Source: Pseudoalteromonas sp. MEBiC 03607
GTDB taxonomy: Bacteria > Pseudomonadota > Gammaproteobacteria > Enterobacterales > Alteromonadaceae
NCBI RefSeq assembly: GCF_004792295.1
Contig: NZ_SRRY01000001.1
Location: 754,501 to 818,500 of the forward strand
Length of the DNA stretch: 64,000 bases
Direction of reading: 5' to 3'
Part shown: positions 1 to 64,000 of the stretch, piece after piece
How positions within the stretch are numbered: position 1 is the first letter of the stretch
How the letters are laid out: each line of letters opens with the position of its first letter
Position numbers and translations under genes: made by a program
Notes under the pieces: generated by a model
Seen by the model: the letters and a program-made list of their open reading frames with translations, nothing else
Databases searched by the model: none
What the model was told of the DNA's origin: nothing

Positions 1-539
1 CGCGGCGAATTGCCAATTTCTTCTATGTCGGCTTTGTTAAAATGATCATAGTGAATATGTGAATATATCACAGCATCTAAGCCATCAAGCTCTGCTTGTG
101 TTGGCCAAAAACCTGGTTTGCGATAAATGCCCCCAGCTAGCTTAAAGGCCAAGTCTACAGGCGAATCAAATTGCTCTTTGACTGGGTCAAATAATAGCTG
201 CTCACCATTGGGTGATTGAATATAAAAGCCTGCATGACCTAACCAGCGAACTGTAAACCCTGAGTTTATTTCAGGTACGCTTTGTTCTGCTTGATATTGG
301 CATTGTGAGTTGCTGTCGTCACATATAAGTAGCTCTGATGGTTCATAGCAATTGTCAGTACAGGTTGTTGGGTATTCTTTATCACCAGGATATAGGTTAT
401 GAAAGCGACCTTCGTAGTCACCTTCAGTTTTTAACGGAGTAATAGTGCCTGCACCGGCAATAACATTGACAGTATTAGGGCTGCTACAAGCAGTTAAGAG
501 TGCAGCTGCAATGAGTGCTGAGAGTGTTTTTAAGTGCAT
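1..539 (-). CDS. Metallo-beta-lactamase-fold lipoprotein (partial, N-terminal part)
   Basis: The gene runs off the left edge, so only about 179 N-terminal residues are visible. It opens with a short signal peptide and a lipobox (LLTAC, Cys18), so the product should be a lipoprotein anchored in the envelope. After a Cys-containing linker the metallo-beta-lactamase fold starts (RWLGHAGFYI), and the metal motif SHIHYDHF follows near residue 160, matching the family pattern HxHxDH. The spacing resembles UlaG/NAPE-PLD-like hydrolases, which act on lactones or phosphodiesters. The substrate cannot be read from this fragment. The ATG is supported by the lipoprotein signal directly behind it. Confidence 0.8.
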   Translation of the reverse strand, partial: MHLKTLSALIAAALLTACSSPNTVNVIAGAGTITPLKTEGDYEGRFHNLYPGDKEYPTTCTDNCYEPSELLICDDSNSQCQYQAEQSVPEINSGFTVRWLGHAGFYIQSPNGEQLLFDPVKEQFDSPVDLAFKLAGGIYRKPGFWPTQAELDGLDAVIYSHIHYDHFNKADIEEIGNSP

Positions 540-626
540 ACTATGTTTATTTTTTATTCTTTGCCGTGAGTTTAGCAAAATAAAATTTAAGATAAATCAT
601 TAAAAAGTAACAAGAGATTACACAAA

Positions 627-650
627 AAAGCCTACGTTTAAGTAGGCTTT
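627..650 (-). terminator. Rho-independent terminator of the DUF2959 gene
   Basis: A 9-bp stem (AAAGCCTAC/GTAGGCTTT) with a 6-nt loop is followed by T residues on the minus strand, 22 bp after the stop codon of the lipoprotein gene. Confidence 0.85.
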
Positions 651-671
651 GTAAAAACTCGTTTGCGCTAA

Positions 672-1328
672 TTAACCAGCTTTATTCATTTGCTCAATGA
701 ACTTATTAGAGTCTTCAATTGATTTGTTCATGTCGTCCATTAACACTTTTATATCGCGTTTTAGGTTTGTGAACTCACCCTTGATAGCTGTAACAGCCTG
801 CGCGTTGAGGTTGTGCTTTAAATACAGAACGTTGTCATGCAGTGATGATAATACCGGCTCCATTTTGCTTTCTGCGCTGCGCATTGAGCGAAGTAGTTGA
901 TCAAATTGGCGCTTAGTTGCATTGAGCTTTTTGCTGCTTTCACGTTTTAGTGAGGCGCTTTTGTATTGCTCTAGCTCATCAGCCCATTCTTCAAATAGTG
1001 CCTCAGCGACATCTTCAACTTTATTGATATTATTTGTTACGTCATTTGCAGCCGCTAGGCTTGATTCATAATCATCATTTAGTTGCTTATATGCATCCTC
1101 AAGTTCACCGCCATTGAAATTGATTAATGTGGTTAATCTATCTAGGGCTGATTGAAATTCTTCTTGGGATTCTTGTTGTGATTCTTTTGTTTCTTCTACG
1201 CGGTCGACTAAAATGTCGCGTTTGTGCACTCCTACAGATTCCATAGCAGAGTAATAAGCTGACTGACAGCCTGATAATGCCATGGTTACTGCAAATAGTG
1301 GTGCACTTAAAAGTGTCAGTTTTTTCAT
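672..1328 (-). CDS. DUF2959 family lipoprotein
   Basis: A 218-residue protein with an N-terminal signal peptide ending in a lipobox (ALSGC, Cys21). The rest is almost entirely charged, Glu/Lys/Asn-rich and predicted to form long alpha-helical or coiled-coil segments, with no enzyme motif. This matches the DUF2959 family of gammaproteobacterial lipoproteins, whose function is not established. A good Shine-Dalgarno (AAGGAT) precedes the ATG. A terminator follows, so it is probably a single-gene transcript. A periplasmic structural or adaptor role is only inferred from the coiled-coil character. Confidence 0.8.
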   Translation of the reverse strand: MKKLTLLSAPLFAVTMALSGCQSAYYSAMESVGVHKRDILVDRVEETKESQQESQEEFQSALDRLTTLINFNGGELEDAYKQLNDDYESSLAAANDVTNNINKVEDVAEALFEEWADELEQYKSASLKRESSKKLNATKRQFDQLLRSMRSAESKMEPVLSSLHDNVLYLKHNLNAQAVTAIKGEFTNLKRDIKVLMDDMNKSIEDSNKFIEQMNKAG

Positions 1329-1414
1329 TGAGAATCCTTTTTAGGTACCTGTCATTTCAAATTATGTGGTGGATTGCTATGATTATCAAAACATTTTAGC
1401 AGAAATTAGATTCT

Positions 1415-2287
1415 ATGGATGAGAAGCTCACTCGTTATAAGCTGCAAATAAGCATTTTCTTAAAGCAACAACCTACTTGGTGGATGCAGTATCTCAATCG
1501 TTGTATTGACGATCAAATTACTGTTAATGCAGGTTATTTGGCTTATGTAACCTTGTTATCAATCGTGCCATTAGTGGCGGTTGGTGTCGCTATTTTTTCT
1601 GCTTTTCCTGGATTTGAAAGCACCTTGGTAACCATAGAAAATTTCTTATTTACTAATCTTGTGCCGACTTCTTCTGATGTTATTAAAGAGCATATCAGCG
1701 CCTTTGCCGGTAATGCTAATAAAATGACTGCGGTCGGTGTGGGATTTTTAGCAGCAGTGTCCTTGTTACTCATTCGCAATGTCGATGCCACATTGAACCG
1801 AATTTGGCGTATTAAGAAAAAACGCCCCATGATGATTTCGTTTGCCGTTTATTGGATGGTGCTTAGCTTAGGTCCAGTATTACTCGGCGCGAGTATTGGT
1901 GTTACCTCATACATTGTGTCTTTAGTATCATTCGCTGATCAAGGTATTCCTGGATTCAGCGGCTTTTTATTGAAACTATTACCTTACATAATTTCCATGA
2001 TTGGCTTCATTATGCTCTATACTTTAGTGCCTAACACACGAGTTCCATTTAGAGCGGCAATTCCAGGAGCATTGTTTGCAGCTATGTTGTTTGAGCTGAC
2101 AAAAAAAGGCTTTGCTCTGTATATCAGTCACTTCCCATCTTATGAAGTTATTTATGGGGCGTTGGCGACGATACCTATACTATTTGTTTGGGTCTATCTG
2201 TCTTGGATTGTCGTATTACTCGGTGCAGAGTTTACGGTATGTATCAGTCCTGAAGATATTGAGGATACACCTGATATAGACGTTTAA
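1415..2287 (+). CDS. yihY: YihY/BrkB family inner-membrane protein
   Basis: A 290-residue polytopic membrane protein with about six hydrophobic segments. The N-terminal region (NAGYLAYVTLLSIVPL) is characteristic of the YihY/BrkB (UPF0761) family. The E. coli homologue was once called RNase BN (rbn), but that activity belongs to another protein, so the function remains open; a transporter or envelope role is usually assumed. It heads a plus-strand run with a peptidase gene and dtd, a neighbourhood that recalls the E. coli yihY-dtd-yiiD arrangement. No strong ribosome binding site is visible before the ATG. Confidence 0.85.
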   Translation: MDEKLTRYKLQISIFLKQQPTWWMQYLNRCIDDQITVNAGYLAYVTLLSIVPLVAVGVAIFSAFPGFESTLVTIENFLFTNLVPTSSDVIKEHISAFAGNANKMTAVGVGFLAAVSLLLIRNVDATLNRIWRIKKKRPMMISFAVYWMVLSLGPVLLGASIGVTSYIVSLVSFADQGIPGFSGFLLKLLPYIISMIGFIMLYTLVPNTRVPFRAAIPGALFAAMLFELTKKGFALYISHFPSYEVIYGALATIPILFVWVYLSWIVVLLGAEFTVCISPEDIEDTPDIDV

Positions 2288-2313
2288 TAGCGACTGCACC
2301 TAAGGAGAGCGAG

Positions 2314-3267
2314 GTGCAGTTACATCCACATTATGTTGCCAACCGTGATTACCATTTGAGTGTTGGCGATGGCCATCAAATCCATGTGCAAGAATATGGT
2401 GCGTCTACAGGGATTGCTGTGGTGTTATGTCATGGCGGGCCTGGCGCGGGGCTGTGCCCTGAAAATTGCCGCTTTTTTGATTTAGAACGTTATCGAGTGA
2501 TCATGTTCAGCCAGCGCGGTTGTGGTCATTCAACCCCCCATGATATCAACACAAACACCACATTAGATTTAGTCGCTGATCTCGAGTTTTTACGCCAGCA
2601 ACTCGGCATTGAAAAATGGCTGGTGTGCGGCGAATCGTGGGGAGCAACTCTTGCACTTGTGTATGCAATAAAACATCGGGAGCACATCGCAGGACTTATT
2701 TTACGGGCTAGTTTTTTAGCCTGTAACAGTGACTTTGAATGGCTTTACACAACTAAAGGCGCGGGCGCGCATTTTTACCCAGAATGCTTTAAAGAGTTTG
2801 CTCATGATTTTACCGATTGGCATGCCTTACTCGACTTTTATCAGCAACAACTAAATAGTAGCGATCAAATTAAAGCCAGCAAATTCGCTAAACTATGGTG
2901 CCATTGGGAGCAGGTGTTATGTCATGGTGAGCCATTAACTAATTGGAGTTTGCAAGAGCCCCATGTAGGCTTAAATCAAGCAAGGTTAATGGTGCATTAT
3001 TTTCGTAATCTTTGTTTTATTGAAGAGGGTTACATCGCAGAAAATGCGCATGTTTTGACTCATTTACCCATTTGGTTTATTCATGGCCGAGCCGATTTGA
3101 TCTGTCGATATAGTGCCGTACAGCAGCTTGCTGAACAATTAAATGCACAATTATTGATATTAGATGGTATTGGGCACAGTAGCGATAATCAGGTATATTT
3201 GGCAGCAATGCGACGTGCTGCAGATTTAATGTATATCAAGTTATCGAGGGATCAATGCAAGGTTTAA
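2314..3267 (+). CDS. pip: Proline iminopeptidase-like alpha/beta hydrolase
   Basis: A 317-residue alpha/beta hydrolase of the S33 family, which removes N-terminal proline from peptides in the cytoplasm. The oxyanion motif HGGPG is at residues 40-44, the nucleophile elbow is GESWG (Ser108), and the likely acid and base are Asp261 (GRAD) and His288 (GIGHS). The usual DQRGCG block reads SQRGCG here, so substrate preference may differ from the classical enzyme. The start is GTG, chosen because a strong AAGGAG lies just upstream and no better ATG exists. The gene overlaps dtd by 13 bp, which points to translational coupling. Confidence 0.85.
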   Translation: MQLHPHYVANRDYHLSVGDGHQIHVQEYGASTGIAVVLCHGGPGAGLCPENCRFFDLERYRVIMFSQRGCGHSTPHDINTNTTLDLVADLEFLRQQLGIEKWLVCGESWGATLALVYAIKHREHIAGLILRASFLACNSDFEWLYTTKGAGAHFYPECFKEFAHDFTDWHALLDFYQQQLNSSDQIKASKFAKLWCHWEQVLCHGEPLTNWSLQEPHVGLNQARLMVHYFRNLCFIEEGYIAENAHVLTHLPIWFIHGRADLICRYSAVQQLAEQLNAQLLILDGIGHSSDNQVYLAAMRRAADLMYIKLSRDQCKV

Positions 3268-3692
3268 TTCAAAGAGTAAAACAGGCAAAAGTAGAAGTGG
3301 CGGGCGAAGTCGTCGGTGAAATTTCACAAGGTATTTTGCTGCTATTAGGCGTTGAAAAACAGGATACCGAACAAAGCGCTCAGAAGCTTTTACATAAAGT
3401 AAGTAATTACCGAATTTTTACCGATGAACAAGGAAAGATGAATTTAAGCTTGAATGATATCAAGGGTGAACTGTTGGTGGTTTCGCAGTTTACACTAGCC
3501 GCAGACACTAAAAAGGGCATGCGTCCGAGCTTTTCAAGTGCTGGTACGCCTGATCAAGCTAATACGCTCTATGAGTATTTTATCGCTGAAGCTAAAAAAG
3601 CCGGGTTAACAGTAGCCACAGGGCAATTTGGTGCTGATATGCAAGTAAGCCTATGTAACGATGGTCCCGTTACTTTTAATTTATCTGTGTAA
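3255..3692 (+). CDS. dtd: D-aminoacyl-tRNA deacylase
   Basis: A 145-residue cytoplasmic editing enzyme that hydrolyses D-aminoacyl-tRNA (and Gly-tRNA-Ala), protecting translation. The two family signatures are present: SQFTLAA at 77-83, which carries the catalytic threonine, and the C-terminal NDGPVTF block near 135-141. The length is normal for the family. The ATG lies inside the end of the peptidase gene. The stop codon overlaps the first bases of the palindromic repeat that follows. Confidence 0.96.
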   Translation: MQGLIQRVKQAKVEVAGEVVGEISQGILLLLGVEKQDTEQSAQKLLHKVSNYRIFTDEQGKMNLSLNDIKGELLVVSQFTLAADTKKGMRPSFSSAGTPDQANTLYEYFIAEAKKAGLTVATGQFGADMQVSLCNDGPVTFNLSV

Positions 3693-3853
3693 TACCAATC
3701 CGCAATAATACTTAATCATTTTGAGGGATTAAACCTGTCGCTACCTGCGTTAAAAATTTCTCATTTAGAACAACTAAATAACGAAATTTTTGCCTTGTTA
3801 TCAACGAGGTTTTATTGCCTCAAAATAGACTACTTAATTAAGCGGATTGGTAT
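3692..3853. repeat. 162-bp imperfect palindromic intergenic element (MITE-like)
   Basis: The ends are a perfect 12-bp inverted repeat (ATACCAATCCGC at 3692-3703 and GCGGATTGGTAT at 3842-3853). The similarity continues inward over nearly the whole element, for example TTTTGAGG blocks near both ends and AAATTTC/GAAATTT blocks around a centre near 3772. As RNA it would fold into one long hairpin. It sits between convergent genes (dtd and the methyltransferase gene) and its left end includes part of the dtd stop codon. No coding capacity is visible. It resembles non-autonomous palindromic repeats of marine gammaproteobacteria. Confidence 0.8.
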
Positions 3854-3861
3854 AAGTATTT

Positions 3862-4551
3862 TTATTTTTTGATCATCACGATATGATTCACATAATTAGG
3901 GATCTTTTCGATACTTGGTCGCTTGCCGAATTCGGTGATAAGTAAATGCTCAAGTTGCTTTAACTGCGATGGGTGACTGGATAAAAAGTTAATAAATAAT
4001 ACACCACCTTTAGCCATCGCTGTGCGAAGCTTGGCATAAAAAGTATGTTTGTATAAAAACAGTGGGCCATCTACTTCACTGAATAAATCCAATATAATCC
4101 AATTGTATTCGTGTCCTTGCTCAAGTATTTGTTGAGCATCGAAACAGCGTAAATTACTTGTGTGATCTCCACCAAAGTAGCGTTTGTAACAATGAATAAT
4201 ATCGGGGTTTTTTTCCACTGAAATAAGCTGGCTATCAGGGTAGGTATGCTGAAGATAGTTACGAATTGCCCCGCCACCTAAGCCTAACTCTAAAATTTTT
4301 TTAGGTTCATCAAGTTTCTGCCAGAGCTTCGCAAGATATTGTAAATGAGGGAAAAGAAGCCTGTTAGGCTGACGTTTTTCGATAACAGATTGAAGAGTTT
4401 CGTTAATCAATAACCAACGTAGTTGATTGAGTTGCCTAACTTGAATGCTGTAATTGCCTTGCTTGTGCCAGTAAATCAGCTGCCCTAACTGGTGACATTC
4501 TTCAATAAAACTATGCTTTATTGCGCCACTGGGTTCAAGAAAATGTTCCAT
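3862..4551 (-). CDS. Spermidine-synthase-like SAM-dependent methyltransferase fold protein
   Basis: A 229-residue protein with a Rossmann-type AdoMet fold. The glycine-rich motif I is ILELGLGGGAIRNYL (about 86-100), followed by an acidic loop ISVEKNP that would hold the ribose hydroxyls, and a motif IV-like strand WIILDLFSE. The arrangement is that of spermidine synthase-type proteins, but the polyamine-binding residues cannot be confirmed, and many such proteins are of unknown function. It lies alone on the minus strand between dtd and yiiD, splitting an otherwise familiar gene order. Confidence 0.7.
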   Translation of the reverse strand: MEHFLEPSGAIKHSFIEECHQLGQLIYWHKQGNYSIQVRQLNQLRWLLINETLQSVIEKRQPNRLLFPHLQYLAKLWQKLDEPKKILELGLGGGAIRNYLQHTYPDSQLISVEKNPDIIHCYKRYFGGDHTSNLRCFDAQQILEQGHEYNWIILDLFSEVDGPLFLYKHTFYAKLRTAMAKGGVLFINFLSSHPSQLKQLEHLLITEFGKRPSIEKIPNYVNHIVMIKK

Positions 4552-4779
4552 ATCTCGGGCCTTTAGCTTTTATGTTTAAAAAGTATGACAATTGTTTCAG
4601 CATAGACTAGTCACCATAAAGTGCAATTGTGCATTAGTTTTTACAGCTCAGGATAATAATTTAAGCTGGGTCACCAAAGTATTATTCCAACTTGCAAGAA
4701 GATCGCGTATCGTAATTTGCATTCGTCGAGCCACGTTAGAAAAATAACAGACAGTGGCTGTATTTTCACAGGAGTATTT

Positions 4780-5673
4780 ATGTTTAAAGTGACCACACCG
4801 CAAAGTAGCGAAGATTGGCAAGCGTATTATTCATTACGTTGGCAGGTTTTAAGAGCACCTTGGGGTGAGCCGCGCGGTTCTGAGCAAGATGACTTAGAGC
4901 AAGATGCCGAGCATCGCTTTATTAAAAACAATGATGGCGAAGTATTAGGTGTAGCACGTTTGCATTTTAATAATCATCAACAAGCACAAGTACGCTATAT
5001 GGCGGTTGCTGAAGGGAATCGTAATCAGCACATTGGTAGTCGTTTACTGCATGAGCTAGAAAAAATAGCGTGGACTCAAGATGCCGATGAGCTCGTGCTT
5101 TTTGCCCGTGAACGTGCCTTAGAGTTTTATAAACGTCACGGCTACGAGCTAAAAGAAAAAGCGCACCTTGCCTATGACGATGTACAACACTGGAAAATGG
5201 TAAAACAAAAACCGTCTGAGCCGGGGTGGTTCCGTCATCCAAACTGGACACAAGTACTGCAAAATACGTGGCGTGAGTCGATTCCAATCAGTGATGCGAT
5301 GGGAATTAAAGTTGAAAGCTATACCGATTGGCAATTTACTACTCGTGCTGATTTAGATGCGAACCTAAACCTTCATAACACTATGTTTGCAGGTTCAATT
5401 TACAGTCTAGCGACTTTAACTGGCTGGGGTGCTACTTACCTTGCACTGAAAGAAGCAGGACTTGAAGGGAATATCGTATTAGCTGATGCCAACATTAAAT
5501 ACCTTAAACCACTGAATAACGACCCTCGTGGTAGTGTTGAGCTGGCTGGTTGTAAAGGCAAGTTAGCGGATTTAGAAGACAGTGGCAAAGCAAGCTACCA
5601 TGTACCAGTGAATGTATATGATGGTGATGTGTTAGTTGCTGAATTTGAAGGTCACTTCATCGTTAAAAAATAA
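4780..5673 (+). CDS. yiiD: YiiD-type fused GNAT acetyltransferase/hotdog thioesterase-like protein
   Basis: A 297-residue two-domain protein. Residues 1 to about 145 form a GNAT acetyltransferase-like domain (VRYMAVAEGNRNQHIGSRLL is the acetyl-CoA loop). The rest is a YiiD-type hotdog thioesterase-like domain (NLHNTMFAGSIYSLA). The E. coli homologue has been reported as a malonyl-ACP decarboxylase (MadA/FabY) that can prime fatty-acid synthesis without FabH. The same role is plausible here but inferred. I chose the ATG at 4780 because an AGGAG precedes it and the N-terminus then matches the GNAT fold; an upstream in-frame start would add 21 unconserved residues. Confidence 0.85.
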   Translation: MFKVTTPQSSEDWQAYYSLRWQVLRAPWGEPRGSEQDDLEQDAEHRFIKNNDGEVLGVARLHFNNHQQAQVRYMAVAEGNRNQHIGSRLLHELEKIAWTQDADELVLFARERALEFYKRHGYELKEKAHLAYDDVQHWKMVKQKPSEPGWFRHPNWTQVLQNTWRESIPISDAMGIKVESYTDWQFTTRADLDANLNLHNTMFAGSIYSLATLTGWGATYLALKEAGLEGNIVLADANIKYLKPLNNDPRGSVELAGCKGKLADLEDSGKASYHVPVNVYDGDVLVAEFEGHFIVKK

Positions 5674-5682
5674 CGCATATTC

Positions 5683-5710
5683 AGAGCGAGCTAACTAAAG
5701 CTCGCTCTTT
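5683..5710 (+). terminator. Terminator after yiiD
   Basis: A perfect 10-bp stem (AGAGCGAGCT/AGCTCGCTCT) with a 6-nt loop and a short T run lies just after the yiiD stop codon. Confidence 0.85.
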
Positions 5711-5713
5711 ATT

Positions 5714-5761
5714 GCAGTTAAAGTAAGTCAGTTAATACTGCAGTTAAAGCAAGTCAGTTAA
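5714..5761. repeat. Two 22-bp direct repeats at the 3' end of pldA
   Basis: The segments 5714-5735 and 5740-5761 are identical except for one base and are spaced 26 bp apart. The right-hand copy contains the last codons and stop of pldA; the left-hand copy repeats them just outside the gene. This looks like a small tandem duplication. Confidence 0.85.
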
Positions 5762-6781
5762 CAGAATACCCACACCAAAACGTTCAATATCGGCGTTGTA
5801 ATCAATTAAGCTCTCGCCATAACCATTAAAGTATTGTGCGTAACCACGTAATCGGCCCCATAGAGGGAAAGACCAATCTAATTGGATTGCACCACGGTTA
5901 TCTGAATTTAGGTTATTACGGGTCATAAAGCTAAATTCATGCTCGTTATAACGGTATGCACCTGAGAATTCAAAGTAACCCATGTATTTGTAAATATCAG
6001 GGTTGTCATCGCCACGCGCTTCTAATTCATCGTCTTTTTTATCTTCCGGAATTCGGTACCAAGGCTTAAAGCTAAATACAAAGCCGTCTTTTTCCCATAA
6101 GAAATCGGCATAGATACGGTTCCATGAACGTGAATTTGGTTGGCTGCGACCATTAGATTGATGTGATGCACCAATTGCAATTGCCATTTCATCGCCCCAA
6201 AGCACATGCTCAGGATCAAGGTAGTTCACCCAGAAGATCTCTGGTTCGTAGTTTGTTTCACGAAACGGTGATGAAATATCTTTGTTATAAAACTGCCAAA
6301 ACGATTGCATGGTAAACGCAAAGAATACGCCCTGATCTTTATCTGAGAAGCCTTCGAAAATAGGCACTTTAATTGATAGTTGATATTTCACTTCAAGGTT
6401 ATCAAGTGGTTCACCATCAGTTTGCTCAGCAAGATCTTTTAAACCATCAAATGGACGCTCATTCGGATTAGATACATATGAAAGTGGTAAAATGTAGTTA
6501 CGCTTATGAGGAGTGATCACATTACGGTTTTTCTTGCTCACTTCTTCACGGGCTTTACGTTTGTCTAAAGCGGTAAGTTTTTTACTCTCGTCTAAGTCAG
6601 AGCATTTTTTACGAAGTTCTTCGAGTGTTTGTTTGCCGTCACCGCCAATGGCTTCGTTCAAAATACACTGCTTTACGAGTTCTAGCGCGTCATCTTGTTC
6701 ATTGGTTTGTGGTTGTTCAGTTTGAGCAAATACAGGTACAGAAAATAAGCCAGCAGCTGCCAGCCAAATGCGCCATCCCAT
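5744..6781 (-). CDS. pldA: Outer-membrane phospholipase A
   Basis: A 345-residue outer-membrane phospholipase A that hydrolyses phospholipids misplaced in the outer leaflet. A signal peptide (cleavage near VFA-QT) is followed by a polar, Lys/Glu-rich stretch of about 70 residues that is longer than in E. coli, then the 12-strand barrel. The active-site segment ASHQSNGRSQ holds His207 and Ser209, and Asn221 lies 14 residues after the His, the spacing seen for H142/S144/N156 in E. coli. The last residue is Leu where outer-membrane barrels normally end in Phe, and the 3' end is duplicated just outside the gene. Confidence 0.92.
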   Translation of the reverse strand: MGWRIWLAAAGLFSVPVFAQTEQPQTNEQDDALELVKQCILNEAIGGDGKQTLEELRKKCSDLDESKKLTALDKRKAREEVSKKNRNVITPHKRNYILPLSYVSNPNERPFDGLKDLAEQTDGEPLDNLEVKYQLSIKVPIFEGFSDKDQGVFFAFTMQSFWQFYNKDISSPFRETNYEPEIFWVNYLDPEHVLWGDEMAIAIGASHQSNGRSQPNSRSWNRIYADFLWEKDGFVFSFKPWYRIPEDKKDDELEARGDDNPDIYKYMGYFEFSGAYRYNEHEFSFMTRNNLNSDNRGAIQLDWSFPLWGRLRGYAQYFNGYGESLIDYNADIERFGVGILLTDLL

Positions 6782-6885
6782 TGCAGTTCCCTTTTGAATA
6801 GACTTATAAGTAAGAATAATTATAACGATTTTTACATAAGTAACCGTGAACTTATACTGAATTGTTGATATTTTAGGTAAATAGA

Positions 6886-6910
6886 GAGCCCCAAGCTAAG
6901 CTTGGAGCCC
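6886..6910 (-). terminator. Terminator of the lysine-riboswitch gene cluster
   Basis: On the minus strand an 11-bp stem (GGGCTCCAAGC/GCTTGGGGCTC, two G-U pairs, 3-nt loop) is followed by a pyrimidine-rich TCTATTT. A second small stem (GACGGC/GCCGTC at 6917-6940) sits between it and the end of the M14 gene. The weak T tract lowers confidence. Confidence 0.6.
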
Positions 6911-6968
6911 TGCTGTGACGGCCTAAGGGCATAAGCCGTCGACTCTCACGCAATGAGAAGGGGTGAGC

Positions 6969-8087
6969 TTATAGCTCAAATACGTTGGTAAAAAACTTAT
7001 AAAGTTCGGTGCCTTGATTCACGCTTGCTGAGGCAAAATGCAAAATAGCGATGGCGTCTTTATCAAAACTCAATGTTTGTAGTGGCTGCTCAGAAAGGTA
7101 GCGCTCCATTCGTAAAATATGAGCAATTGGTTCGCCTGCTTTTATATGGCCACCGAGTGGTGCAAGGTATTCTACCATGCCACCCATAGGTGCGTAGTAA
7201 GCTACATAATCTTCAAGCATACATGCATAGCGTGTCATCGCTTTAGGTTGATATGCGGCATTAACCAATACCTCTTTATGATTGAGGTAACTTAAAATGC
7301 TATTGGCGTCTTCAAGGGCTGCACTTAAATCGATTTTTTCTTGGCTACCAAGTTCAACGGTAAATGCTTCGACTTGAACTGCAAATTCACGGCCTTGTTT
7401 GGCAAGCTCTTCAGATAACGACCACCACGGGCAGAAACTCGCTTCATCCATTGCGCCATCAAAATCACTTGGGATCAATAACACATGTTCGATGTTGAAA
7501 TAGCTCGCGCTGGCTTTGGCGTATTGGGGGCAGTATAAATGCTTACTTGAGATAGGCCCGGTGTGAAGGTCTAAAACAATATCAGCCTGATGGGCAAGCT
7601 TTTGCAAGTTAAGTGCAATGCGCTTACCCGTTGTTAAGCTGTAATCTGGGCCCGTTAATTGGCTGTCGATGTCAGCAACGAGTGCCTGTTTAAACGCAGC
7701 TTTAAGGGTCGCATCATCACTGTCTTTATGCTGTTCAGCAATCTGTGACGGTAACGCTTTATTAAAGCGGTACATGCGGTTCCAGTTGGTGCCAGTAATT
7801 GGATCGAAGCGACCTAAAGTAAACTCACCTGACTTTTGATTACAACCAATTGGGTTGGCATAAGGCACTAGGGTAATATCGCCACGCAGCTTGAGTGATT
7901 TTAGCTGCTCAAGCAATTGATAAATTACAGCGTTACCTTGTACTTCAGCACCGTGCATATTAGCTTGTATATACACGTTTGGCCCTGTGTCATCGCCTTT
8001 TAAACGATACACAGGAATTGTCAGTGGTAGGCCGTTGGCAATTTCGCCAACCACAATATTCTCTTGGCTGATTAACTCTTTACTCAT
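6969..8087 (-). CDS. AstE/AotO-like M14 family deacylase (desuccinylase/aspartoacylase superfamily)
   Basis: A 372-residue zinc-dependent deacylase. The zinc ligands are visible as NMHGAEVQG (His45, Glu48) and DLHTGP (His175), and a likely catalytic Glu is in AFTVELGSQ (Glu245). Family members remove succinyl or acetyl groups from amino acids. The sequence looks closer to the AotO-like subgroup than to AstE itself and is longer than AstE. It is the last gene of the dapA-dapD-lysA-like set, 5 bp after the decarboxylase gene, so a substrate in the DAP/lysine branch is suggested; desuccinylation of N-succinyl-LL-DAP in place of DapE is possible but unproven. Confidence 0.8.
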   Translation of the reverse strand: MSKELISQENIVVGEIANGLPLTIPVYRLKGDDTGPNVYIQANMHGAEVQGNAVIYQLLEQLKSLKLRGDITLVPYANPIGCNQKSGEFTLGRFDPITGTNWNRMYRFNKALPSQIAEQHKDSDDATLKAAFKQALVADIDSQLTGPDYSLTTGKRIALNLQKLAHQADIVLDLHTGPISSKHLYCPQYAKASASYFNIEHVLLIPSDFDGAMDEASFCPWWSLSEELAKQGREFAVQVEAFTVELGSQEKIDLSAALEDANSILSYLNHKEVLVNAAYQPKAMTRYACMLEDYVAYYAPMGGMVEYLAPLGGHIKAGEPIAHILRMERYLSEQPLQTLSFDKDAIAILHFASASVNQGTELYKFFTNVFEL

Positions 8088-8092
8088 GGTGA

Positions 8093-9298
8093 TTACCTTA
8101 AATAATAGCTGGCATCTTCAGCGCTACGAATGCACTCAATATTGCCTTGTTCAAGGATGTATTCAGCCGCTAATTCGTGGCATAAAAAGTACGGCATACT
8201 TTCGGTAAAGCCATACGCGCCACATTGGCTGAATACCAACCAGTCTTGCTCACTTAAATCACTAGCTAGTTGGTGCTCACCTAAGCAATCAAGTGCAGTG
8301 CAAAGCGGGCCATATAAAGTCATTGCTGCAGGCTCAGCCGTTGACTCACGCAGTAACGCCGCAGGAAAATCTTGGCTTGTCACAGCAGGGCGAAGTAAAT
8401 GGTTAATACCGCCTGATAAAATCACCTGCTGTTGATTGTAATTTTCTTTGCGTTCAACAACCGGTGTGGCGTAATGGCCGCATTCGCCCACCGCATAGCG
8501 GCCAAGTTCCATCCAAAGCTCTTTGACACCGGCATCTGCTTTAATACTCGCCAGAGTCTCGATAAGTGCAGACCAATCGAGTCGGTTAGCATCTTGAGTA
8601 TAAGGAATGCCTAAGCCACCCCCTAAATCGAGAATATTAAGGTTAATATTTAATGCACTTGCTAGTTGTTGTAATGGCGCAATCATCGCACGCCATAGCT
8701 CGGCGAGTTTGTCAGTGCTCAGCATATTGCCCCATTGGAAAATATGCAGGCCATCAAAGTTAAGAGCAGTGTAATCACTTACTGTGAGCGCTTGCCACTC
8801 ATCACAGCCCAAACCAAAAGGAGTAAGGCTATCGCCGCCAAGTGGGTTCTTTTCGCTGTCTGGCCAACGAAGTTGTACACGCAACAGAACTTGCAGCTGA
8901 CAATTTGCTTTTGTTGCTTGCTCATTTAACCAGCGAACTTGGTTTATGCTCTCGGCCACGAAGGTACGTACGCCGCGAGCAATAAAATGTGAAATTTGTG
9001 CAGGGCTCTTTGCAGGCCCTGTGTTGAGCACGCGCTCGCTATCGATGCCTTGGGCAAGTACTTGCTCAAGTTCACCTTTACTCGCAACATCAAAATTAAA
9101 CCCTGCGCTGTCTAAACATTGAATAATGCGAGACAGCGGGTTGGCCTTAACGGCATACCAAAGTTTCACATCGGTTTGCGCAGTTAATTGATTTAAATGT
9201 GCAGTTAATTTATCTAAATCATAGATAAAAAATGGCGTATCAAGATGTGTTGAAACTTGTTCAACCGCTTGCTTGATGGGCGTGCTCAAAAAGCTCAT
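8093..9298 (-). CDS. Diaminopimelate decarboxylase-like PLP enzyme
   Basis: A 401-residue fold-type III (alanine-racemase fold) PLP decarboxylase. The lysine for the PLP aldimine is in YAVKAN (Lys51). GGGLGIPY is the phosphate loop, and GPLCTALD and GAYGFTES line the active site of DAP decarboxylases. Two blocks are atypical: HIFQWGNML stands where LysA has HxHIGSQ, and ELGRY replaces EPGR. It may therefore be a divergent LysA or act on a related amino acid. The start codon overlaps the dapD stop by 1 nt (TAATG), indicating tight coupling. The riboswitch upstream of the cluster favours lysine formation. Confidence 0.75.
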   Translation of the reverse strand: MSFLSTPIKQAVEQVSTHLDTPFFIYDLDKLTAHLNQLTAQTDVKLWYAVKANPLSRIIQCLDSAGFNFDVASKGELEQVLAQGIDSERVLNTGPAKSPAQISHFIARGVRTFVAESINQVRWLNEQATKANCQLQVLLRVQLRWPDSEKNPLGGDSLTPFGLGCDEWQALTVSDYTALNFDGLHIFQWGNMLSTDKLAELWRAMIAPLQQLASALNINLNILDLGGGLGIPYTQDANRLDWSALIETLASIKADAGVKELWMELGRYAVGECGHYATPVVERKENYNQQQVILSGGINHLLRPAVTSQDFPAALLRESTAEPAAMTLYGPLCTALDCLGEHQLASDLSEQDWLVFSQCGAYGFTESMPYFLCHELAAEYILEQGNIECIRSAEDASYYLR

Positions 9299-10038
9299 TA
9301 ACGTAAAACCTCTTCTAACAATAATGATGCATCGCTTTGTTCGTCACGGTATTTCACGATCAATGCACAAGACATGCTTAAACCTTGCTCGCGAGCCCAT
9401 GCATTTGAAGCAGGGCGAGAACCTGGGATTACAATCGCGTTTTCTGGAATTGCTTCACCTTTGTTTAGCTGGCGCTCATTAACACAATCGTAGACAGGAA
9501 TAGTTGCAGATAAGCGCACACCCGGCGCAAGTACAGCACCTTTTTTCACAACCACACCTTCAACAATAACGCAGCCTGCACCGATGAAAGCGTCATCTTC
9601 AATAACCACAGGGCTGGCACCAATTGGCTCAAGCACGCCACCTAACTGTACTGCTGCACTTAGGTGAACATTTTTACCTACTTGTGCGCATGAACCCACT
9701 AATGCGTGACTGTCGACCATCGTACCTTCGTCGATGAATGCGCCAATATTTACATACGCTGGTGGCATGATTATCGTGCCTTTAGCAACGTGTGCGCCAC
9801 GACGAACACTGCTACCACCTGGTACCATACGCACGCCGGCATTTGCAGCAAAGCCCTGTGGTGCTAGGTTGTGCTTATCCACAAAACCACCCGGGAACTC
9901 GGTGTTAGTACCATTTTTGAAGGCTTCTAAAATGCCTTGTTTAACTTCAACGTTGGCATGCCAGTTGCCATTTTCGTCTTGTGTTGCTGCGCGCACTGCG
10001 CCCGATTCTAAGTTGTTTAATAATTCTAACCAGCTCAT
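9298..10038 (-). CDS. dapD: Tetrahydrodipicolinate N-succinyltransferase, short and divergent
   Basis: A cytoplasmic left-handed beta-helix acyltransferase that succinylates tetrahydrodipicolinate in the succinylase branch of DAP/lysine synthesis. The hexapeptide repeats and family blocks are clear (GTMVDSHALVGSCAQVGKN; GGVLEPIGASP; IEDDAFIGAG). It has about 246 residues against 274 for the E. coli enzyme, and the C-terminal helix region differs, so it is probably not the standard housekeeping type. I chose the ATG at 10038, 14 bp after the dapA stop, with ACAGG in front; an in-frame TTG 24 bp upstream is possible. Confidence 0.85.
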   Translation of the reverse strand: MSWLELLNNLESGAVRAATQDENGNWHANVEVKQGILEAFKNGTNTEFPGGFVDKHNLAPQGFAANAGVRMVPGGSSVRRGAHVAKGTIIMPPAYVNIGAFIDEGTMVDSHALVGSCAQVGKNVHLSAAVQLGGVLEPIGASPVVIEDDAFIGAGCVIVEGVVVKKGAVLAPGVRLSATIPVYDCVNERQLNKGEAIPENAIVIPGSRPASNAWAREQGLSMSCALIVKYRDEQSDASLLLEEVLR

Positions 10039-10052
10039 GATAAAACCTGTTT

Positions 10053-10937
10053 TTAGTTCCAAGATAAAATTGTGTTGTTTGCGTGGGTGATGCTGTCTGT
10101 TTGCTCTAGCTCTAAATGCGTAAGCGGCGGACGTAAATGCGGGGTATTTATTTTACCTTGCAGGTGCATCAGTACTTTTACGGGGATTGGATTTGCGACA
10201 GCAAATAAGCTTTGAATCGCTTGCGACCAATCGGTGAATAGATTTGGATATTGACCACTTAAACTGCGTTTAACAAACTCATGGGTTTGACTCGGCCAAG
10301 CATTTGCGGCAACCGAAACTAAGCCTTTTGCACCCGCTTGAGCAAAATACGGCATAAGTGCATCATCACCACTGAAGATAGCCAGTGTTGGTGACGCCGT
10401 TCTAAAGCCTTCAAATTTGCTAATGTCACCACTGGCTTCTTTCAAAGCCCAAAGGTTTTTGTGCTCAGCAAGGTTTTTGATCACCTGCGGTGAGATCTCA
10501 ACTGCGCTACGTCCTGGTACGTTATACAACATACAAGGGTGATGGCTTGCGTTAAGTAGGCTTTCAAACCAATGTGTTTGGCCAACAACCCCAGGCTTTG
10601 CGTACAGAGGTGAACCTAACAGGTAGCCATGAATAGGTAGTTGGTTGCAGTATTCAACCCAAGCAATTTGCTGCTTAAGGTTCATGCCGCCCACAGCAAC
10701 CATGAGTGGTACAGTCGGTGCTAATTGGCAAACATGCTCAACAATGGCTTGTTGCTCTTTGAGTGAAAGCGCCAGTCCTTCACCGGTACTGCCAAGCAAT
10801 AAAATGCCGTTATTTGCATCTTGCTGCTCAGCGACCAGTTGTCCAAGGGCCGTATAATCGACCTCGCCAGATTCAGAAAATGGCGTGACAAGCGCTGTCC
10901 ATAGTGGATAGTCGTTTAAATCAAAATTGTTGATCAT
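10053..10937 (-). CDS. dapA: 4-Hydroxy-tetrahydrodipicolinate synthase
   Basis: A 294-residue class I aldolase (TIM barrel) that condenses pyruvate with aspartate semialdehyde, the first committed step to DAP and lysine. The family motifs are in place: GSTGEG, YNVPGRS (arginine for the substrate carboxylate) and LKEASGD with the Schiff-base lysine. It is the first gene after the lysine riboswitch and is followed by dapD. The ribosome binding site is weak: GAGAG directly touches the ATG, and it can pair with an upstream CTCTTCGAA, so translation may be controlled. It could be a second DapA beside a housekeeping copy elsewhere. Confidence 0.88.
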   Translation of the reverse strand: MINNFDLNDYPLWTALVTPFSESGEVDYTALGQLVAEQQDANNGILLLGSTGEGLALSLKEQQAIVEHVCQLAPTVPLMVAVGGMNLKQQIAWVEYCNQLPIHGYLLGSPLYAKPGVVGQTHWFESLLNASHHPCMLYNVPGRSAVEISPQVIKNLAEHKNLWALKEASGDISKFEGFRTASPTLAIFSGDDALMPYFAQAGAKGLVSVAANAWPSQTHEFVKRSLSGQYPNLFTDWSQAIQSLFAVANPIPVKVLMHLQGKINTPHLRPPLTHLELEQTDSITHANNTILSWN

Positions 10938-10967
10938 CTCTCACGAACTTATAAGGTATTCGAAGAG
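10938..10967 (-). promoter_or_regulatory. Possible start-codon-sequestering hairpin of dapA
   Basis: CTCTTCGAA (10959-10967) can pair with TTCGTGAGAG (10938-10947) right before the ATG through CTCT/AGAG and CGAA/TTCG. A near copy of CTCTTCGAAT...ACCTT lies upstream at 11013-11030. The pairing is visible; its use as the riboswitch expression platform is inferred. Confidence 0.4.
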
Positions 10968-11078
10968 TTTATGCGGGAGCAATTGAATGGAGCCGCATGT
11001 CGTCGTTCGAACAAGGTATAATTCGAAGAGCGAATGGGCTTAAAATAATAAAGACGCAACGGCCTTATTATACTAAGA

Positions 11079-11267
11079 CCAGAAGCTCTCCACCAAACTA
11101 ATCAATAGCGTTTTGCTATTGTTGGTGACAGTCGCTGGGATTCAGCCCAGTCGCCCGAAATAAGCACCTCACAAACGGTGTTACTTCTCGGCGTTAATTC
11201 CCCTCACGTATGATCAACAGAGTCTGTGCTCCTCCTATACGCTACCTGAATAACGCACCTCTTCCAG
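11079..11267 (-). promoter_or_regulatory. Lysine riboswitch (L box)
   Basis: Read on the minus strand, the conserved core of the lysine riboswitch appears in the right order: AGAGGTGCG, GGAGGAGC, TGAGGGGAA, CGCCGAGAAG, GGGCTGAATCCC, CTGTCACC and finally GGTGGAGAGCTTCTGG. P1 closes as CTGGAAG with CTTCTGG. The last stem can compete with a following stem (GGTCTTA/TAAGGCC at 11061-11080). The dapA start lies about 140 nt downstream. High lysine is expected to lower expression of the dapA-dapD-lysA-like-M14 cluster. Confidence 0.95.
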
Positions 11268-11281
11268 CCCTTTATGCTCGC

Positions 11282-11309
11282 TTTATAGCTTAAAGCCAAC
11301 ATAGTTAAA
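11282..11309 (-). promoter_or_regulatory. Candidate sigma70 promoter of the riboswitch transcript
   Basis: On the minus strand TTTAAC and TATAAA are separated by 16 bp. Transcription would begin a few bases before the first riboswitch stem, the expected position. Confidence 0.5.
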
Positions 11310-11453
11310 TAGGGTATCAGCGGCGATTAAAGCATTTTAGCCATCTAGGTGTCAAGGCGGAGTATTCGTTTTTTTAGTGACCGATTTTGCAACATGGTTA
11401 CGTATAAGCGTGTTTTTAGTACACTAGTATTACCCAGACGAATTGGAAGAAGA

Positions 11454-12149
11454 ATGGAAAAGTTTAACGATATCTATCAGCGAGCTGTCACCCGTAAGGG
11501 CAGTGAAGAAATGCTGCTTGCACTGCTTTCTGACCCGCTTGATAGCGCTGACATTGCCAAAATGCATGACGACTTATGGTTGGAAGAGTTAACGCGTAAA
11601 GTGTTCCAAAGTGGTTTTTACTGGTCTGTTATCAATAGTAAGTGGTCAGGATTTCGAGAGGTATTTTGGGACTTCAGTGTTGAGAAACTATTAATGATGC
11701 CACCTGATATGCTCGAGCAAAAAGCCAGTGATGAACGTATTATTCGTAACTTTAAAAAAGTACAAACGATCCCTGAAAATGCCTACATGATCCATGAAGT
11801 AGCTGAAAAACATGGCAGTTTCAGCCAATTTGTAGCTGATTGGCCAGTAAATAATATTATCGGTTTGTGGGCTTACTTAAAAAAGCATGGTGCGCGACTA
11901 GGTGGGAACACAGGGCCTTATGCATTGCGTGCCATGGGTAAGGATACTTTTTTACTGTCTCGAGACGTAGAAAATTATTTACGTGCTCATGAATTAATTG
12001 ACGGTGGCTTACAAACTAAAAAGTCATTACAAGCTGCACAAGACTTTTTCAACGAGCTACAACAACAAAGTGGCTTTAGCCTGCAAGCGCTAAGTCAATT
12101 AGTTGCCTATGGGGTAGGCGATAACCGCGTTGGCATAGCTGCGCGATAG
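11454..12149 (+). CDS. DNA-3-methyladenine glycosylase I-like protein
   Basis: A 231-residue protein of the Tag (COG2818) superfamily of helix-hairpin-helix glycosylases that excise 3-methyladenine. The core is recognisable (FQSGFYWSVINSKWSGFREVF and the GNTGPYALRAMGKDTF region), but the N-terminal Cys/His zinc-binding elements of classical Tag are absent, so activity and substrate may differ. I chose the ATG at 11454 (AGGAAGAAG-like purine stretch upstream), because the 35 residues preceding it in the open frame are basic and unconserved. The selO gene begins 8 bp after its stop, suggesting co-transcription. Confidence 0.72.
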   Translation: MEKFNDIYQRAVTRKGSEEMLLALLSDPLDSADIAKMHDDLWLEELTRKVFQSGFYWSVINSKWSGFREVFWDFSVEKLLMMPPDMLEQKASDERIIRNFKKVQTIPENAYMIHEVAEKHGSFSQFVADWPVNNIIGLWAYLKKHGARLGGNTGPYALRAMGKDTFLLSRDVENYLRAHELIDGGLQTKKSLQAAQDFFNELQQQSGFSLQALSQLVAYGVGDNRVGIAAR

Positions 12150-12157
12150 GATTTTTT

Positions 12158-13570
12158 ATGAAACTGCAAACTAGGTATACCGATATCAGCGAACTATTGG
12201 CTATTGAAGATATGCCTACTCGCGCCGCTGATCCCGCATTATTGTTATTCAATGATAAATTAGCTCAGTCGCTTGGTATTAATCATGATCCAGAATACCT
12301 AGCAGGACAGTTAAGTGGCTCAATAACTGATGACAGCGTAAAGCCTATTGCTTTAGGTTACTCAGGGCATCAATTTGGTCATTTCTCACCACGTCTGGGG
12401 GATGGCAGAGCGCATTTGCTTGGAGCAGTTAAAGACGTTGAAGGAGTACTGTGGGACATACAGCTTAAAGGGGCGGGTGCTACAGTGTTTTCACGTGGTG
12501 GTGATGGACGTTGTGCGATTGGGCCGGCGGTTCGTGAGTTTATAATGAGCGAAGCGATGGCTGCATTAGGTGTCGCGACAACTCGCTGCTTAGCTGTTGT
12601 TACTACCGGCGAAACGGTGTATCGACAACCACCTCGGCCAGGCGCTGTCGTAACTCGCGTAGCAAAAAGTCATATTCGCGTTGGTTCATTTCAGTATTTA
12701 GCAACCCAGGGCGATATTGAAGGCTTAGAAAAGTTAGTTGATTACGCACTCAGTTGTCATTTCCCAGAGATAGATACGCGTGCAGAGCAACGTTATGTAG
12801 ACTTTTTAACCGCAGTCATAGATAAGCAAATTGAGCTTATCATCAGTTGGATGCGAGTGGGATTCATCCATGGTGTAATGAATACAGACAATACATTAGT
12901 GAGTGGTGAAACCATTGATTACGGCCCATGCGCTATGATGAACCAGTTTGACTTTGATACTGTGTTTAGTTCCATAGACCATCAAGGGCGCTATGCATTC
13001 GGTAACCAACCAAACATTGCGAATTGGAATTGCGCGCGATTAGCTGAGAGCTTGCTGCCATTATTTAAAAATGAACAGCAAGCTTTGTCGTTATTATCCA
13101 GTGCAGTAAATAGTTTTGCTGAAAAGTTTAATCATGCATTTACTACAATGTGGCGACGGAAGTTAGGACTTCTAGATGAACACGACGATAACCAAGCTTT
13201 AGTGACTGAGTTACTCACTCTGATGCAGCAAAATAACCTTGATTATACTAATACTTTCAATGCTCTTACGGAGTCATTACTTGCGGATTTTGCATTACCG
13301 GATAGTATTAAGGGGTGGGCTGCAAAGTGGCGAGTCAGAACATCAGCTGAAAGTTATGACATCATGCGTGCTGTTAATCCTGCAGTCATTCCACGCAACC
13401 ATAATATTGAAATGATCTTGGCGGAATATGAAAAAACAGGATGTAGTTCAATGCTGAATGGCTTTTTGTCAGTTTTATCAAAGCCCTACGTTTATGATCA
13501 GCAATTCGAATCTTGGTATGAGCCACCTGAAAATGGCGATGCTAATTATCAAACATTTTGTGGTACCTAA
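12158..13570 (+). CDS. selO: Protein adenylyltransferase SelO
   Basis: A 470-residue pseudokinase-fold enzyme that transfers AMP from ATP to protein hydroxyl groups; in E. coli it modifies redox-related proteins. Family landmarks are ALGYSGHQFGHFSPRLGDGR, the nucleotide-binding lysine in QLKGAGATVFSRGGDGR, and the metal-binding GVMNTDNTLVSGETIDYGP block. The length is typical of the family. It follows the Tag-like gene closely. No SelO-specific regulatory site is visible. Confidence 0.93.
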   Translation: MKLQTRYTDISELLAIEDMPTRAADPALLLFNDKLAQSLGINHDPEYLAGQLSGSITDDSVKPIALGYSGHQFGHFSPRLGDGRAHLLGAVKDVEGVLWDIQLKGAGATVFSRGGDGRCAIGPAVREFIMSEAMAALGVATTRCLAVVTTGETVYRQPPRPGAVVTRVAKSHIRVGSFQYLATQGDIEGLEKLVDYALSCHFPEIDTRAEQRYVDFLTAVIDKQIELIISWMRVGFIHGVMNTDNTLVSGETIDYGPCAMMNQFDFDTVFSSIDHQGRYAFGNQPNIANWNCARLAESLLPLFKNEQQALSLLSSAVNSFAEKFNHAFTTMWRRKLGLLDEHDDNQALVTELLTLMQQNNLDYTNTFNALTESLLADFALPDSIKGWAAKWRVRTSAESYDIMRAVNPAVIPRNHNIEMILAEYEKTGCSSMLNGFLSVLSKPYVYDQQFESWYEPPENGDANYQTFCGT

Positions 13571-13924
13571 TGCATTTGTACTTGCTTGAAATAAAAAGTG
13601 TTTATTTAGTTTTTTTAAATGCTTGCTGATTGAGCAGAATAAACGCAAGTGCTATCATAGAATGGAGTTAACTTATTGCTTTAGATGATGATCTAATACG
13701 ACTTTAGAATCATGTTAGACGTAATTTAAATAATTCTTTTGTTATATTGGATTCAGCTTTATTAAGTATTAAGCATCAAGTGTTAAGCATTGATAATTAA
13801 TAAATAAGTAAAATTGTGGCTTATGAACTATCGTAAGATTGATTTTTTGAGCTACTCAACAGTTTTTAAATACTCAACAAACATTAGCTGAAAACAGCTT
13901 TATTGTGAAAATGGGAAGGAAATA
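13571..13924. other. 354-bp AT-rich intergenic region before the first OmpA gene
   Basis: Very AT-rich. Near the selO end a weak AT stem (AAATAAA 13589-13595 with TTTATTT 13601-13607, then T7) may terminate selO. Two copies of TTAAGCAT (13769-13776 and 13783-13790, 14 bp apart) could be protein-binding sites. A strong ribosome binding site (GGGAAGGAAATA) precedes the OmpA ATG. I see no gene. Confidence 0.5.
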
Positions 13925-14983
13925 ATGAAACTAAAATCACTTACTATTGCGTTAGCACTGGCTGCAACGAGTTCTACAGCCCTCGCTGCTGAAAAAGAAG
14001 GTTTTTATATTGGCGCATTTGGCGACTATTACGACAATTCTTGGGAAAATGTTCGTGATTATCCGCCAGGTGGATTGAATGTTGATGACTCAACTGGTTG
14101 GGGCTTAGAGTTAGGCTATCGTTTCAGTGATTACTGGAGCGCGCGTCTAGAATATGCAGACATGGACTTTGATTGGACTGCAGATTTAGCTAATGGTACT
14201 TCAACAAGTGGCTCTGAAAGCGGCGAGCGTTACGGTATTGATGCTTTATATCACTTAGGTGGCGGCCCATTCTATGGTATTTTTGGTCTTAAGAACCTAA
14301 GTGCTCTAGATGAAAACTTAACGTTTGCTAACGTTGGTGCCGGTTATCAGCACTACTTTACAGACAATTTCGCATTTAACGCTGAAACGTCTTTATATCA
14401 AGGTCTTGATCGTGGTTACACTGATGTTGGCGCTAAATTAGGTTTCAGCTATATTTTCGGTAACCAAAGCTCATCTGAGCCAGTAGAGCCTGCGCCGGTT
14501 GTTAGCGCTCCAACTGATAGCGATAATGATGGTGTTATGGATGCTGATGATCAGTGTGCTAACACACCAATGACAGATGCAGTAGATAGCACAGGCTGTA
14601 CATTATACGAAGAAAAAGAAGCAACTATCACCTTGTTAGTTACTTTCCCGCATGATGTAGCAGAAGTACCAAACAAATACTTCAGCGATATTGCAGATGT
14701 GGCTGCGTTTATGAAAGAAAACCAAGACACATCAGTTGTATTAGAAGGCCACGCCTCTGCAGTGGGTGATGCTGACTATAATATGAAGCTTTCAGAAAAG
14801 CGCGCACAAGATGTTGCTGATGAACTTATCAAAGACGGTATCGCTGCAGATAGAATTTCGACAGTTGGATACGGTGAAGAGCGTTTGAAAAATAAAGCCT
14901 ACACACTGGAAGCACATGCTGAAAACCGTCGTGTAGAAGCGCAAATTACAAGTGTTGAACGTGTAAAAGTTCTTCGTAAATAA
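13925..14983 (+). CDS. OmpA family porin/anchor protein, copy 1
   Basis: A 352-residue outer-membrane protein. A 21-residue signal peptide (ALA-AE) is followed by an eight-strand OmpA-type barrel (about 22-180). Next come a Pro/Glu linker, a thrombospondin-3-like Asp-rich calcium motif (DSDNDGVMDADDQC) with a second cysteine, and a C-terminal OmpA domain that binds peptidoglycan (LEGHASAVG; LSEKRAQDV; GYGEERL). It tethers the outer membrane to the wall. The next gene is a close paralogue. It has its own strong ribosome binding site and a terminator, so it is transcribed separately. Confidence 0.93.
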   Translation: MKLKSLTIALALAATSSTALAAEKEGFYIGAFGDYYDNSWENVRDYPPGGLNVDDSTGWGLELGYRFSDYWSARLEYADMDFDWTADLANGTSTSGSESGERYGIDALYHLGGGPFYGIFGLKNLSALDENLTFANVGAGYQHYFTDNFAFNAETSLYQGLDRGYTDVGAKLGFSYIFGNQSSSEPVEPAPVVSAPTDSDNDGVMDADDQCANTPMTDAVDSTGCTLYEEKEATITLLVTFPHDVAEVPNKYFSDIADVAAFMKENQDTSVVLEGHASAVGDADYNMKLSEKRAQDVADELIKDGIAADRISTVGYGEERLKNKAYTLEAHAENRRVEAQITSVERVKVLRK

Positions 14984-15454
14984 GACTAAACTATTATAAA
15001 TATGTAAATACTCCTATATTTATAAATAGTTACAAATAGTAAAGCCGAGCCAAGTAGTTGGTTCGGCTTTATTTTTTTAATTTAAGAACATAATTATTTT
15101 TCGATTAAATAAAATAATCTTCAGAATGTACCTTTTTGTTAAATGATAATTTAAGTGAATATTGATTTGAATCATCAAAGTAACTATCAACCATTTGTGC
15201 TATAGCTTTTTTAGTTACCTTGTAGAATAATTATTAGGTAATATAATTATTTTTACTGTAATGTTTTTTTAGTATCAATATTGTTGGATTTATATTGATT
15301 CTTTTTACGTCGCTGTATTTAGTTGGTGTTGTTAAATTAAGAAAATTTATTATGTTGTTTGGGTTTATTAAGTTTGGATTAATTACTCATCAACTATCTT
15401 GACGGAATGTAGGCTACACGGCCTTAAGTTATCTTAAATGGAAGGGAATGAAAC
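14984..15454. other. 471-bp intergenic region between the OmpA paralogues
   Basis: The first part holds the terminator of copy 1; the remainder is strongly AT-rich with long T runs, consistent with a curved upstream promoter region for copy 2. The sequence GGAAGGGAATGAAAC just before the second ATG is a strong ribosome binding site. I see no gene. Confidence 0.5.
15041..15078 (+). terminator. Terminator of the first OmpA gene
   Basis: An 11-bp stem (AAAGCCGAGCC/GGTTCGGCTTT with one G-U pair) is followed by ATTTTTTT. Confidence 0.88.
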
Positions 15455-16522
15455 ATGAAACTGAAACCACTTACAATTGCTTTAGCGCTTGCTGCAACAA
15501 GTGCCTCAACAATCGCAGCCGAGAAACAAGGTTTTTATATTGGTGCGTTTGGTGATTACTACGATAATTCATGGGAGAATATCCGTGATTATCCGCCAGG
15601 TGGCCTAGACGTAGACGACTCAACAGGGTGGGGTTTAGAGCTTGGTTATCGCTTTAGCGATTACTGGAGTGCCCGCTTAGAATACGCAGATATGGATTTC
15701 GATTGGAACGTGACCGACAACGATGGAACTACAATGAGTGGTTCTGAAAGCGGTAAGCGTTACGGTATCGATGGTTTGTATCACTTTGGCGGTGGCCCAT
15801 TCTACGGTATTTTCGGTTTGAAAAACCTTGACGCTGTTGATGAAGATTTAATGTTTGCTAACGTGGGTGCCGGTTACCAGCACTACTTTACAGATAACTT
15901 TGCATTTAACGCAGAAACTTCTTTATACCAAGGTCTTGACCGTGGCTACACTGATGTTGGTGCTAAATTAGGTTTCAGCTATATCTTTGGTGATCAAAGC
16001 GAACCAGAGCCAGTTGAGCCAGCACCTGCAGTTGTACCTGTTCCGGTTGAGCCAGTTGATAGCGATGGCGACAGCATTCCTGATGCAGATGACCAATGCG
16101 CTAATACTCCTATGACAGATGCTGTAGATGCTTCTGGTTGTACATTATACGAAGACCGTGAAGTAACGAAGAGCTTACTAATCACATTCCCTAACAATAC
16201 ATCTAAAGTTTCACAACAATATTTAGATGATATTGACAGTGCAGCTGCATTCTTAAAAGAGCATCCAGGCACTGATGTTGTATTAGAAGGTCACACTTCA
16301 TCTGTTGGTAAAGCAGATTACAATAAGTGGTTATCGAAAAAACGTGCTGATGCAGTCGCTAAGAAGCTTATTGAAGATGGTATTGATGCGATGCGCCTAA
16401 CTACAGTTGGTTATGGTGAAGAGCGTCTTAAAAATCCAGCTAACACGCCGGAAGCACATGCAGAAAACCGTCGTGTAGAAGCAAAAGTTAAAGTTATTGA
16501 ACGTGTTAAAGTAGAGCGTTAA
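15455..16522 (+). CDS. OmpA family porin/anchor protein, copy 2
   Basis: A 355-residue paralogue of the preceding gene with the same order: signal peptide, OmpA-type barrel, Pro/Val/Glu-rich linker slightly longer than in copy 1, Asp-rich calcium motif (DSDGDSIPDADDQC) and peptidoglycan-binding domain. The barrel is nearly identical in protein sequence, including whole strands and loops, while codons differ at many silent positions; the C-terminal domain has diverged more (LEGHTSSVG; LSKKRADAV). This pattern fits an old tandem duplication kept under selection. Confidence 0.93.
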   Translation: MKLKPLTIALALAATSASTIAAEKQGFYIGAFGDYYDNSWENIRDYPPGGLDVDDSTGWGLELGYRFSDYWSARLEYADMDFDWNVTDNDGTTMSGSESGKRYGIDGLYHFGGGPFYGIFGLKNLDAVDEDLMFANVGAGYQHYFTDNFAFNAETSLYQGLDRGYTDVGAKLGFSYIFGDQSEPEPVEPAPAVVPVPVEPVDSDGDSIPDADDQCANTPMTDAVDASGCTLYEDREVTKSLLITFPNNTSKVSQQYLDDIDSAAAFLKEHPGTDVVLEGHTSSVGKADYNKWLSKKRADAVAKKLIEDGIDAMRLTTVGYGEERLKNPANTPEAHAENRRVEAKVKVIERVKVER

Positions 16523-16545
16523 TAGTTAGACTTTGCATTGAGTTT

Positions 16546-16572
16546 AAAACCCAGCCTAGTGCTGGGTTTTTT
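16546..16572 (+). terminator. Terminator of the second OmpA gene
   Basis: A perfect 10-bp stem (AAAACCCAGC/GCTGGGTTTT) with a 5-nt loop runs into T residues. Confidence 0.9.
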
Positions 16573-16687
16573 GCTTTTAAAACACAGATAGGAATGATTC
16601 TTAATAAATATTCATCAGAATAGCTTTTTTTTTTAGTACTATTCATGTTATTTATACTGAATATAAAGTGCCTAAGCGCAGCATGGA

Positions 16688-16716
16688 TTTTCATCTATAC
16701 TTAAAAGCTTTATAAT
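16688..16716 (+). promoter_or_regulatory. Candidate acnB promoter
   Basis: TTTTCA and a consensus TATAAT are separated by 17 bp, about 90 bp before the acnB start. The -10 is perfect; the -35 is poor, so an activator may help. Confidence 0.45.
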
Positions 16717-16804
16717 TAACCGTCAGAATACTATAAGTACTGGGTAAAATTGCTATTTAGATTAATAGAACCGAGTACTTTCACGTCACCAAGAGGGCAA
16801 TATT

Positions 16805-19402
16805 GTGCTACAAGAATATCGTAAACACGTAGAAGAACGTGCCGCGTTAGGTATCGTACCAGCGCCACTAGATGCTCAGCAAACGGCTGATCTTATTGAA
16901 CTAATCAAAAATCCACCGGCAGGTGAAGAAGAATTTATCGTAGACCTTCTTGTTAACCGCGTACCACCAGGTGTTGATGATGCTGCTTACATTAAAGCAG
17001 GTTTCTTAGCTGCAGTTGCAAAAGGCGAAGCGAGCTCACCACTTGTATCAAAAGAAAAAGCAGCTGAGCTACTTGGTACTATGTTAGGTGGTTACAACAT
17101 CGCACCTATGATCGAACTTCTAGACGACGAAGCGTTAGCACCAATCGTTGTTAAAGGTTTATCAAACACATTATTAATGTTCGATGCTTTCTACGATGTA
17201 GAAGAAAAAGCGAAAGCAGGTAACGAATTTGCTAAGCAAGTAATCGAATCTTGGGCAAATGCAGAATGGTTTGTAAACAAGCCTGCAGTTGCTGAAAAAA
17301 TCTCAGTTACCGTATTCAAAGTAACGGGCGAAACAAACACAGATGACCTTTCACCTGCTCCAGATGCATGGTCACGTCCTGATATCCCACTACACGCTTT
17401 AGCAATGCTGAAGAACGAACGTGATGGTATCAACCCTGACAAACCAGGTGAAGTTGGTCCAATTTCACAACTAGAAGAGCTTAAAACTAAAGGTTTACCT
17501 CTTGCATACGTTGGTGATGTAGTTGGTACGGGTTCTTCTCGTAAATCTGCAACTAACTCTGTACTTTGGTTCATGGGTGATGATATTCCTCACGTACCAA
17601 ACAAACGCGTTGGTGGTGTATGTTTAGGTGGTAAAATCGCGCCTATCTTCTTCAACACAATGGAAGACTCTGGTGCATTACCAATCGAACTACCTGTTGA
17701 TGAGCTAAACATGGGTGACCAAATCGATATCTTCCCATACGAAGGTGTTGTTAAGCGTCACGGCACAGATGAAGTAATATCAACTTTCTCTCTTAAATCA
17801 GACGTAATTCTTGATGAAGTGCGTGCTGGCGGTCGTATTCCACTGATCATCGGTCGTGGTTTAACTGATAAAGCACGTGCATCACTAGGTATGGAAGCTG
17901 AAGATATCTTCCGCAAACCTGCCCTTGTAACTGATTCTGGTAAAGGCTTCACATTAGCTCAGAAGATGGTTGGTAAAGCATGTAACATGCCTGGCGTACG
18001 TCCTGGTCAATACTGTGAGCCGAAAATGACAACGGTTGGTTCGCAAGATACAACAGGTCCTATGACGCGTGACGAACTTAAAGATCTAGCGTGTTTAGGT
18101 TTCTCTGCAGATTTAACAATGCAGTCTTTCTGTCATACATCAGCTTATCCTAAGCCAATCGACGTTAACACTCACCACACACTTCCTGATTTCATCATGA
18201 ACCGTGGCGGTGTATCACTACGTCCAGGTGACGGTGTAATCCACTCATGGTTAAACCGTATGTTATTACCAGATACAGTAGGTACTGGTGGTGACTCGCA
18301 TACTCGTTTCCCTCTAGGTATTTCATTCCCAGCGGGTTCTGGTGCAGTAGCATTCGCAGCAGCAACAGGTGTAATGCCACTTGATATGCCTGAGTCAATC
18401 TTAGTACGTTTTAAAGGCGAAATGCAGCCAGGTATCACATTACGTGACCTAGTACATGCTATCCCTTATTACGGTATCAAAGAAGGTCTTCTAACAGTTG
18501 AGAAGAAAGGTAAGATCAACGAATTCTCTGGTCGTGTACTAGAAATCGAAGGTGTTGAGCACCTAACTGTTGAGCAAGCTTTCGAACTTTCTGATGCATC
18601 AGCTGAGCGTTCAGCTGCAGGTTGTACAGTTAAACTTTCTAAAGAGTCTATCGCTGAATACCTAGAGTCAAACATTGTAATGCTTAAGTGGATGATCTCT
18701 GAAGGTTACGGTGATGTGCGTACTATTGAGCGTCGTATCACAGCAATGCAAGAGTGGTTAGCTAACCCTGAGCTGATGGAAGCTGATGCTGATGCAGAGT
18801 ACAAACACGTACTTGAAATCGACCTAGCTGATATCAAAGAGCCAATCCTTTGTGCTCCAAATGACCCTGATGATGCACGTCTTCTTTCAGACGTAACGGG
18901 CGAGAAAATCGATGAAGTATTCATCGGTTCTTGTATGACTAACATCGGTCACTTCCGTGCTGCAGGTAAACTACTAGATGGTTTCAGTGGCCGTATCCCA
19001 ACTCAACTTTGGGTTGCACCACCAACTAAAATGGATAAAGACCAACTTACTGACGAAGGTTACTATGGTATCTTTGGTCGTGTAGGTGCGCGTATCGAAA
19101 CTCCAGGGTGTTCACTATGTATGGGTAACCAAGCACGAGTTGCTGATAAAGCAACGGTTGTGTCTACCTCTACGCGTAACTTCCCTAACCGTCTAGGGAC
19201 TGGCGCAAACGTATTCTTAGCATCAGCAGAGCTTGCAGCAGTAGCGGCAATCTTAGGTAAACTACCTACACCTGCTGAGTACCAAGAGTATGCAGATAAG
19301 ATCAATGCAACTGCAGCTGATACATATCGTTACCTGAACTTCCACCGTATGCCTCAATACACTAAAAAGGCAGACCAAGTAATCGTTCAGCAAGCCGTTT
19401 AA
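16805..19402 (+). CDS. acnB: Bifunctional aconitate hydratase 2/2-methylisocitrate dehydratase
   Basis: An 865-residue TCA-cycle enzyme interconverting citrate and isocitrate; AcnB proteins also dehydrate 2-methylisocitrate and can bind mRNA when the cluster is lost. The N-terminal HEAT-like domain (about 1-160) precedes a swivelling domain, as in E. coli AcnB and unlike AcnA. The [4Fe-4S] ligands are in SCMTNIGHF and [12 protein letters not shown]. The start is GTG, with AGAGGG in front; the protein then begins LQEYRKHV like other AcnB proteins. It is a single gene with its own terminator. Codon use is strongly biased, as expected for high expression. Confidence 0.97.
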
Positions 19403-19424
19403 TTCTAATTAAAATTAAATAGCT

Positions 19425-19453
19425 AAAAAGCCCGCATCCAGCGGGCTTTTTAT
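19425..19453 (+). terminator. Terminator of acnB
   Basis: A perfect 11-bp stem (AAAAAGCCCGC/GCGGGCTTTTT) with a 5-nt loop and T run. Confidence 0.92.
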
Positions 19454-19598
19454 TTTAGATAAAAATTCTAATTTACTTCTAAATTCGATCTTAAAGCTAC
19501 ATAAATCATCATTGCTGTTTACATAATAACGCAAAAATTTCCTACCAATTGCATTAAAATCCTCGCCAATATTCTCAACATATTAAGGCGAGATCGTT

Positions 19599-20231
19599 AT
19601 GACAAAATTAAACAACCAGAATCTATTGCAACTTCGTTTTGTAAGCCAAGCTCATATTGACGCAGTAAAGCCTTCTTTTGCTAACCTACCTGCGAATCCG
19701 TACGCCGATGGTCAATTTCGTAAGCGTCGCTATTCAGTAATCAAAGTCGTTGGTGGTGAATTAAAGCTACAACCAACTAAAGCATTTGTGCAGGATGACT
19801 CAATCAATACCTTCCAAGGTAATGTTGAGCGTACTTATGAAAATTTAGAAGATAGCTTATTAGCCACTGATGGCATGAAGCAAATCGTTAATCAGTTCCG
19901 CGATATGACGGGGATCAGCGATGATCGCGATATTGAAATTCACCAATTTAGAATGCTTGCGATTGACAGCGATACACCCGCTGCGCCTGAAGGTGTTCAC
20001 CAAGATGGTTTTGATCACGTATGTGTATGTGGTGTATCACACGAAAACCTTGAAGGTGGTGAGCTACTTGTTTATGAACATCAGCAAGCAGAGCCTTGTT
20101 TCAAAATGGAAATTAAAGACGGCATGTTCGCGCTTATTAATGACCGTGAAGTATGGCACAACGCAACACCAATGAATAAATTAGACGCAAGCAAAGAAGG
20201 TTACCTTGATTGCTTCGTACTAACTGCGTAA
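19599..20231 (+). CDS. 2OG-Fe dioxygenase family protein (isoleucine dioxygenase-like)
   Basis: A 210-residue protein of the 2OG-Fe_Oxy_2 (PF10014) type, which includes bacterial free amino-acid hydroxylases such as L-isoleucine dioxygenase. The iron facial triad is visible: GVHQDG (His134, Asp136) and VWHNATP (His187). No arginine occurs after residue 183, although these enzymes usually bind the 2-oxoglutarate carboxylate with an Arg roughly 15 residues after the distal His; Lys194 or Lys199 could substitute. It is followed after 9 bp by a class V PLP enzyme gene, so the pair probably acts on the same amino acid. The substrate is unknown. Confidence 0.75.
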   Translation: MTKLNNQNLLQLRFVSQAHIDAVKPSFANLPANPYADGQFRKRRYSVIKVVGGELKLQPTKAFVQDDSINTFQGNVERTYENLEDSLLATDGMKQIVNQFRDMTGISDDRDIEIHQFRMLAIDSDTPAAPEGVHQDGFDHVCVCGVSHENLEGGELLVYEHQQAEPCFKMEIKDGMFALINDREVWHNATPMNKLDASKEGYLDCFVLTA

Positions 20232-20240
20232 GGGTATATC

Positions 20241-21479
20241 ATGAACTTAACGCAATTACGTCGTCAATTTCCTGCACTTATGCAACAAGTTGCTGGTCAG
20301 TCACCGATTTTCCTTGATGGCCCGGGTGGCTCGCAAGTGCCACAGTCAGTTTTAAGTGCCATGACTGCTTATTTGGGTTACTACAACTCGAACTTAGGTG
20401 GTGCATTTTTCTCAAGTGATAAAACGGTTGAGTTAATGGCTAGCGCTCGCCAAGCAGCAGCCGATTTATTAAATGCCCCATCTAAAGAGCAAATCGTGTT
20501 TGGTGCAAACATGACAAGCTTAACGTTCAGCTTCAGTCGTGCCATCTCGCGTGATTGGACTGCTGGTGATGAGATTATTGTCACAAATGCTGATCACTAC
20601 TCAAATGTTTCATCTTGGCAGCAAGCTGCTGAAGATAAGGGCGCAACAGTAAAAACGGCTCTTATCAATGAAGCTGATTGCAGCTTAGATATGGCACACT
20701 TTGAAAGCCTTTTATCAAGCAAAACAAAACTTGTAGCAGTGACGTATGCATCAAATACTACTGGTTCAATTAATGACATTAAACGCATTGTTGAGCTTGC
20801 TCATGCAGTTGGTGCGCTAGTTTATGTTGATGCCGTTCATTACGCACCTCATGAGCTGGTAGATGTACAGGCACTTGATTGCGACTTTTTAGCGTGCTCA
20901 GCATACAAGTTCTTTGGCCCTCATCTTGGTATTGTATATGGCAAACGTGAGCACCTTGAAGGTTTCACACCATACAAAGTTGAGCCTGCAAAAGATGTTG
21001 CCCCAGGTCGCTGGGAAACGGGTACGCAAAGCTTTGAAGCGCTAGCTGGTCTCATTGCTGCTGTTGATTACATTGCTGCAATTAGTGAGCTTGATGACAG
21101 TCATTCACGCCGAGAAAAACTGGCAGCTGCCTTTGCTATCACTAAACAGCACGAAATGGCATTAAGTAAGCATTTCTTAACGCGTTTAGCAGATTACCCG
21201 AGCATTAAGCTGTTTGGTATTAATGATCTAGAGCGTGTTGCTAATCGCACACCGACTTTTGCTTTAACTTTTGAAGGCGTCGAGCCGCGTGTTGTTTCTG
21301 AGTTTTTAGGGAAGCAACATATTTGTGTGTGGGATGGTAACTTCTACGCGCAAGGCTTATGTAAGCAACTCGGTGTATTAGAGACAGGCGGCGTAGTTCG
21401 CATTGGCTGTATGCATTACAACACAATCGAAGAGCTTGATAAGGTTTTTGATTTATTTGATCAATTACTAAAAAATTAA
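20241..21479 (+). CDS. Cysteine desulfurase-like class V PLP enzyme (VC1184 subfamily)
   Basis: A 412-residue aminotransferase class V-fold enzyme. Recognisable blocks are LDGPGGSQVP at the start, the PLP-stacking region ADHYSN, VDAVHYAPHELVDV with the PLP-binding Asp, and the aldimine lysine in CSAYKFFGPH. It matches the VC1184-type subfamily, which is similar to but distinct from IscS/SufS; no cysteine sits in an obvious mobile-loop position, so sulfur transfer is doubtful. Immediate coupling to the dioxygenase gene suggests cleavage or conversion of a hydroxylated amino acid. That is an inference. Confidence 0.78.
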   Translation: MNLTQLRRQFPALMQQVAGQSPIFLDGPGGSQVPQSVLSAMTAYLGYYNSNLGGAFFSSDKTVELMASARQAAADLLNAPSKEQIVFGANMTSLTFSFSRAISRDWTAGDEIIVTNADHYSNVSSWQQAAEDKGATVKTALINEADCSLDMAHFESLLSSKTKLVAVTYASNTTGSINDIKRIVELAHAVGALVYVDAVHYAPHELVDVQALDCDFLACSAYKFFGPHLGIVYGKREHLEGFTPYKVEPAKDVAPGRWETGTQSFEALAGLIAAVDYIAAISELDDSHSRREKLAAAFAITKQHEMALSKHFLTRLADYPSIKLFGINDLERVANRTPTFALTFEGVEPRVVSEFLGKQHICVWDGNFYAQGLCKQLGVLETGGVVRIGCMHYNTIEELDKVFDLFDQLLKN

Positions 21480-21506
21480 AGCTAAGTTTTTAGCTATAAG
21501 TTTGAA

Positions 21507-21524
21507 GCAGCCCGAAGGGGCTGC
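21507..21524. terminator. Hairpin between convergent genes
   Basis: A perfect 7-bp GC-rich stem (GCAGCCC/GGGCTGC) with a 4-nt loop, but only a short T run on either strand. It may end both the PLP-enzyme transcript and the opposing dioxygenase transcript. Confidence 0.55.
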
Positions 21525-21561
21525 TATTTGACAGAGCTAACAGTCAGTTGGATTTTTACCG

Positions 21562-22266
21562 CTAGGATTGTGGTTGCCCATAGATTTGCTCTGCACGGTT
21601 AAATAGAACCCACGACGTTAAAATATACTTATCATTTGAAATGGGCTTATTACCTCGGTGCGTATGGGTAAAGTAACCCGGTGCTACGACCATAGAACCC
21701 TGCTTCGGTGATATTTTACGCTGTTGATAGTAAAACTCAGTTTCACCACCTTCTTCGACATCATTTAAATAGAACATAAATAACAGTACGCGATGCAAGG
21801 CTTCGTTATGACCGTGTTGTGGGTATACCTCGCTATGCCAATACGGGTAGCCTCCTTTATTGATATCGTATTTTTGTGCTTGAATAGGCCCAAGGCGGAA
21901 AATTTGCTGCACGAGTAATGGCAATTGTGGTTTGCCAACTTCTTCAAAATTATCTTGTGTAAGATCAACTGGCTGACCTGTTTTCGGATGATATACCTTT
22001 AAACCAAATGCACCTATCATCATGAAAATATGCTCTTCAAGGTATTTAAAGATGTGGCTGGCGGTTGTTTGCTGAATATGCTTAAGTTGCTCAACGTACT
22101 CTGGATGATTGTTAAGATATAAATCGCGGCTGTCTTTTTTTGCTAAATCCACGCCGCCAGAGGTAATGCCTTGTTTTAAATGCGGGCTTTGTTCAAATAC
22201 CGTGATAAAGTTGTCGCAAAATTCTTTGCTGAGGGCGTTTTCGTATACGCGAATAAAGTCCGTCAT
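21562..22266 (-). CDS. 2OG-Fe(II) oxygenase, prolyl 4-hydroxylase-like
   Basis: A 234-residue double-stranded beta-helix protein of the 2OG-FeII_Oxy_3 type. Likely iron ligands are His144 and Glu146 in YWHSEVYP and His201 or His203 in FTHTHRG; Lys213 in SNDKYILTSW is placed to bind 2-oxoglutarate as in prolyl 4-hydroxylases. The middle ligand is Glu rather than the usual Asp. The block LLFMFYLNDVEEGGETEF is typical of P4H-like proteins. The substrate (protein side chain or small molecule) is unknown. Its start is only 36 bp from the thioesterase start on the other strand. Confidence 0.8.
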   Translation of the reverse strand: MTDFIRVYENALSKEFCDNFITVFEQSPHLKQGITSGGVDLAKKDSRDLYLNNHPEYVEQLKHIQQTTASHIFKYLEEHIFMMIGAFGLKVYHPKTGQPVDLTQDNFEEVGKPQLPLLVQQIFRLGPIQAQKYDINKGGYPYWHSEVYPQHGHNEALHRVLLFMFYLNDVEEGGETEFYYQQRKISPKQGSMVVAPGYFTHTHRGNKPISNDKYILTSWVLFNRAEQIYGQPQS

Positions 22267-22302
22267 GAGCTACCTTTAGTTTATATTTTTTATAGGGTTA
22301 CT

Positions 22303-22701
22303 ATGTTTACTGAGACTATCACACCTCGTTTTAGCGAAACTGATGTGCTAGGGCATATCAACAATACCGTACTCCCTGTATGGTTTGAAGCCGCCCGAGC
22401 GCCTATTTTCAGGTTTTTTACCCCCGATCTAAACCCTTATGAGTGGAAATTGATCATTGCTAAGGTTGAGGTAAGCTTTGTCGGTGAGTTGTTTTATGGC
22501 CACGATGTAACCGTTAAAACCAGTGTAGAGCACATCGGCTCTAGCTCATTTGTGCTTCGCCAAGAAGCATGGCAACAAGATAACTGCTGCGCCGTTGGTA
22601 AAACTGTACTCGTGCGTTACGACTTTGCAAACAAATGCTCGCAAAAACTTAATGAGCAGGAAAGGGCTGACCTTACAGCGCATTTAATCGCTGAGGAATA
22701 A
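22303..22701 (+). CDS. Hotdog-fold acyl-CoA thioesterase (YbgC/4HBT type)
   Basis: A 132-residue hotdog thioesterase. The catalytic segment RFSETDVLGHINNTVLPVWF is the 4HBT signature, with Asp near residue 14 as the likely catalytic acid. Members hydrolyse short or aromatic acyl-CoA esters in the cytoplasm; the substrate is not defined by sequence. I chose the ATG at 22303 because a purine-rich ATAGGG precedes it and the protein then begins as the family does; an open frame continues upstream into the divergent gene but lacks family similarity. Confidence 0.82.
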   Translation: MFTETITPRFSETDVLGHINNTVLPVWFEAARAPIFRFFTPDLNPYEWKLIIAKVEVSFVGELFYGHDVTVKTSVEHIGSSSFVLRQEAWQQDNCCAVGKTVLVRYDFANKCSQKLNEQERADLTAHLIAEE

Positions 22702-22783
22702 ACCATTTTTTGCCGACATTTCGCAGCACTTGGGTTAAAATGCGCCTTCATTATTTTGACTGAGTAATTTTGGGTTACACGCA

Positions 22784-23362
22784 ATGCTGTTAATGATCGA
22801 CAATTATGATTCGTTTACCTACAACTTAGTGCAGTATTTTCAGCGCTTAGATCAAGATGTATTGGTAAAACGTAATGACGAGATCAGCATTGCAGAGATC
22901 AAACAGCTCAATCCTGAACATATTGTTCTTTCACCCGGCCCATGTTCACCCAACGAAGCGGGTATTTCTTTGCAAGTGGTTGAACAACTAAAAGGCCAGT
23001 TGCCAATTCTTGGTATTTGCTTAGGTCACCAAACTATTGCTCAGGCTCTAGGTGCTGATGTTATTCGTGCAAAGCAAGTGATGCATGGTAAAACCTCGTT
23101 AGTTAAGCATAGCAATCAAGGTGTGTTTAACGGTTTGGCAAATCCACTGACGGTATGCCGCTACCATTCTTTAGTGGTGGATAAACAAAGCCTGCCTAGT
23201 GACTTCACTATTACTGCATGGACAGAACAAAATTCTGATTTTGATGAAATTATGGGGATCATGCATAATGATTTAGCACTTGAAGGAGTGCAATTTCACC
23301 CCGAAGCAATTTTGACTCAGCAGGGACTTGAATTACTTGCTAACTTTTTAACTCGCTTCTAA
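22784..23362 (+). CDS. pabA: Aminodeoxychorismate synthase glutaminase subunit
   Basis: A 192-residue class I glutamine amidotransferase. It releases ammonia from glutamine for PabB (folate) and may be shared with anthranilate synthase. The nucleophile is in GICLGHQ (Cys79), with the His-Glu pair in QFHPEA. The opening [14 protein letters not shown] is the TrpG/PabA signature. The neighbourhood (argD two genes downstream) recalls the pabA-argD linkage of enterobacteria and favours PabA over TrpG. Confidence 0.92.
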
Positions 23363-23386
23363 TCTTAGGCTAATGAATTAACAAAT

Positions 23387-24571
23387 ATGACTGACAATAC
23401 CCCTGTGCAAATTAGTGAAGAAAAACGACAACAAAGGACTTCGATGGTGCTCAATGAACGCGCCCACGATCTATTGCTTGGTCATAGTTTTGCACAGCGC
23501 CAAATTGGTTATATTCACACCTTAGAGATTGACTACGGTGAGTCGATGGAGCAACGCACTTTATTAGAGGTGGAAGTTGCAGCCGAAAAGAAGCGACAAA
23601 AAAGCAGTACAGCACATCATAAGTACCGTGCTCAGGCGAGTAAGCAGTTACATCAAGTCATAGAAGCAGCTATGAACAAGCAGCTAGAAGACGTCGACTC
23701 GGTTGTGCATGAAACAATTGGTATTCAAGATAGTGTTCCAGCGATTTTAGAAATATTAGCAGTACGCTCTGCATCGGTTGGTCGCCTTGAACCTTTAGTT
23801 AAAGATTTAAGTTGGTTAGGCCGCGAGTTGGTTGCCTTTGTTAATTTGCCTTTCTATCGTAAGCAGCGTAACAAGCATACCTCGGTTCAAGTTGATAACC
23901 CATTATTAGCGCTGCGTTATATTGGTTTAGATAATTTAAAGTTTGTTGTGCCTACATTTGCGGTTCGCCATTGGATGCCTCACAGTACAGAACCATTTCC
24001 ATTATTAAAGCGTCGTTTGCGCGATAATTCGATGGCGTGTGCCATTGCGGCTCAAGAGCTTGCTAAATTAAATGGTGTAAACGAGGTGCACGCGTTTACC
24101 TTAGGTATGTTATTGGATGTTGGCAAAATTGCTTTAGTGCGTTTGTATTTACGCACCTTTGAGCGAGTTTGGCAGCGACAAGTGGCAAAAGCGCGTGAAG
24201 AACAAAAGAAAGACTTACACACGGCACTTTTAGAGCTTAAGCCAGATCCCTTGTTTTTAAGCTCATTATTGAGAACTCTGTCAATGAAAGTGACCGCTAC
24301 TGTTATTGAGCAAATGTCATTTAAGTATTTACCCTTTAATGCGGTGATGCAGCAATTAACAACGCCACTAGCTAAAAACGATGAGTACCTACCACTAACA
24401 GAAGTGATATTAAAAGCGCGTTGTTATGCTCAATACTTAAGTTTAAATGAGCACCAATTAGTTGAACAAGACGAAACTGAGCATTGGTTTGCGCACTTTA
24501 ACTTCACTCAAGAAGAGCTCGATCAGCTTGCAAAATGCAATTTTGATCGCTTCCATATCCAAATTAATTAA
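23387..24571 (+). CDS. HDOD domain protein
   Basis: A 394-residue protein with a Lys/Gln-rich N-terminal helical region (about 1-110) and an HDOD domain (about 110-330; segments IQDSVPAILEIL, ALRYIGLDNLKFVV and TLGMLLDVGKIAL). HDOD domains resemble HD phosphohydrolases but usually lack the catalytic metal residues and act in signalling, often linked to c-di-GMP or motility. No output or GGDEF/EAL domain is present. It starts 24 bp after pabA, so it is probably co-transcribed. The function is unknown. Confidence 0.82.
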   Translation: MTDNTPVQISEEKRQQRTSMVLNERAHDLLLGHSFAQRQIGYIHTLEIDYGESMEQRTLLEVEVAAEKKRQKSSTAHHKYRAQASKQLHQVIEAAMNKQLEDVDSVVHETIGIQDSVPAILEILAVRSASVGRLEPLVKDLSWLGRELVAFVNLPFYRKQRNKHTSVQVDNPLLALRYIGLDNLKFVVPTFAVRHWMPHSTEPFPLLKRRLRDNSMACAIAAQELAKLNGVNEVHAFTLGMLLDVGKIALVRLYLRTFERVWQRQVAKAREEQKKDLHTALLELKPDPLFLSSLLRTLSMKVTATVIEQMSFKYLPFNAVMQQLTTPLAKNDEYLPLTEVILKARCYAQYLSLNEHQLVEQDETEHWFAHFNFTQEELDQLAKCNFDRFHIQIN

Positions 24572-26146
<1,575 letters not shown>

Positions 26147-26165
26147 TTTCTTAACTGCCAACTCA

Positions 26166-26184
26166 GGGCAAGCATAGCTTGCCC
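26166..26184 (+). promoter_or_regulatory. Intercistronic hairpin between argD and astA
   Basis: A perfect 8-bp stem (GGGCAAGC/GCTTGCCC) with a 3-nt loop and no full T run. It could act as a partial terminator or stabilise the argD message, so that argD is made in excess over astA and astD. Confidence 0.55.
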
Positions 26185-26228
26185 ACATTTCTTAATTTAC
26201 CGTTATTTATAAGGGAGCAAGCGGACTT

Positions 26229-27245
26229 ATGATGATCCTTCGCCCAATTCAGCAAAGTGATTACGCTTCATTAGTAAAGATTGCCGTAGAGTCAGGACAT
26301 GGCTTCACATCTTTGCCTAATAATGAACAATTGCTACAAAAGAAAATAGATCATTCTGTCAGCTCATTTGCAAAAGCTGCCCAACAACCAGGTGATGAAG
26401 GTTACTTGTTTGTTCTTGAGGATAGCGAGACTGGTGAAGTTGTTGGTACTTCTGGTATCGAAGCAGCTGTTGGTTTAGATGATGCTTTTTATCACTACCA
26501 CTTAAGTAAAGTGATTCACTCTTCACGGACCCTTGATGTATACAAAGCTGTTGATATTCTTACCTTGTGTAATGATTACACAGGGGCAACAGAGCTATGC
26601 ACGTTATTCCTAAAAGATGGCTACCGTAAAAATAATAATGGTAAATTACTCTCAAAAGCGCGTTTTATGTTTATAAACCAGCATAGAGAACGCTTTGCAG
26701 AAACTGTGATTGCTGAGATGCGTGGTGTATCAGACGAAAACGGTGAAAGCCCATTCTGGCAATGGTTAGAAGAGCACTTTTTTTCAATGGACTTTCCTAC
26801 TGCCGACTACCTCACCGGAATTGGTCAAAAGGTGTTCATTGCTGAGTTAATGCCTAAGTACCCAATTTACGTCAACTTATTGAGCAAAGATGCGCAAGCT
26901 GTAATCGGTCAAGTGCACGCTAACACGCGTCCTGCTATTGAACTTTTAAAGAGCGAAGGTTTCACCTTTAACGGTTACGTAGATATCTTTGACGCAGGCC
27001 CAACGGTTGAAGCAAAGATCGAAAATATAGCTACAATTCGTAATGCCAAAACATTCAAAGTTGAAATTGGTGAAAGCCAAGGCGACACCACGGTATTGTT
27101 AGCAAACGATAAAATTGCTGATTTTAGAGCAACCGTGACTCAAGTTAGCCTATCATGCGATGCCGATAGCATCACAATCTCAAGTGAATTAGCAAAAGCA
27201 CTTCACCTAGAAGCGGGTGATTCAGTATCACTAGCAGAACTATAG
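26229..27245 (+). CDS. astA: Arginine N-succinyltransferase
   Basis: A 338-residue enzyme, first step of the arginine succinyltransferase (AST) pathway, which turns arginine into glutamate and succinate with release of ammonia. It has the AstA fold of two GNAT-like halves. Recognisable segments are MILRPIQQSDYASL, GTSGIEAAVGLDDAFY, SKARFMFI and MPKYPIYVNLLSKDAQAVIGQVH. astD begins 18 bp downstream. A purine-rich AAGGGAGC precedes the ATG. Confidence 0.95.
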   Translation: MMILRPIQQSDYASLVKIAVESGHGFTSLPNNEQLLQKKIDHSVSSFAKAAQQPGDEGYLFVLEDSETGEVVGTSGIEAAVGLDDAFYHYHLSKVIHSSRTLDVYKAVDILTLCNDYTGATELCTLFLKDGYRKNNNGKLLSKARFMFINQHRERFAETVIAEMRGVSDENGESPFWQWLEEHFFSMDFPTADYLTGIGQKVFIAELMPKYPIYVNLLSKDAQAVIGQVHANTRPAIELLKSEGFTFNGYVDIFDAGPTVEAKIENIATIRNAKTFKVEIGESQGDTTVLLANDKIADFRATVTQVSLSCDADSITISSELAKALHLEAGDSVSLAEL

Positions 27246-28733
<1,488 letters not shown>

Positions 28734-28750
28734 TAACCGTAAATTATTAT

Positions 28751-28777
28751 AAAAAGCAGCTTAGGCTGCTTTTTTTG
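28751..28777 (+). terminator. Terminator of the argD-astA-astD run
   Basis: A perfect 10-bp stem (AAAAAGCAGC/GCTGCTTTTT) with a TTAG loop and a T run. Confidence 0.92.
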
Positions 28778-28861
28778 TATGAGATGTCTAGCAAAGGTAG
28801 CAATTAAAAGCGCTTTCTGCTTAAATCTAAAGAGATAGTTTTTTATTAGGTGTGCAGTCGT

Positions 28862-29209
28862 ATGGTTTTAGATAGGCAAGGGTACGATGATCTTGTCATG
28901 TATCTCACTCAAAATTTAGCGCTTTTTGAGAAGCCAGGTCAAATTAAACCAGGAGCTCCAACTGTGTTAGAGCTGATTGAAGACGTGATAGCAGAAAACG
29001 TCATGTTACTTTGCGAACAACACACTGAGCTTAATACTGAGCAACGCAGCCAAATTGTCCGCGAAGTAGATGGCATTGTGTATGACTTACAAGAAGTGTT
29101 AAGTAGCGTTACAAATCACACTGTAACCGTTGAGCAGCATGCTTTTATTGATGAGTTTGCTGGACTGGTAAAAAACTTATTTGATAACGCCGTGGCTGAA
29201 AGTGCTTAA
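28862..29209 (+). CDS. DUF3802 family protein
   Basis: A 115-residue acidic, mostly helical soluble protein (VLDRQGYDDLVMYLTQNLALF...; EVDGIVYDLQEVL). It matches the DUF3802 family found in Vibrio, Shewanella and Pseudoalteromonas relatives. No function is known. The ATG at 28862 is preferred over a GTG 12 bp earlier; TTAGG lies in front. It is downstream of the astD terminator and appears to be transcribed alone. Confidence 0.72.
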   Translation: MVLDRQGYDDLVMYLTQNLALFEKPGQIKPGAPTVLELIEDVIAENVMLLCEQHTELNTEQRSQIVREVDGIVYDLQEVLSSVTNHTVTVEQHAFIDEFAGLVKNLFDNAVAESA

Positions 29210-29370
29210 CGGCCAGTGTTAGCGCTCTTTTTAAGTTCGCAATCAGCGTGCTTGCGCTTGCAGCTGCAAATCCTCAATTAACTGCTTTACTCCTTGGTCT
29301 ACCGCTTATCTCTTGCATCTGAGTGTGACTTGCTTACAATCAAGCAAAACAACTTGAAGAGACAAAATAA

Positions 29371-29784
29371 ATGCAAGCGAATGTAAAATGGGTAGAGGGT
29401 GATACCTTCATTGGCCTTTCAAACTCAGGCCACAATGTCGTTTTTGATGCTGGAAGCGATAGCGCAGCACCAAGCCCAATGGAAATGGTATTAATGTCGG
29501 CAGGTTGCTGCTCATCGGTTGATGTAGTAAGCATTCTAAAAAAAGCAAAGCAATCATTCTCAGATGTGCAAGTGAAGCTAACAGCTGAACGTGCTGAGTC
29601 TGCACCTCGCGTGTTTACCAAGATTAACCTACACTTTGTGGTTACCGGTGATAATGTCTCTGAAAAACACCTTGCGAGAGCTGTGCAATTGTCTGCAGAA
29701 AAGTATTGCTCTGTAGCCTTAATGCTTGATAAATCAGTAGAAATCACGCATAGCCATGAAGTTGTGCAAGAACAGGTAAAATAA
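29371..29784 (+). CDS. OsmC family protein (YhfA-like)
   Basis: A 137-residue OsmC-fold protein. The two family cysteines are in [10 protein letters not shown] and KYCSVALML, the pair that reduces organic hydroperoxides in OsmC/Ohr; here the first site has two adjacent cysteines. The opening ([11 protein letters not shown]) and length fit the YhfA branch. It probably acts in the cytoplasm on peroxides or a related thiol reaction. It stands alone before speD. Confidence 0.85.
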
Positions 29785-29872
29785 CGCTTTTTCCGAGCGG
29801 GAAATTCGTATAAAATCCGCGAACTTTTATTTCTGCTGGTGCAGGTTTCACTCGTTTAAAGGTTGGTTTAGC

Positions 29873-30685
29873 ATGAATAAACCCTTCGATAAAATTAAGC
29901 TTCATGGCTTTAATAACTTAACTAAGAGCTTAAGCTTTAGTATTTACGATATTTGTTACGCAAAGACTGAACAACAGCGTAAAGAATATATTGAATATAT
30001 CGACGAACAGTATAGTGCTGATCGCCTTACCGATATTTTAGGTGAAGTTGTGGATATTATTGGTGCAAACATCTTGAATGTTTCTCGCCAAGATTACGAT
30101 CCGCAAGGTGCCAGTGTGACAATTCTGATCTCAGAAGAGCCAATTGAGCAGCAAACTACCTATGACGTTGATGAAGCGCCGGGTCCTTTGCCTGAAACTG
30201 TTGTTGCGCACTTAGACAAGAGCCACATCTGTGTTCACACATACCCAGAAGCACATCCTGATGATGGTATTTGTACGTTCCGTGCTGATATTGAAGTATC
30301 AACGTGTGGCATCATCTCGCCATTAAAAGCGTTAAACTTCTTAATTCACAGCCTTGAGTCTGATGTTGTAACAATTGACTACCGCGTACGTGGTTTTACG
30401 CGTGATGTGGATGGTGTTAAGCACTATATCGACCACGCAATTAACTCAATTCAGAACTACATGACTGAAGATACAAAAGAAGCGTACCAAATGATGGACG
30501 TGAACGTGTATCAAGAGAACTTGTTCCACACCAAGATGATGCTAAAAGAAACTGACTTGAATACTTATTTATTCGGTGTTTCTACAGCAGATCTTTCAGA
30601 AGACGAAGAAGAAGAAATTCGTTCTAAGTTAACTCGTGAGATGCAAGAAATCTTCTACGGTCGTAACTTACCAGACACAGAGTAA
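29873..30685 (+). CDS. speD: S-adenosylmethionine decarboxylase proenzyme
   Basis: A 270-residue pyruvoyl enzyme that decarboxylates AdoMet to supply aminopropyl groups for spermidine. Self-cleavage is expected between Lys116 and Ser117 in [14 protein letters not shown], giving beta and alpha chains; the serine becomes the pyruvoyl group. [21 protein letters not shown] holds the catalytic cysteine. It is the long (gammaproteobacterial, E. coli-like) type. No speE follows it; the spermidine-synthase-fold gene at 3862-4551 is far away and not clearly SpeE. Confidence 0.95.
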
Positions 30686-30701
30686 GTAGCCACAAGCTTA
30701 A

Positions 30702-30739
30702 AAAAAACGGCGTGTAATGTATGTTACACGCCGTTTTTT
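30702..30739. terminator. Bidirectional terminator between speD and the M24 peptidase gene
   Basis: A perfect 16-bp stem (30702-30717 with 30724-30739) with A and T tracts on both sides, so it can stop transcription from either direction. Confidence 0.93.
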
Positions 30740-30783
30740 ATTTCAGGCTTAGTGTTGTGGCAGTCGTAACTGCGAACCCTCAG

Positions 30784-32115
30784 TTACTTAATAAGTAGCA
30801 ACTCTGTTTGTCTGCCATCAAGATACCAAACTCCAGAGCTATCAAAAAAAGCATCTTCTTCGAGCATAATACGGATCTCTTTGTTCCAAGGCTCTATAAA
30901 TACAGCATTATTTAACTCAATCGAATACGCCGTATTTAAGTGAAGCGGGTAGTCACCATCGCCAGCAACACCTTGTTGTGAATCCCACATGCCCAATGTT
31001 GTACCTGCTGCGTGGCCATGATAACCAATTGGGTGCGTGTAGATTGTTGGCTTTAATCCTTTAGCAATTGCCTCGGCGCGTGATTCTTTCAGTACTTCGT
31101 TACCGGTTTTACCGATTGCAAAATGTGAAGTAAAAATATCTTGCAATTGATTACCGCGTTTTAATGCGTTTATTAAATACTCGGGTGCTTGTGTTTCATT
31201 TTCTTTTAACACATAAGCATGTTGTTGAGTGTCAGTATTTAAACGCAAATAGGTAATACCAAAATCAACATGCAGCAGATCGCCTGCTTGAATAATTTGC
31301 TCATCACCTTCACTAAAACTGGTCTCATGGTCAAAAGTTGTTTTATCGGCACGTTGTATACTGACGCTTGGGTGAAACCATGTTTGCAGTTTTAATTCCC
31401 TTACCCGCTCTCTAAACCACCAAGTTAAATCTGTGGTTGTAGTTTTACCGACAGTGATGACTTTACTTGAAAAACCCTCAGCAATAATTTGATGCGCAAT
31501 GGCGACCGCTTTTTTATACATTGCTATTTCTTCAGGTATGCGTTGTTCGAGCCAAGCTACCGCGAGGGGCTCTGCAGAAATCAGTTTATTAAGGTATTTA
31601 TTTGGGAGAGCACTTTTAAGTGCATTAAAATCGCTAACAACGAGTCCATCTGCGTGAGCCCAGATTTTTGATGTGTTAAGTGCGATATTTTTGGGTTGAT
31701 ATTGCTCAATCAGTTCAACTAAGGCTAACCATTGATCCGGCTGCTGTTGTTTGTCCCATGCTTTTTTAAATACAGTGCCTATGCTGTAGGGCGCAATTGC
31801 GAGTGCGTCAACTTCGCCTTGTTTATTGAGTGCAAAAACAAGTATGGTTGTTCGCCTTGCAGAAAGCCAAGTTGCCGGTAGAAAGGTTTTTAAAATAGGA
31901 TCTTCATTGTATTCGCGGCTAATCATAAGCCACATATCAATATTATGTTGCTTCATAAGCGTGGGTAAAAGCGTTTTAACCCTAAGCTCTGTGACTTTAT
32001 CTATAAAAGCAGCGCGCTCCTTCATTGGTAGAACCGATAATTCATTCGCCTTAATGGGCAATGCCCACAAGCTACATAGTATTAGCGCTAGCATAATGTT
32101 TGTTTTATTTAGCAC
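30784..32115 (-). CDS. Secreted M24 family metallopeptidase (Xaa-Pro peptidase-like)
   Basis: A 443-residue protein. A signal peptide (to about residue 24, IKA-NE) implies export to the periplasm or beyond. The C-terminal half has a creatinase/aminopeptidase-P fold: LLHVDFGITYLR supplies the Asp pair, and HPIGYHGHAAG and SIELNNAV supply further metal or active-site residues. The usual glutamates are partly shifted (MLEEDAFF near the end). Exported M24 proteins of this type are common in marine gammaproteobacteria; the substrate is not known. Confidence 0.82.
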   Translation of the reverse strand: MLNKTNIMLALILCSLWALPIKANELSVLPMKERAAFIDKVTELRVKTLLPTLMKQHNIDMWLMISREYNEDPILKTFLPATWLSARRTTILVFALNKQGEVDALAIAPYSIGTVFKKAWDKQQQPDQWLALVELIEQYQPKNIALNTSKIWAHADGLVVSDFNALKSALPNKYLNKLISAEPLAVAWLEQRIPEEIAMYKKAVAIAHQIIAEGFSSKVITVGKTTTTDLTWWFRERVRELKLQTWFHPSVSIQRADKTTFDHETSFSEGDEQIIQAGDLLHVDFGITYLRLNTDTQQHAYVLKENETQAPEYLINALKRGNQLQDIFTSHFAIGKTGNEVLKESRAEAIAKGLKPTIYTHPIGYHGHAAGTTLGMWDSQQGVAGDGDYPLHLNTAYSIELNNAVFIEPWNKEIRIMLEEDAFFDSSGVWYLDGRQTELLLIK

Positions 32116-32268
32116 GTTGTTGTTTCCTTTATTATTTTTATAAACTGCTTAAAAACATAGCAACACTCTATACAATAAACGAGTAATTTAAGGTGAATTA
32201 CAGGTTTCTATGCGTAAACTCGCTTGCTAAAGTAAAGGTGTAGATTGGGAATAAAGTTAAGGATAATA

Positions 32269-33735
32269 ATGAATCAGCAGGTATTTTTAGCAAAACAGGT
32301 TCGTGAAAATGAAGGCCCAGCAGCTAAACGGTGTGGTGTAACACTTTATGAGCTAATGGAACGGGCCGGACAAGCGACTTATCAGCATCTACTTAACTAC
32401 TTTCCTGATGCTAAAAAGTTTGTTGTATTAACTGGCGTTGGTAATAACGCTGGTGATGGCTATGTTGTGGCACGCTTAGCTAAACATGCTGGGATGCAGG
32501 TGACGGTTATAGCAGCAAAACCTGAGCAACCCCTTAAAGGGGATGCGCTCACCGCTCAGCAAGCTTGGTTAGAATTAGGTGGGACAATTACTGCAGATCT
32601 AAGCCCCATTAAAACAGCTGACATCATCATTGATGGCTTGCTCGGCACGGGTATTCAAAGCGAGGTGCGAGAGCCATTCGCACAATTAATTAAAGCAGCC
32701 AACGAAAGCCAAGTGCCAGTTGTTGCTATTGACCTCCCCTCAGGCATTAATGCAGACACAGGTGTAGTACAGGGAGTTGCAATAAAAGCAGCGCTCACCG
32801 TCACCTTTGTGGGAATTAAACAAGGTTTAGTAACTGGGCAAGGACGAGCACATACAGGAGAGCTTGAGTTTGCAGACTTAGCTATTCAAGATGCCTTTTT
32901 ACAATTGACGACACCTACTGCAGAGCTAATCAATTATAAGGCCCTGTCAAGGCTTCCCAAGCGCGATAACAACAGCCATAAAACCAGTCATGGTAAATTG
33001 CTGTGCATTGGTGGTAATGCTGGCACCGCAGGCGCAATTCGTTTAACTGCTGAAGCCGCTCTTCGCACAGGTGCGGGCATGGTTAAAGTGTATACCCATA
33101 GCAGTTCTATTCTGCCAGTGAGCATTGGGCGGCCTGAGATTATGGTTACCGATACACATTTAATTAGTGCGCTTGAATGGGCGAGTTGCATTGCTATTGG
33201 TCCTGGGCTTGGACAGGACGCGTGGTCCGAAACAACCTTTGAAACGGTCATGCAGTATTGCTTTACTAATAATAAGCCATTGGTTATTGATGCTGATGCA
33301 CTTAATTTAATAGCTCAGCATGCTTCTTCATTTCCATTAGCCAATACGGTTATAACACCGCATCCCGGTGAGGCTGCAAGACTGCTTAATTGTCACGCCA
33401 ACGATATTGAAGAAAATCGCTTTCATGCGGTAAAGCAGCTTGCACGCAGCTATACCACTACTTGTGTACTCAAAGGTGCTGGCAGTTTAATTGCAGACAA
33501 GAATCAAACATGGGTGTGTACAGATGGAAATCCTGCACTTGCCGTTGGCGGCAGTGGTGATGTTTTAACAGGTATCATCGCGGCACTTATCGCACAGGGG
33601 CTAACTACCCAGCAAGCAGCCTGCCTAGGGGTCTGCTTACATGCGAAAGCGGGTGATATCGCCGCTGAGCGCGATGGTGAGCGTGGTATGTTGCCAAGTG
33701 ACTTGTTCGCGATAGTGAGGGAGTTGGTTAACTGA
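32269..33735 (+). CDS. nnr: Bifunctional NAD(P)H-hydrate epimerase/ADP-dependent dehydratase
   Basis: A 488-residue repair enzyme for hydrated NADH and NADPH. The N-terminal YjeF domain (about 1-215; GVGNNAGDGYVVARL) epimerises the hydrate, and the C-terminal ribokinase-like domain (CIGGNAGTAGAIRL; ALAVGGSGDVLTG) dehydrates it using ADP. I chose the ATG at 32269, preceded by AAGGAT, because the protein then starts MNQQVFLAKQVRE as homologues do. In enterobacteria nnr heads the tsaE-amiB-mutL run; here that run is 8 kb away, separated by groESL, dsbD and accBC. Confidence 0.94.
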   Translation: MNQQVFLAKQVRENEGPAAKRCGVTLYELMERAGQATYQHLLNYFPDAKKFVVLTGVGNNAGDGYVVARLAKHAGMQVTVIAAKPEQPLKGDALTAQQAWLELGGTITADLSPIKTADIIIDGLLGTGIQSEVREPFAQLIKAANESQVPVVAIDLPSGINADTGVVQGVAIKAALTVTFVGIKQGLVTGQGRAHTGELEFADLAIQDAFLQLTTPTAELINYKALSRLPKRDNNSHKTSHGKLLCIGGNAGTAGAIRLTAEAALRTGAGMVKVYTHSSSILPVSIGRPEIMVTDTHLISALEWASCIAIGPGLGQDAWSETTFETVMQYCFTNNKPLVIDADALNLIAQHASSFPLANTVITPHPGEAARLLNCHANDIEENRFHAVKQLARSYTTTCVLKGAGSLIADKNQTWVCTDGNPALAVGGSGDVLTGIIAALIAQGLTTQQAACLGVCLHAKAGDIAAERDGERGMLPSDLFAIVRELVN

Positions 33736-33760
33736 GTGGTCAGTTTCTAATAGCTAAAAG

Positions 33761-33786
33761 AAAACCCAGCCGAAGCTGGGTTTTTT
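33761..33786. terminator. Bidirectional terminator between nnr and groEL
   Basis: A perfect 10-bp stem (AAAACCCAGC/GCTGGGTTTT) with a CGAA tetraloop; T-rich on both strands. Confidence 0.92.
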
Positions 33787-33809
33787 AAGCAAGATTTTTG
33801 GGGGGATGA

Positions 33810-35459
<1,650 letters not shown>

Positions 35460-35507
35460 TTAATTCCTCTTAAATTCTGTAAACGGGTTGCTAAACGAAA
35501 AGTAGGA

Positions 35508-35795
35508 TTAGCCTACAATGCCTAGAATGTTATCTTCACGCATGATCAGGTACTCTTGACCTTCGATCTTTTCAGCTTTTTCAACATAAGAGCCGAACAG
35601 CACAGTGTCACCGGCTTTAACTTCTAATGCTCTTACTTCACCGTTGTCTAAAACACGGCCATTACCAACAGCGATAACTTCTCCGCGAGTTGATTTTTCA
35701 GCTGCAGAGCCAGTTAATACAATACCGCCAGCAGACTTAGTTTCTTCTTCTAGACGCTTAACGATGACGCGATCATGTAAAGGACGAATGTTCAT
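35508..35795 (-). CDS. groES: Co-chaperonin GroES
   Basis: A 95-residue co-chaperonin forming the heptameric lid of GroEL. The mobile loop ([20 protein letters not shown]) and the opening [14 protein letters not shown] are typical. A ribosome binding site (TTAGGAGAAC) precedes the ATG. A heat-shock promoter lies about 100 bp upstream. Confidence 0.99.
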
Positions 35796-35861
35796 TTATT
35801 TAGTTCTCCTAACAGTTTCTGAACAGTACAGAAAAAATCTTGTGTTATTGCAGGGGAGTGC

Positions 35862-35908
35862 TAAGCCACCCGTTGCGTTTCATTGCCTTCATTAATGGGG
35901 GTGGCTTA
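35862..35908. repeat. 10-bp inverted repeat overlapping the groES promoter
   Basis: TAAGCCACCC (35862-35871) and GGGTGGCTTA (35899-35908) are perfect inverted copies separated by 27 bp. The copy at 35899-35908 lies across the spacer/-10 junction of the sigma32 promoter, and the other lies in the expected early transcribed region. It could be an operator. Confidence 0.6.
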
Positions 35909-35920
35909 AAAAAATCCAAG
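35892..35920 (-). promoter_or_regulatory. Sigma32-type heat-shock promoter of groESL
   Basis: On the minus strand CTTGGAT (35914-35920) and CCCCATTAA (35892-35900) are separated by 13 bp, close to the sigma32 consensus CTTGAAA-N11-16-CCCCATnTA. Confidence 0.8.
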
Positions 35921-35938
35921 TACAAAAATTAAAAAATT

Positions 35939-36415
35939 TTAATCTTTTCGCTCAAATTCACCATCAATAGTTGTCGGTTGATGAGTTGGCTCTTCGTGTT
36001 GGGGTGCTTTACTGTGGTATTGAAAGTGTGCAGAGCCTTGATTCGCTTGCGAACTCATGCGCACAGTTGCATGGCTGGCAAGGCTTGCAGCTAATTTATT
36101 ACGTATTGCTGGGGTAAGTAATAAAAAGCCAAAAAAGTCTGTCATTATGCCAGGAGTCATTAATAACACTCCGGCAATAATCACACACAAGCCAGTAAAT
36201 AATTCTTTCGCAGGCATTTGCCCTTGCGCCATTTGTAGTTGCACATTTTGGATTGCTCCCATGCCTTGCTGCTTCACTAATTTGGCACCAACAATGGCCG
36301 TGACGATAACTAGCGCTATGGTGGCAAACCCGCCAATGACTTCACTCACTTGAATAAGTAAGGCAATCTCCACAATCGGCACTAAAATAAATAACAAAAA
36401 CAAAAATCTAAACAT
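35939..36415 (-). CDS. fxsA: FxsA family membrane protein
   Basis: A 158-residue inner-membrane protein with the FxsA core: hydrophobic segments at residues 1-20, 25-45 and 75-100 (RFLFLLFILVPIVEIALLIQV; LLMTPGIMTDFFGFLLL), then a polar His/Gln-rich tail. E. coli FxsA (suppressor of F exclusion) affects T7 exclusion by F plasmids; its cellular role is not defined. I chose the ATG at 36415 (AGAGAG in front) because the protein then begins directly with the conserved membrane segment. It lies upstream of groES, a common order in gammaproteobacteria. Confidence 0.9.
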   Translation of the reverse strand: MFRFLFLLFILVPIVEIALLIQVSEVIGGFATIALVIVTAIVGAKLVKQQGMGAIQNVQLQMAQGQMPAKELFTGLCVIIAGVLLMTPGIMTDFFGFLLLTPAIRNKLAASLASHATVRMSSQANQGSAHFQYHSKAPQHEEPTHQPTTIDGEFERKD

Positions 36416-36576
36416 AACGCTCTCTAAAAATGTCACTCTCTTTGGAGTCAATGAAATATAAGTTGGGGTGATCGGGTCTTTTTTCAAGCTGGAGCCATGG
36501 ATCACCTAGCTCGCTACACATTATTGCTGCTATCAGCTACTATGGTGCGACTCACGTGATCAAAAAAAGGTTCCTT

Positions 36577-36897
36577 ATGAATACGCATTATCGACTGATT
36601 TTTACTACTTGTGCGAATGAAGCTGAGGCTCGTCAGCTGGCTCAACACCTAGTGAAAGAAAAGCTAGCTGCCTGTGTTAATATTCTGCCTACTATCGAAT
36701 CTATCTATATGTGGGAAGGCGAGTTAACGCAAGCGACAGAGAGTAAATTACTGATCAAAACTAAATCAGAAAAAATGAATGAGGTGATCCAAACTATCAA
36801 GAAATTGCATAGTTATGAGGTCCCTGAGATTCAGGTCGTTGATGTAGCAACAGGCAATTTAGCCTATTTTAATTGGATGGATGAGGTACTTAATTAA
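36577..36897 (+). CDS. cutA: Divalent-cation tolerance protein CutA
   Basis: A 106-residue trimeric PII-like protein linked to copper tolerance. The family blocks are LAACVNILPTIESIYMWEG and HSYEVPEIQVVDV. The ATG at 36577 is preceded by AAAGG. The stop codon overlaps the dsbD start by 1 nt, so the two are translated together; cutA-dsbD linkage is known from enterobacteria. Confidence 0.95.
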   Translation: MNTHYRLIFTTCANEAEARQLAQHLVKEKLAACVNILPTIESIYMWEGELTQATESKLLIKTKSEKMNEVIQTIKKLHSYEVPEIQVVDVATGNLAYFNWMDEVLN

Positions 36898-38726
36898 TGC
36901 GATCGTTCCTTTTATTACTTTGCGCACTGTGGTTATTGCCTGCAAGCGCAAGTAATAGCAATTTACTTGGTAATTTACTGCAGCAACCGGCAGAACACAC
37001 CTTTCTCCCTGTTGATAAAGCCTTTGTTTTTGATTTTGATCAGCAAGGTAAAACCTTATTCATTGGTTGGGATATAGCGCCCGATTATTATCTTTATAAA
37101 AAGAAAGTCGAAATTATTGCCAAGGGAGCTGATATAGAGGTGCCTGAGCTTGGTAAAGGCGTCATTATTGAAGATGAGTTTTTTGGTAAGACCGAAGTAT
37201 TTTTTGATTCATTAAGTGTGATAACAAAAGTAAGCAACATCACAGATGGGGCAGTTGTTAAAGTTCGTTTTCAAGGCTGTGCCGAAGCGGGGTTATGTTA
37301 TCCGCCAGAAGTGAGAACCATTCCTTTATCTGTGATTGCTGGTGAGCAAGTATCGCAAACTGCAGATGCTGGCAATGCATTGGCTGCATTAACACAAGCC
37401 GCAGAGGTAAATGACGCATCATCAGCGCCTTCTCAAGAAGTATCAAAACCAGTTGGTGAGCAGTCATATACCGATAAACTAGCGTCACAAGGTTTACTAA
37501 CGAACCTAGTTATCTTCTTTTTAGTCGGTGTTGGTCTGGCTTTTACACCATGCGTATTCCCAATGTTTCCGATTTTGTCGAGCCTTATTGCAGGTCAGCA
37601 GAATTTATCGACTAAAAAAGCGTTTTCGCTGTCGTTTGTTTATGTGCAAGGGATGGCAGTTACCTATGCAGCACTGGGCTTAGTGGTTGCATCTTTAGGT
37701 GGGCAAGTACAAGGGTATTTGCAGCATCCTACAGTACTAATCAGCTTTAGTATCTTATTTGTATTGCTAGCAATGTCGATGTTTGGCTGGTACGAAATTA
37801 AACTGCCAAGCGGCATGATGAATAAACTCACTCAGGTTAGCAACCAGCAAAAAGGCGGCAACTATGTTGGCGTATTTATGATGGGTGTACTGTCTGGCTT
37901 AATTGCTTCACCTTGTACTACTGCACCACTGTCAGCTGCATTGCTTTATGTTGCACAAAGTGGTGATTATTTAGTGGGAGGTTTAACTTTGTATGTACTG
38001 AGCTTAGGCATGGGACTGCCTTTATTATTGCTAGGTACATCAGGTGGTAAACTGCTTCCTAAAGCCGGTGGTTGGATGGAACAAGTGAAAACGTTATTCG
38101 GTTTCATCATGCTAGTTGTGCCGCTAATTCTGCTAGAGCGCATTGTTGATATCGAGATCATTTGGTTAATGGCTGGTTTATTAGCACTTGCTACAGCCTT
38201 GTACTTACATCATTGGCAAAGTGGTCAATCGCAAGGTAAGTTAAAAACAGCATTATGGTTTGCTGCAACCTTACTGGTTGTGACTGGGGCGAGTTTAACG
38301 AAAAATTATTTTTGGCCTACTAAAGCGGCGGTTGCACAAGCTGAAGTGCAAACACATGGTTTTAGACAAGTTGCTAATTTAAGTGAATTGAAAGAAGAGA
38401 TTGCAAAGGCAAGTAGCGAAGGGCGCTTAGTAATGGTCGACTTATACGCTGACTGGTGCGTCGCGTGTAAAGAGTTTGAACACTACACGTTTCCTGATGC
38501 TAAAGTACAAGAACAATTTGCGCACTTTGAGTTAATCCAAATCGATTTAACCGAAAGTGATGCAAAAACCATTGAGCTAATGGAAGAATACACAGTATTC
38601 GGGTTACCCAGCATTTTGTTCTTTGACAGCCAAGGTAATGAGCTTTTAGAGCAACGTGTAACAGGCTTTTTAAATGCCAAAGACTTTGCAGAACATCTGT
38701 CAAAAGTGCGAAATACTGCTAAATAA
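36897..38726 (+). CDS. dsbD: Thiol:disulfide interchange protein DsbD
   Basis: A 609-residue inner-membrane protein passing electrons from cytoplasmic thioredoxin to periplasmic DsbC, DsbG and cytochrome c maturation proteins. A signal peptide leads to the periplasmic N-domain (Cys pair in FQGCAEAGLCYPP), then eight membrane segments with redox cysteines in TPCVFPMFPIL and SPCTTAPLSAAL, and a thioredoxin-like C-domain (DWCVACKEFE). All three cysteine pairs are intact. The linker after the N-domain is somewhat long. Confidence 0.97.
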   Translation: MRSFLLLLCALWLLPASASNSNLLGNLLQQPAEHTFLPVDKAFVFDFDQQGKTLFIGWDIAPDYYLYKKKVEIIAKGADIEVPELGKGVIIEDEFFGKTEVFFDSLSVITKVSNITDGAVVKVRFQGCAEAGLCYPPEVRTIPLSVIAGEQVSQTADAGNALAALTQAAEVNDASSAPSQEVSKPVGEQSYTDKLASQGLLTNLVIFFLVGVGLAFTPCVFPMFPILSSLIAGQQNLSTKKAFSLSFVYVQGMAVTYAALGLVVASLGGQVQGYLQHPTVLISFSILFVLLAMSMFGWYEIKLPSGMMNKLTQVSNQQKGGNYVGVFMMGVLSGLIASPCTTAPLSAALLYVAQSGDYLVGGLTLYVLSLGMGLPLLLLGTSGGKLLPKAGGWMEQVKTLFGFIMLVVPLILLERIVDIEIIWLMAGLLALATALYLHHWQSGQSQGKLKTALWFAATLLVVTGASLTKNYFWPTKAAVAQAEVQTHGFRQVANLSELKEEIAKASSEGRLVMVDLYADWCVACKEFEHYTFPDAKVQEQFAHFELIQIDLTESDAKTIELMEEYTVFGLPSILFFDSQGNELLEQRVTGFLNAKDFAEHLSKVRNTAK

Positions 38727-38749
38727 ACGCAAACGTGCTAGAAAATAGC

Positions 38750-38778
38750 AAAACGCCACTCATCTGAGTGGCGTTTTT
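38750..38778 (+). terminator. Terminator of cutA-dsbD
   Basis: A perfect 12-bp stem (AAAACGCCACTC/GAGTGGCGTTTT) with a 4-nt loop and T run. Confidence 0.93.
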
Positions 38779-38933
38779 GTTTCTCACTAAGAAAAAGTAC
38801 TCAAACTAAAAGTAAATGAGTGATTTTTGTTGTAAAAGTTCAATTAAACAGCAAGAGAATACAGTGATTAACCCTGTTGTGTGCCTTGCTATGCCTACAT
38901 TTGCTTTGTGCTATGAGTGATTAGACCAGTATT

Positions 38934-38964
38934 TTGCTGCTATTTACGTCGAAATATCTATAAT
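38934..38964 (+). promoter_or_regulatory. Candidate promoter of aroQ-accB-accC
   Basis: A perfect TATAAT lies 19 bp after TTGCTG. The spacer is longer than ideal. Confidence 0.4.
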
Positions 38965-39074
38965 AGGTGGTTAACGTGAGAAATAGTTGCTATTTTACAT
39001 CGATACGCTTAGGTTAAGCGTGGGTTTATGATGAATATGGTTAAACTGCTTACTTAAAGGATATATCGCGTATT

Positions 39075-39527
39075 ATGGCTGCAAAATTCAAACTTTTAGT
39101 TCTTAATGGGCCAAATTTAAACATGCTTGGCAAGCGTGAACCAGAAAAGTACGGCACCCAATCTCTTGATGAGATTATCGCTGAACTTAGTCAGGTTGCT
39201 GCGGGTCACAATGTTGATTTAACGCATTTTCAAAGTAACAGTGAAGCTGCATTAATAGAGCGAATTCACGATGCATGGCAAGTGGTTGATGCAATTATTA
39301 TTAACCCTGCCGCATTTACGCATACAAGCGTTGCCTTACGGGATGCATTACTCAGTGTAAACATTCCCTTTTACGAGGTGCATTTAAGTAATGTGCACGC
39401 ACGGGAGGCATTTCGTCATCATTCGTATTTTTCGGATGTGGCACAAGGCATTATCGTAGGATTAGGAGCAATGGGTTATAAAGTAGCACTTGAAGCTGCG
39501 GTTAGCCGGTTGCAAAACACACATTAA
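39075..39527 (+). CDS. aroQ: Type II 3-dehydroquinate dehydratase
   Basis: A 150-residue dodecameric enzyme of the shikimate pathway that dehydrates 3-dehydroquinate. The family blocks are [17 protein letters not shown], with the loop arginine and nearby tyrosine, [17 protein letters not shown], and the catalytic histidine in [17 protein letters not shown]. It is the first gene before accB, the usual arrangement in gammaproteobacteria. Confidence 0.97.
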
Positions 39528-39557
39528 TTTTAAATAAAACTTACAGGCGGGTCGTTC

Positions 39558-40022
39558 ATGGATATTCGCAAGATCAAAAAACTTATCGAACTAGTAGAAG
39601 AATCTGGTATTGCTGAATTAGAAATCACTGAAGGTGAAGAATCAGTACGCATTAATCGTAACAACATGAGTGCAGCGCCTGCAATGCAGTATGCTCCTCA
39701 ACAGTACGCAGCGCCTGCACCAGCGCCAGCAGCTCCTGCTCCTGCAGCAGAAGCGCCAGCGGCAGACGCAGCACCAGCAGCACCAACAGGTCATCAAGTT
39801 AAATCGCCTATGGTTGGTTCTTTCTACTCAGCAGCTTCTCCTGAAGCAGCACCTTATGTAGAAGTAGGTTCTAAAGTAAATGTTGGCGATACGTTATGTA
39901 TCGTTGAAGCAATGAAGATGATGAACCAAATCGAATCTGATAAAGCAGGCACAGTAAAAGCTATCTTAGTTGAAAATGGCGAGCCAGTAGAATTCGATCA
40001 ACCTTTATTCATCATTGAATAA
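39558..40022 (+). CDS. accB: Biotin carboxyl carrier protein of acetyl-CoA carboxylase
   Basis: A 154-residue carrier that holds biotin for acetyl-CoA carboxylase, the first step of fatty-acid synthesis. An N-terminal helix is followed by an Ala/Pro-rich flexible linker (about 48-77) and the biotinyl domain; the biotinylated lysine is Lys120 in VEAMKMMN. It is followed by accC after 23 bp. Confidence 0.97.
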
Positions 40023-40045
40023 CAGCGCAACAAAAGGCCAACTCT

Positions 40046-41386
40046 ATGTTAGATAAAGTAGTCATTGCAAACCGAGGTGAAATTGCACTTCGCGTACTGC
40101 GCGCCTGCAAAGAGCTTGGGATCAAAACTGTTGCTGTGCATTCAACGGCAGACCGTGATCTTAAGCACGTGTTACTGGCAGACGAAACAATTTGTATTGG
40201 TAAACCGGCAGCAAGTGAAAGTTACCTAGATATTCCGCGCATTATTGCAGCGGCAGAAGTAACAGACGCAGTTGCTATTCACCCAGGTTATGGTTTCCTT
40301 TCTGAAAATGCAGACTTTGCTGATCAAGTTGAGCAAAGTGGCTTTGTATTTATCGGCCCTAGAGGCGACACTATTCGTTTAATGGGTGATAAAGTTTCTG
40401 CAATCGAAGCGATGCGTAAAGCCGGTGTACCTTGTGTACCAGGTTCTGATGGCCCATTAACGGCAGACAGCGAGCGTAATATTCAAATCGCTAAGCGTAT
40501 TGGTTACCCTGTAATCATTAAAGCAGCAGGCGGCGGCGGTGGTCGTGGTATGCGTGTTGTTCGCAGCGAAAAAGAACTAATCGATTCAATCGCTCTTACT
40601 CAGCAAGAAGCAAAGCAATTCTTCGGTAATGGCATGGTTTACATGGAAAAATTCCTTGAAAACCCTCGTCACATCGAAGTTCAAGTACTTGCTGATGGTC
40701 AAGGCAATGCAGTTCACTTAGGTGAGCGTGATTGTTCAATGCAACGTCGTCACCAAAAAGTTGTTGAAGAGGCTCCAGCGCCAGGTATCACAGCTGAGAT
40801 GCGTAAGTTCATCGGTGACCGTTGTACTCGTGCATGTATCGAAATTGGTTATCGCGGTGCAGGTACGTTCGAATTCTTATATGAAAACGGCGAGTTCTAT
40901 TTCATCGAAATGAATACCCGTATTCAGGTTGAGCACCCAGTAACAGAAATGGTCACTGGCGTTGACTTAATCAAAGAGCAGTTAAAAATTGCAGCTGGCC
41001 AACCATTATCATTCACTCAAGAAGATGTGGTTATTCGTGGTCACGCAATTGAGTGTCGTATTAATGCGGAAGACCCAGAAACATTTATTCCATCACCAGG
41101 TAAAATCACGCGATTCCACCCTGCTGGCGGTTTAGGTATTCGTTGGGACAGCCACATCTATGCAGATTACACAGTACCACCTCATTACGATTCAATGATT
41201 GGTAAGCTGATCTGTTACGGTGAAAACCGTGATGTAGCAATTGCTCGTTCACGCAATGCGTTAAACGAATTAGTGATTGATGGCATCAAGACCAATACGC
41301 CACTGCACAAGAAAATCTTGGCAGATGAGAACTTCCAAAACGGTGGTACAAACATCCACTACCTTGAGAAGAAACTCGGTCTGTAA
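40046..41386 (+). CDS. accC: Biotin carboxylase subunit of acetyl-CoA carboxylase
   Basis: A 446-residue ATP-grasp enzyme that carboxylates the biotin on AccB. The glycine-rich lid [13 protein letters not shown], the [17 protein letters not shown] block and the active-site [16 protein letters not shown] are all present. Its length matches E. coli AccC. It is the last gene of aroQ-accB-accC, and a strong terminator follows. Confidence 0.98.
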
Positions 41387-41404
41387 AAAAATTCTGTTTA
41401 AGCT

Positions 41405-41433
41405 AAAAAGCCGGCAACTTTGCCGGCTTTTTT
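41405..41433 (+). terminator. Terminator of accBC
   Basis: A perfect 12-bp stem (AAAAAGCCGGCA/TGCCGGCTTTTT) with a 4-nt loop and T run. Confidence 0.94.
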
Positions 41434-41527
41434 ATGTCAAATTAGGCATAAGAGCGGCTCTCGCCTTATAAAAATTATCTGGTATGATTAACAAAGTAAT
41501 GTGTTTTTAGTTTTTCATGAGGTAACA

Positions 41528-41995
41528 ATGACCGACAGTGTTGGTTTTCCACTGGCTGATGAAGCTGCAACGGTAAATATGGGCAATCAACTTGCAGCGT
41601 TGATGGAACAAGGGGCTGTCATTTATTTGCACGGTGATTTAGGTGCCGGTAAAACCACATTAACCCGTGGTATCGTGCAGGGTTTTGGTCATCAAGGAAA
41701 GGTTAAGAGTCCGACATATACACTGGTTGAGCCTTATCAACTAACTAAAGCTGATGTTTATCACTTTGATTTATATCGTTTAGGTGATCCTGAAGAGCTT
41801 GAATATATGGGCATTCGTGATTATTTTTCGCCACAGGCTATTTGTGTTGTTGAATGGCCTGAGAAGGGAGGTGAATTTATCCCAACTCCCGACCTTGATA
41901 TTACTTTGCGTTATGACGGTGAGGCACGTGCTATTGTTATTAATAGCTTAACTAAGCGCGGTCAATCTATTGTCGAACAATTGAAGAGCGTGTAA
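41528..41995 (+). CDS. tsaE: tRNA threonylcarbamoyladenosine biosynthesis ATPase TsaE
   Basis: A 155-residue ATPase that works with TsaB and TsaD to make t6A37 in ANN-decoding tRNAs. The P-loop GDLGAGKTT, the block KSPTYTLVEPY and the Asp/Tyr-rich HFDLYRL are family hallmarks. I chose the ATG at 41528, behind GAGG; an in-frame GTG 27 bp upstream adds unconserved residues. It begins the tsaE-amiB-mutL-miaA-hfq-hflX-hflKC series. Confidence 0.95.
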   Translation: MTDSVGFPLADEAATVNMGNQLAALMEQGAVIYLHGDLGAGKTTLTRGIVQGFGHQGKVKSPTYTLVEPYQLTKADVYHFDLYRLGDPEELEYMGIRDYFSPQAICVVEWPEKGGEFIPTPDLDITLRYDGEARAIVINSLTKRGQSIVEQLKSV

Positions 41996-42031
41996 GAATA
42001 AACATATAAAAATAAAGGTGTACTAGTAAAA

Positions 42032-43375
42032 ATGGGTCGTTGTACGTTTAAACTATTAACTATTTTAATGTTTTTGGTTGTGAGCCAGGTTGCGCTTGCA
42101 CAAAATACTATTAATAGCGTACGCGTTTGGCCCTCACCAGATAGCACCCGTGTGGTATTTGATCTAGATGAAAAGCCTGATTACAGCTATTTCATGCTGA
42201 AAAACCCAGCGCGTTTAGTCATTGATCTAAAAGATACAGATAAGCTCGATAACTTGCCTGCTATTCCGCAAAAGCATCAAATAGTTTCAAAACTTCGTTA
42301 CTCAAAGCCTAAAGATAGCAAAAGTGTGCGTTTTGTTTTTGAACTAGCACGCGCCAGTAAACCTGTGGTGTTTGCCTTATTACCTACCGAACCATACAAG
42401 CACCGTTTAGTCGTTGATCTCATCGACAAAACACCGAAAGCTGAGCCTATTGCTGCAACGAATACCAGCGTTAAAAAGCGTGAGCTACAGCAAGAGCGCG
42501 ATATCGTGATTGCCATTGATGCAGGTCACGGTGGTGAAGACCCAGGCTCAATTGGTCCATCGGGTACTTATGAAAAAGATATTACGCTACAAATAGCCAA
42601 GCGCTTAGAGCGAATGATCGATGCCGAAAAAGGCATGATTTCGCGCATGGTGCGCCGTAGTGACTACTTTGTAAATCTAAACACGCGAACCAGCATTGCC
42701 CGTGAGAAAAAAGCCGATTTCTTTGTCTCGATTCATGCCGATGCGTTTACTAGCCCGCAGCCAAATGGTGCTTCTGTGTGGGTGCTCTCACTGCGCCGAG
42801 CTAACTCAGAAATAGGTAAGTGGATTGAAGATAAAGAAAAGCACTCCGAGCTTTTGGGTGGTGCCGCTGGGGTATTAAAAGATACCGCGAGCGAAAAATA
42901 TTTAGCACAAGCACTGCTTGATATGTCGATGGATCATTCGATGAAAACAGGCTTTAGTGTTGCACAAGAAGTAGTTAGCGAATTAAGAAAAGTAGCTAAA
43001 ATGCATAAGAAGCAACCACAAGCGGCGAGCCTTGCGGTATTAAAATCACCGGATATTCCGTCTATTTTGGTCGAGACAGGGTTTATTTCGAATCCGCGTG
43101 AAGAGCGAATGCTAAAAACGGCGCAGCATCAGGAGCGCTTAGCGAAAGCAATTTTCACCTCAATTAAAAATTACTACATGCAAAATCCCCCAGATGACTC
43201 GTTATTTGCGAAATTAAAAGCGCAATTTCCAACAAAGCACAGAGTACGTCCGGGTGAGTCGTTAAGTATTTTGGCAAGCAGATACAACACCTCTGTTAGT
43301 AAGCTAAAAACGGTCAATAACTTAAAATCGAATACCTTGTTTATAGGTCAAGAGCTTGATATTCCGCAAAGCTAG
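42032..43375 (+). CDS. amiB: N-acetylmuramoyl-L-alanine amidase AmiB
   Basis: A 447-residue exported zinc amidase that splits septal peptidoglycan during cell division. A signal peptide (to about residue 23, ALA-QN) is followed by an AMIN domain that targets the septum, the Amidase_3 catalytic domain ([31 protein letters not shown]) and a C-terminal LysM domain ([17 protein letters not shown]). The auto-inhibitory helix region of EnvC-regulated amidases appears present. It lies between tsaE and mutL as in E. coli. Confidence 0.95.
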
Positions 43376-43398
43376 TCAATTTTCGTGTTAGGAACACT

Positions 43399-45228
43399 AT
43401 GAGTATAGAAATACTACCCGCGCGATTGGCTAACCAAATTGCTGCGGGTGAAGTGGTTGAACGCCCTGCATCGGTTGTAAAAGAGCTGGTCGAAAACAGT
43501 TTAGATGCTGGCGCAACGCGCATTCAAATAGATATTGAACGGGGTGGTCATAAGCTCATTCGCATTCGCGATAATGGCTCTGGTATTAATAAAGATGAGC
43601 TAACCCTTGCGCTTTCACGCCATGCCACGAGTAAACTAAAATCACTCGATGATCTTGAGAACATTTGCTCGCTGGGTTTTCGTGGTGAAGCACTGGCGTC
43701 TATTAGCTCTGTATCACGGTTAACATTAAGTTCAAAGCCAAAACACCAAGAGGCCGCATGGCAAGCCTTTGCTGAAGGTCGTGACATGGCTGTGCAAGTA
43801 AAACCAACCGCACATCCTGATGGTACTACTATCGAGGTTAAAGACTTGTTCTTTAACACGCCAGCACGCCGTAAATTTCTTCGCACCGAGAAAACCGAGT
43901 TTTCACATATTGATGAACTTATAAAGCGCATTGCGCTGAGTCGTTTTGATGTGTCTATTACGCTTACTCATAACGGTAAAGTGGTGCGTCAATACCGTGC
44001 TAAACCAAACCCTGAGCAAGCAATAACGCGTGTCGCTCAAGTTGCTGGCAAAGCCTTTAGTGAACAAGGGCTGCATATTCAATCTGGTGAAGCTGGTTTG
44101 ATGCTGCGTGGTTGGGTATTACCGGTGGGCTCAGCGAATAGCACGCAATATACCTATGTTAATAATCGCATGATGCGCGATAAACTCATTTTGCATGCGA
44201 TCCGCCAAGCGTTTGAAGAAGTCGCAGGTTCAGAAGAGCTACCAGGCTTTGTAATTTATATTGATATTGACCCTCGTCAGGTCGATGTAAACGTGCACCC
44301 GGCTAAGCATGAAGTGCGTTTTCATCAAGGTCGTTTAGTGCATGACTTTATTTTGCAGGCAATTAAACAAGTTGTTGTGCCGCTTCAGCAAGAGGCTGGT
44401 TTTGTTCAGGAGCCGACCTTTGACCGCACTCCGTTTGCCGAGGCTAATTCACAAAGCTCGCAGCCACACTTTAATCAGGCTATGGCAACTGAGCAATATG
44501 ATTACCCTAAATCTGAATTACAGCCAACACGCTCACCGAGTTATTCAGGAGCCACAGGGCGCTCAGGCGGAGGTTTTAGCAACAGCCAAGGACGCAGTAA
44601 AACATCGCATCAAGATGTGAATGCTTTTTATCAAGGGATCAGTGAGCAACATGCCGCGCATTTTGATCAAGTACGCCCAGAGCCAAGCATTGCTGCCCCC
44701 GTTACTGAGCAGACAAAGCTTGCCAAACTCATTCACGTACGTGAAGGTGAGTGTGTGTTTAGTGAAGATAATCAATTGTTTGCTGCTCACTTTAAACATG
44801 CCTTAGCACTCGACTGGCAAGCCCAAGTAGAGCAAGCGGGTAGTCTTGACGGCAAAGCCTTATTATTACCTGTAAGAGTCAATGCAAGTGCTGACGATAT
44901 GAGCGTTTTAAATGCTCAGCAGTCGTGGTTTACCTTACTAGGCTTTGATTTAATTCTTGAAAAACAGTTTGTGATGGTAAAAAAATTACCACCCTGTCTT
45001 TATTTACTCGATGTGAGTAATGCTATTGAACGGCTGATCAACGGCTGTAAAGCATCAGCTAATTCGCTTGATGAATGGCTAAATTGGCTGGTTCAGCAAA
45101 TACCCACACGTTATTACGCAAGTCAGGCCTTTATGGAGCAAGTGGCTCGGTTAGAAAATAATCCACAAACTATGCAACGTTTACGCGAAAAAGCGGTTAA
45201 AATAGAACTATCTCAGTTTTTAAATTAA
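43399..45228 (+). CDS. mutL: DNA mismatch repair protein MutL
   Basis: A 609-residue GHKL ATPase that links MutS mismatch recognition to MutH and UvrD. The ATPase motifs [21 protein letters not shown] and [13 protein letters not shown] are conserved. The C-terminal dimerisation domain follows a Ser/Gln-rich linker (about 350-420). The endonuclease motif DQHA(X)2E(X)4E is not visible, consistent with a MutH-dependent system. miaA begins 15 bp downstream. Confidence 0.97.
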
Positions 45229-45243
45229 GCAAGGTATTTAGGC

Positions 45244-46161
45244 TTGAATAACTTACCGGTCATTTTTTTAATGGGACCAACCGCTGCGGGGAAAACCGAT
45301 TTAGCAATTTCATTGTGTGAGCATTTAAACACTGAAATAATCAGTGTTGATTCAGCATTGGTCTATAAAGATATGGATATAGGCACAGCAAAACCAAACG
45401 CTGAAGAGCTTGCTCGTGCGCCACATCATTTGATTGATATTATTGACCCTGCAGAAAGTTATTCAGTGGCGGATTTTCGCCGTGATGCGATTGAAAAGAT
45501 TGATCTATTTCATAAGCAAGGTAAAGTACCTGTCCTAGTAGGCGGTACAATGATGTACTTTAAGTCGCTTATTGATGGCCTATCGCCGCTACCAGAAGCA
45601 TCACCGGAAGTTCGCGGTGAGCTGGAAAAAGAAGCAAAACAATTTGGTTGGCCTCATTTGCATAAAGAGCTGATGAATATCGACCCAGATGCTGCGAATA
45701 AAATGAGTGAAAATGATTCACAACGAATTAATCGCGCATTAGAAGTGTATCGTATTACAGGTAAAACAATGACTGAGCTGCAAAAACAAAAGCAGCCTGA
45801 GCTACCTTATACTTTTCATCAATTTGCCATTGCGCCTGATGATCGCAGTGAATTACATAAGCGGATTGAGAAAAGGTTTAAAATAATGCTCGAACAGGGG
45901 TTTGAAAATGAAGTTTCGTCCCTATATAGACGTAAGGATTTACACCCAGATCTACCTTCAATACGTTGTGTAGGTTATAGACAAATGTGGGATTACATTG
46001 CAGGCGAAATTGACTATGATGAAATGGTTTTTCGCGGTATTGCAGCCACACGACAGTTAGCCAAGCGGCAGTTAACTTGGTTAAGAGGTTGGCCTGAAGT
46101 AACTTGGTTAACCACGGGTGATGAAGAAAACTTGCAACGTGTAGTAAGTTCGCTAAGCTAG
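45244..46161 (+). CDS. miaA: tRNA dimethylallyltransferase
   Basis: A 305-residue enzyme adding a dimethylallyl group to A37 of tRNAs that read UNN codons. The P-loop is [24 protein letters not shown] and RRDAIEKI bind the substrates. The start is TTG: no ATG gives a family-like N-terminus, the residues after the TTG align with other MiaA proteins, and AAGG lies just upstream. The gene is sandwiched between mutL and hfq as in E. coli. Confidence 0.94.
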
Positions 46162-46241
46162 TAGTAGTTAGAACTTTTTTAGCTTTGTTAAATTAGTTCA
46201 GCTACTTAATTATAATAACACCTAGAACGAAGGAAAATAAC

Positions 46242-46505
46242 ATGGCAAAAGGCCAGTCGTTACAAGACCCATTTTTAAATGCGTTACGTCGTGAGCGCAT
46301 TCCAGTATCAATCTTTTTGGTTAATGGCATTAAGTTGCAGGGTAAAATCCAGTCATTTGACCAATTTGTTATTTTACTTGAAAACACCGTAAATCAAATG
46401 GTGTATAAACACGCTATTTCAACTGTTGTTCCAGCGCGTTCTGTTAACTTCCAAGGTGTTCAAGGAAGTGATGATTCAGAAGAGCAAGAACCTGGAAATT
46501 TTTAA
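46242..46505 (+). CDS. hfq: RNA chaperone Hfq
   Basis: An 87-residue Sm-like hexameric RNA chaperone that pairs small RNAs with mRNAs. The Sm1 and Sm2 motifs are intact ([41 protein letters not shown]). The C-terminal tail is short and acidic ([11 protein letters not shown]), shorter than in E. coli. An AAGGAAAATA ribosome binding site precedes the ATG. Confidence 0.98.
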
Positions 46506-46522
46506 ACTTAGGAGCGTAATGC

Positions 46523-47812
46523 TTGTTTGACCGTTATGAAGCCGGCGAACAGGCAGTTTTAGTTCATATCGACTTACCTAAAGAGGGAGATCGTGAAGAT
46601 CTTCACGAATTAGAGTTGTTGGTATCTTCTGCTGGTGTTAGTAGTTTGGCGATTGTGCAAGGCAGTCGTCAAGCACCTCATCCGAAGCTTTTCGTCGGTA
46701 CCGGAAAAGCAGAAGAAATCGCTGAAACTGTCAAAATCCACAATGCAGATGTCATTATTTTCAACCATCAACTTAGCCCGTCACAGGAACGCAATTTAGA
46801 GCGCGTTTGTCAGTGCCGTGTACTTGATCGTACGAGTTTGATCCTTGATATTTTTGCACAGCGAGCGCGTACTCACGAAGGTAAACTTCAAGTTGAGTTA
46901 GCTCAGCTAAGGCATATTTCTACCCGCTTGATCAGAGGTTGGACCCACCTTGAAAGACAAAAAGGCGGGATAGGTTTACGTGGTCCGGGTGAAACCCAGC
47001 TCGAAACCGATAGACGATTACTGCGCGCAAGAATTAAAAATATTCGTGCCCGTTTAGATAAAGTGGCTGTTCAACGTGAGCAAGGGCGTCGTGCGCGAAC
47101 GCGTAACGAAATCCCTACAGTATCGTTAGTGGGTTATACCAATGCGGGTAAATCAACATTATTTAACCGTATTACTGATTCTGATGTGTATGCAGCTGAT
47201 CAGTTATTTGCAACGCTAGATCCAACTCTACGTAAGTTGGATATTGGCGATATCGGCCCCGTAATTTTAGCCGATACAGTTGGTTTTATTCGTCATCTAC
47301 CTCATGATTTAGTAGCGGCGTTTAAAGCAACCTTAACTGAAACCCGCGAAGCTGATTTACAGTTACATGTTATCGACGTCGCAGACCCACGACGTAAAGA
47401 AAATATTGAGCAAGTACAGTCTGTTTTAAAAGAGATTGAAGCAGATGAGGTGCCGCAGTTACTAGTTTATAACAAAATAGATGCGCTAGATGACGTTGCG
47501 CCGCGTATAGATAGAAACGACGAAGGTCAGCCGATTCGAGTTTGGTTGTCTGCGCGTACAGGTGTAGGTTGCGAACTACTATCAGAGGCAATTAATGAGT
47601 TACTTGCCAAGAAGATGTTTGCTGATGAGCTAAAATTACCCCCTCAGCATGGTCGTATTCGAGCTGCACTATTTAATTTAAACGCGGTTCATCAAGAGAG
47701 TTTTGATGAACAAGGTAACTGGCTGTTGTCAGTACGATTACCTATGGCAGAGTGGAACCGCTTGAAAAAAGAAATGGGACAAGAGCTCGATTCTTTTATT
47801 GCAGCTGACTAA
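46523..47812 (+). CDS. hflX: Ribosome-rescue GTPase HflX
   Basis: A 429-residue GTPase that splits stalled 70S ribosomes, notably under heat stress. An N-terminal glycine-rich region (GGIGLRGPGETQLE) and coiled coil lead to the G domain with G1 GYTNAGKST, G3 DTVGFI and G4 NKID. The start is TTG at 46523, 8 nt after AGGAG; the nearby ATG at 46519 is out of frame and stops at once. The protein begins FDRYEAGEQAVLVHI like its homologues. Confidence 0.95.
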   Translation: MFDRYEAGEQAVLVHIDLPKEGDREDLHELELLVSSAGVSSLAIVQGSRQAPHPKLFVGTGKAEEIAETVKIHNADVIIFNHQLSPSQERNLERVCQCRVLDRTSLILDIFAQRARTHEGKLQVELAQLRHISTRLIRGWTHLERQKGGIGLRGPGETQLETDRRLLRARIKNIRARLDKVAVQREQGRRARTRNEIPTVSLVGYTNAGKSTLFNRITDSDVYAADQLFATLDPTLRKLDIGDIGPVILADTVGFIRHLPHDLVAAFKATLTETREADLQLHVIDVADPRRKENIEQVQSVLKEIEADEVPQLLVYNKIDALDDVAPRIDRNDEGQPIRVWLSARTGVGCELLSEAINELLAKKMFADELKLPPQHGRIRAALFNLNAVHQESFDEQGNWLLSVRLPMAEWNRLKKEMGQELDSFIAAD

Positions 47813-47903
47813 AAGTTACCAGCATTTGTCTTTTTTAGTATGAGAAATGCTGTAGATTTGATAGATTTAACCTAATTCATTTAGATAACAATGGAGTATA
47901 GCT

Positions 47904-49070
47904 ATGGCCTGGAATGAACCGGGTAACAATGGCAATGATAAAGATCCGTGGAATAATAAAGGCGGAAAAGATCAAGGCCCACCTGATTTAGACGAGGTAC
48001 TGCGTAAGTTCGGCAACAAGTTTGGCGGTTTATTTGGTGGTAATAAGCCAGGTAAAAATAACGGCGGACTTGGTGGCGCAGGCATTTCTTTCATCCTGAT
48101 TATTGCCGTCATTGTATGGGCATTAAGTGGTATTTACACAGTAAAAGAAGCTGAACGTGGTATTGTTTTACAGTTTGGTCAATATGACCGTATTGCAGAA
48201 CCAGGCTTACGTTGGAAAATGACCTTCATTGAACGCGTGATCCCGGTTGATATCGAAGCAGTTCGTTCTTTATCTGCAAAAGGTTTCATGCTAACCGAAG
48301 ACGAAAACGTGGTTAATGTTGAGTTTGAAGTACAATACCGTGTTATCGACCCGCATTTATACAAGTTTAGCGTCACCGATGCTGATCATAGCTTACAGCA
48401 AGCATTAGATAGCGCACTGCGTTATGTAATTGGTCATGTGAAGATGGACCAAGTGTTAACAACAGGCCGTGAGCTTGTTCGTCAACAAACATGGGATGAG
48501 CTAAACAAAATCATCGAGCCGTATAATTTAGGTATTATCGTTAGTGATGTGAACTTTAAAGATTCACGTCCGCCGGGTGAAGTAAAAGACGCCTTTGATG
48601 ACGCAATTGCAGCGCAAGAAGATGAAGAACGTTTCATTCGTGAAGCTGAAGCCTATGCCCGTGAAATTGAACCGCGAGCGCGTGGTCAGGTTACACGTAT
48701 GACGCAAGAAGCAGAAGCATACCGTGAACGTATTACGCTTGAAGCACAAGGTGAAGTGGCACGATTTGAAAAGCTACTACCTGAATATCAAGCAGCAAAA
48801 GAAGTAACACGTCAGCGCTTATACATCGATGCGATGGAAGAAGTACTTGGTAACAGCTCTAAAGTGTTAGTTGATGTGAAAGGCGGTAATAACATGTTGT
48901 ATTTACCACTTGATAAAATCATGGAAAAGCAAGGTACGGCAACACGTGTTGCATTACCAAGCTCAAGTGATATCAAAGATCTTCGCAATAAAATAAACAC
49001 GTCGCGTAACAGTACGGTTAATTCGAGTAATGATCGTTTCGCAACTGACCGTTTTAATGAGGGGAGATAA
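47904..49070 (+). CDS. hflK: FtsH protease modulator HflK
   Basis: A 388-residue SPFH (prohibitin-like) membrane protein. With HflC it forms a large cage around FtsH and modulates proteolysis. A Gly/Asn/Lys-rich cytoplasmic tail (about 1-55) precedes one transmembrane helix (ISFILIIAVIVWALSGIY) and the periplasmic SPFH domain, then a long helical segment (about 220-330). It is directly followed by hflC (5 bp). Confidence 0.96.
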   Translation: MAWNEPGNNGNDKDPWNNKGGKDQGPPDLDEVLRKFGNKFGGLFGGNKPGKNNGGLGGAGISFILIIAVIVWALSGIYTVKEAERGIVLQFGQYDRIAEPGLRWKMTFIERVIPVDIEAVRSLSAKGFMLTEDENVVNVEFEVQYRVIDPHLYKFSVTDADHSLQQALDSALRYVIGHVKMDQVLTTGRELVRQQTWDELNKIIEPYNLGIIVSDVNFKDSRPPGEVKDAFDDAIAAQEDEERFIREAEAYAREIEPRARGQVTRMTQEAEAYRERITLEAQGEVARFEKLLPEYQAAKEVTRQRLYIDAMEEVLGNSSKVLVDVKGGNNMLYLPLDKIMEKQGTATRVALPSSSDIKDLRNKINTSRNSTVNSSNDRFATDRFNEGR

Positions 49071-49075
49071 GCAAG

Positions 49076-49954
49076 ATGAAAAATTTTAGTTTAGTAATAC
49101 TTGCCCTTGCTGTTGTATTGTCTTTCTCTGCTGTATTTGTTGTTCAAGAAGGCGAAAAGGCGATCGTACTGTTATTCAGCAAAGTTGAAAAAGACAGCAA
49201 CGATAACGCGGTGGTATATGGCCCTGGTTTACATTTAAAAGTGCCATTCTTTAGCCAAGTACGTCGTTTAGATGCACGTATTCAAACGCTTGATGGTGCA
49301 CCTGACCGCTTTGTAACAAGCGAGAAAAAAGACTTAATCGTTGATTCGTATGTGAAATGGCGTATTAATGATTTTAGTGCTTTTTATCTTCGTGCACGTG
49401 GTGATAAGCAATACGCTGAAACATTACTTAAGCAAAAAGTGAACAATGGTCTTCGTACTAACTTTGGTTCGCGTACAATCAGAGAGATAGTTTCTGGTGA
49501 ACGTAGTGAGCTAATGGAAGAAGCATTAGTACAAGCTTCAGAAAGTGCGCAAGAGCTAGGTATCGAAGTACTAGACGTGCGTGTTAAGCAAATTAACTTA
49601 CCGCAAGAAGTGAGTAGCTCAATCTTCCAACGTATGCGTGCTGAGCGTACTGCAGTGGCAAAAGAGCACCGTTCTGAAGGTCAAGAAAAAGCTGAAACGA
49701 TTCGTGCTGAGGTAGACCGTCGAGTTACAGTTATGCTGGCAGATGCTGAACGAAATGCACGTACGGTTCGTGGTCAAGGTGATGCTGAAGCTGCTGCTAT
49801 TTACGCGAATGCTTACAGCAAAGATGCTGAGTTCTTTGGTTTTGTGCGCAGCTTAGAAGCGTATAAAAAGACCTTCAAAGATAAACAAGACGTAATGGTG
49901 ATTTCACCAGACAGCGACTTCTTTAACTATATGAAAGGATCGAAAGCACAGTAA
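49076..49954 (+). CDS. hflC: FtsH protease modulator HflC
   Basis: A 292-residue partner of HflK. One N-terminal membrane helix (residues 4-24) is followed by the SPFH domain (EGEKAIVLLFSKV; DLIVDSYVKWRI) and a coiled-coil stretch (RMRAERTAVAKEHRSEGQEKAE). It completes the hfl block. A terminator separates it from purA; the small yjeT-like gene found here in E. coli is missing. Confidence 0.96.
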   Translation: MKNFSLVILALAVVLSFSAVFVVQEGEKAIVLLFSKVEKDSNDNAVVYGPGLHLKVPFFSQVRRLDARIQTLDGAPDRFVTSEKKDLIVDSYVKWRINDFSAFYLRARGDKQYAETLLKQKVNNGLRTNFGSRTIREIVSGERSELMEEALVQASESAQELGIEVLDVRVKQINLPQEVSSSIFQRMRAERTAVAKEHRSEGQEKAETIRAEVDRRVTVMLADAERNARTVRGQGDAEAAAIYANAYSKDAEFFGFVRSLEAYKKTFKDKQDVMVISPDSDFFNYMKGSKAQ

Positions 49955-49972
49955 TTAAATACTGTGTTGAAC

Positions 49973-50001
49973 AAAAGCCCTGCAGTTTGTAGGGCTTTTT
50001 T
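49973..50001 (+). terminator. Terminator of the hfl operon
   Basis: A 12-bp stem (AAAAGCCCTGCA/TGTAGGGCTTTT with a G-U pair) followed by T residues. Confidence 0.88.
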
Positions 50002-50113
50002 GTTTCTGTGTTTTATTAATTTATTCACTCCTGCCAGTTTATAACTCACTGTTCTGACACAGCTTGTCGCGTTTATTTAGATGATAAAAATTCAGGCGCA
50101 GAAAAAATAAGCT

Positions 50114-50140
50114 AAACGGGGTGATCTTTCACCTCGTTTT
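50114..50140. terminator. Terminator-like hairpin just upstream of purA
   Basis: An 11-bp stem (AAACGGGGTGA/TCACCTCGTTT, one G-U pair) with a TCTT loop and a short T run lies 42 bp before the purA ATG. It may be a second terminator or part of the purA leader. Confidence 0.5.
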
Positions 50141-50160
50141 CTGATAAAATCTCGTCCTAA

Positions 50161-51495
<1,335 letters not shown>

Positions 51496-51510
51496 TCGTC
51501 ATAGTGACTG

Positions 51511-51537
51511 AAAAAGCTGCTTCGGCAGCTTTTTTTG
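51511..51537 (+). terminator. Terminator of purA
   Basis: A perfect 10-bp stem (AAAAAGCTGC/GCAGCTTTTT) closed by a UUCG tetraloop and followed by T residues. Confidence 0.94.
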
Positions 51538-51607
51538 TGCCCCAAATTCACTCTGGAATGATAATTGTATATTATTTGCTAAGACCGACTTTATTTAAGT
51601 GATTTTG

Positions 51608-52216
51608 ATGCGTGTTTTATTGCCTTTAACATTACTCTTCTCAAGCCTAAGCATGGCTGAAGAGCCCATTACAGCTGTGCCTCTTTACACAGAGAGCGAG
51701 TTAATCGCTCTAATAAATAAAAACACCCATTTGGCACGTGTAAAGGCAGATGATTGCCAGTTAGTTCAAGATATCGAAGCGCGAGCCAATAAAATGGCGT
51801 TGCCATCGTATCAGTTCTTGTATGGTGACATGCTAGCGTATGCCGTATGTGTCGACCGAAATGTAGAACTTGGTGTCTACTATATGCGTAAGGCTGCTGA
51901 GCAGGGTCTAGCGGCCGCACTTGAGCAATTAGGGCGCTACTATGATGTCGGTCAATTAGTACAGCAAGATAAAGCAATGGCTGTAACTTATCTGCGAGAG
52001 GCATCTGCACAGGGGAATTTAAAAGCCCAGATGCGGTTGGTTAATTTGTTTAACCAAGGTTATGGTAGTCCGCGAGATTATGAAGATGCTTACCGTTGGT
52101 TGTTTCATTCAATGGTTGCTGATAAAGCCACCCATAAAAAAATTGAAGGCTTACTTGCTAAGCTTGCCGAAAAAATGCCTGACAGCGTCGTCGCACGTGC
52201 TCGCTTACCGATGTAG
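51608..52216 (+). CDS. motX: Sodium-driven polar flagellar motor protein MotX
   Basis: A 202-residue exported protein with a signal peptide (to about residue 17) and Sel1-like repeats (YGDMLAYAVCVDRNVELGVYYMRKAAEQG; ALEQLGRYYDVG; GSPRDYEDAYRWLFHS). The whole layout, including two conserved cysteines (KADDCQLVQ and YAVCVD), matches MotX, which forms the T ring with MotY and holds PomA/PomB stators around the sodium-driven polar flagellum. A place right after purA is also known in Vibrio relatives. I prefer the ATG at 51608 over a GTG 9 bp upstream. Confidence 0.85.
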   Translation: MRVLLPLTLLFSSLSMAEEPITAVPLYTESELIALINKNTHLARVKADDCQLVQDIEARANKMALPSYQFLYGDMLAYAVCVDRNVELGVYYMRKAAEQGLAAALEQLGRYYDVGQLVQQDKAMAVTYLREASAQGNLKAQMRLVNLFNQGYGSPRDYEDAYRWLFHSMVADKATHKKIEGLLAKLAEKMPDSVVARARLPM

Positions 52217-52235
52217 TCGTTATAATTGTGTATAA

Positions 52236-52262
52236 AAAAGGCCAGTTTAAAACTGGCCTTTT
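52236..52262. terminator. Bidirectional terminator between motX and the antiporter gene
   Basis: A perfect 12-bp stem (AAAAGGCCAGTT/AACTGGCCTTTT) with A and T tracts on both flanks. Confidence 0.93.
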
Positions 52263-52266
52263 GTTA

Positions 52267-54123
52267 TTAATCTTCTTTTATCTCTTTATTTTTGCCGTTA
52301 TTAGGGTCTTTTAAAACCGACATCTTTGGAGGCTGTAGCGCAACAATACGCTCACCTACTTGAGGAGCTTTTTCCATGTTGGTTGTGAACGGGCGAATTT
52401 TCACAGGAGAGTCGTCGTCATCTGATTTTTCACCATGCAAAATAAACAGTGGAATTGCTTCGCTGTTTACTTCTTTGTATTGTTCCCAACTAAATTCTTC
52501 TGAAATCCGTGTGGCACTGACTTTGCCACCTTTTGCAATTAGGCTACTCAAGCGAGCATACGCACCATTATCGCCAAACAAAATTTGTCGAGACAAAAAG
52601 GTTGCACTGTCTTTGTTTGCTTTGGCGTGGTTAGTTGAAGAACGTAATGAAAACACATCCTTTTCGTCGAGCAGGTGCGAGAAGTATTGCACGCCTAATG
52701 CGTTGTGATGGCGGTTAGGCGAAAGCGCTAATACGCTGCGAATCGTCGTTAACGGTAAATAACGCTCAGCATGCTCAGATTGTGGGTTACCATAGTAGCA
52801 AGGCAAACCATCCATACGTGCCATTTTACAGTTCTCCCATGCAGGATCAGACAAGTGCACCGGAATATTTTGATCTTTTAAGCCACAGGCAATGGCACGA
52901 GCGACATGGTTTGCACCAATAATCAAAATGGTATTTGGCGCAGGTTGGCGCACTTTTAACAGCTTTGCCAGTGGCGTTGCTGTTAGGCTTTGTAGTACCA
53001 CTGTTACGATAATCACTGTGAATATGAGTGGTACCATTTTTTCTGCATCAGCAATACCGGCTTCAACCATACTTAATGCGAAGACAGAACCTACCGCTGC
53101 GGCTACGATACCGCGCGGTGCAATCCATGACAGCACTAAACGAGACTTAATAGGTAAGTCGGTTCTAAACGTAGATATCGCGATACACGCTGGGCGAGCC
53201 ACAAATAGCACAATAGCTAAGAAAATAAACACATCGCTGTGTAACATCATCAAATCAGATAATTGAAGGCGGGCTGCAAGTAAAATGAATAGCGATGAAA
53301 TTAAAATCATCGATAAATCTTCTTTAAACTCAAGCACTGAATCAATTTCGAGTTCATCTTGGTTGGCAAGCCAAATACCAAATACTGTTACTGCTAGTAA
53401 GCCCGATTCATGGCTTAAGTGATTAGAGACGGTAAAGCTAATAAGTACTAAGGCTAGAATACCAAACTTGTGTAATTCAAATGGCAGCCACTCACGGCGA
53501 ATAAGAAGCGTAGTAAGCCATCCGGCAACTACACCAATTGTCAAACCAACGCCTAAGGTTTTAAATAGCGCGATAATGGTATGGCTAAATACTTCACCCT
53601 GACCAACCAACATAACGGCTTCAAACACCAATACCGCAAATAAAGCCCCAATTGGGTCAATCACGATGCCTTCCCAGCGGAGGATACGGTCGATATCTTG
53701 GGTGGGCCTCATAGAGTTTAAAAGTGGCGCTATGACAGTAGGGCCTGTAACAACTAACACCGCTCCTAAAACAGCAGCAACACGCCAATTAAGCTCTAAA
53801 ATCCAGTAGGCACTGAGACTTATGACCAGGCAGGTCGTGATCATCCCGATTGAACAGAGGTTTCGAACCACTTTACCAATGCCTTTAAGTTCTCGAAAGT
53901 GCAATGTTAATGATCCTTCAAACAGGATCACCGCCACACTTAAAGAGACGACAGGAAATAACAAGTCGCCAAGAAGTGCATCAGGCTCTAGCACACCACT
54001 AAAGGGTCCGAGTAACAAACCTGTTAGTAGTAAAAACAAAATAGCCGGTACACGAAACGCCCACGCTACCCATTGTGCCAATACTGAACACAAGGCGATC
54101 CCTGCTATAAAAATTGCTGACAT
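52267..54123 (-). CDS. CPA1-type cation:proton antiporter with TrkA-N-like domain
   Basis: A 618-residue inner-membrane protein. About twelve hydrophobic segments (1-385) form the sodium/proton exchanger domain; the ion-binding region is marked by TGPTVIAPLL and WEGIVIDPIGALFAV. The C-terminal part holds a nucleotide-binding Rossmann-like domain (TILIIGANHVARAIACGL), which often regulates transport, and a polar tail. It probably exports Na+ or K+ for salt and pH balance, suiting a marine organism. The exchanged ion is not certain. Confidence 0.88.
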   Translation of the reverse strand: MSAIFIAGIALCSVLAQWVAWAFRVPAILFLLLTGLLLGPFSGVLEPDALLGDLLFPVVSLSVAVILFEGSLTLHFRELKGIGKVVRNLCSIGMITTCLVISLSAYWILELNWRVAAVLGAVLVVTGPTVIAPLLNSMRPTQDIDRILRWEGIVIDPIGALFAVLVFEAVMLVGQGEVFSHTIIALFKTLGVGLTIGVVAGWLTTLLIRREWLPFELHKFGILALVLISFTVSNHLSHESGLLAVTVFGIWLANQDELEIDSVLEFKEDLSMILISSLFILLAARLQLSDLMMLHSDVFIFLAIVLFVARPACIAISTFRTDLPIKSRLVLSWIAPRGIVAAAVGSVFALSMVEAGIADAEKMVPLIFTVIIVTVVLQSLTATPLAKLLKVRQPAPNTILIIGANHVARAIACGLKDQNIPVHLSDPAWENCKMARMDGLPCYYGNPQSEHAERYLPLTTIRSVLALSPNRHHNALGVQYFSHLLDEKDVFSLRSSTNHAKANKDSATFLSRQILFGDNGAYARLSSLIAKGGKVSATRISEEFSWEQYKEVNSEAIPLFILHGEKSDDDDSPVKIRPFTTNMEKAPQVGERIVALQPPKMSVLKDPNNGKNKEIKED

Positions 54124-54446
54124 AGAATGAATTATCCTTTAGTTACTACAACTTAAAAATACCAACACCTTAGATAATCGCGTTTCAAGACGATAATTAG
54201 TCGCTGACTTTCCAAATATAATGCTTGCTTATTAAAGCCTACTCACCGTCGTGGATACAAGCAATCTTGTTGCTTCAAATACGATTTTAGTCGTTATTAC
54301 TACTTTTTGGGGGTGTTTTGAAAATAAAACTTAGTTTGGTTCATTAAAAATTATTACATATCAACAAAAGACCTCTAACATACTGTTATTAAATGTGTAT
54401 TTTCTGTGGTTATGGTAAGTATAAGGCTTATGACTACTTTTCGCAC

Positions 54447-54476
54447 TTGATCTCTGCCCCTAATTTCCCGTATTAT
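54447..54476 (+). promoter_or_regulatory. Candidate promoter toward proB
   Basis: TTGATC and TATTAT are separated by 18 bp. Confidence 0.35.
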
Positions 54477-54714
54477 AGTTCGTGTTCAAACAATTTGATA
54501 TCTAAATAGTTATTAGCGATAAGCACATTGTTTTTAGCTTTGATTTCAAAAAATCAGTTGTTTGCGACATTTTTAGTGTTTTATACACTTTGTTTTCAAA
54601 TTAAATAGAAATGAACTTGTGTAGATTCAGCGTACATTTATTACGTGTTGAATATAATTATGGTTCATTATCTGGTCAATGTTTAGCTCCCATCGTGGCA
54701 GCTGAATCTCGGTC

Positions 54715-54754
54715 ATACAATCTACACCCTATCTGCTGGTGTACCAGATTGTAT
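54715..54754 (+). promoter_or_regulatory. Strong hairpin in the proB upstream region
   Basis: ATACAATCT (54715-54723) pairs perfectly with AGATTGTAT (54746-54754). Inside, ACACC pairs with GGTGT, with a 3-nt bulge and a 9-nt loop. No T run follows, so it is not a terminator. Alternative pairings within the loop are possible (CTGG/CCAG). Confidence 0.6.
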
Positions 54755-54760
54755 AGGCTC

Positions 54761-54813
54761 TATGTATGTTGTTATTAATAAAAGCCGCACACAGCTTTTT
54801 ACAGCGATACATA
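54761..54813 (+). promoter_or_regulatory. Nested hairpin in the proB upstream region
   Basis: TATGTAT (54761-54767) pairs with ATACATA (54807-54813), enclosing a second stem AAAAGC/GCTTTT (54780-54785 with 54794-54799) that is followed by T. It begins 6 nt after the preceding hairpin. Confidence 0.45.
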
Positions 54814-55042
54814 AACAACACTTATCTTTTTTATCAACTTATGGTTTATAACCGTTTGGTCTACTGACTGAATAAAAGTTGTGCTATATCTAATCGCAGT
54901 CGTTGCGTGGCATAGTCGTGTGTATAGATAAGTGGTTTGACAAAGTGATAATAGTCAGTGCGTTTAGTGATACTAATCGCGAGTCTTTTTATCAGTGGCA
55001 TAGTGGCACTGAACAGATAGTAAAATGGAAAGTTGAACAGTT

Positions 55043-56143
55043 ATGCAAAAGTTTAAATGGCGACGTATAGTATTAAAAGTTGGTAGCGCATTGATCGCAC
55101 CGGAGCAGGACGGGTGTCGTTCTCGCTACTTACTAACCATTGCACAGTTCATCGTTCGCTGTCGTGCGCAAGGTATCGAAGTAATTTTAGTGTCATCGGG
55201 TTCGGTTGCTGCAGGTTCACACTTGTTTCCAAAGCAAGAAAAGCGCTCAGTGACAATGAAAAAAGCGATGGCAGCAGCCGGTCAAACCGAAATGATGGCA
55301 ATGTGGGATCGCTTCTTTGATTTCCCATCTGCGCAAATTTTATTAACACACGGTGACTTACGTGACCGTGAGCGTTATACCAGTATACGTGAAACAGTAT
55401 TTACTTTACTGGAGCACGGTGTATTACCTATTATCAATGAAAATGACACGGTAACAACCGATGATCTTAAAGTGGGTGATAACGACAACTTATCAGCCAT
55501 GGTTGCTGCTGCGGCAGATGCTGATGCGTTAATGATTTTTTCAGATGTAGACGGTCTTTATAATAAAAATCCTAATTTACATGAAGATGCGGTACTACTT
55601 CCGGAAATCGAAAGCATTGATGAATCGATTTATGCAATGGCAGGCTGTGCTACAAGCGCAGTAGGTACAGGTGGTATGAAAACGAAAATTGAAGCGGCAG
55701 AAAAAGCGACTTCACACGGTATTACTACCTTTATCTTGAATGGTTTCAAAGAAGAAACATTTAATCGATTATTAGAGGGTGACAACCCAGGTACAATCTT
55801 CACACCTTATGAAAAGCCAATGCAAGAAGCTGTGCACTGGATGACACACACTGCAAATGAGCAGGGTGAGGTTGTTGTTGAAGGCTCAATTGACGAGTCA
55901 ACCGAAGATGGTTGTATTCGCAGCGATGAGATCGTTGCAGTACATGGAGAATTTGGCGTAGGCGATACTATTTTAGTCCGCAGTGATGATGGTACGCGTC
56001 TAGCAAAAGCGACAGCGAATTACAGTAGCTGTTTATTGAATTTTATTGCTGACAACGAGCAAAGTGAATTTAGCGAAAAGATGCAAGATTCAATCGGCCC
56101 AGTTGTTTCAGAAAAAGATATCGCATTATTGGAGAAGTCATGA
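55043..56143 (+). CDS. proB: Glutamate 5-kinase
   Basis: A 366-residue amino-acid kinase that phosphorylates glutamate, the first and feedback-controlled step of proline synthesis. Motifs are VLKVGSALI, ILVSSGSVAAG, INENDTVTTDDLKVGDNDNLSA and GTGGMKTKIEAA. A C-terminal PUA domain (about 275-350) is present. The start codon is preceded by GGAAAGTTGAACAG. The stop overlaps the proA start by 4 nt (ATGA). Confidence 0.97.
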   Translation: MQKFKWRRIVLKVGSALIAPEQDGCRSRYLLTIAQFIVRCRAQGIEVILVSSGSVAAGSHLFPKQEKRSVTMKKAMAAAGQTEMMAMWDRFFDFPSAQILLTHGDLRDRERYTSIRETVFTLLEHGVLPIINENDTVTTDDLKVGDNDNLSAMVAAAADADALMIFSDVDGLYNKNPNLHEDAVLLPEIESIDESIYAMAGCATSAVGTGGMKTKIEAAEKATSHGITTFILNGFKEETFNRLLEGDNPGTIFTPYEKPMQEAVHWMTHTANEQGEVVVEGSIDESTEDGCIRSDEIVAVHGEFGVGDTILVRSDDGTRLAKATANYSSCLLNFIADNEQSEFSEKMQDSIGPVVSEKDIALLEKS

Positions 56144-57387
56144 GTTTAATTACGGATATTTCGAGTCAAGCAGCTAAAGCGGCTACGCAGTTAGCCCTGC
56201 TTGATACTGCTACTAAGAATCAAGTTTTAACTGAGATGGCAGAGGCGCTACGTGAAAGCAAAGCCTTTATCATCAAAGAAAACGAAAGTGATTTAGCGGC
56301 AGCGCGTGATAATAACCTTGCTGCAGCTATGATTGACCGTTTAACGCTTAATGATGAGCGCATTGAGGCAATGGCTGAAGGTATTGAAGTAATTGTAAGC
56401 CTTGATGATCCAGTTGGTCAGTTGCGTGAAATTTCAGAGCGTCCTAATGGTATTAAGATCAGTAAGATGCGTGTACCACTTGGTGTTGTGTGTATGATCT
56501 ATGAAGCACGCCCAAATGTGACGGCTGATGCGGGTGCATTATGCTTTAAATCAGGTAATGGTGTTATTTTACGTGGTGGTAAAGAAGCACTTCGTAGCTC
56601 GCAAGCTATTGCAAGTGTGATGCACAAAGTACTTGAAAAGCACGGTTTACCAGCAGCGTTAATTTCGGTGATCCCAGATCCAGACCGTGGCTTATTGATG
56701 GAACTGATGCAACAGCGCGACACTATTGACTTAATCATTCCGCGTGGTGGTGAAGGTTTAATTAATTTTGTAACGGAAAACAGCACCATTCCAGTAATTC
56801 AGCACTTTAAAGGTGTATGCCACCTTTATGTAGATAAAGATGCTGACCTGAATGTAGCAATCAATTTACTATTGAATGGTAAAACTCAGCGTACTGGTGT
56901 GTGTAATGCTCTAGAAGGCTTAGTGGTACACCAAGATATCGCCGATGAGTTTTTAAATCTGTGTGCTGTTGTTCTTCGTCAAGAAGGCGTTAAAGTAAAT
57001 GCAGATGCGAAAGCTGCCGAGTACTTTGATAATGCAACAGTACTTGCTGACGACGAGTTTGGTGAAGAGTACTTAGATCTAGAAATCGCAATCAAGGTGG
57101 TACCTGACTTTGCCGGTGCTATTGATCATATTGCTAAGTTTGGTTCAAACCATACCGAAGTGATTTGTACTAAAGACAAAGCCGCTGCAGAGCTATTCCA
57201 ACGTAGTGTAGATGCATCTGTGGTAATGGTTAATGCGTCATCGCGTTTTTCTGATGGGTCACAGTTAGGTTTAGGTGCTGAGATTGGCATTGCGACAACG
57301 AAGCTACATGCTTATGGTCCAATGGGTCTTGAGTCACTTACAACTGAAAAATATTTAGTGAATGGCGAAGGTCAAATTCGTGAGTAA
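56140..57387 (+). CDS. proA: Glutamate-5-semialdehyde dehydrogenase (gamma-glutamyl phosphate reductase)
   Basis: A 415-residue NADPH-dependent reductase, second step of proline synthesis, which also supports osmotic adaptation. The block VPLGVVCMIYEARPNVTADAGALC and the active-site region GKTQRTGVCNALEGL with its cysteine are typical. It overlaps proB by 4 nt, indicating coupled translation and possible substrate channelling. Confidence 0.97.
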   Translation: MSLITDISSQAAKAATQLALLDTATKNQVLTEMAEALRESKAFIIKENESDLAAARDNNLAAAMIDRLTLNDERIEAMAEGIEVIVSLDDPVGQLREISERPNGIKISKMRVPLGVVCMIYEARPNVTADAGALCFKSGNGVILRGGKEALRSSQAIASVMHKVLEKHGLPAALISVIPDPDRGLLMELMQQRDTIDLIIPRGGEGLINFVTENSTIPVIQHFKGVCHLYVDKDADLNVAINLLLNGKTQRTGVCNALEGLVVHQDIADEFLNLCAVVLRQEGVKVNADAKAAEYFDNATVLADDEFGEEYLDLEIAIKVVPDFAGAIDHIAKFGSNHTEVICTKDKAAAELFQRSVDASVVMVNASSRFSDGSQLGLGAEIGIATTKLHAYGPMGLESLTTEKYLVNGEGQIRE

Positions 57388-57407
57388 TCACTAAAGAATA
57401 ATTGTTT

Positions 57408-57435
57408 AAAAAGCCGGGCTTTGCTCGGTTTTTTT
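57408..57435 (+). terminator. Terminator of proBA
   Basis: A stem (CCGGGC/GCTCGG plus flanking A/T pairs, one bulged G) followed by a T7 run. Confidence 0.8.
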
Positions 57436-57543
57436 GTGTCTGATATAAAACGAAGACGATAGAAAGACTAATAGAATTGCTTTAACTTAGAATGTATTGT
57501 TTTTATTAAGTATTCGGCAGATTGCCTAAAAGAGGTAGGAAAG

Positions 57544-57619
57544 TGGTGGAGCTAAGCAGGATCGAACTGCTGACCTCCTGCGTGCAAGGCAGGCGCTCTC
57601 CCAGCTGAGCTATAGCCCC
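57544..57619 (-). tRNA. tRNA-Ala(TGC)
   Basis: A 76-nt cloverleaf on the minus strand with the acceptor stem GGGGCTA/TAGCTCC and an encoded CCA end. The anticodon loop CTTGCAC lies between CCTGC and GCAGG, giving anticodon TGC. The TTCGATC T-loop and AGCTGGGAGAG D-loop are standard. It stands alone, outside any rRNA operon in this window, and no integrase or duplicated 3' end suggests an attachment site. Confidence 0.97.
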
Positions 57620-57785
57620 ACATTCCTAAAATACAGGATGCTTAAGTCTTGCGTCTCAAGCGGGGTGAACTTTAATTATTTTTATCTTTTTGGTCAAGTA
57701 TTTTTTTTAAATTGATCGAATTTTTACTCTGAAGTTTTATTTTTGCTAGACTAGAGCCCATTCACTGTACAAGGCTTATCCAATA

Positions 57786-58172
57786 ATGAAAAAAATAGCA
57801 TGGCTTTTACTTGCATTACTTGCTGGTTGCGCAAGCCAAGAGGAGGCCCCGCCTTTTGAAATTAATAATAAACAGTTTTACGAAAAAAATGACGACCAAG
57901 GCAATAAAATTTTTGCCTATGTAGTGTCAGTTAAGGCGCAAGGAAGACGTCCAATCAACCTTGATAAGCCAATGACACGTAGTCAGTTTAAAGACTTTGC
58001 TGAGCAAGAAGTATTTGAAGAGTCGAGCAACTTAAAACTCATGCTCGAAGATCAAGCGGTCGAATTATTAAATGAAGAACTTAAAGCACGACAATACTGC
58101 GACGATAAACACATTATTGACGAAGTATTGTGGCGTGATTTAAGTGTGCAATTACGAGGACGTTGTTTGTAA
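57786..58172 (+). CDS. Small lipoprotein of unknown function
   Basis: A 128-residue protein with a lipoprotein signal (LLALLAGC, lipobox Cys15). The mature part is charged and mostly helical and contains two more cysteines near the C-terminus (QYCDDK and GRCL) that might form a disulfide in the periplasm. I do not recognise the family. The next gene starts immediately after its stop codon, suggesting co-transcription. Confidence 0.7.
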   Translation: MKKIAWLLLALLAGCASQEEAPPFEINNKQFYEKNDDQGNKIFAYVVSVKAQGRRPINLDKPMTRSQFKDFAEQEVFEESSNLKLMLEDQAVELLNEELKARQYCDDKHIIDEVLWRDLSVQLRGRCL

Positions 58173-58673
58173 ATGTATGCAGATAAGAGCAAGTTGGCAG
58201 CTACGCTAGCTCAGTTAGATATCAATTATGAGGTGATTGAGCATCCACCATTGCACGGCAGCTTAGATGCCGACAAATTTATGCTCGATAGACCGGGCAC
58301 ACGATTAAAAAACCTGTTTTTACGAGATAACGAAGGCAAGCGCCACTTTTTAGTGATCACCGCTCACGATAAGCAGCTTGACTTAAAAGCTATTGCTCAG
58401 CAGCAAGGGCTATCGCGCTTAGGATTTGCATCTGATGAGCGATTAGCGCGTTATCTTAAAGTGCCACCGGGCTGTGTTTCTATGCTGGCACTTTTAAACG
58501 ATAAGCAAAATAATGTTACCCTTTGGCTAGACCAAGAAATTTGGTTTAACGAGCTTTTTCATTGTCATCCTTTTGAAAATACGGCTACATGGCTGATGAA
58601 AAAAGAGGACTTAGAGCTATTTTTTGAAAGTACCGGCCATCAACCGCGTATTGTATTTCTACCTGCCAAATAA
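58173..58673 (+). CDS. ProX/YbaK-type aminoacyl-tRNA deacylase
   Basis: A 166-residue protein of the YbaK/ProXp editing superfamily, which removes wrong amino acids (Ala or Cys) from tRNA-Pro or related tRNAs. The landmarks are IEHPPLHGSLDADKF, the block TRLKNLFLRDNEGKRHFLVI with the key lysine, and LARYLKVPPGCVSMLAL. It most resembles free-standing ProX (PrdX-like) proteins. The start lies directly behind the stop of the lipoprotein gene. Its last 34 bp overlap the end of the opposing MFS gene. Confidence 0.85.
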   Translation: MYADKSKLAATLAQLDINYEVIEHPPLHGSLDADKFMLDRPGTRLKNLFLRDNEGKRHFLVITAHDKQLDLKAIAQQQGLSRLGFASDERLARYLKVPPGCVSMLALLNDKQNNVTLWLDQEIWFNELFHCHPFENTATWLMKKEDLELFFESTGHQPRIVFLPAK

Positions 58674-59776
58674 ACTAAGCTTAAACCTACTAAGCAAACT
58701 AAAAGTAGCACGGTCATAAAAGCAATTTGGCCGTGTTGCTGATACACCAGCCCTGGCAATAATGAGCCCAGTGCGCCACCACTGTAATAAAACGAAACAT
58801 ACCCTCCATTGGTTACACTTGCAGGAGCGTTGCTGATTTTATTAACCAGTGGGGCTGCACTTGAGTGGATCACAAACATTGCGCCGCAAAAACCAGTAAA
58901 AGCAATAACAAAAAGTACTAATTGTTGGCTCATTAAAAGCACCATCGTCAGGCTATAAAAGACAAATACCCATGTTAGTAAGCGCCAAGGAGTTGATGAC
59001 TTTCGTAACAGCCAAGGGGTAGCTATAGAGGCAAGTGCTCCCAATAAATAGCCACTGTAAACCAGACCAATATCTCGAGTATTAGTGATAGCAAAGCTAT
59101 CTTGTAAGATGAATGGCAAATAATTTAACAGCGCCGCAAAGCAAAAGAACATACAAAAAACGGCTCCGTAGAGCTTTAGCACAAGTGGATCTTTTAATTG
59201 TTTCAGATATAGCAGTGGTGACTGTGCTGCATGAATTGTGGCAGTTTTGCTTGATTTAGGAATAACGACAGCAAACAGTATTAATCCTACCGCAATCACA
59301 TAATAAAAACTTTGCCAGCTTAAAAAGTCAGTGAATAAGGCAGCAAGCATACGACCAAAGTATCCACCGACAATGGTACTGCCAATATAAAGAGTCATAT
59401 TACGTTGTAATTGGTCAGCCTGATAAGTTACACCAATATAACTGGTCATGGCTGTGAGCGCAGCAGGCAGGGTGATCCCTTGAATAAAGCGTACCAGCAA
59501 CAGCAGCTCAAAGCTTGGTGCTAAAGTAAAAGCAACGCAGCTTATAGCCAACACAAACATGGCAATCTTTAAAATTGTTAGCGGGTTTCGCTTAGCTAAA
59601 AATAAGCCATACACCAAAGGAGCAATGGCTAGTGGCAGCATAGTCGCGGTCATTAAGCTACCAGCAGTAGCTGGCGAGACAGAAAAATGACTAGCAAATA
59701 ATCCAAGTAACGGTTGTGGGGCGTATAAAACAAAGAAAATAAATACAGAGCAAAGTAACAAATGTCGCAGCTGCAT
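58640..59776 (-). CDS. MFS transporter (YnfM-like)
   Basis: A 378-residue inner-membrane carrier with twelve hydrophobic segments and the usual split into two six-helix halves. The motif-like sequences YGLFLAKRNPLTIL and RFIQGITLPAALTAMTSYI fit the arabinose/drug efflux-like MFS group that contains YnfM. The substrate is unknown. The 3' end overlaps the ProX-like gene by 34 bp in convergent orientation. Confidence 0.85.
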   Translation of the reverse strand: MQLRHLLLCSVFIFFVLYAPQPLLGLFASHFSVSPATAGSLMTATMLPLAIAPLVYGLFLAKRNPLTILKIAMFVLAISCVAFTLAPSFELLLLVRFIQGITLPAALTAMTSYIGVTYQADQLQRNMTLYIGSTIVGGYFGRMLAALFTDFLSWQSFYYVIAVGLILFAVVIPKSSKTATIHAAQSPLLYLKQLKDPLVLKLYGAVFCMFFCFAALLNYLPFILQDSFAITNTRDIGLVYSGYLLGALASIATPWLLRKSSTPWRLLTWVFVFYSLTMVLLMSQQLVLFVIAFTGFCGAMFVIHSSAAPLVNKISNAPASVTNGGYVSFYYSGGALGSLLPGLVYQQHGQIAFMTVLLLVCLVGLSLVYLAGRNTIRG

Positions 59777-60008
59777 TTTTAGCTCCCAAGAGGAAAAGCT
59801 TTAGCTTATAGGGTACAGCTTTTTTTACAAGTTCAAAGACGACTAAAATGATAAATCTTGCGTTAAATCAATATGTCATGATTTCATCGCATGTTAATCT
59901 CACAGCAATATACTCGATTGCAGTGAATCATCTAAGCTGAACACTGTTATTTGTTCGTATTGCTGATTAAAATAACCCTAATTAGGCATTTTTATATGGA
60001 ATTTAGTC

Positions 60009-60548
60009 ATGGGTTCATTACAAGATCAATTACTTAAAGCAGGGTTAACAACGTCACATCAAGCTAAGGTGGCTAAAACTGAAAAGCGTAAGCAGCAAAA
60101 GAAGAAGAAAAAAGGTGCTACGAGCAACCCAAGTGATTTACAAAAGCATATTGAACAAACAAAGCTTGAGCAGCAGAAAAAAGCCGACGAGCTTAATAAA
60201 GCACGTTTAGAAGAGCAAAAACAGCGTGAGCAAGTGGCTCGCGTAAAGCAGATTTTAGAGCACCACAATCAAGATGAAATTCGTGGTGATCGCACCTTTA
60301 ACTTCACTTATCAAAATAAAGTGAAGGAGCTAGAGGTAAATGAAAAAACACAAAAAGCCCTTGCAGGAGGCCGTTTGGCAATTTGTGTTTTAGAAGGCCA
60401 ATTTTTTGTACTGGAAGACGAACCAGCACGAAAAGTCGCTGAAGTTAGCGAAGACTACATAGTGTTCCATGTTGAGCCTGAAGATAAGCAGAAAGATGAA
60501 GATGATCCGTATGCTGATTTTGAAGTACCTGATGATTTGATCTGGTAG
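60009..60548 (+). CDS. DUF2058 family protein (YaiL-like)
   Basis: A 179-residue protein. It starts SLQDQLLKAGL and has a very basic stretch (KRKQQKKKKKG), a long charged coiled coil (about 45-90), a small folded part (TFNFTYQNKVKELEV; LAICVLEGQFFVLED) and an acidic tail. This fits DUF2058/YaiL, annotated as a nucleic-acid-associated protein of unknown function. The basic N-terminus and coiled coil suggest RNA or DNA contact. It stands alone. Confidence 0.82.
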   Translation: MGSLQDQLLKAGLTTSHQAKVAKTEKRKQQKKKKKGATSNPSDLQKHIEQTKLEQQKKADELNKARLEEQKQREQVARVKQILEHHNQDEIRGDRTFNFTYQNKVKELEVNEKTQKALAGGRLAICVLEGQFFVLEDEPARKVAEVSEDYIVFHVEPEDKQKDEDDPYADFEVPDDLIW

Positions 60549-60653
60549 TTATCTCATACCGGCCACCATTACAATTTTCGGGTGCAATATTGTTAAATCA
60601 TGGTCTACACTAAAGAAAATGTTTAATAACCCGTCAAAAAAGAGAAGACTAAT

Positions 60654-60977
60654 ATGAGCAAGATTACAAAAGTTTTATGTGGGGCTGGCATTGCAATGGC
60701 TGCAAGCCTATCTTTTAACACAATGGCAGCAGATGGTGCAGCACTTTACACAGCTAAGCTATGTCAAACATGTCATGGTGCAGAAGGTAAAGCACCTATC
60801 ATGCCTCAGTACCCTAAATTAAATGGCCAAAATAAAGAGTACTTACTAGCACAAATGAAAGACATCAAGTCAGGTGCACGTAGTAACGGTATGGCTGCGG
60901 CAATGAAAGCAATGGTTGCAAACGTATCTGAAGAAGAAATGGCTGCAATTGCTGATTATTTATCGCAAGTAAAATAA
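60654..60977 (+). CDS. Periplasmic class I cytochrome c
   Basis: A 107-residue exported cytochrome. A signal peptide (to about residue 25, TMA-AD) leads to one haem-binding motif CQTCH (Cys37, Cys40, His41); a Met in the second half (SNGMAAAM region) is the likely sixth ligand. It resembles small diffusible c5/c553-type electron carriers that link respiratory complexes. It has a strong terminator and is not next to an oxidase gene in this window. Confidence 0.92.
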   Translation: MSKITKVLCGAGIAMAASLSFNTMAADGAALYTAKLCQTCHGAEGKAPIMPQYPKLNGQNKEYLLAQMKDIKSGARSNGMAAAMKAMVANVSEEEMAAIADYLSQVK

Positions 60978-60993
60978 ACGCCACTTTAGCAAG

Positions 60994-61024
60994 AAAAGGC
61001 CACATCTGTAGATGTGGCCTTTTT
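60994..61024 (+). terminator. Terminator of the cytochrome c gene
   Basis: A perfect 13-bp stem (AAAAGGCCACATC/GATGTGGCCTTTT) with a 4-nt loop and T run. Confidence 0.94.
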
Positions 61025-61105
61025 GTATCAGCTATTGATCATCGATTAATAGTGTTTTAGACTTCTATACATCTATTTGTGCTTGTCACATATACAAGGT
61101 TTCCC

Positions 61106-61873
61106 ATGTTTGACTTACCAAAACTCGATTTAAAAAATAAAGTATCTGAACAAGAATGGCAGCTACGCGTAGATTTAGCGGCATGTTACCGTTTGGTTGA
61201 GCATTTCCGTTGGGGGGATTTAATTTACACCCACCTATCGGCGCGCTTACCTGGTACGGATCACTATTTGGTAAATGCATTTGGTTTAAGTTTTGATGAA
61301 GTGACTGCGTCAAACCTTGTGAAGGTGGATTTAGCAGGCAATATTCTTGATGACACGCCGTTTAAAATTAACCCTGCAGGCTTTACGATTCACAGCGCCA
61401 TTCACGAAGTACGTGATGACGCACACTGTGTTATTCATTTACACACAAAAGAAACCATCGCCGTTGCAACGCAAGAAAAAGGCCTGTTGCCACTTAGCCA
61501 ATACTCAATGTTCTCATTGCCATCATTGTCTTATCATGGCTACGAAGGCTTAGCGGTAAACAGTGATGAGAAAAAGCGCTTGCAAGATGACTTAGGCACC
61601 ACCAACCACATGTTATTGGTTAACCACGGTGGTTTAACCGTTGGCCCAACAGTGGGTGATGCGTTTATGCGTTTTTATGATTTACAGCGTGCCTGTGAAA
61701 TTCAATTAGTTATCCAAGCCAGTGGTCAAACAGCAATCCCAGTACCACAACCTATTATCGATAATATTTATAATCAAGCGAATGTCGTGCATAGCGGCAG
61801 CACCGGTGGCCAGTTAGCTTGGCCGGCAATGTTGCGTAAAGCTTATCGTCTTGATCCTAGTTTTGCTCAGTAA
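61106..61873 (+). CDS. Class II aldolase/adducin family protein
   Basis: A 255-residue zinc-dependent aldolase- or epimerase-type protein. The metal-binding histidines are in VIHLHTKETIA and the distal LLVNHGGLTVG; GDLIYTHLSARLPG forms the phosphate or substrate loop. Family members cleave or epimerise phosphorylated sugars or sugar acids. I chose the ATG at 61106, behind AAGG; a GTG 27 bp upstream would add unconserved residues. The next gene, an enolase-superfamily dehydratase, starts 9 bp later, so both likely serve one sugar-acid pathway. Confidence 0.82.
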   Translation: MFDLPKLDLKNKVSEQEWQLRVDLAACYRLVEHFRWGDLIYTHLSARLPGTDHYLVNAFGLSFDEVTASNLVKVDLAGNILDDTPFKINPAGFTIHSAIHEVRDDAHCVIHLHTKETIAVATQEKGLLPLSQYSMFSLPSLSYHGYEGLAVNSDEKKRLQDDLGTTNHMLLVNHGGLTVGPTVGDAFMRFYDLQRACEIQLVIQASGQTAIPVPQPIIDNIYNQANVVHSGSTGGQLAWPAMLRKAYRLDPSFAQ

Positions 61874-61882
61874 GGAGTAACC

Positions 61883-63058
61883 ATGAAAGTTAATCGCGTC
61901 GAAGTGTTCGATATTCATTGTCCAGACAGACCTGCTTGGACACCTGTTTTTGTGCGTATTCACACTGATGAAGGTATTAGCGGTGTAGGAGAGGCAGGCC
62001 TTGCTTATGATTTAGGTCACAGTGCTGCAGCGGCAATGATCAAAGAAATGGCTGATGCATTTTTAATTGGTCATGACCCATTTCAAACAGAAAAACTGTG
62101 GTCACGAATGCTACGCGAAAGCTTTTGGGGTTTAGGCGGTGGTCCTGTTGTGTATGCCGCAATGAGCGCTATTGATACCGCACTTTGGGATATTAAAGGT
62201 AAAGCATTAGGCTTGCCTGTTTACCAGCTATTAGGCGGTAAAGTTAACGACAAGCTACGTACATACGCATCACAACTACAGTTTGACTGGGACAGTGAAT
62301 TTAAAGCACTTGTTCACCCAGAAGAATACGCAGAAGCAGCGCTTAAGGCGATGGCTGAAGGGTATGATGCGGTTAAAGTTGACCCAATCCAGTACGATAA
62401 AAACGGCAATACTTATTACGATCGTACTAACATCATTTCTCGCGCAGAAATGAAATTGTATCGTGCACGTATGCAAGCCATTCGTGAAGCGGTAGGTGAC
62501 GAAGTTGATATTATTTTTGAATGTCACAGTTTGCCAGGTGCGACATCTGCAATTCAAATTGGTGAAATTGCTGAAGAGTTCGATTGTATGTATTACGAAG
62601 AGCCAGTGAACTACTTAAATCACTCATTACATGCAAAAGTTGCCGACAAAGTAGCGGTGCCAATTGCTGGTGGTGAGCGTTTGTATAATCGCTGGGGTGT
62701 GCGTCCATACTTAGAAGATCAAAGTATTGATGTGCTACAGCCAGACTTAGGCTTGTGTGGTGGTTTCACTGAAACTAAAAAAGTGTGTGATTATGCCGAT
62801 ATTTTTGATGTGCGTATTCAAGCTCACGTGTGTGGCGGCCCAGTAGCAACCGCAGCTTCGTTACACTTAGAAACCGCAATTCCTAACTTCTTAATTCACG
62901 AGCATCACACTTATGCAATTAAAAAGTGGAACCGTGAGCTATGTATTCAAGATCCACAACCTAAAAATGGTTTCTTCCAAGTATCAGAAGAGCCAGGTAT
63001 CGGTATTGAGTTAAATGACGAAGTGGTTATGCGCTCACAACGTGTTGAGATTAAATAA
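61883..63058 (+). CDS. Enolase-superfamily (mandelate racemase/muconate lactonizing) sugar-acid dehydratase
   Basis: A 391-residue enzyme of the enolase superfamily. The magnesium ligands are Glu213 (FECH), Glu239 (YEEP) and Glu265 (GGERL), spaced 26 and 26 residues apart, and His315 (QAHVCGGP) lies 50 residues further. This is the spacing of D-galactonate dehydratase, except that the first ligand is Glu rather than Asp. It should dehydrate a sugar acid to a 2-keto-3-deoxy acid, the natural substrate for an aldolase such as its neighbour. GGAG precedes the ATG. The exact sugar is unknown. Confidence 0.85.
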   Translation: MKVNRVEVFDIHCPDRPAWTPVFVRIHTDEGISGVGEAGLAYDLGHSAAAAMIKEMADAFLIGHDPFQTEKLWSRMLRESFWGLGGGPVVYAAMSAIDTALWDIKGKALGLPVYQLLGGKVNDKLRTYASQLQFDWDSEFKALVHPEEYAEAALKAMAEGYDAVKVDPIQYDKNGNTYYDRTNIISRAEMKLYRARMQAIREAVGDEVDIIFECHSLPGATSAIQIGEIAEEFDCMYYEEPVNYLNHSLHAKVADKVAVPIAGGERLYNRWGVRPYLEDQSIDVLQPDLGLCGGFTETKKVCDYADIFDVRIQAHVCGGPVATAASLHLETAIPNFLIHEHHTYAIKKWNRELCIQDPQPKNGFFQVSEEPGIGIELNDEVVMRSQRVEIK

Positions 63059-63069
63059 CACTCTGTAAA

Positions 63070-63095
63070 GTAACCCCTTATTATATAGGGGTTAC
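63070..63095 (+). terminator. Possible terminator after the dehydratase gene
   Basis: A perfect 9-bp stem (GTAACCCCT/AGGGGTTAC) with an 8-nt loop, but no T run follows. Confidence 0.5.
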
Positions 63096-63214
63096 TGAAT
63101 TGGCGCTTTAACTTGAGTTTAGTACTAGCAGTTTATAGCTTGAGCAAGTTCAGTTGCTATTATTAGTGTTATAAGATCTAGAGTTTGTTCTGATACAACA
63201 GCCGATTTATCAGG

Positions 63215-64000
63215 CTATTCTGTTGATTCACATGCCTGTCCTTTGTAAATCACATAATGCTCACCACCAAAGCGAACTTTTCCTCGCTTACGTTCAATAA
63301 GTGTATCTGCTGACATATTATTAAATGATTCAATAAATTGCTTACGAGCACGGTGGATTTGAATATTGACATGGCATTCATTAATACCTAAATCGCGGGC
63401 TAGTTTTTTTACTTGCACCCAGCCTTGCACCTCGGGTGCAAATTTATTTTTAATATCTGCTAGTTTATAGCGCGCTAATAACACGGTGAGGTAATGATGC
63501 GAGCGTACATCAAAGTCTTGTAGTCCATCATTGTGCTTCACTTTTAACTCAGTTTGTTCTTCGTCTAAGCTTAAGCTGAAGATAAATTCTAAATCATTGG
63601 TTGAGATAGGGCTTAGGTCAATCGTGTTTTCTTGTGAGGTCATTTCAGCTTTAAACAACTGCCACTGTTGACCGTCGATAGCTATGGTTTGACCTTCTTC
63701 GAGGGGAGAGACCTGGTGATCATCGGTACTTTCGTAGCACCACATGTAATTGTGAGGATCAAAGTAGACGATTATTACGGGGTCGTGGTTGTTAGGCAGA
63801 AAGTGATATCGTTCCAGTACAATAGCATCAAGCGAATCATTAGCAACGGGTAATAAAAGATCCTTCGGTGGCTCAATTGAGGTTAATTGATAAGTTACCT
63901 TATTAAGTTCAGAAAAGCTGATTTTATCATTTAAAGCTAATTGAGATTTGCTGTGTTTTTCAAGCTTTCTACCATTAAGCCACACGCCATTTTTACTCAA
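63215..64000 (-). CDS. FHA domain protein with predicted C-terminal winged helix (partial)
   Basis: The gene enters from the right edge, so its N-terminus is missing; 261 residues are seen. The visible start carries the second half of an FHA phosphothreonine-binding domain (SKNGVWLNGRKLEKHSK), so the true start lies outside. A middle part rich in Asp/Glu follows. The C-terminal part (about 170-250; DVRSHHYLTVLLARY, LARDLGINECHVNIQIHRARKQF, LIERKRGKVRFG) looks like a winged helix of transcription-factor type. This would be a regulator read out by Ser/Thr phosphorylation. A partner kinase is not visible. Confidence 0.7.
   Translation of the reverse strand: MSKNGVWLNGRKLEKHSKSQLALNDKISFSELNKVTYQLTSIEPPKDLLLPVANDSLDAIVLERYHFLPNNHDPVIIVYFDPHNYMWCYESTDDHQVSPLEEGQTIAIDGQQWQLFKAEMTSQENTIDLSPISTNDLEFIFSLSLDEEQTELKVKHNDGLQDFDVRSHHYLTVLLARYKLADIKNKFAPEVQGWVQVKKLARDLGINECHVNIQIHRARKQFIESFNNMSADTLIERKRGKVRFGGEHYVIYKGQACESTE

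What the first reader, a model, noticed from the sequence alone, without database searches (positions are those of the whole stretch)
6969..11267. Lysine-riboswitch-controlled cluster with a divergent DapD, a LysA-like enzyme and an AstE/AotO-like desuccinylase
A textbook lysine riboswitch precedes dapA, dapD, a DAP-decarboxylase-like gene and an M14 desuccinylase, all tightly spaced and ended by a hairpin. DapD is about 28 residues shorter than the E. coli enzyme, the decarboxylase lacks the usual HxHIGSQ and EPGR blocks, and the last enzyme is a desuccinylase where DapE would be expected. Known: DapD adds and DapE removes the succinyl group in this branch. Inference: the M14 enzyme may replace DapE, making this a self-contained alternative lysine branch, or the set may make a lysine-related metabolite.
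Basis: partly seen in the sequence, partly recalled or inferred. Interest (0 to 1): 0.75.

Follow-up and report, generated by a model that had tools for sequence, protein, structure and literature searches.

The report
Lysine-switched second lysine-making gene set
A marine bacterium carries, besides its ordinary lysine genes, a second lysine-controlled gene set whose decarboxylase and desuccinylase may make lysine by a route that skips the usual last steps; the set recurs in several bacterial groups, but the chemistry is untested.

Summary
A full-length lysine riboswitch (RF00168, 91 bits) precedes dapA, a short dapD (here DapDx), a LysA-like decarboxylase (DCX) and an M14 AstE/AspA-type desuccinylase, 14, -1 and 5 nt apart. 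The genome (Pseudoalteromonas) also has canonical dapD, two dapE and lysA, so nothing is replaced: this is a second, lysine-switched set.
DapDx occurs in 28 of 98 family genomes, each time followed by DCX and M14; the riboswitch is there in 26 of 28. DapDx-DCX recur in riboswitch-led lysine operons of Psychrobium-like and Francisellaceae-type genomes; M14 alone follows riboswitch-lysC in Shewanella-like ones.
DCX is not LysA: it fails the LysA cut-off and forms its own clade. It keeps LysA's Arg-Pro that holds DAP's distal carboxylate (no other paralogue checked has that pair), but has threonine where LysA's glutamate holds the distal amine.
Best reading (0.40): DCX decarboxylates N-succinyl-LL-DAP and M14 frees lysine, bypassing DapE, DapF, LysA and meso-DAP. 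Against it, M14 also occurs without DCX and may act first, as a second DapE. The operon was listed in 2017 (PMC5584792); this reinterpretation was not found in the searches run.

The parts
11075..11271 (-). lysine riboswitch aptamer (RF00168)
   Evidence: cmscan 91.4 bits, full model 1-182, gathering 30; same element directly before the operon in 25 of 27 fetched family loci that carry DCX and 8 of 8 named loci tested of 80
10937..11074 (-). leader between aptamer and dapA; possible expression platform, mechanism not resolved
   Evidence: AU-rich hairpin after the aptamer folds no better than shuffles (z -0.76), the whole 139 nt better (z -3.18)
10053..10937 (-). dapA, 4-hydroxy-tetrahydrodipicolinate synthase (whether a second dapA exists was not tested)
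   Evidence: TIGR00674 265.9 bits over cut-off 206.15; PDB DHDPS matches
9298..10038 (-). DapDx, short THDP N-succinyltransferase-like enzyme
   Evidence: NF008808 294.3 bits over cut-off 204; TIGR00965 183.6 bits under cut-off 375.4; 41% identical to the canonical DapD of the same genome, 65% to a Francisellaceae-type copy
8093..9298 (-). DCX, PLP decarboxylase of the LysA/BtrK kind, not a canonical LysA
   Evidence: TIGR01048 200.7 bits under cut-off 297.9; TIGR03099 209.3 under 478.45; own clade 100/100 against LysA; K51, R267, R303, T334 in 145 of 145; R303-P304 shared with LysA only among the rows compared
6969..8087 (-). M14 AstE/AspA-type zinc desuccinylase
   Evidence: PF24827 96.9 bits; PDB 3fmc 444 bits and 3lwu 434 bits; H45, E48 conserved in 41 of 41 rows that cover them, H175 and E245 in 42 of 42
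6870..6968 (-). two stable hairpins after the last gene, possible transcript end
   Evidence: -40.6 kcal/mol, z -4.86; not listed by the terminator scan

Best explanation
A lysine-repressed, lysine-only side branch beside the standing DAP pathway. Low lysine switches the operon on (inferred from the riboswitch class). DapA feeds THDP (DapB shared); DapDx puts a succinyl group on it; a shared aminotransferase gives N-succinyl-LL-DAP. DCX then removes the carboxylate at the free amino end, giving N2-succinyl-L-lysine, and M14 hydrolyses the succinyl group to release lysine. DapE, DapF, LysA and meso-DAP are bypassed, so lysine supply is uncoupled from the cell-wall DAP pool. Shown: genes, order, riboswitch, conservation, residues. 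Inferred: every reaction, the acyl group, and the order of the last two steps. M14 must also have a use without DCX, probably on N-succinyl-LL-DAP itself.
For: Riboswitch directly upstream in 26 of 28 family genomes that carry DCX, own included. A dapD scan of 98 genomes lists 28 DapDx, and all 28 sit in the DCX-M14 cluster. DapDx-DCX recur together in Psychrobium-like (riboswitch-lysC-dapA-DapDx-DCX-M14) and Francisellaceae-type operons (riboswitch-lysC-dapB-dapA-DapDx-DCX), the latter with an aminotransferase close by, in L170 right after DCX and in L171 behind its own riboswitch. Residues: in the T. maritima LysA, Arg249 and Arg285 bind the distal carboxylate and Glu315 the distal amine, and its E315T mutant lost most DAP activity and acts mainly on 2-aminopimelate, which lacks that amine (PMC8277567, abstract and passages). 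DCX has R267, R303 (same spacing of 36) and T334, each in 145 of 145. R303-P304 is in 12 of 12 DCX and 4 of 4 LysA rows, while 3 of 33 other paralogues have the Arg and none the Arg-Pro pair, so DCX combines a LysA-type carboxylate site with loss of the amine site, as N-succinyl-LL-DAP would ask. Relatives of DCX decarboxylate N-acylated amino acids (FigC, N-citrylornithine; PMC7857480 passages). DCX was not seen apart from M14 in the family (28 of 28; 33 other below-cut-off LysA-family places checked are not DCX) nor in 7 of 7 Psychrobium-like genomes by coordinates; a decarboxylase with a succinylated product would need such a partner.
Against: Thr at the amine site is not special to DCX: BtrK and 6knh have it in the alignment, and so do 27 of 33 other paralogues, so it says 'no free distal amine' rather than 'N-succinyl-DAP'. 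M14 occurs where DapDx and DCX are absent: riboswitch-dapA-M14 (G003, G052, G087), M14 alone (G012, G046, G084), riboswitch-lysC-M14 (5 of 5 Shewanella-like genomes looked at). Francisellaceae-type operons have DCX but no M14 beside it, and those 3 genomes show no DapE match either, so their desuccinylase is unknown. In the family, of 28 genomes with DCX 28 keep LysA, 27 DapD and 27 DapE over cut-off (the two misses are drafts of 85 and 84% completeness), so no phenotype follows from gene content. DapDx lacks the Arg-Ser-Glu of canonical DapD, so its acyl donor could differ. In the AlphaFold model of DCX the loop with R303 (299-307) has pLDDT under 50, so the model does not support the site. 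No biochemistry.
Confidence: 0.4

Rival explanations
1. Same lysine branch, other order: M14 acts first as a second, riboswitch-controlled DapE (N-succinyl-LL-DAP to LL-DAP), and DCX decarboxylates LL-DAP at its L-centre. DapE, DapF and LysA are still bypassed, LL-DAP is not.
For: M14 is found with riboswitch-dapA or riboswitch-lysC where DCX is absent, so it should have a use on an intermediate of the ordinary succinylase pathway.
Against: DCX lacks the residue that recognises a free distal amine in LysA (PMC8277567). If DCX used LL-DAP it could draw on DapE and would not need M14 next door, yet the two were not seen apart in the family or in the Psychrobium-like genomes.
Confidence: 0.2
2. 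Plain isoenzymes: the cluster is a lysine-switched duplicate of ordinary steps, with M14 a second DapE and DCX a meso-DAP decarboxylase of unusual sequence.
For: NCBIfam names DapDx as DapD over cut-off; PMC5584792 lists the operon as dapA-dapD-lysA (passages); DCX keeps the PLP lysine and the distal-carboxylate Arg-Pro of LysA.
Against: DCX scores 200.7 against a LysA cut-off of 297.9, is 31% identical to the LysA of its own genome, and lacks the PLP-stacking histidine and the distal-amine glutamate in 145 of 145 relatives.
Confidence: 0.2
3. The set makes a different lysine-like metabolite, or M14 salvages N-acyl-lysine, with the riboswitch sensing lysine as precursor or proxy.
For: DCX resembles BtrK and TIGR03099 decarboxylases of other pathways about as much as LysA, and shares the Thr with them; M14 also occurs alone.
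Against: No tailoring, carrier or export gene recurs inside the riboswitch-led unit of the 27 fetched family loci; elsewhere the same DapDx-DCX pair stands in operons with lysC, dapB and dapA, with asd and an aminotransferase beside.
Confidence: 0.14

Closest known systems
Succinylase branch of the DAP lysine pathway (DapD-DapC/ArgD-DapE-DapF-LysA)
   Same: DapA and a DapD-like succinyltransferase, lysine-riboswitch control
   Different: decarboxylase and desuccinylase belong to other subfamilies; both canonical enzymes exist elsewhere in the same genome
Riboswitch operon dapA-dapD-lysA-hypothetical1-hypothetical2 of Pseudoalteromonas, and lysC-dapB-dapA-dapD-lysA of Bacteriovorax marinus (PMC5584792, Table 1, passages)
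   Same: evidently the same operon in Pseudoalteromonas; a protein of another Bacteriovorax (P0112) groups with DCX
   Different: there DCX is called lysA, M14 is 'hypothetical' and the operon is said to be only in Pseudoalteromonas; here it is also found in Colwellia relatives, Psychrobium-like and Francisellaceae-type genomes
BtrK / FigC (FslC) decarboxylases
   Same: LysA-fold PLP decarboxylases acting on modified amino acids; BtrK shares the Thr at the LysA glutamate column
   Different: DCX has the LysA-type Arg-Pro; in the alignment BtrK has an Arg there without Pro and after a 4-residue insertion, and 6knh has its Arg one column earlier
AstE / aspartoacylase family; PDB 3fmc, 3lwu
   Same: PF24827 domain and conserved presumed zinc-site residues
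   Different: no AstE equivalog match in NCBIfam; placed behind a lysine riboswitch

Membership tests
Lysine riboswitch RF00168 | covariance model over gathering score, full length | tested here: met
   91.4 bits, 1-182/182
Diaminopimelate decarboxylase LysA (for DCX) | TIGR01048 over cut-off 297.9 | tested here: not met
   200.7 bits; the own canonical LysA scores 545
Diaminopimelate decarboxylase LysA (for DCX) | PLP lysine, glycine-rich loop and distal-carboxylate arginines | tested here: met
   K51, R267, R303 in 145 of 145, GGGLG; R303-P304 as in 4 of 4 LysA rows
Diaminopimelate decarboxylase LysA (for DCX) | distal-amine glutamate (CES) and HIGSQ histidine | tested here: not met
   T334 and F187 in 145 of 145; Glu and His in 4 of 4 LysA rows
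Diaminopimelate decarboxylase LysA (for DCX) | decarboxylates meso-DAP | not testable with these tools
   needs enzyme assay
DapD N-succinyltransferase (for DapDx) | NF008808 over cut-off 204 | tested here: met
   294.3 bits
DapD N-succinyltransferase (for DapDx) | TIGR00965 over cut-off 375.4 | tested here: not met
   183.6 bits
DapD N-succinyltransferase (for DapDx) | acidic active-site residues (M. bovis Asp141 and Glu189, recalled) | tested here: inconclusive
   the Asp in GTMVD is kept; the aligned RSE is G[VC][VI] in 28 of 28
DapE (for M14) | M20 DapE model TIGR01246 | tested here: not met
   no M20 or DapE model among its matches at E 0.001; PF24827 instead
AstE/AspA family (for M14) | PF24827 catalytic domain and zinc-site residues | tested here: met
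   96.9 bits over 25; H45, E48, H175, E245 (roles recalled)
AstE equivalog (N-succinylglutamate) | NCBIfam equivalog over cut-off | tested here: not met
   only DoeB TIGR02994, 35 bits, cut-off 402.7
BtrK-like TIGR03099 (for DCX) | over cut-off 478.45 | tested here: not met
   209.3 bits

The most novel reading that the evidence does not exclude
A lysine pathway in which decarboxylation precedes deacylation: N-succinyl-LL-DAP to N2-succinyl-lysine to lysine. Lysine is then made without free DAP and is switched separately from cell-wall DAP. Going by DCX, it would be spread over at least Alteromonadaceae, Psychrobium-like bacteria, Francisellaceae and Bacteriovorax.
Probability: 0.39. Interest if true: 0.82.

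Novelty: new variant of a known kind. Interest (0 to 1): 0.62.

Why it matters
In the textbook DAP pathway lysine is made from the cell-wall precursor meso-DAP. A dedicated branch that leaves before DAP would let bacteria tune lysine without draining wall synthesis. It would also mean that genes now named lysA and dapD in these operons are something else, and that M14 enzymes of known structure but no stated function (3fmc, 3lwu) gain a testable substrate. DapE and LysA are discussed as drug targets (abstracts in the listings), so a bypass matters for that too. A search of the held library for six names of N-succinyl-lysine or a succinyl-DAP decarboxylase found no paper; lysine riboswitch with Pseudoalteromonas gave five, of which by its listing only PMC5584792 is on the topic.

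Tried and rejected
Rejected: M14 as replacement of a missing DapE, because DapE is present. Rejected: loss of canonical LysA where DCX occurs; LysA is over cut-off in 96 of 98 family genomes, including all 28 with DCX, and in 16 of 17 others tested (the exception G553 is a 450-contig draft). Rejected: phospholipase A as a member; it follows in the same direction in 58 of 80 named loci and is next to M14 in 2 of 40 fetched family loci. Rejected: 'only in Pseudoalteromonas' (PMC5584792), contradicted. Withdrawn on checking: the claim that BtrK lacks an Arg at the R303 column, and the weight first put on T334 as special to DCX; the Arg-Pro comparison partly makes up for it, so the best reading went from 0.42 to 0.40 and 'other product' from 0.12 to 0.14.

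Led nowhere: literature on Francisella lysine genes (the one desuccinylase mention is a DUF1826 protein); folds of the leader gave no clear expression platform.

Rows left out: context was read for 41 of the 59 family genomes with an M14 match, own included; the other 18 have 45-49% identity, and 17 of them show no lysine riboswitch in the stricter-filter scan. Of 20 order-level genomes outside the family with an M14 match, 10 had the M14 region fetched and 14 were searched for LysA and DapE together with the three Francisellaceae-type ones. In L180 no DapDx ORF was called, though a 775-nt gap of the right size is there; in L177 (G536) M14 was placed by the coordinates only. The tree leaves out G054 and G536. 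The family was not scanned with the DCX profile; of the LysA-family matches below cut-off (list cut at its low end), the 33 outside the cluster in other genomes were fetched and are 25-34% identical to their nearest DCX row, without the HxFQWGN motif, and the own one on C2 was compared.
Full report
What is there. On the minus strand, a full-length lysine riboswitch (11271-11075, 91.4 bits) is followed by dapA (10937-10053), DapDx (10038-9298), DCX (9298-8093) and M14 (8087-6969), spaced 14, -1 and 5 nt apart, then by two stable hairpins. NCBIfam supports DapA (265.9 bits, cut-off 206.15) and DapD (NF008808 294.3, cut-off 204; but TIGR00965 only 183.6, cut-off 375.4). It does not support LysA for DCX (200.7, cut-off 297.9). 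M14 has the AstE/AspA catalytic domain (96.9 bits); its nearest solved structures by sequence are 3fmc and 3lwu (444 and 434 bits), one named only as putative.

The genome. The window lies in a 4.56 Mb genome of two contigs, rated 100% complete. The nearest named records are Pseudoalteromonas shioyasakiensis and P. lipolytica relatives (DCX 98-99% identical). It also encodes canonical LysA (545 bits, beside a gene that looks like dapF by recall), canonical DapD (479 bits) and two DapE over cut-off (560 and 379 bits). A second lysine riboswitch stands before a lysine-sensitive aspartokinase gene. The cluster is therefore an extra, lysine-switched set.

Spread within the family. In 98 family genomes the canonical models are nearly universal: LysA over cut-off in 96, DapD in 91, DapE in 96. 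M14 relatives occur in 59. The dapD scan lists 28 DapDx matches of 177-202 bits, in 28 genomes, and one cut-off piece of a canonical dapD at a contig end (G048, 220 bits). Reading the loci, all 28 (27 fetched plus the window) have DapDx-DCX-M14 adjacent and co-directional. dapA of this type precedes DapDx in 22 of 28, and the riboswitch is present in 26 of 28; the two without it (G038, G078) also lack this dapA. Among 80 named loci (Pseudoalteromonas, Colwellia, Cognaticolwellia; 162 found, best 80 kept) 80 have dapA-DapDx-DCX-M14 in order, and 8 of 8 tested have the riboswitch before dapA.

Variants. G003, G052 and G087 have riboswitch-dapA-M14. G012, G046 and G084 have M14 without the rest. 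G036 and G077 have riboswitch-lysC and a 40% identical M14. Three f196 genomes looked at have riboswitch-lysC-dapA-(DapDx)-DCX-M14, and 7 of 7 f196 genomes show a LysA-family match below cut-off directly beside M14 by coordinates. f196 is Psychrobium-like: one DCX sits at zero distance from a Psychrobium protein. In a class-wide scan at E 1e-60, 4 of 369 genomes matched the DCX profile: the own one and three of f51. f51 is Francisellaceae-type: the named proteins nearest to one of its DCX are from Francisella species, 54-67% identical. These three carry riboswitch-lysC-dapB-dapA-DapDx-DCX, an aminotransferase close by (directly after DCX in L170, behind a second riboswitch in L171, beyond asd in L169), a separate LysA (387-397 bits), no M14 beside DCX, and no DapE match at E 1e-20. 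A Bacteriovorax protein also groups with DCX, and PMC5584792 lists lysC-dapB-dapA-dapD-lysA for Bacteriovorax marinus (passages).

Evolution. DCX rows and LysA rows separate with 100/100 support (12 and 4 rows). DapDx is 65% identical between the window and a Francisellaceae-type genome but 41% to the canonical DapD of its own genome, so DapDx and DCX seem to have travelled as a pair. In the M14 tree (49 rows, midpoint root) rows without DCX are nested among rows with it inside a supported family clade (25 with, 6 without, 100/99). Either M14 outlived DCX more than once or the DapDx-DCX pair was inserted before M14 more than once; the tree does not decide. DCX apart from M14 was not seen in the family: 33 other below-cut-off LysA-family places are not DCX.

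Active sites. In the T. maritima LysA, Arg249 (of EPGR) and Arg285 bind the distal carboxylate of DAP, Glu315 binds the distal amine, and His179 stacks on PLP; E315T lost most DAP activity and acts mainly on 2-aminopimelate (PMC8277567, abstract and passages; that Arg249 is the Arg of EPGR is my reading of its number and Glu246). By alignment with LysA these are R267, R303, T334 and F187 in DCX, and each is the same in 145 of 145 sequences (28 cluster members and the 117 of 120 listed homologues that have 380 aa or more). Both arginine pairs are 36 residues apart. A comparison with 33 other paralogues and 4 LysA shows what is special: R267 is general; T334 is shared by 27 of 33 paralogues (and by BtrK and 6knh); F187 by 19 of 33; but R303-P304 is found in 12 of 12 DCX and 4 of 4 LysA, with Arg in only 3 of 33 others and Arg-Pro in none; W189 is in DCX only. 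So DCX joins a LysA-type distal-carboxylate site to a site without the amine-binding Glu, as N-succinyl-LL-DAP would ask. This is inference; the T. maritima numbers were mapped through other LysA rows, not a direct alignment. DapDx has lost the RSE of canonical DapD (28 of 28 read G[VC][VI]), so the acyl group is an inference too. M14 keeps its presumed zinc and catalytic residues (roles recalled).

Mechanism. The best reading is a lysine-repressed branch ending N-succinyl-LL-DAP, N2-succinyl-lysine, lysine (0.40). The asymmetry (DCX not seen without M14 in these families, M14 often without DCX) fits a decarboxylase with a succinylated product and a desuccinylase that also takes N-succinyl-LL-DAP; the Francisellaceae-type operons, with DCX and no M14 beside it, do not fit so simply. 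Rivals: M14 first with an LL-DAP decarboxylase (0.2), plain isoenzymes (0.2), another product (0.14). That the operon yields lysine by one of the first three is the firmer claim (about 0.8).

Novelty. The Pseudoalteromonas operon is in print as dapA-dapD-lysA-hypothetical1-hypothetical2 and said to be present only in that genus (PMC5584792, passages). The identity of DCX as a non-LysA, the M14 link to the lysine riboswitch across families and the bypass proposal were not found in the searches run (listings of open-licence PMC papers only). I call it a new variant of a known kind.

Noticed in passing
L169, L170, L171 (Francisellaceae-type genomes G284, G146, G389): A lysine operon with DapDx and DCX, but no DapE match in any of the 3 genomes at E 1e-20: who removes the succinyl group, also for cell-wall DAP, is open.
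   Followed up: partly
L171:1970-2149 and 3538-3717: Two lysine riboswitches in tandem, the first before an aminotransferase, the second before lysC-dapB-dapA-DapDx-DCX.
   Followed up: no
L172, L175, L176, L179, L181: Riboswitch-lysC-M14 in Shewanella-like genomes, giving context to the uncharacterised PDB entries 3fmc and 3lwu (their organism is recalled).
   Followed up: partly
G000:C1:2992360-2993469 (L188:9349-10527): A second DapE over cut-off (378.7 bits) in the own genome, not in this cluster; 28 of 98 family genomes show two or more DapE matches.
   Followed up: no
window 9298-10038: DapDx reads GAG[VC][VI] where canonical DapD has GARSE; its acyl donor may differ.
   Followed up: partly
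window 5744-6781: A phospholipase A1 gene follows the cluster in the same direction in 58 of 80 named loci; possibly the 'hypothetical2' of the 2017 table, not part of the conserved set.
   Followed up: partly
16 of the 40 family loci, for example L062:724-2112: A DsbA/HCCA-isomerase-like gene (name recalled) precedes the riboswitch or M14 in the same direction; whether it has to do with the cluster is open.
   Followed up: no
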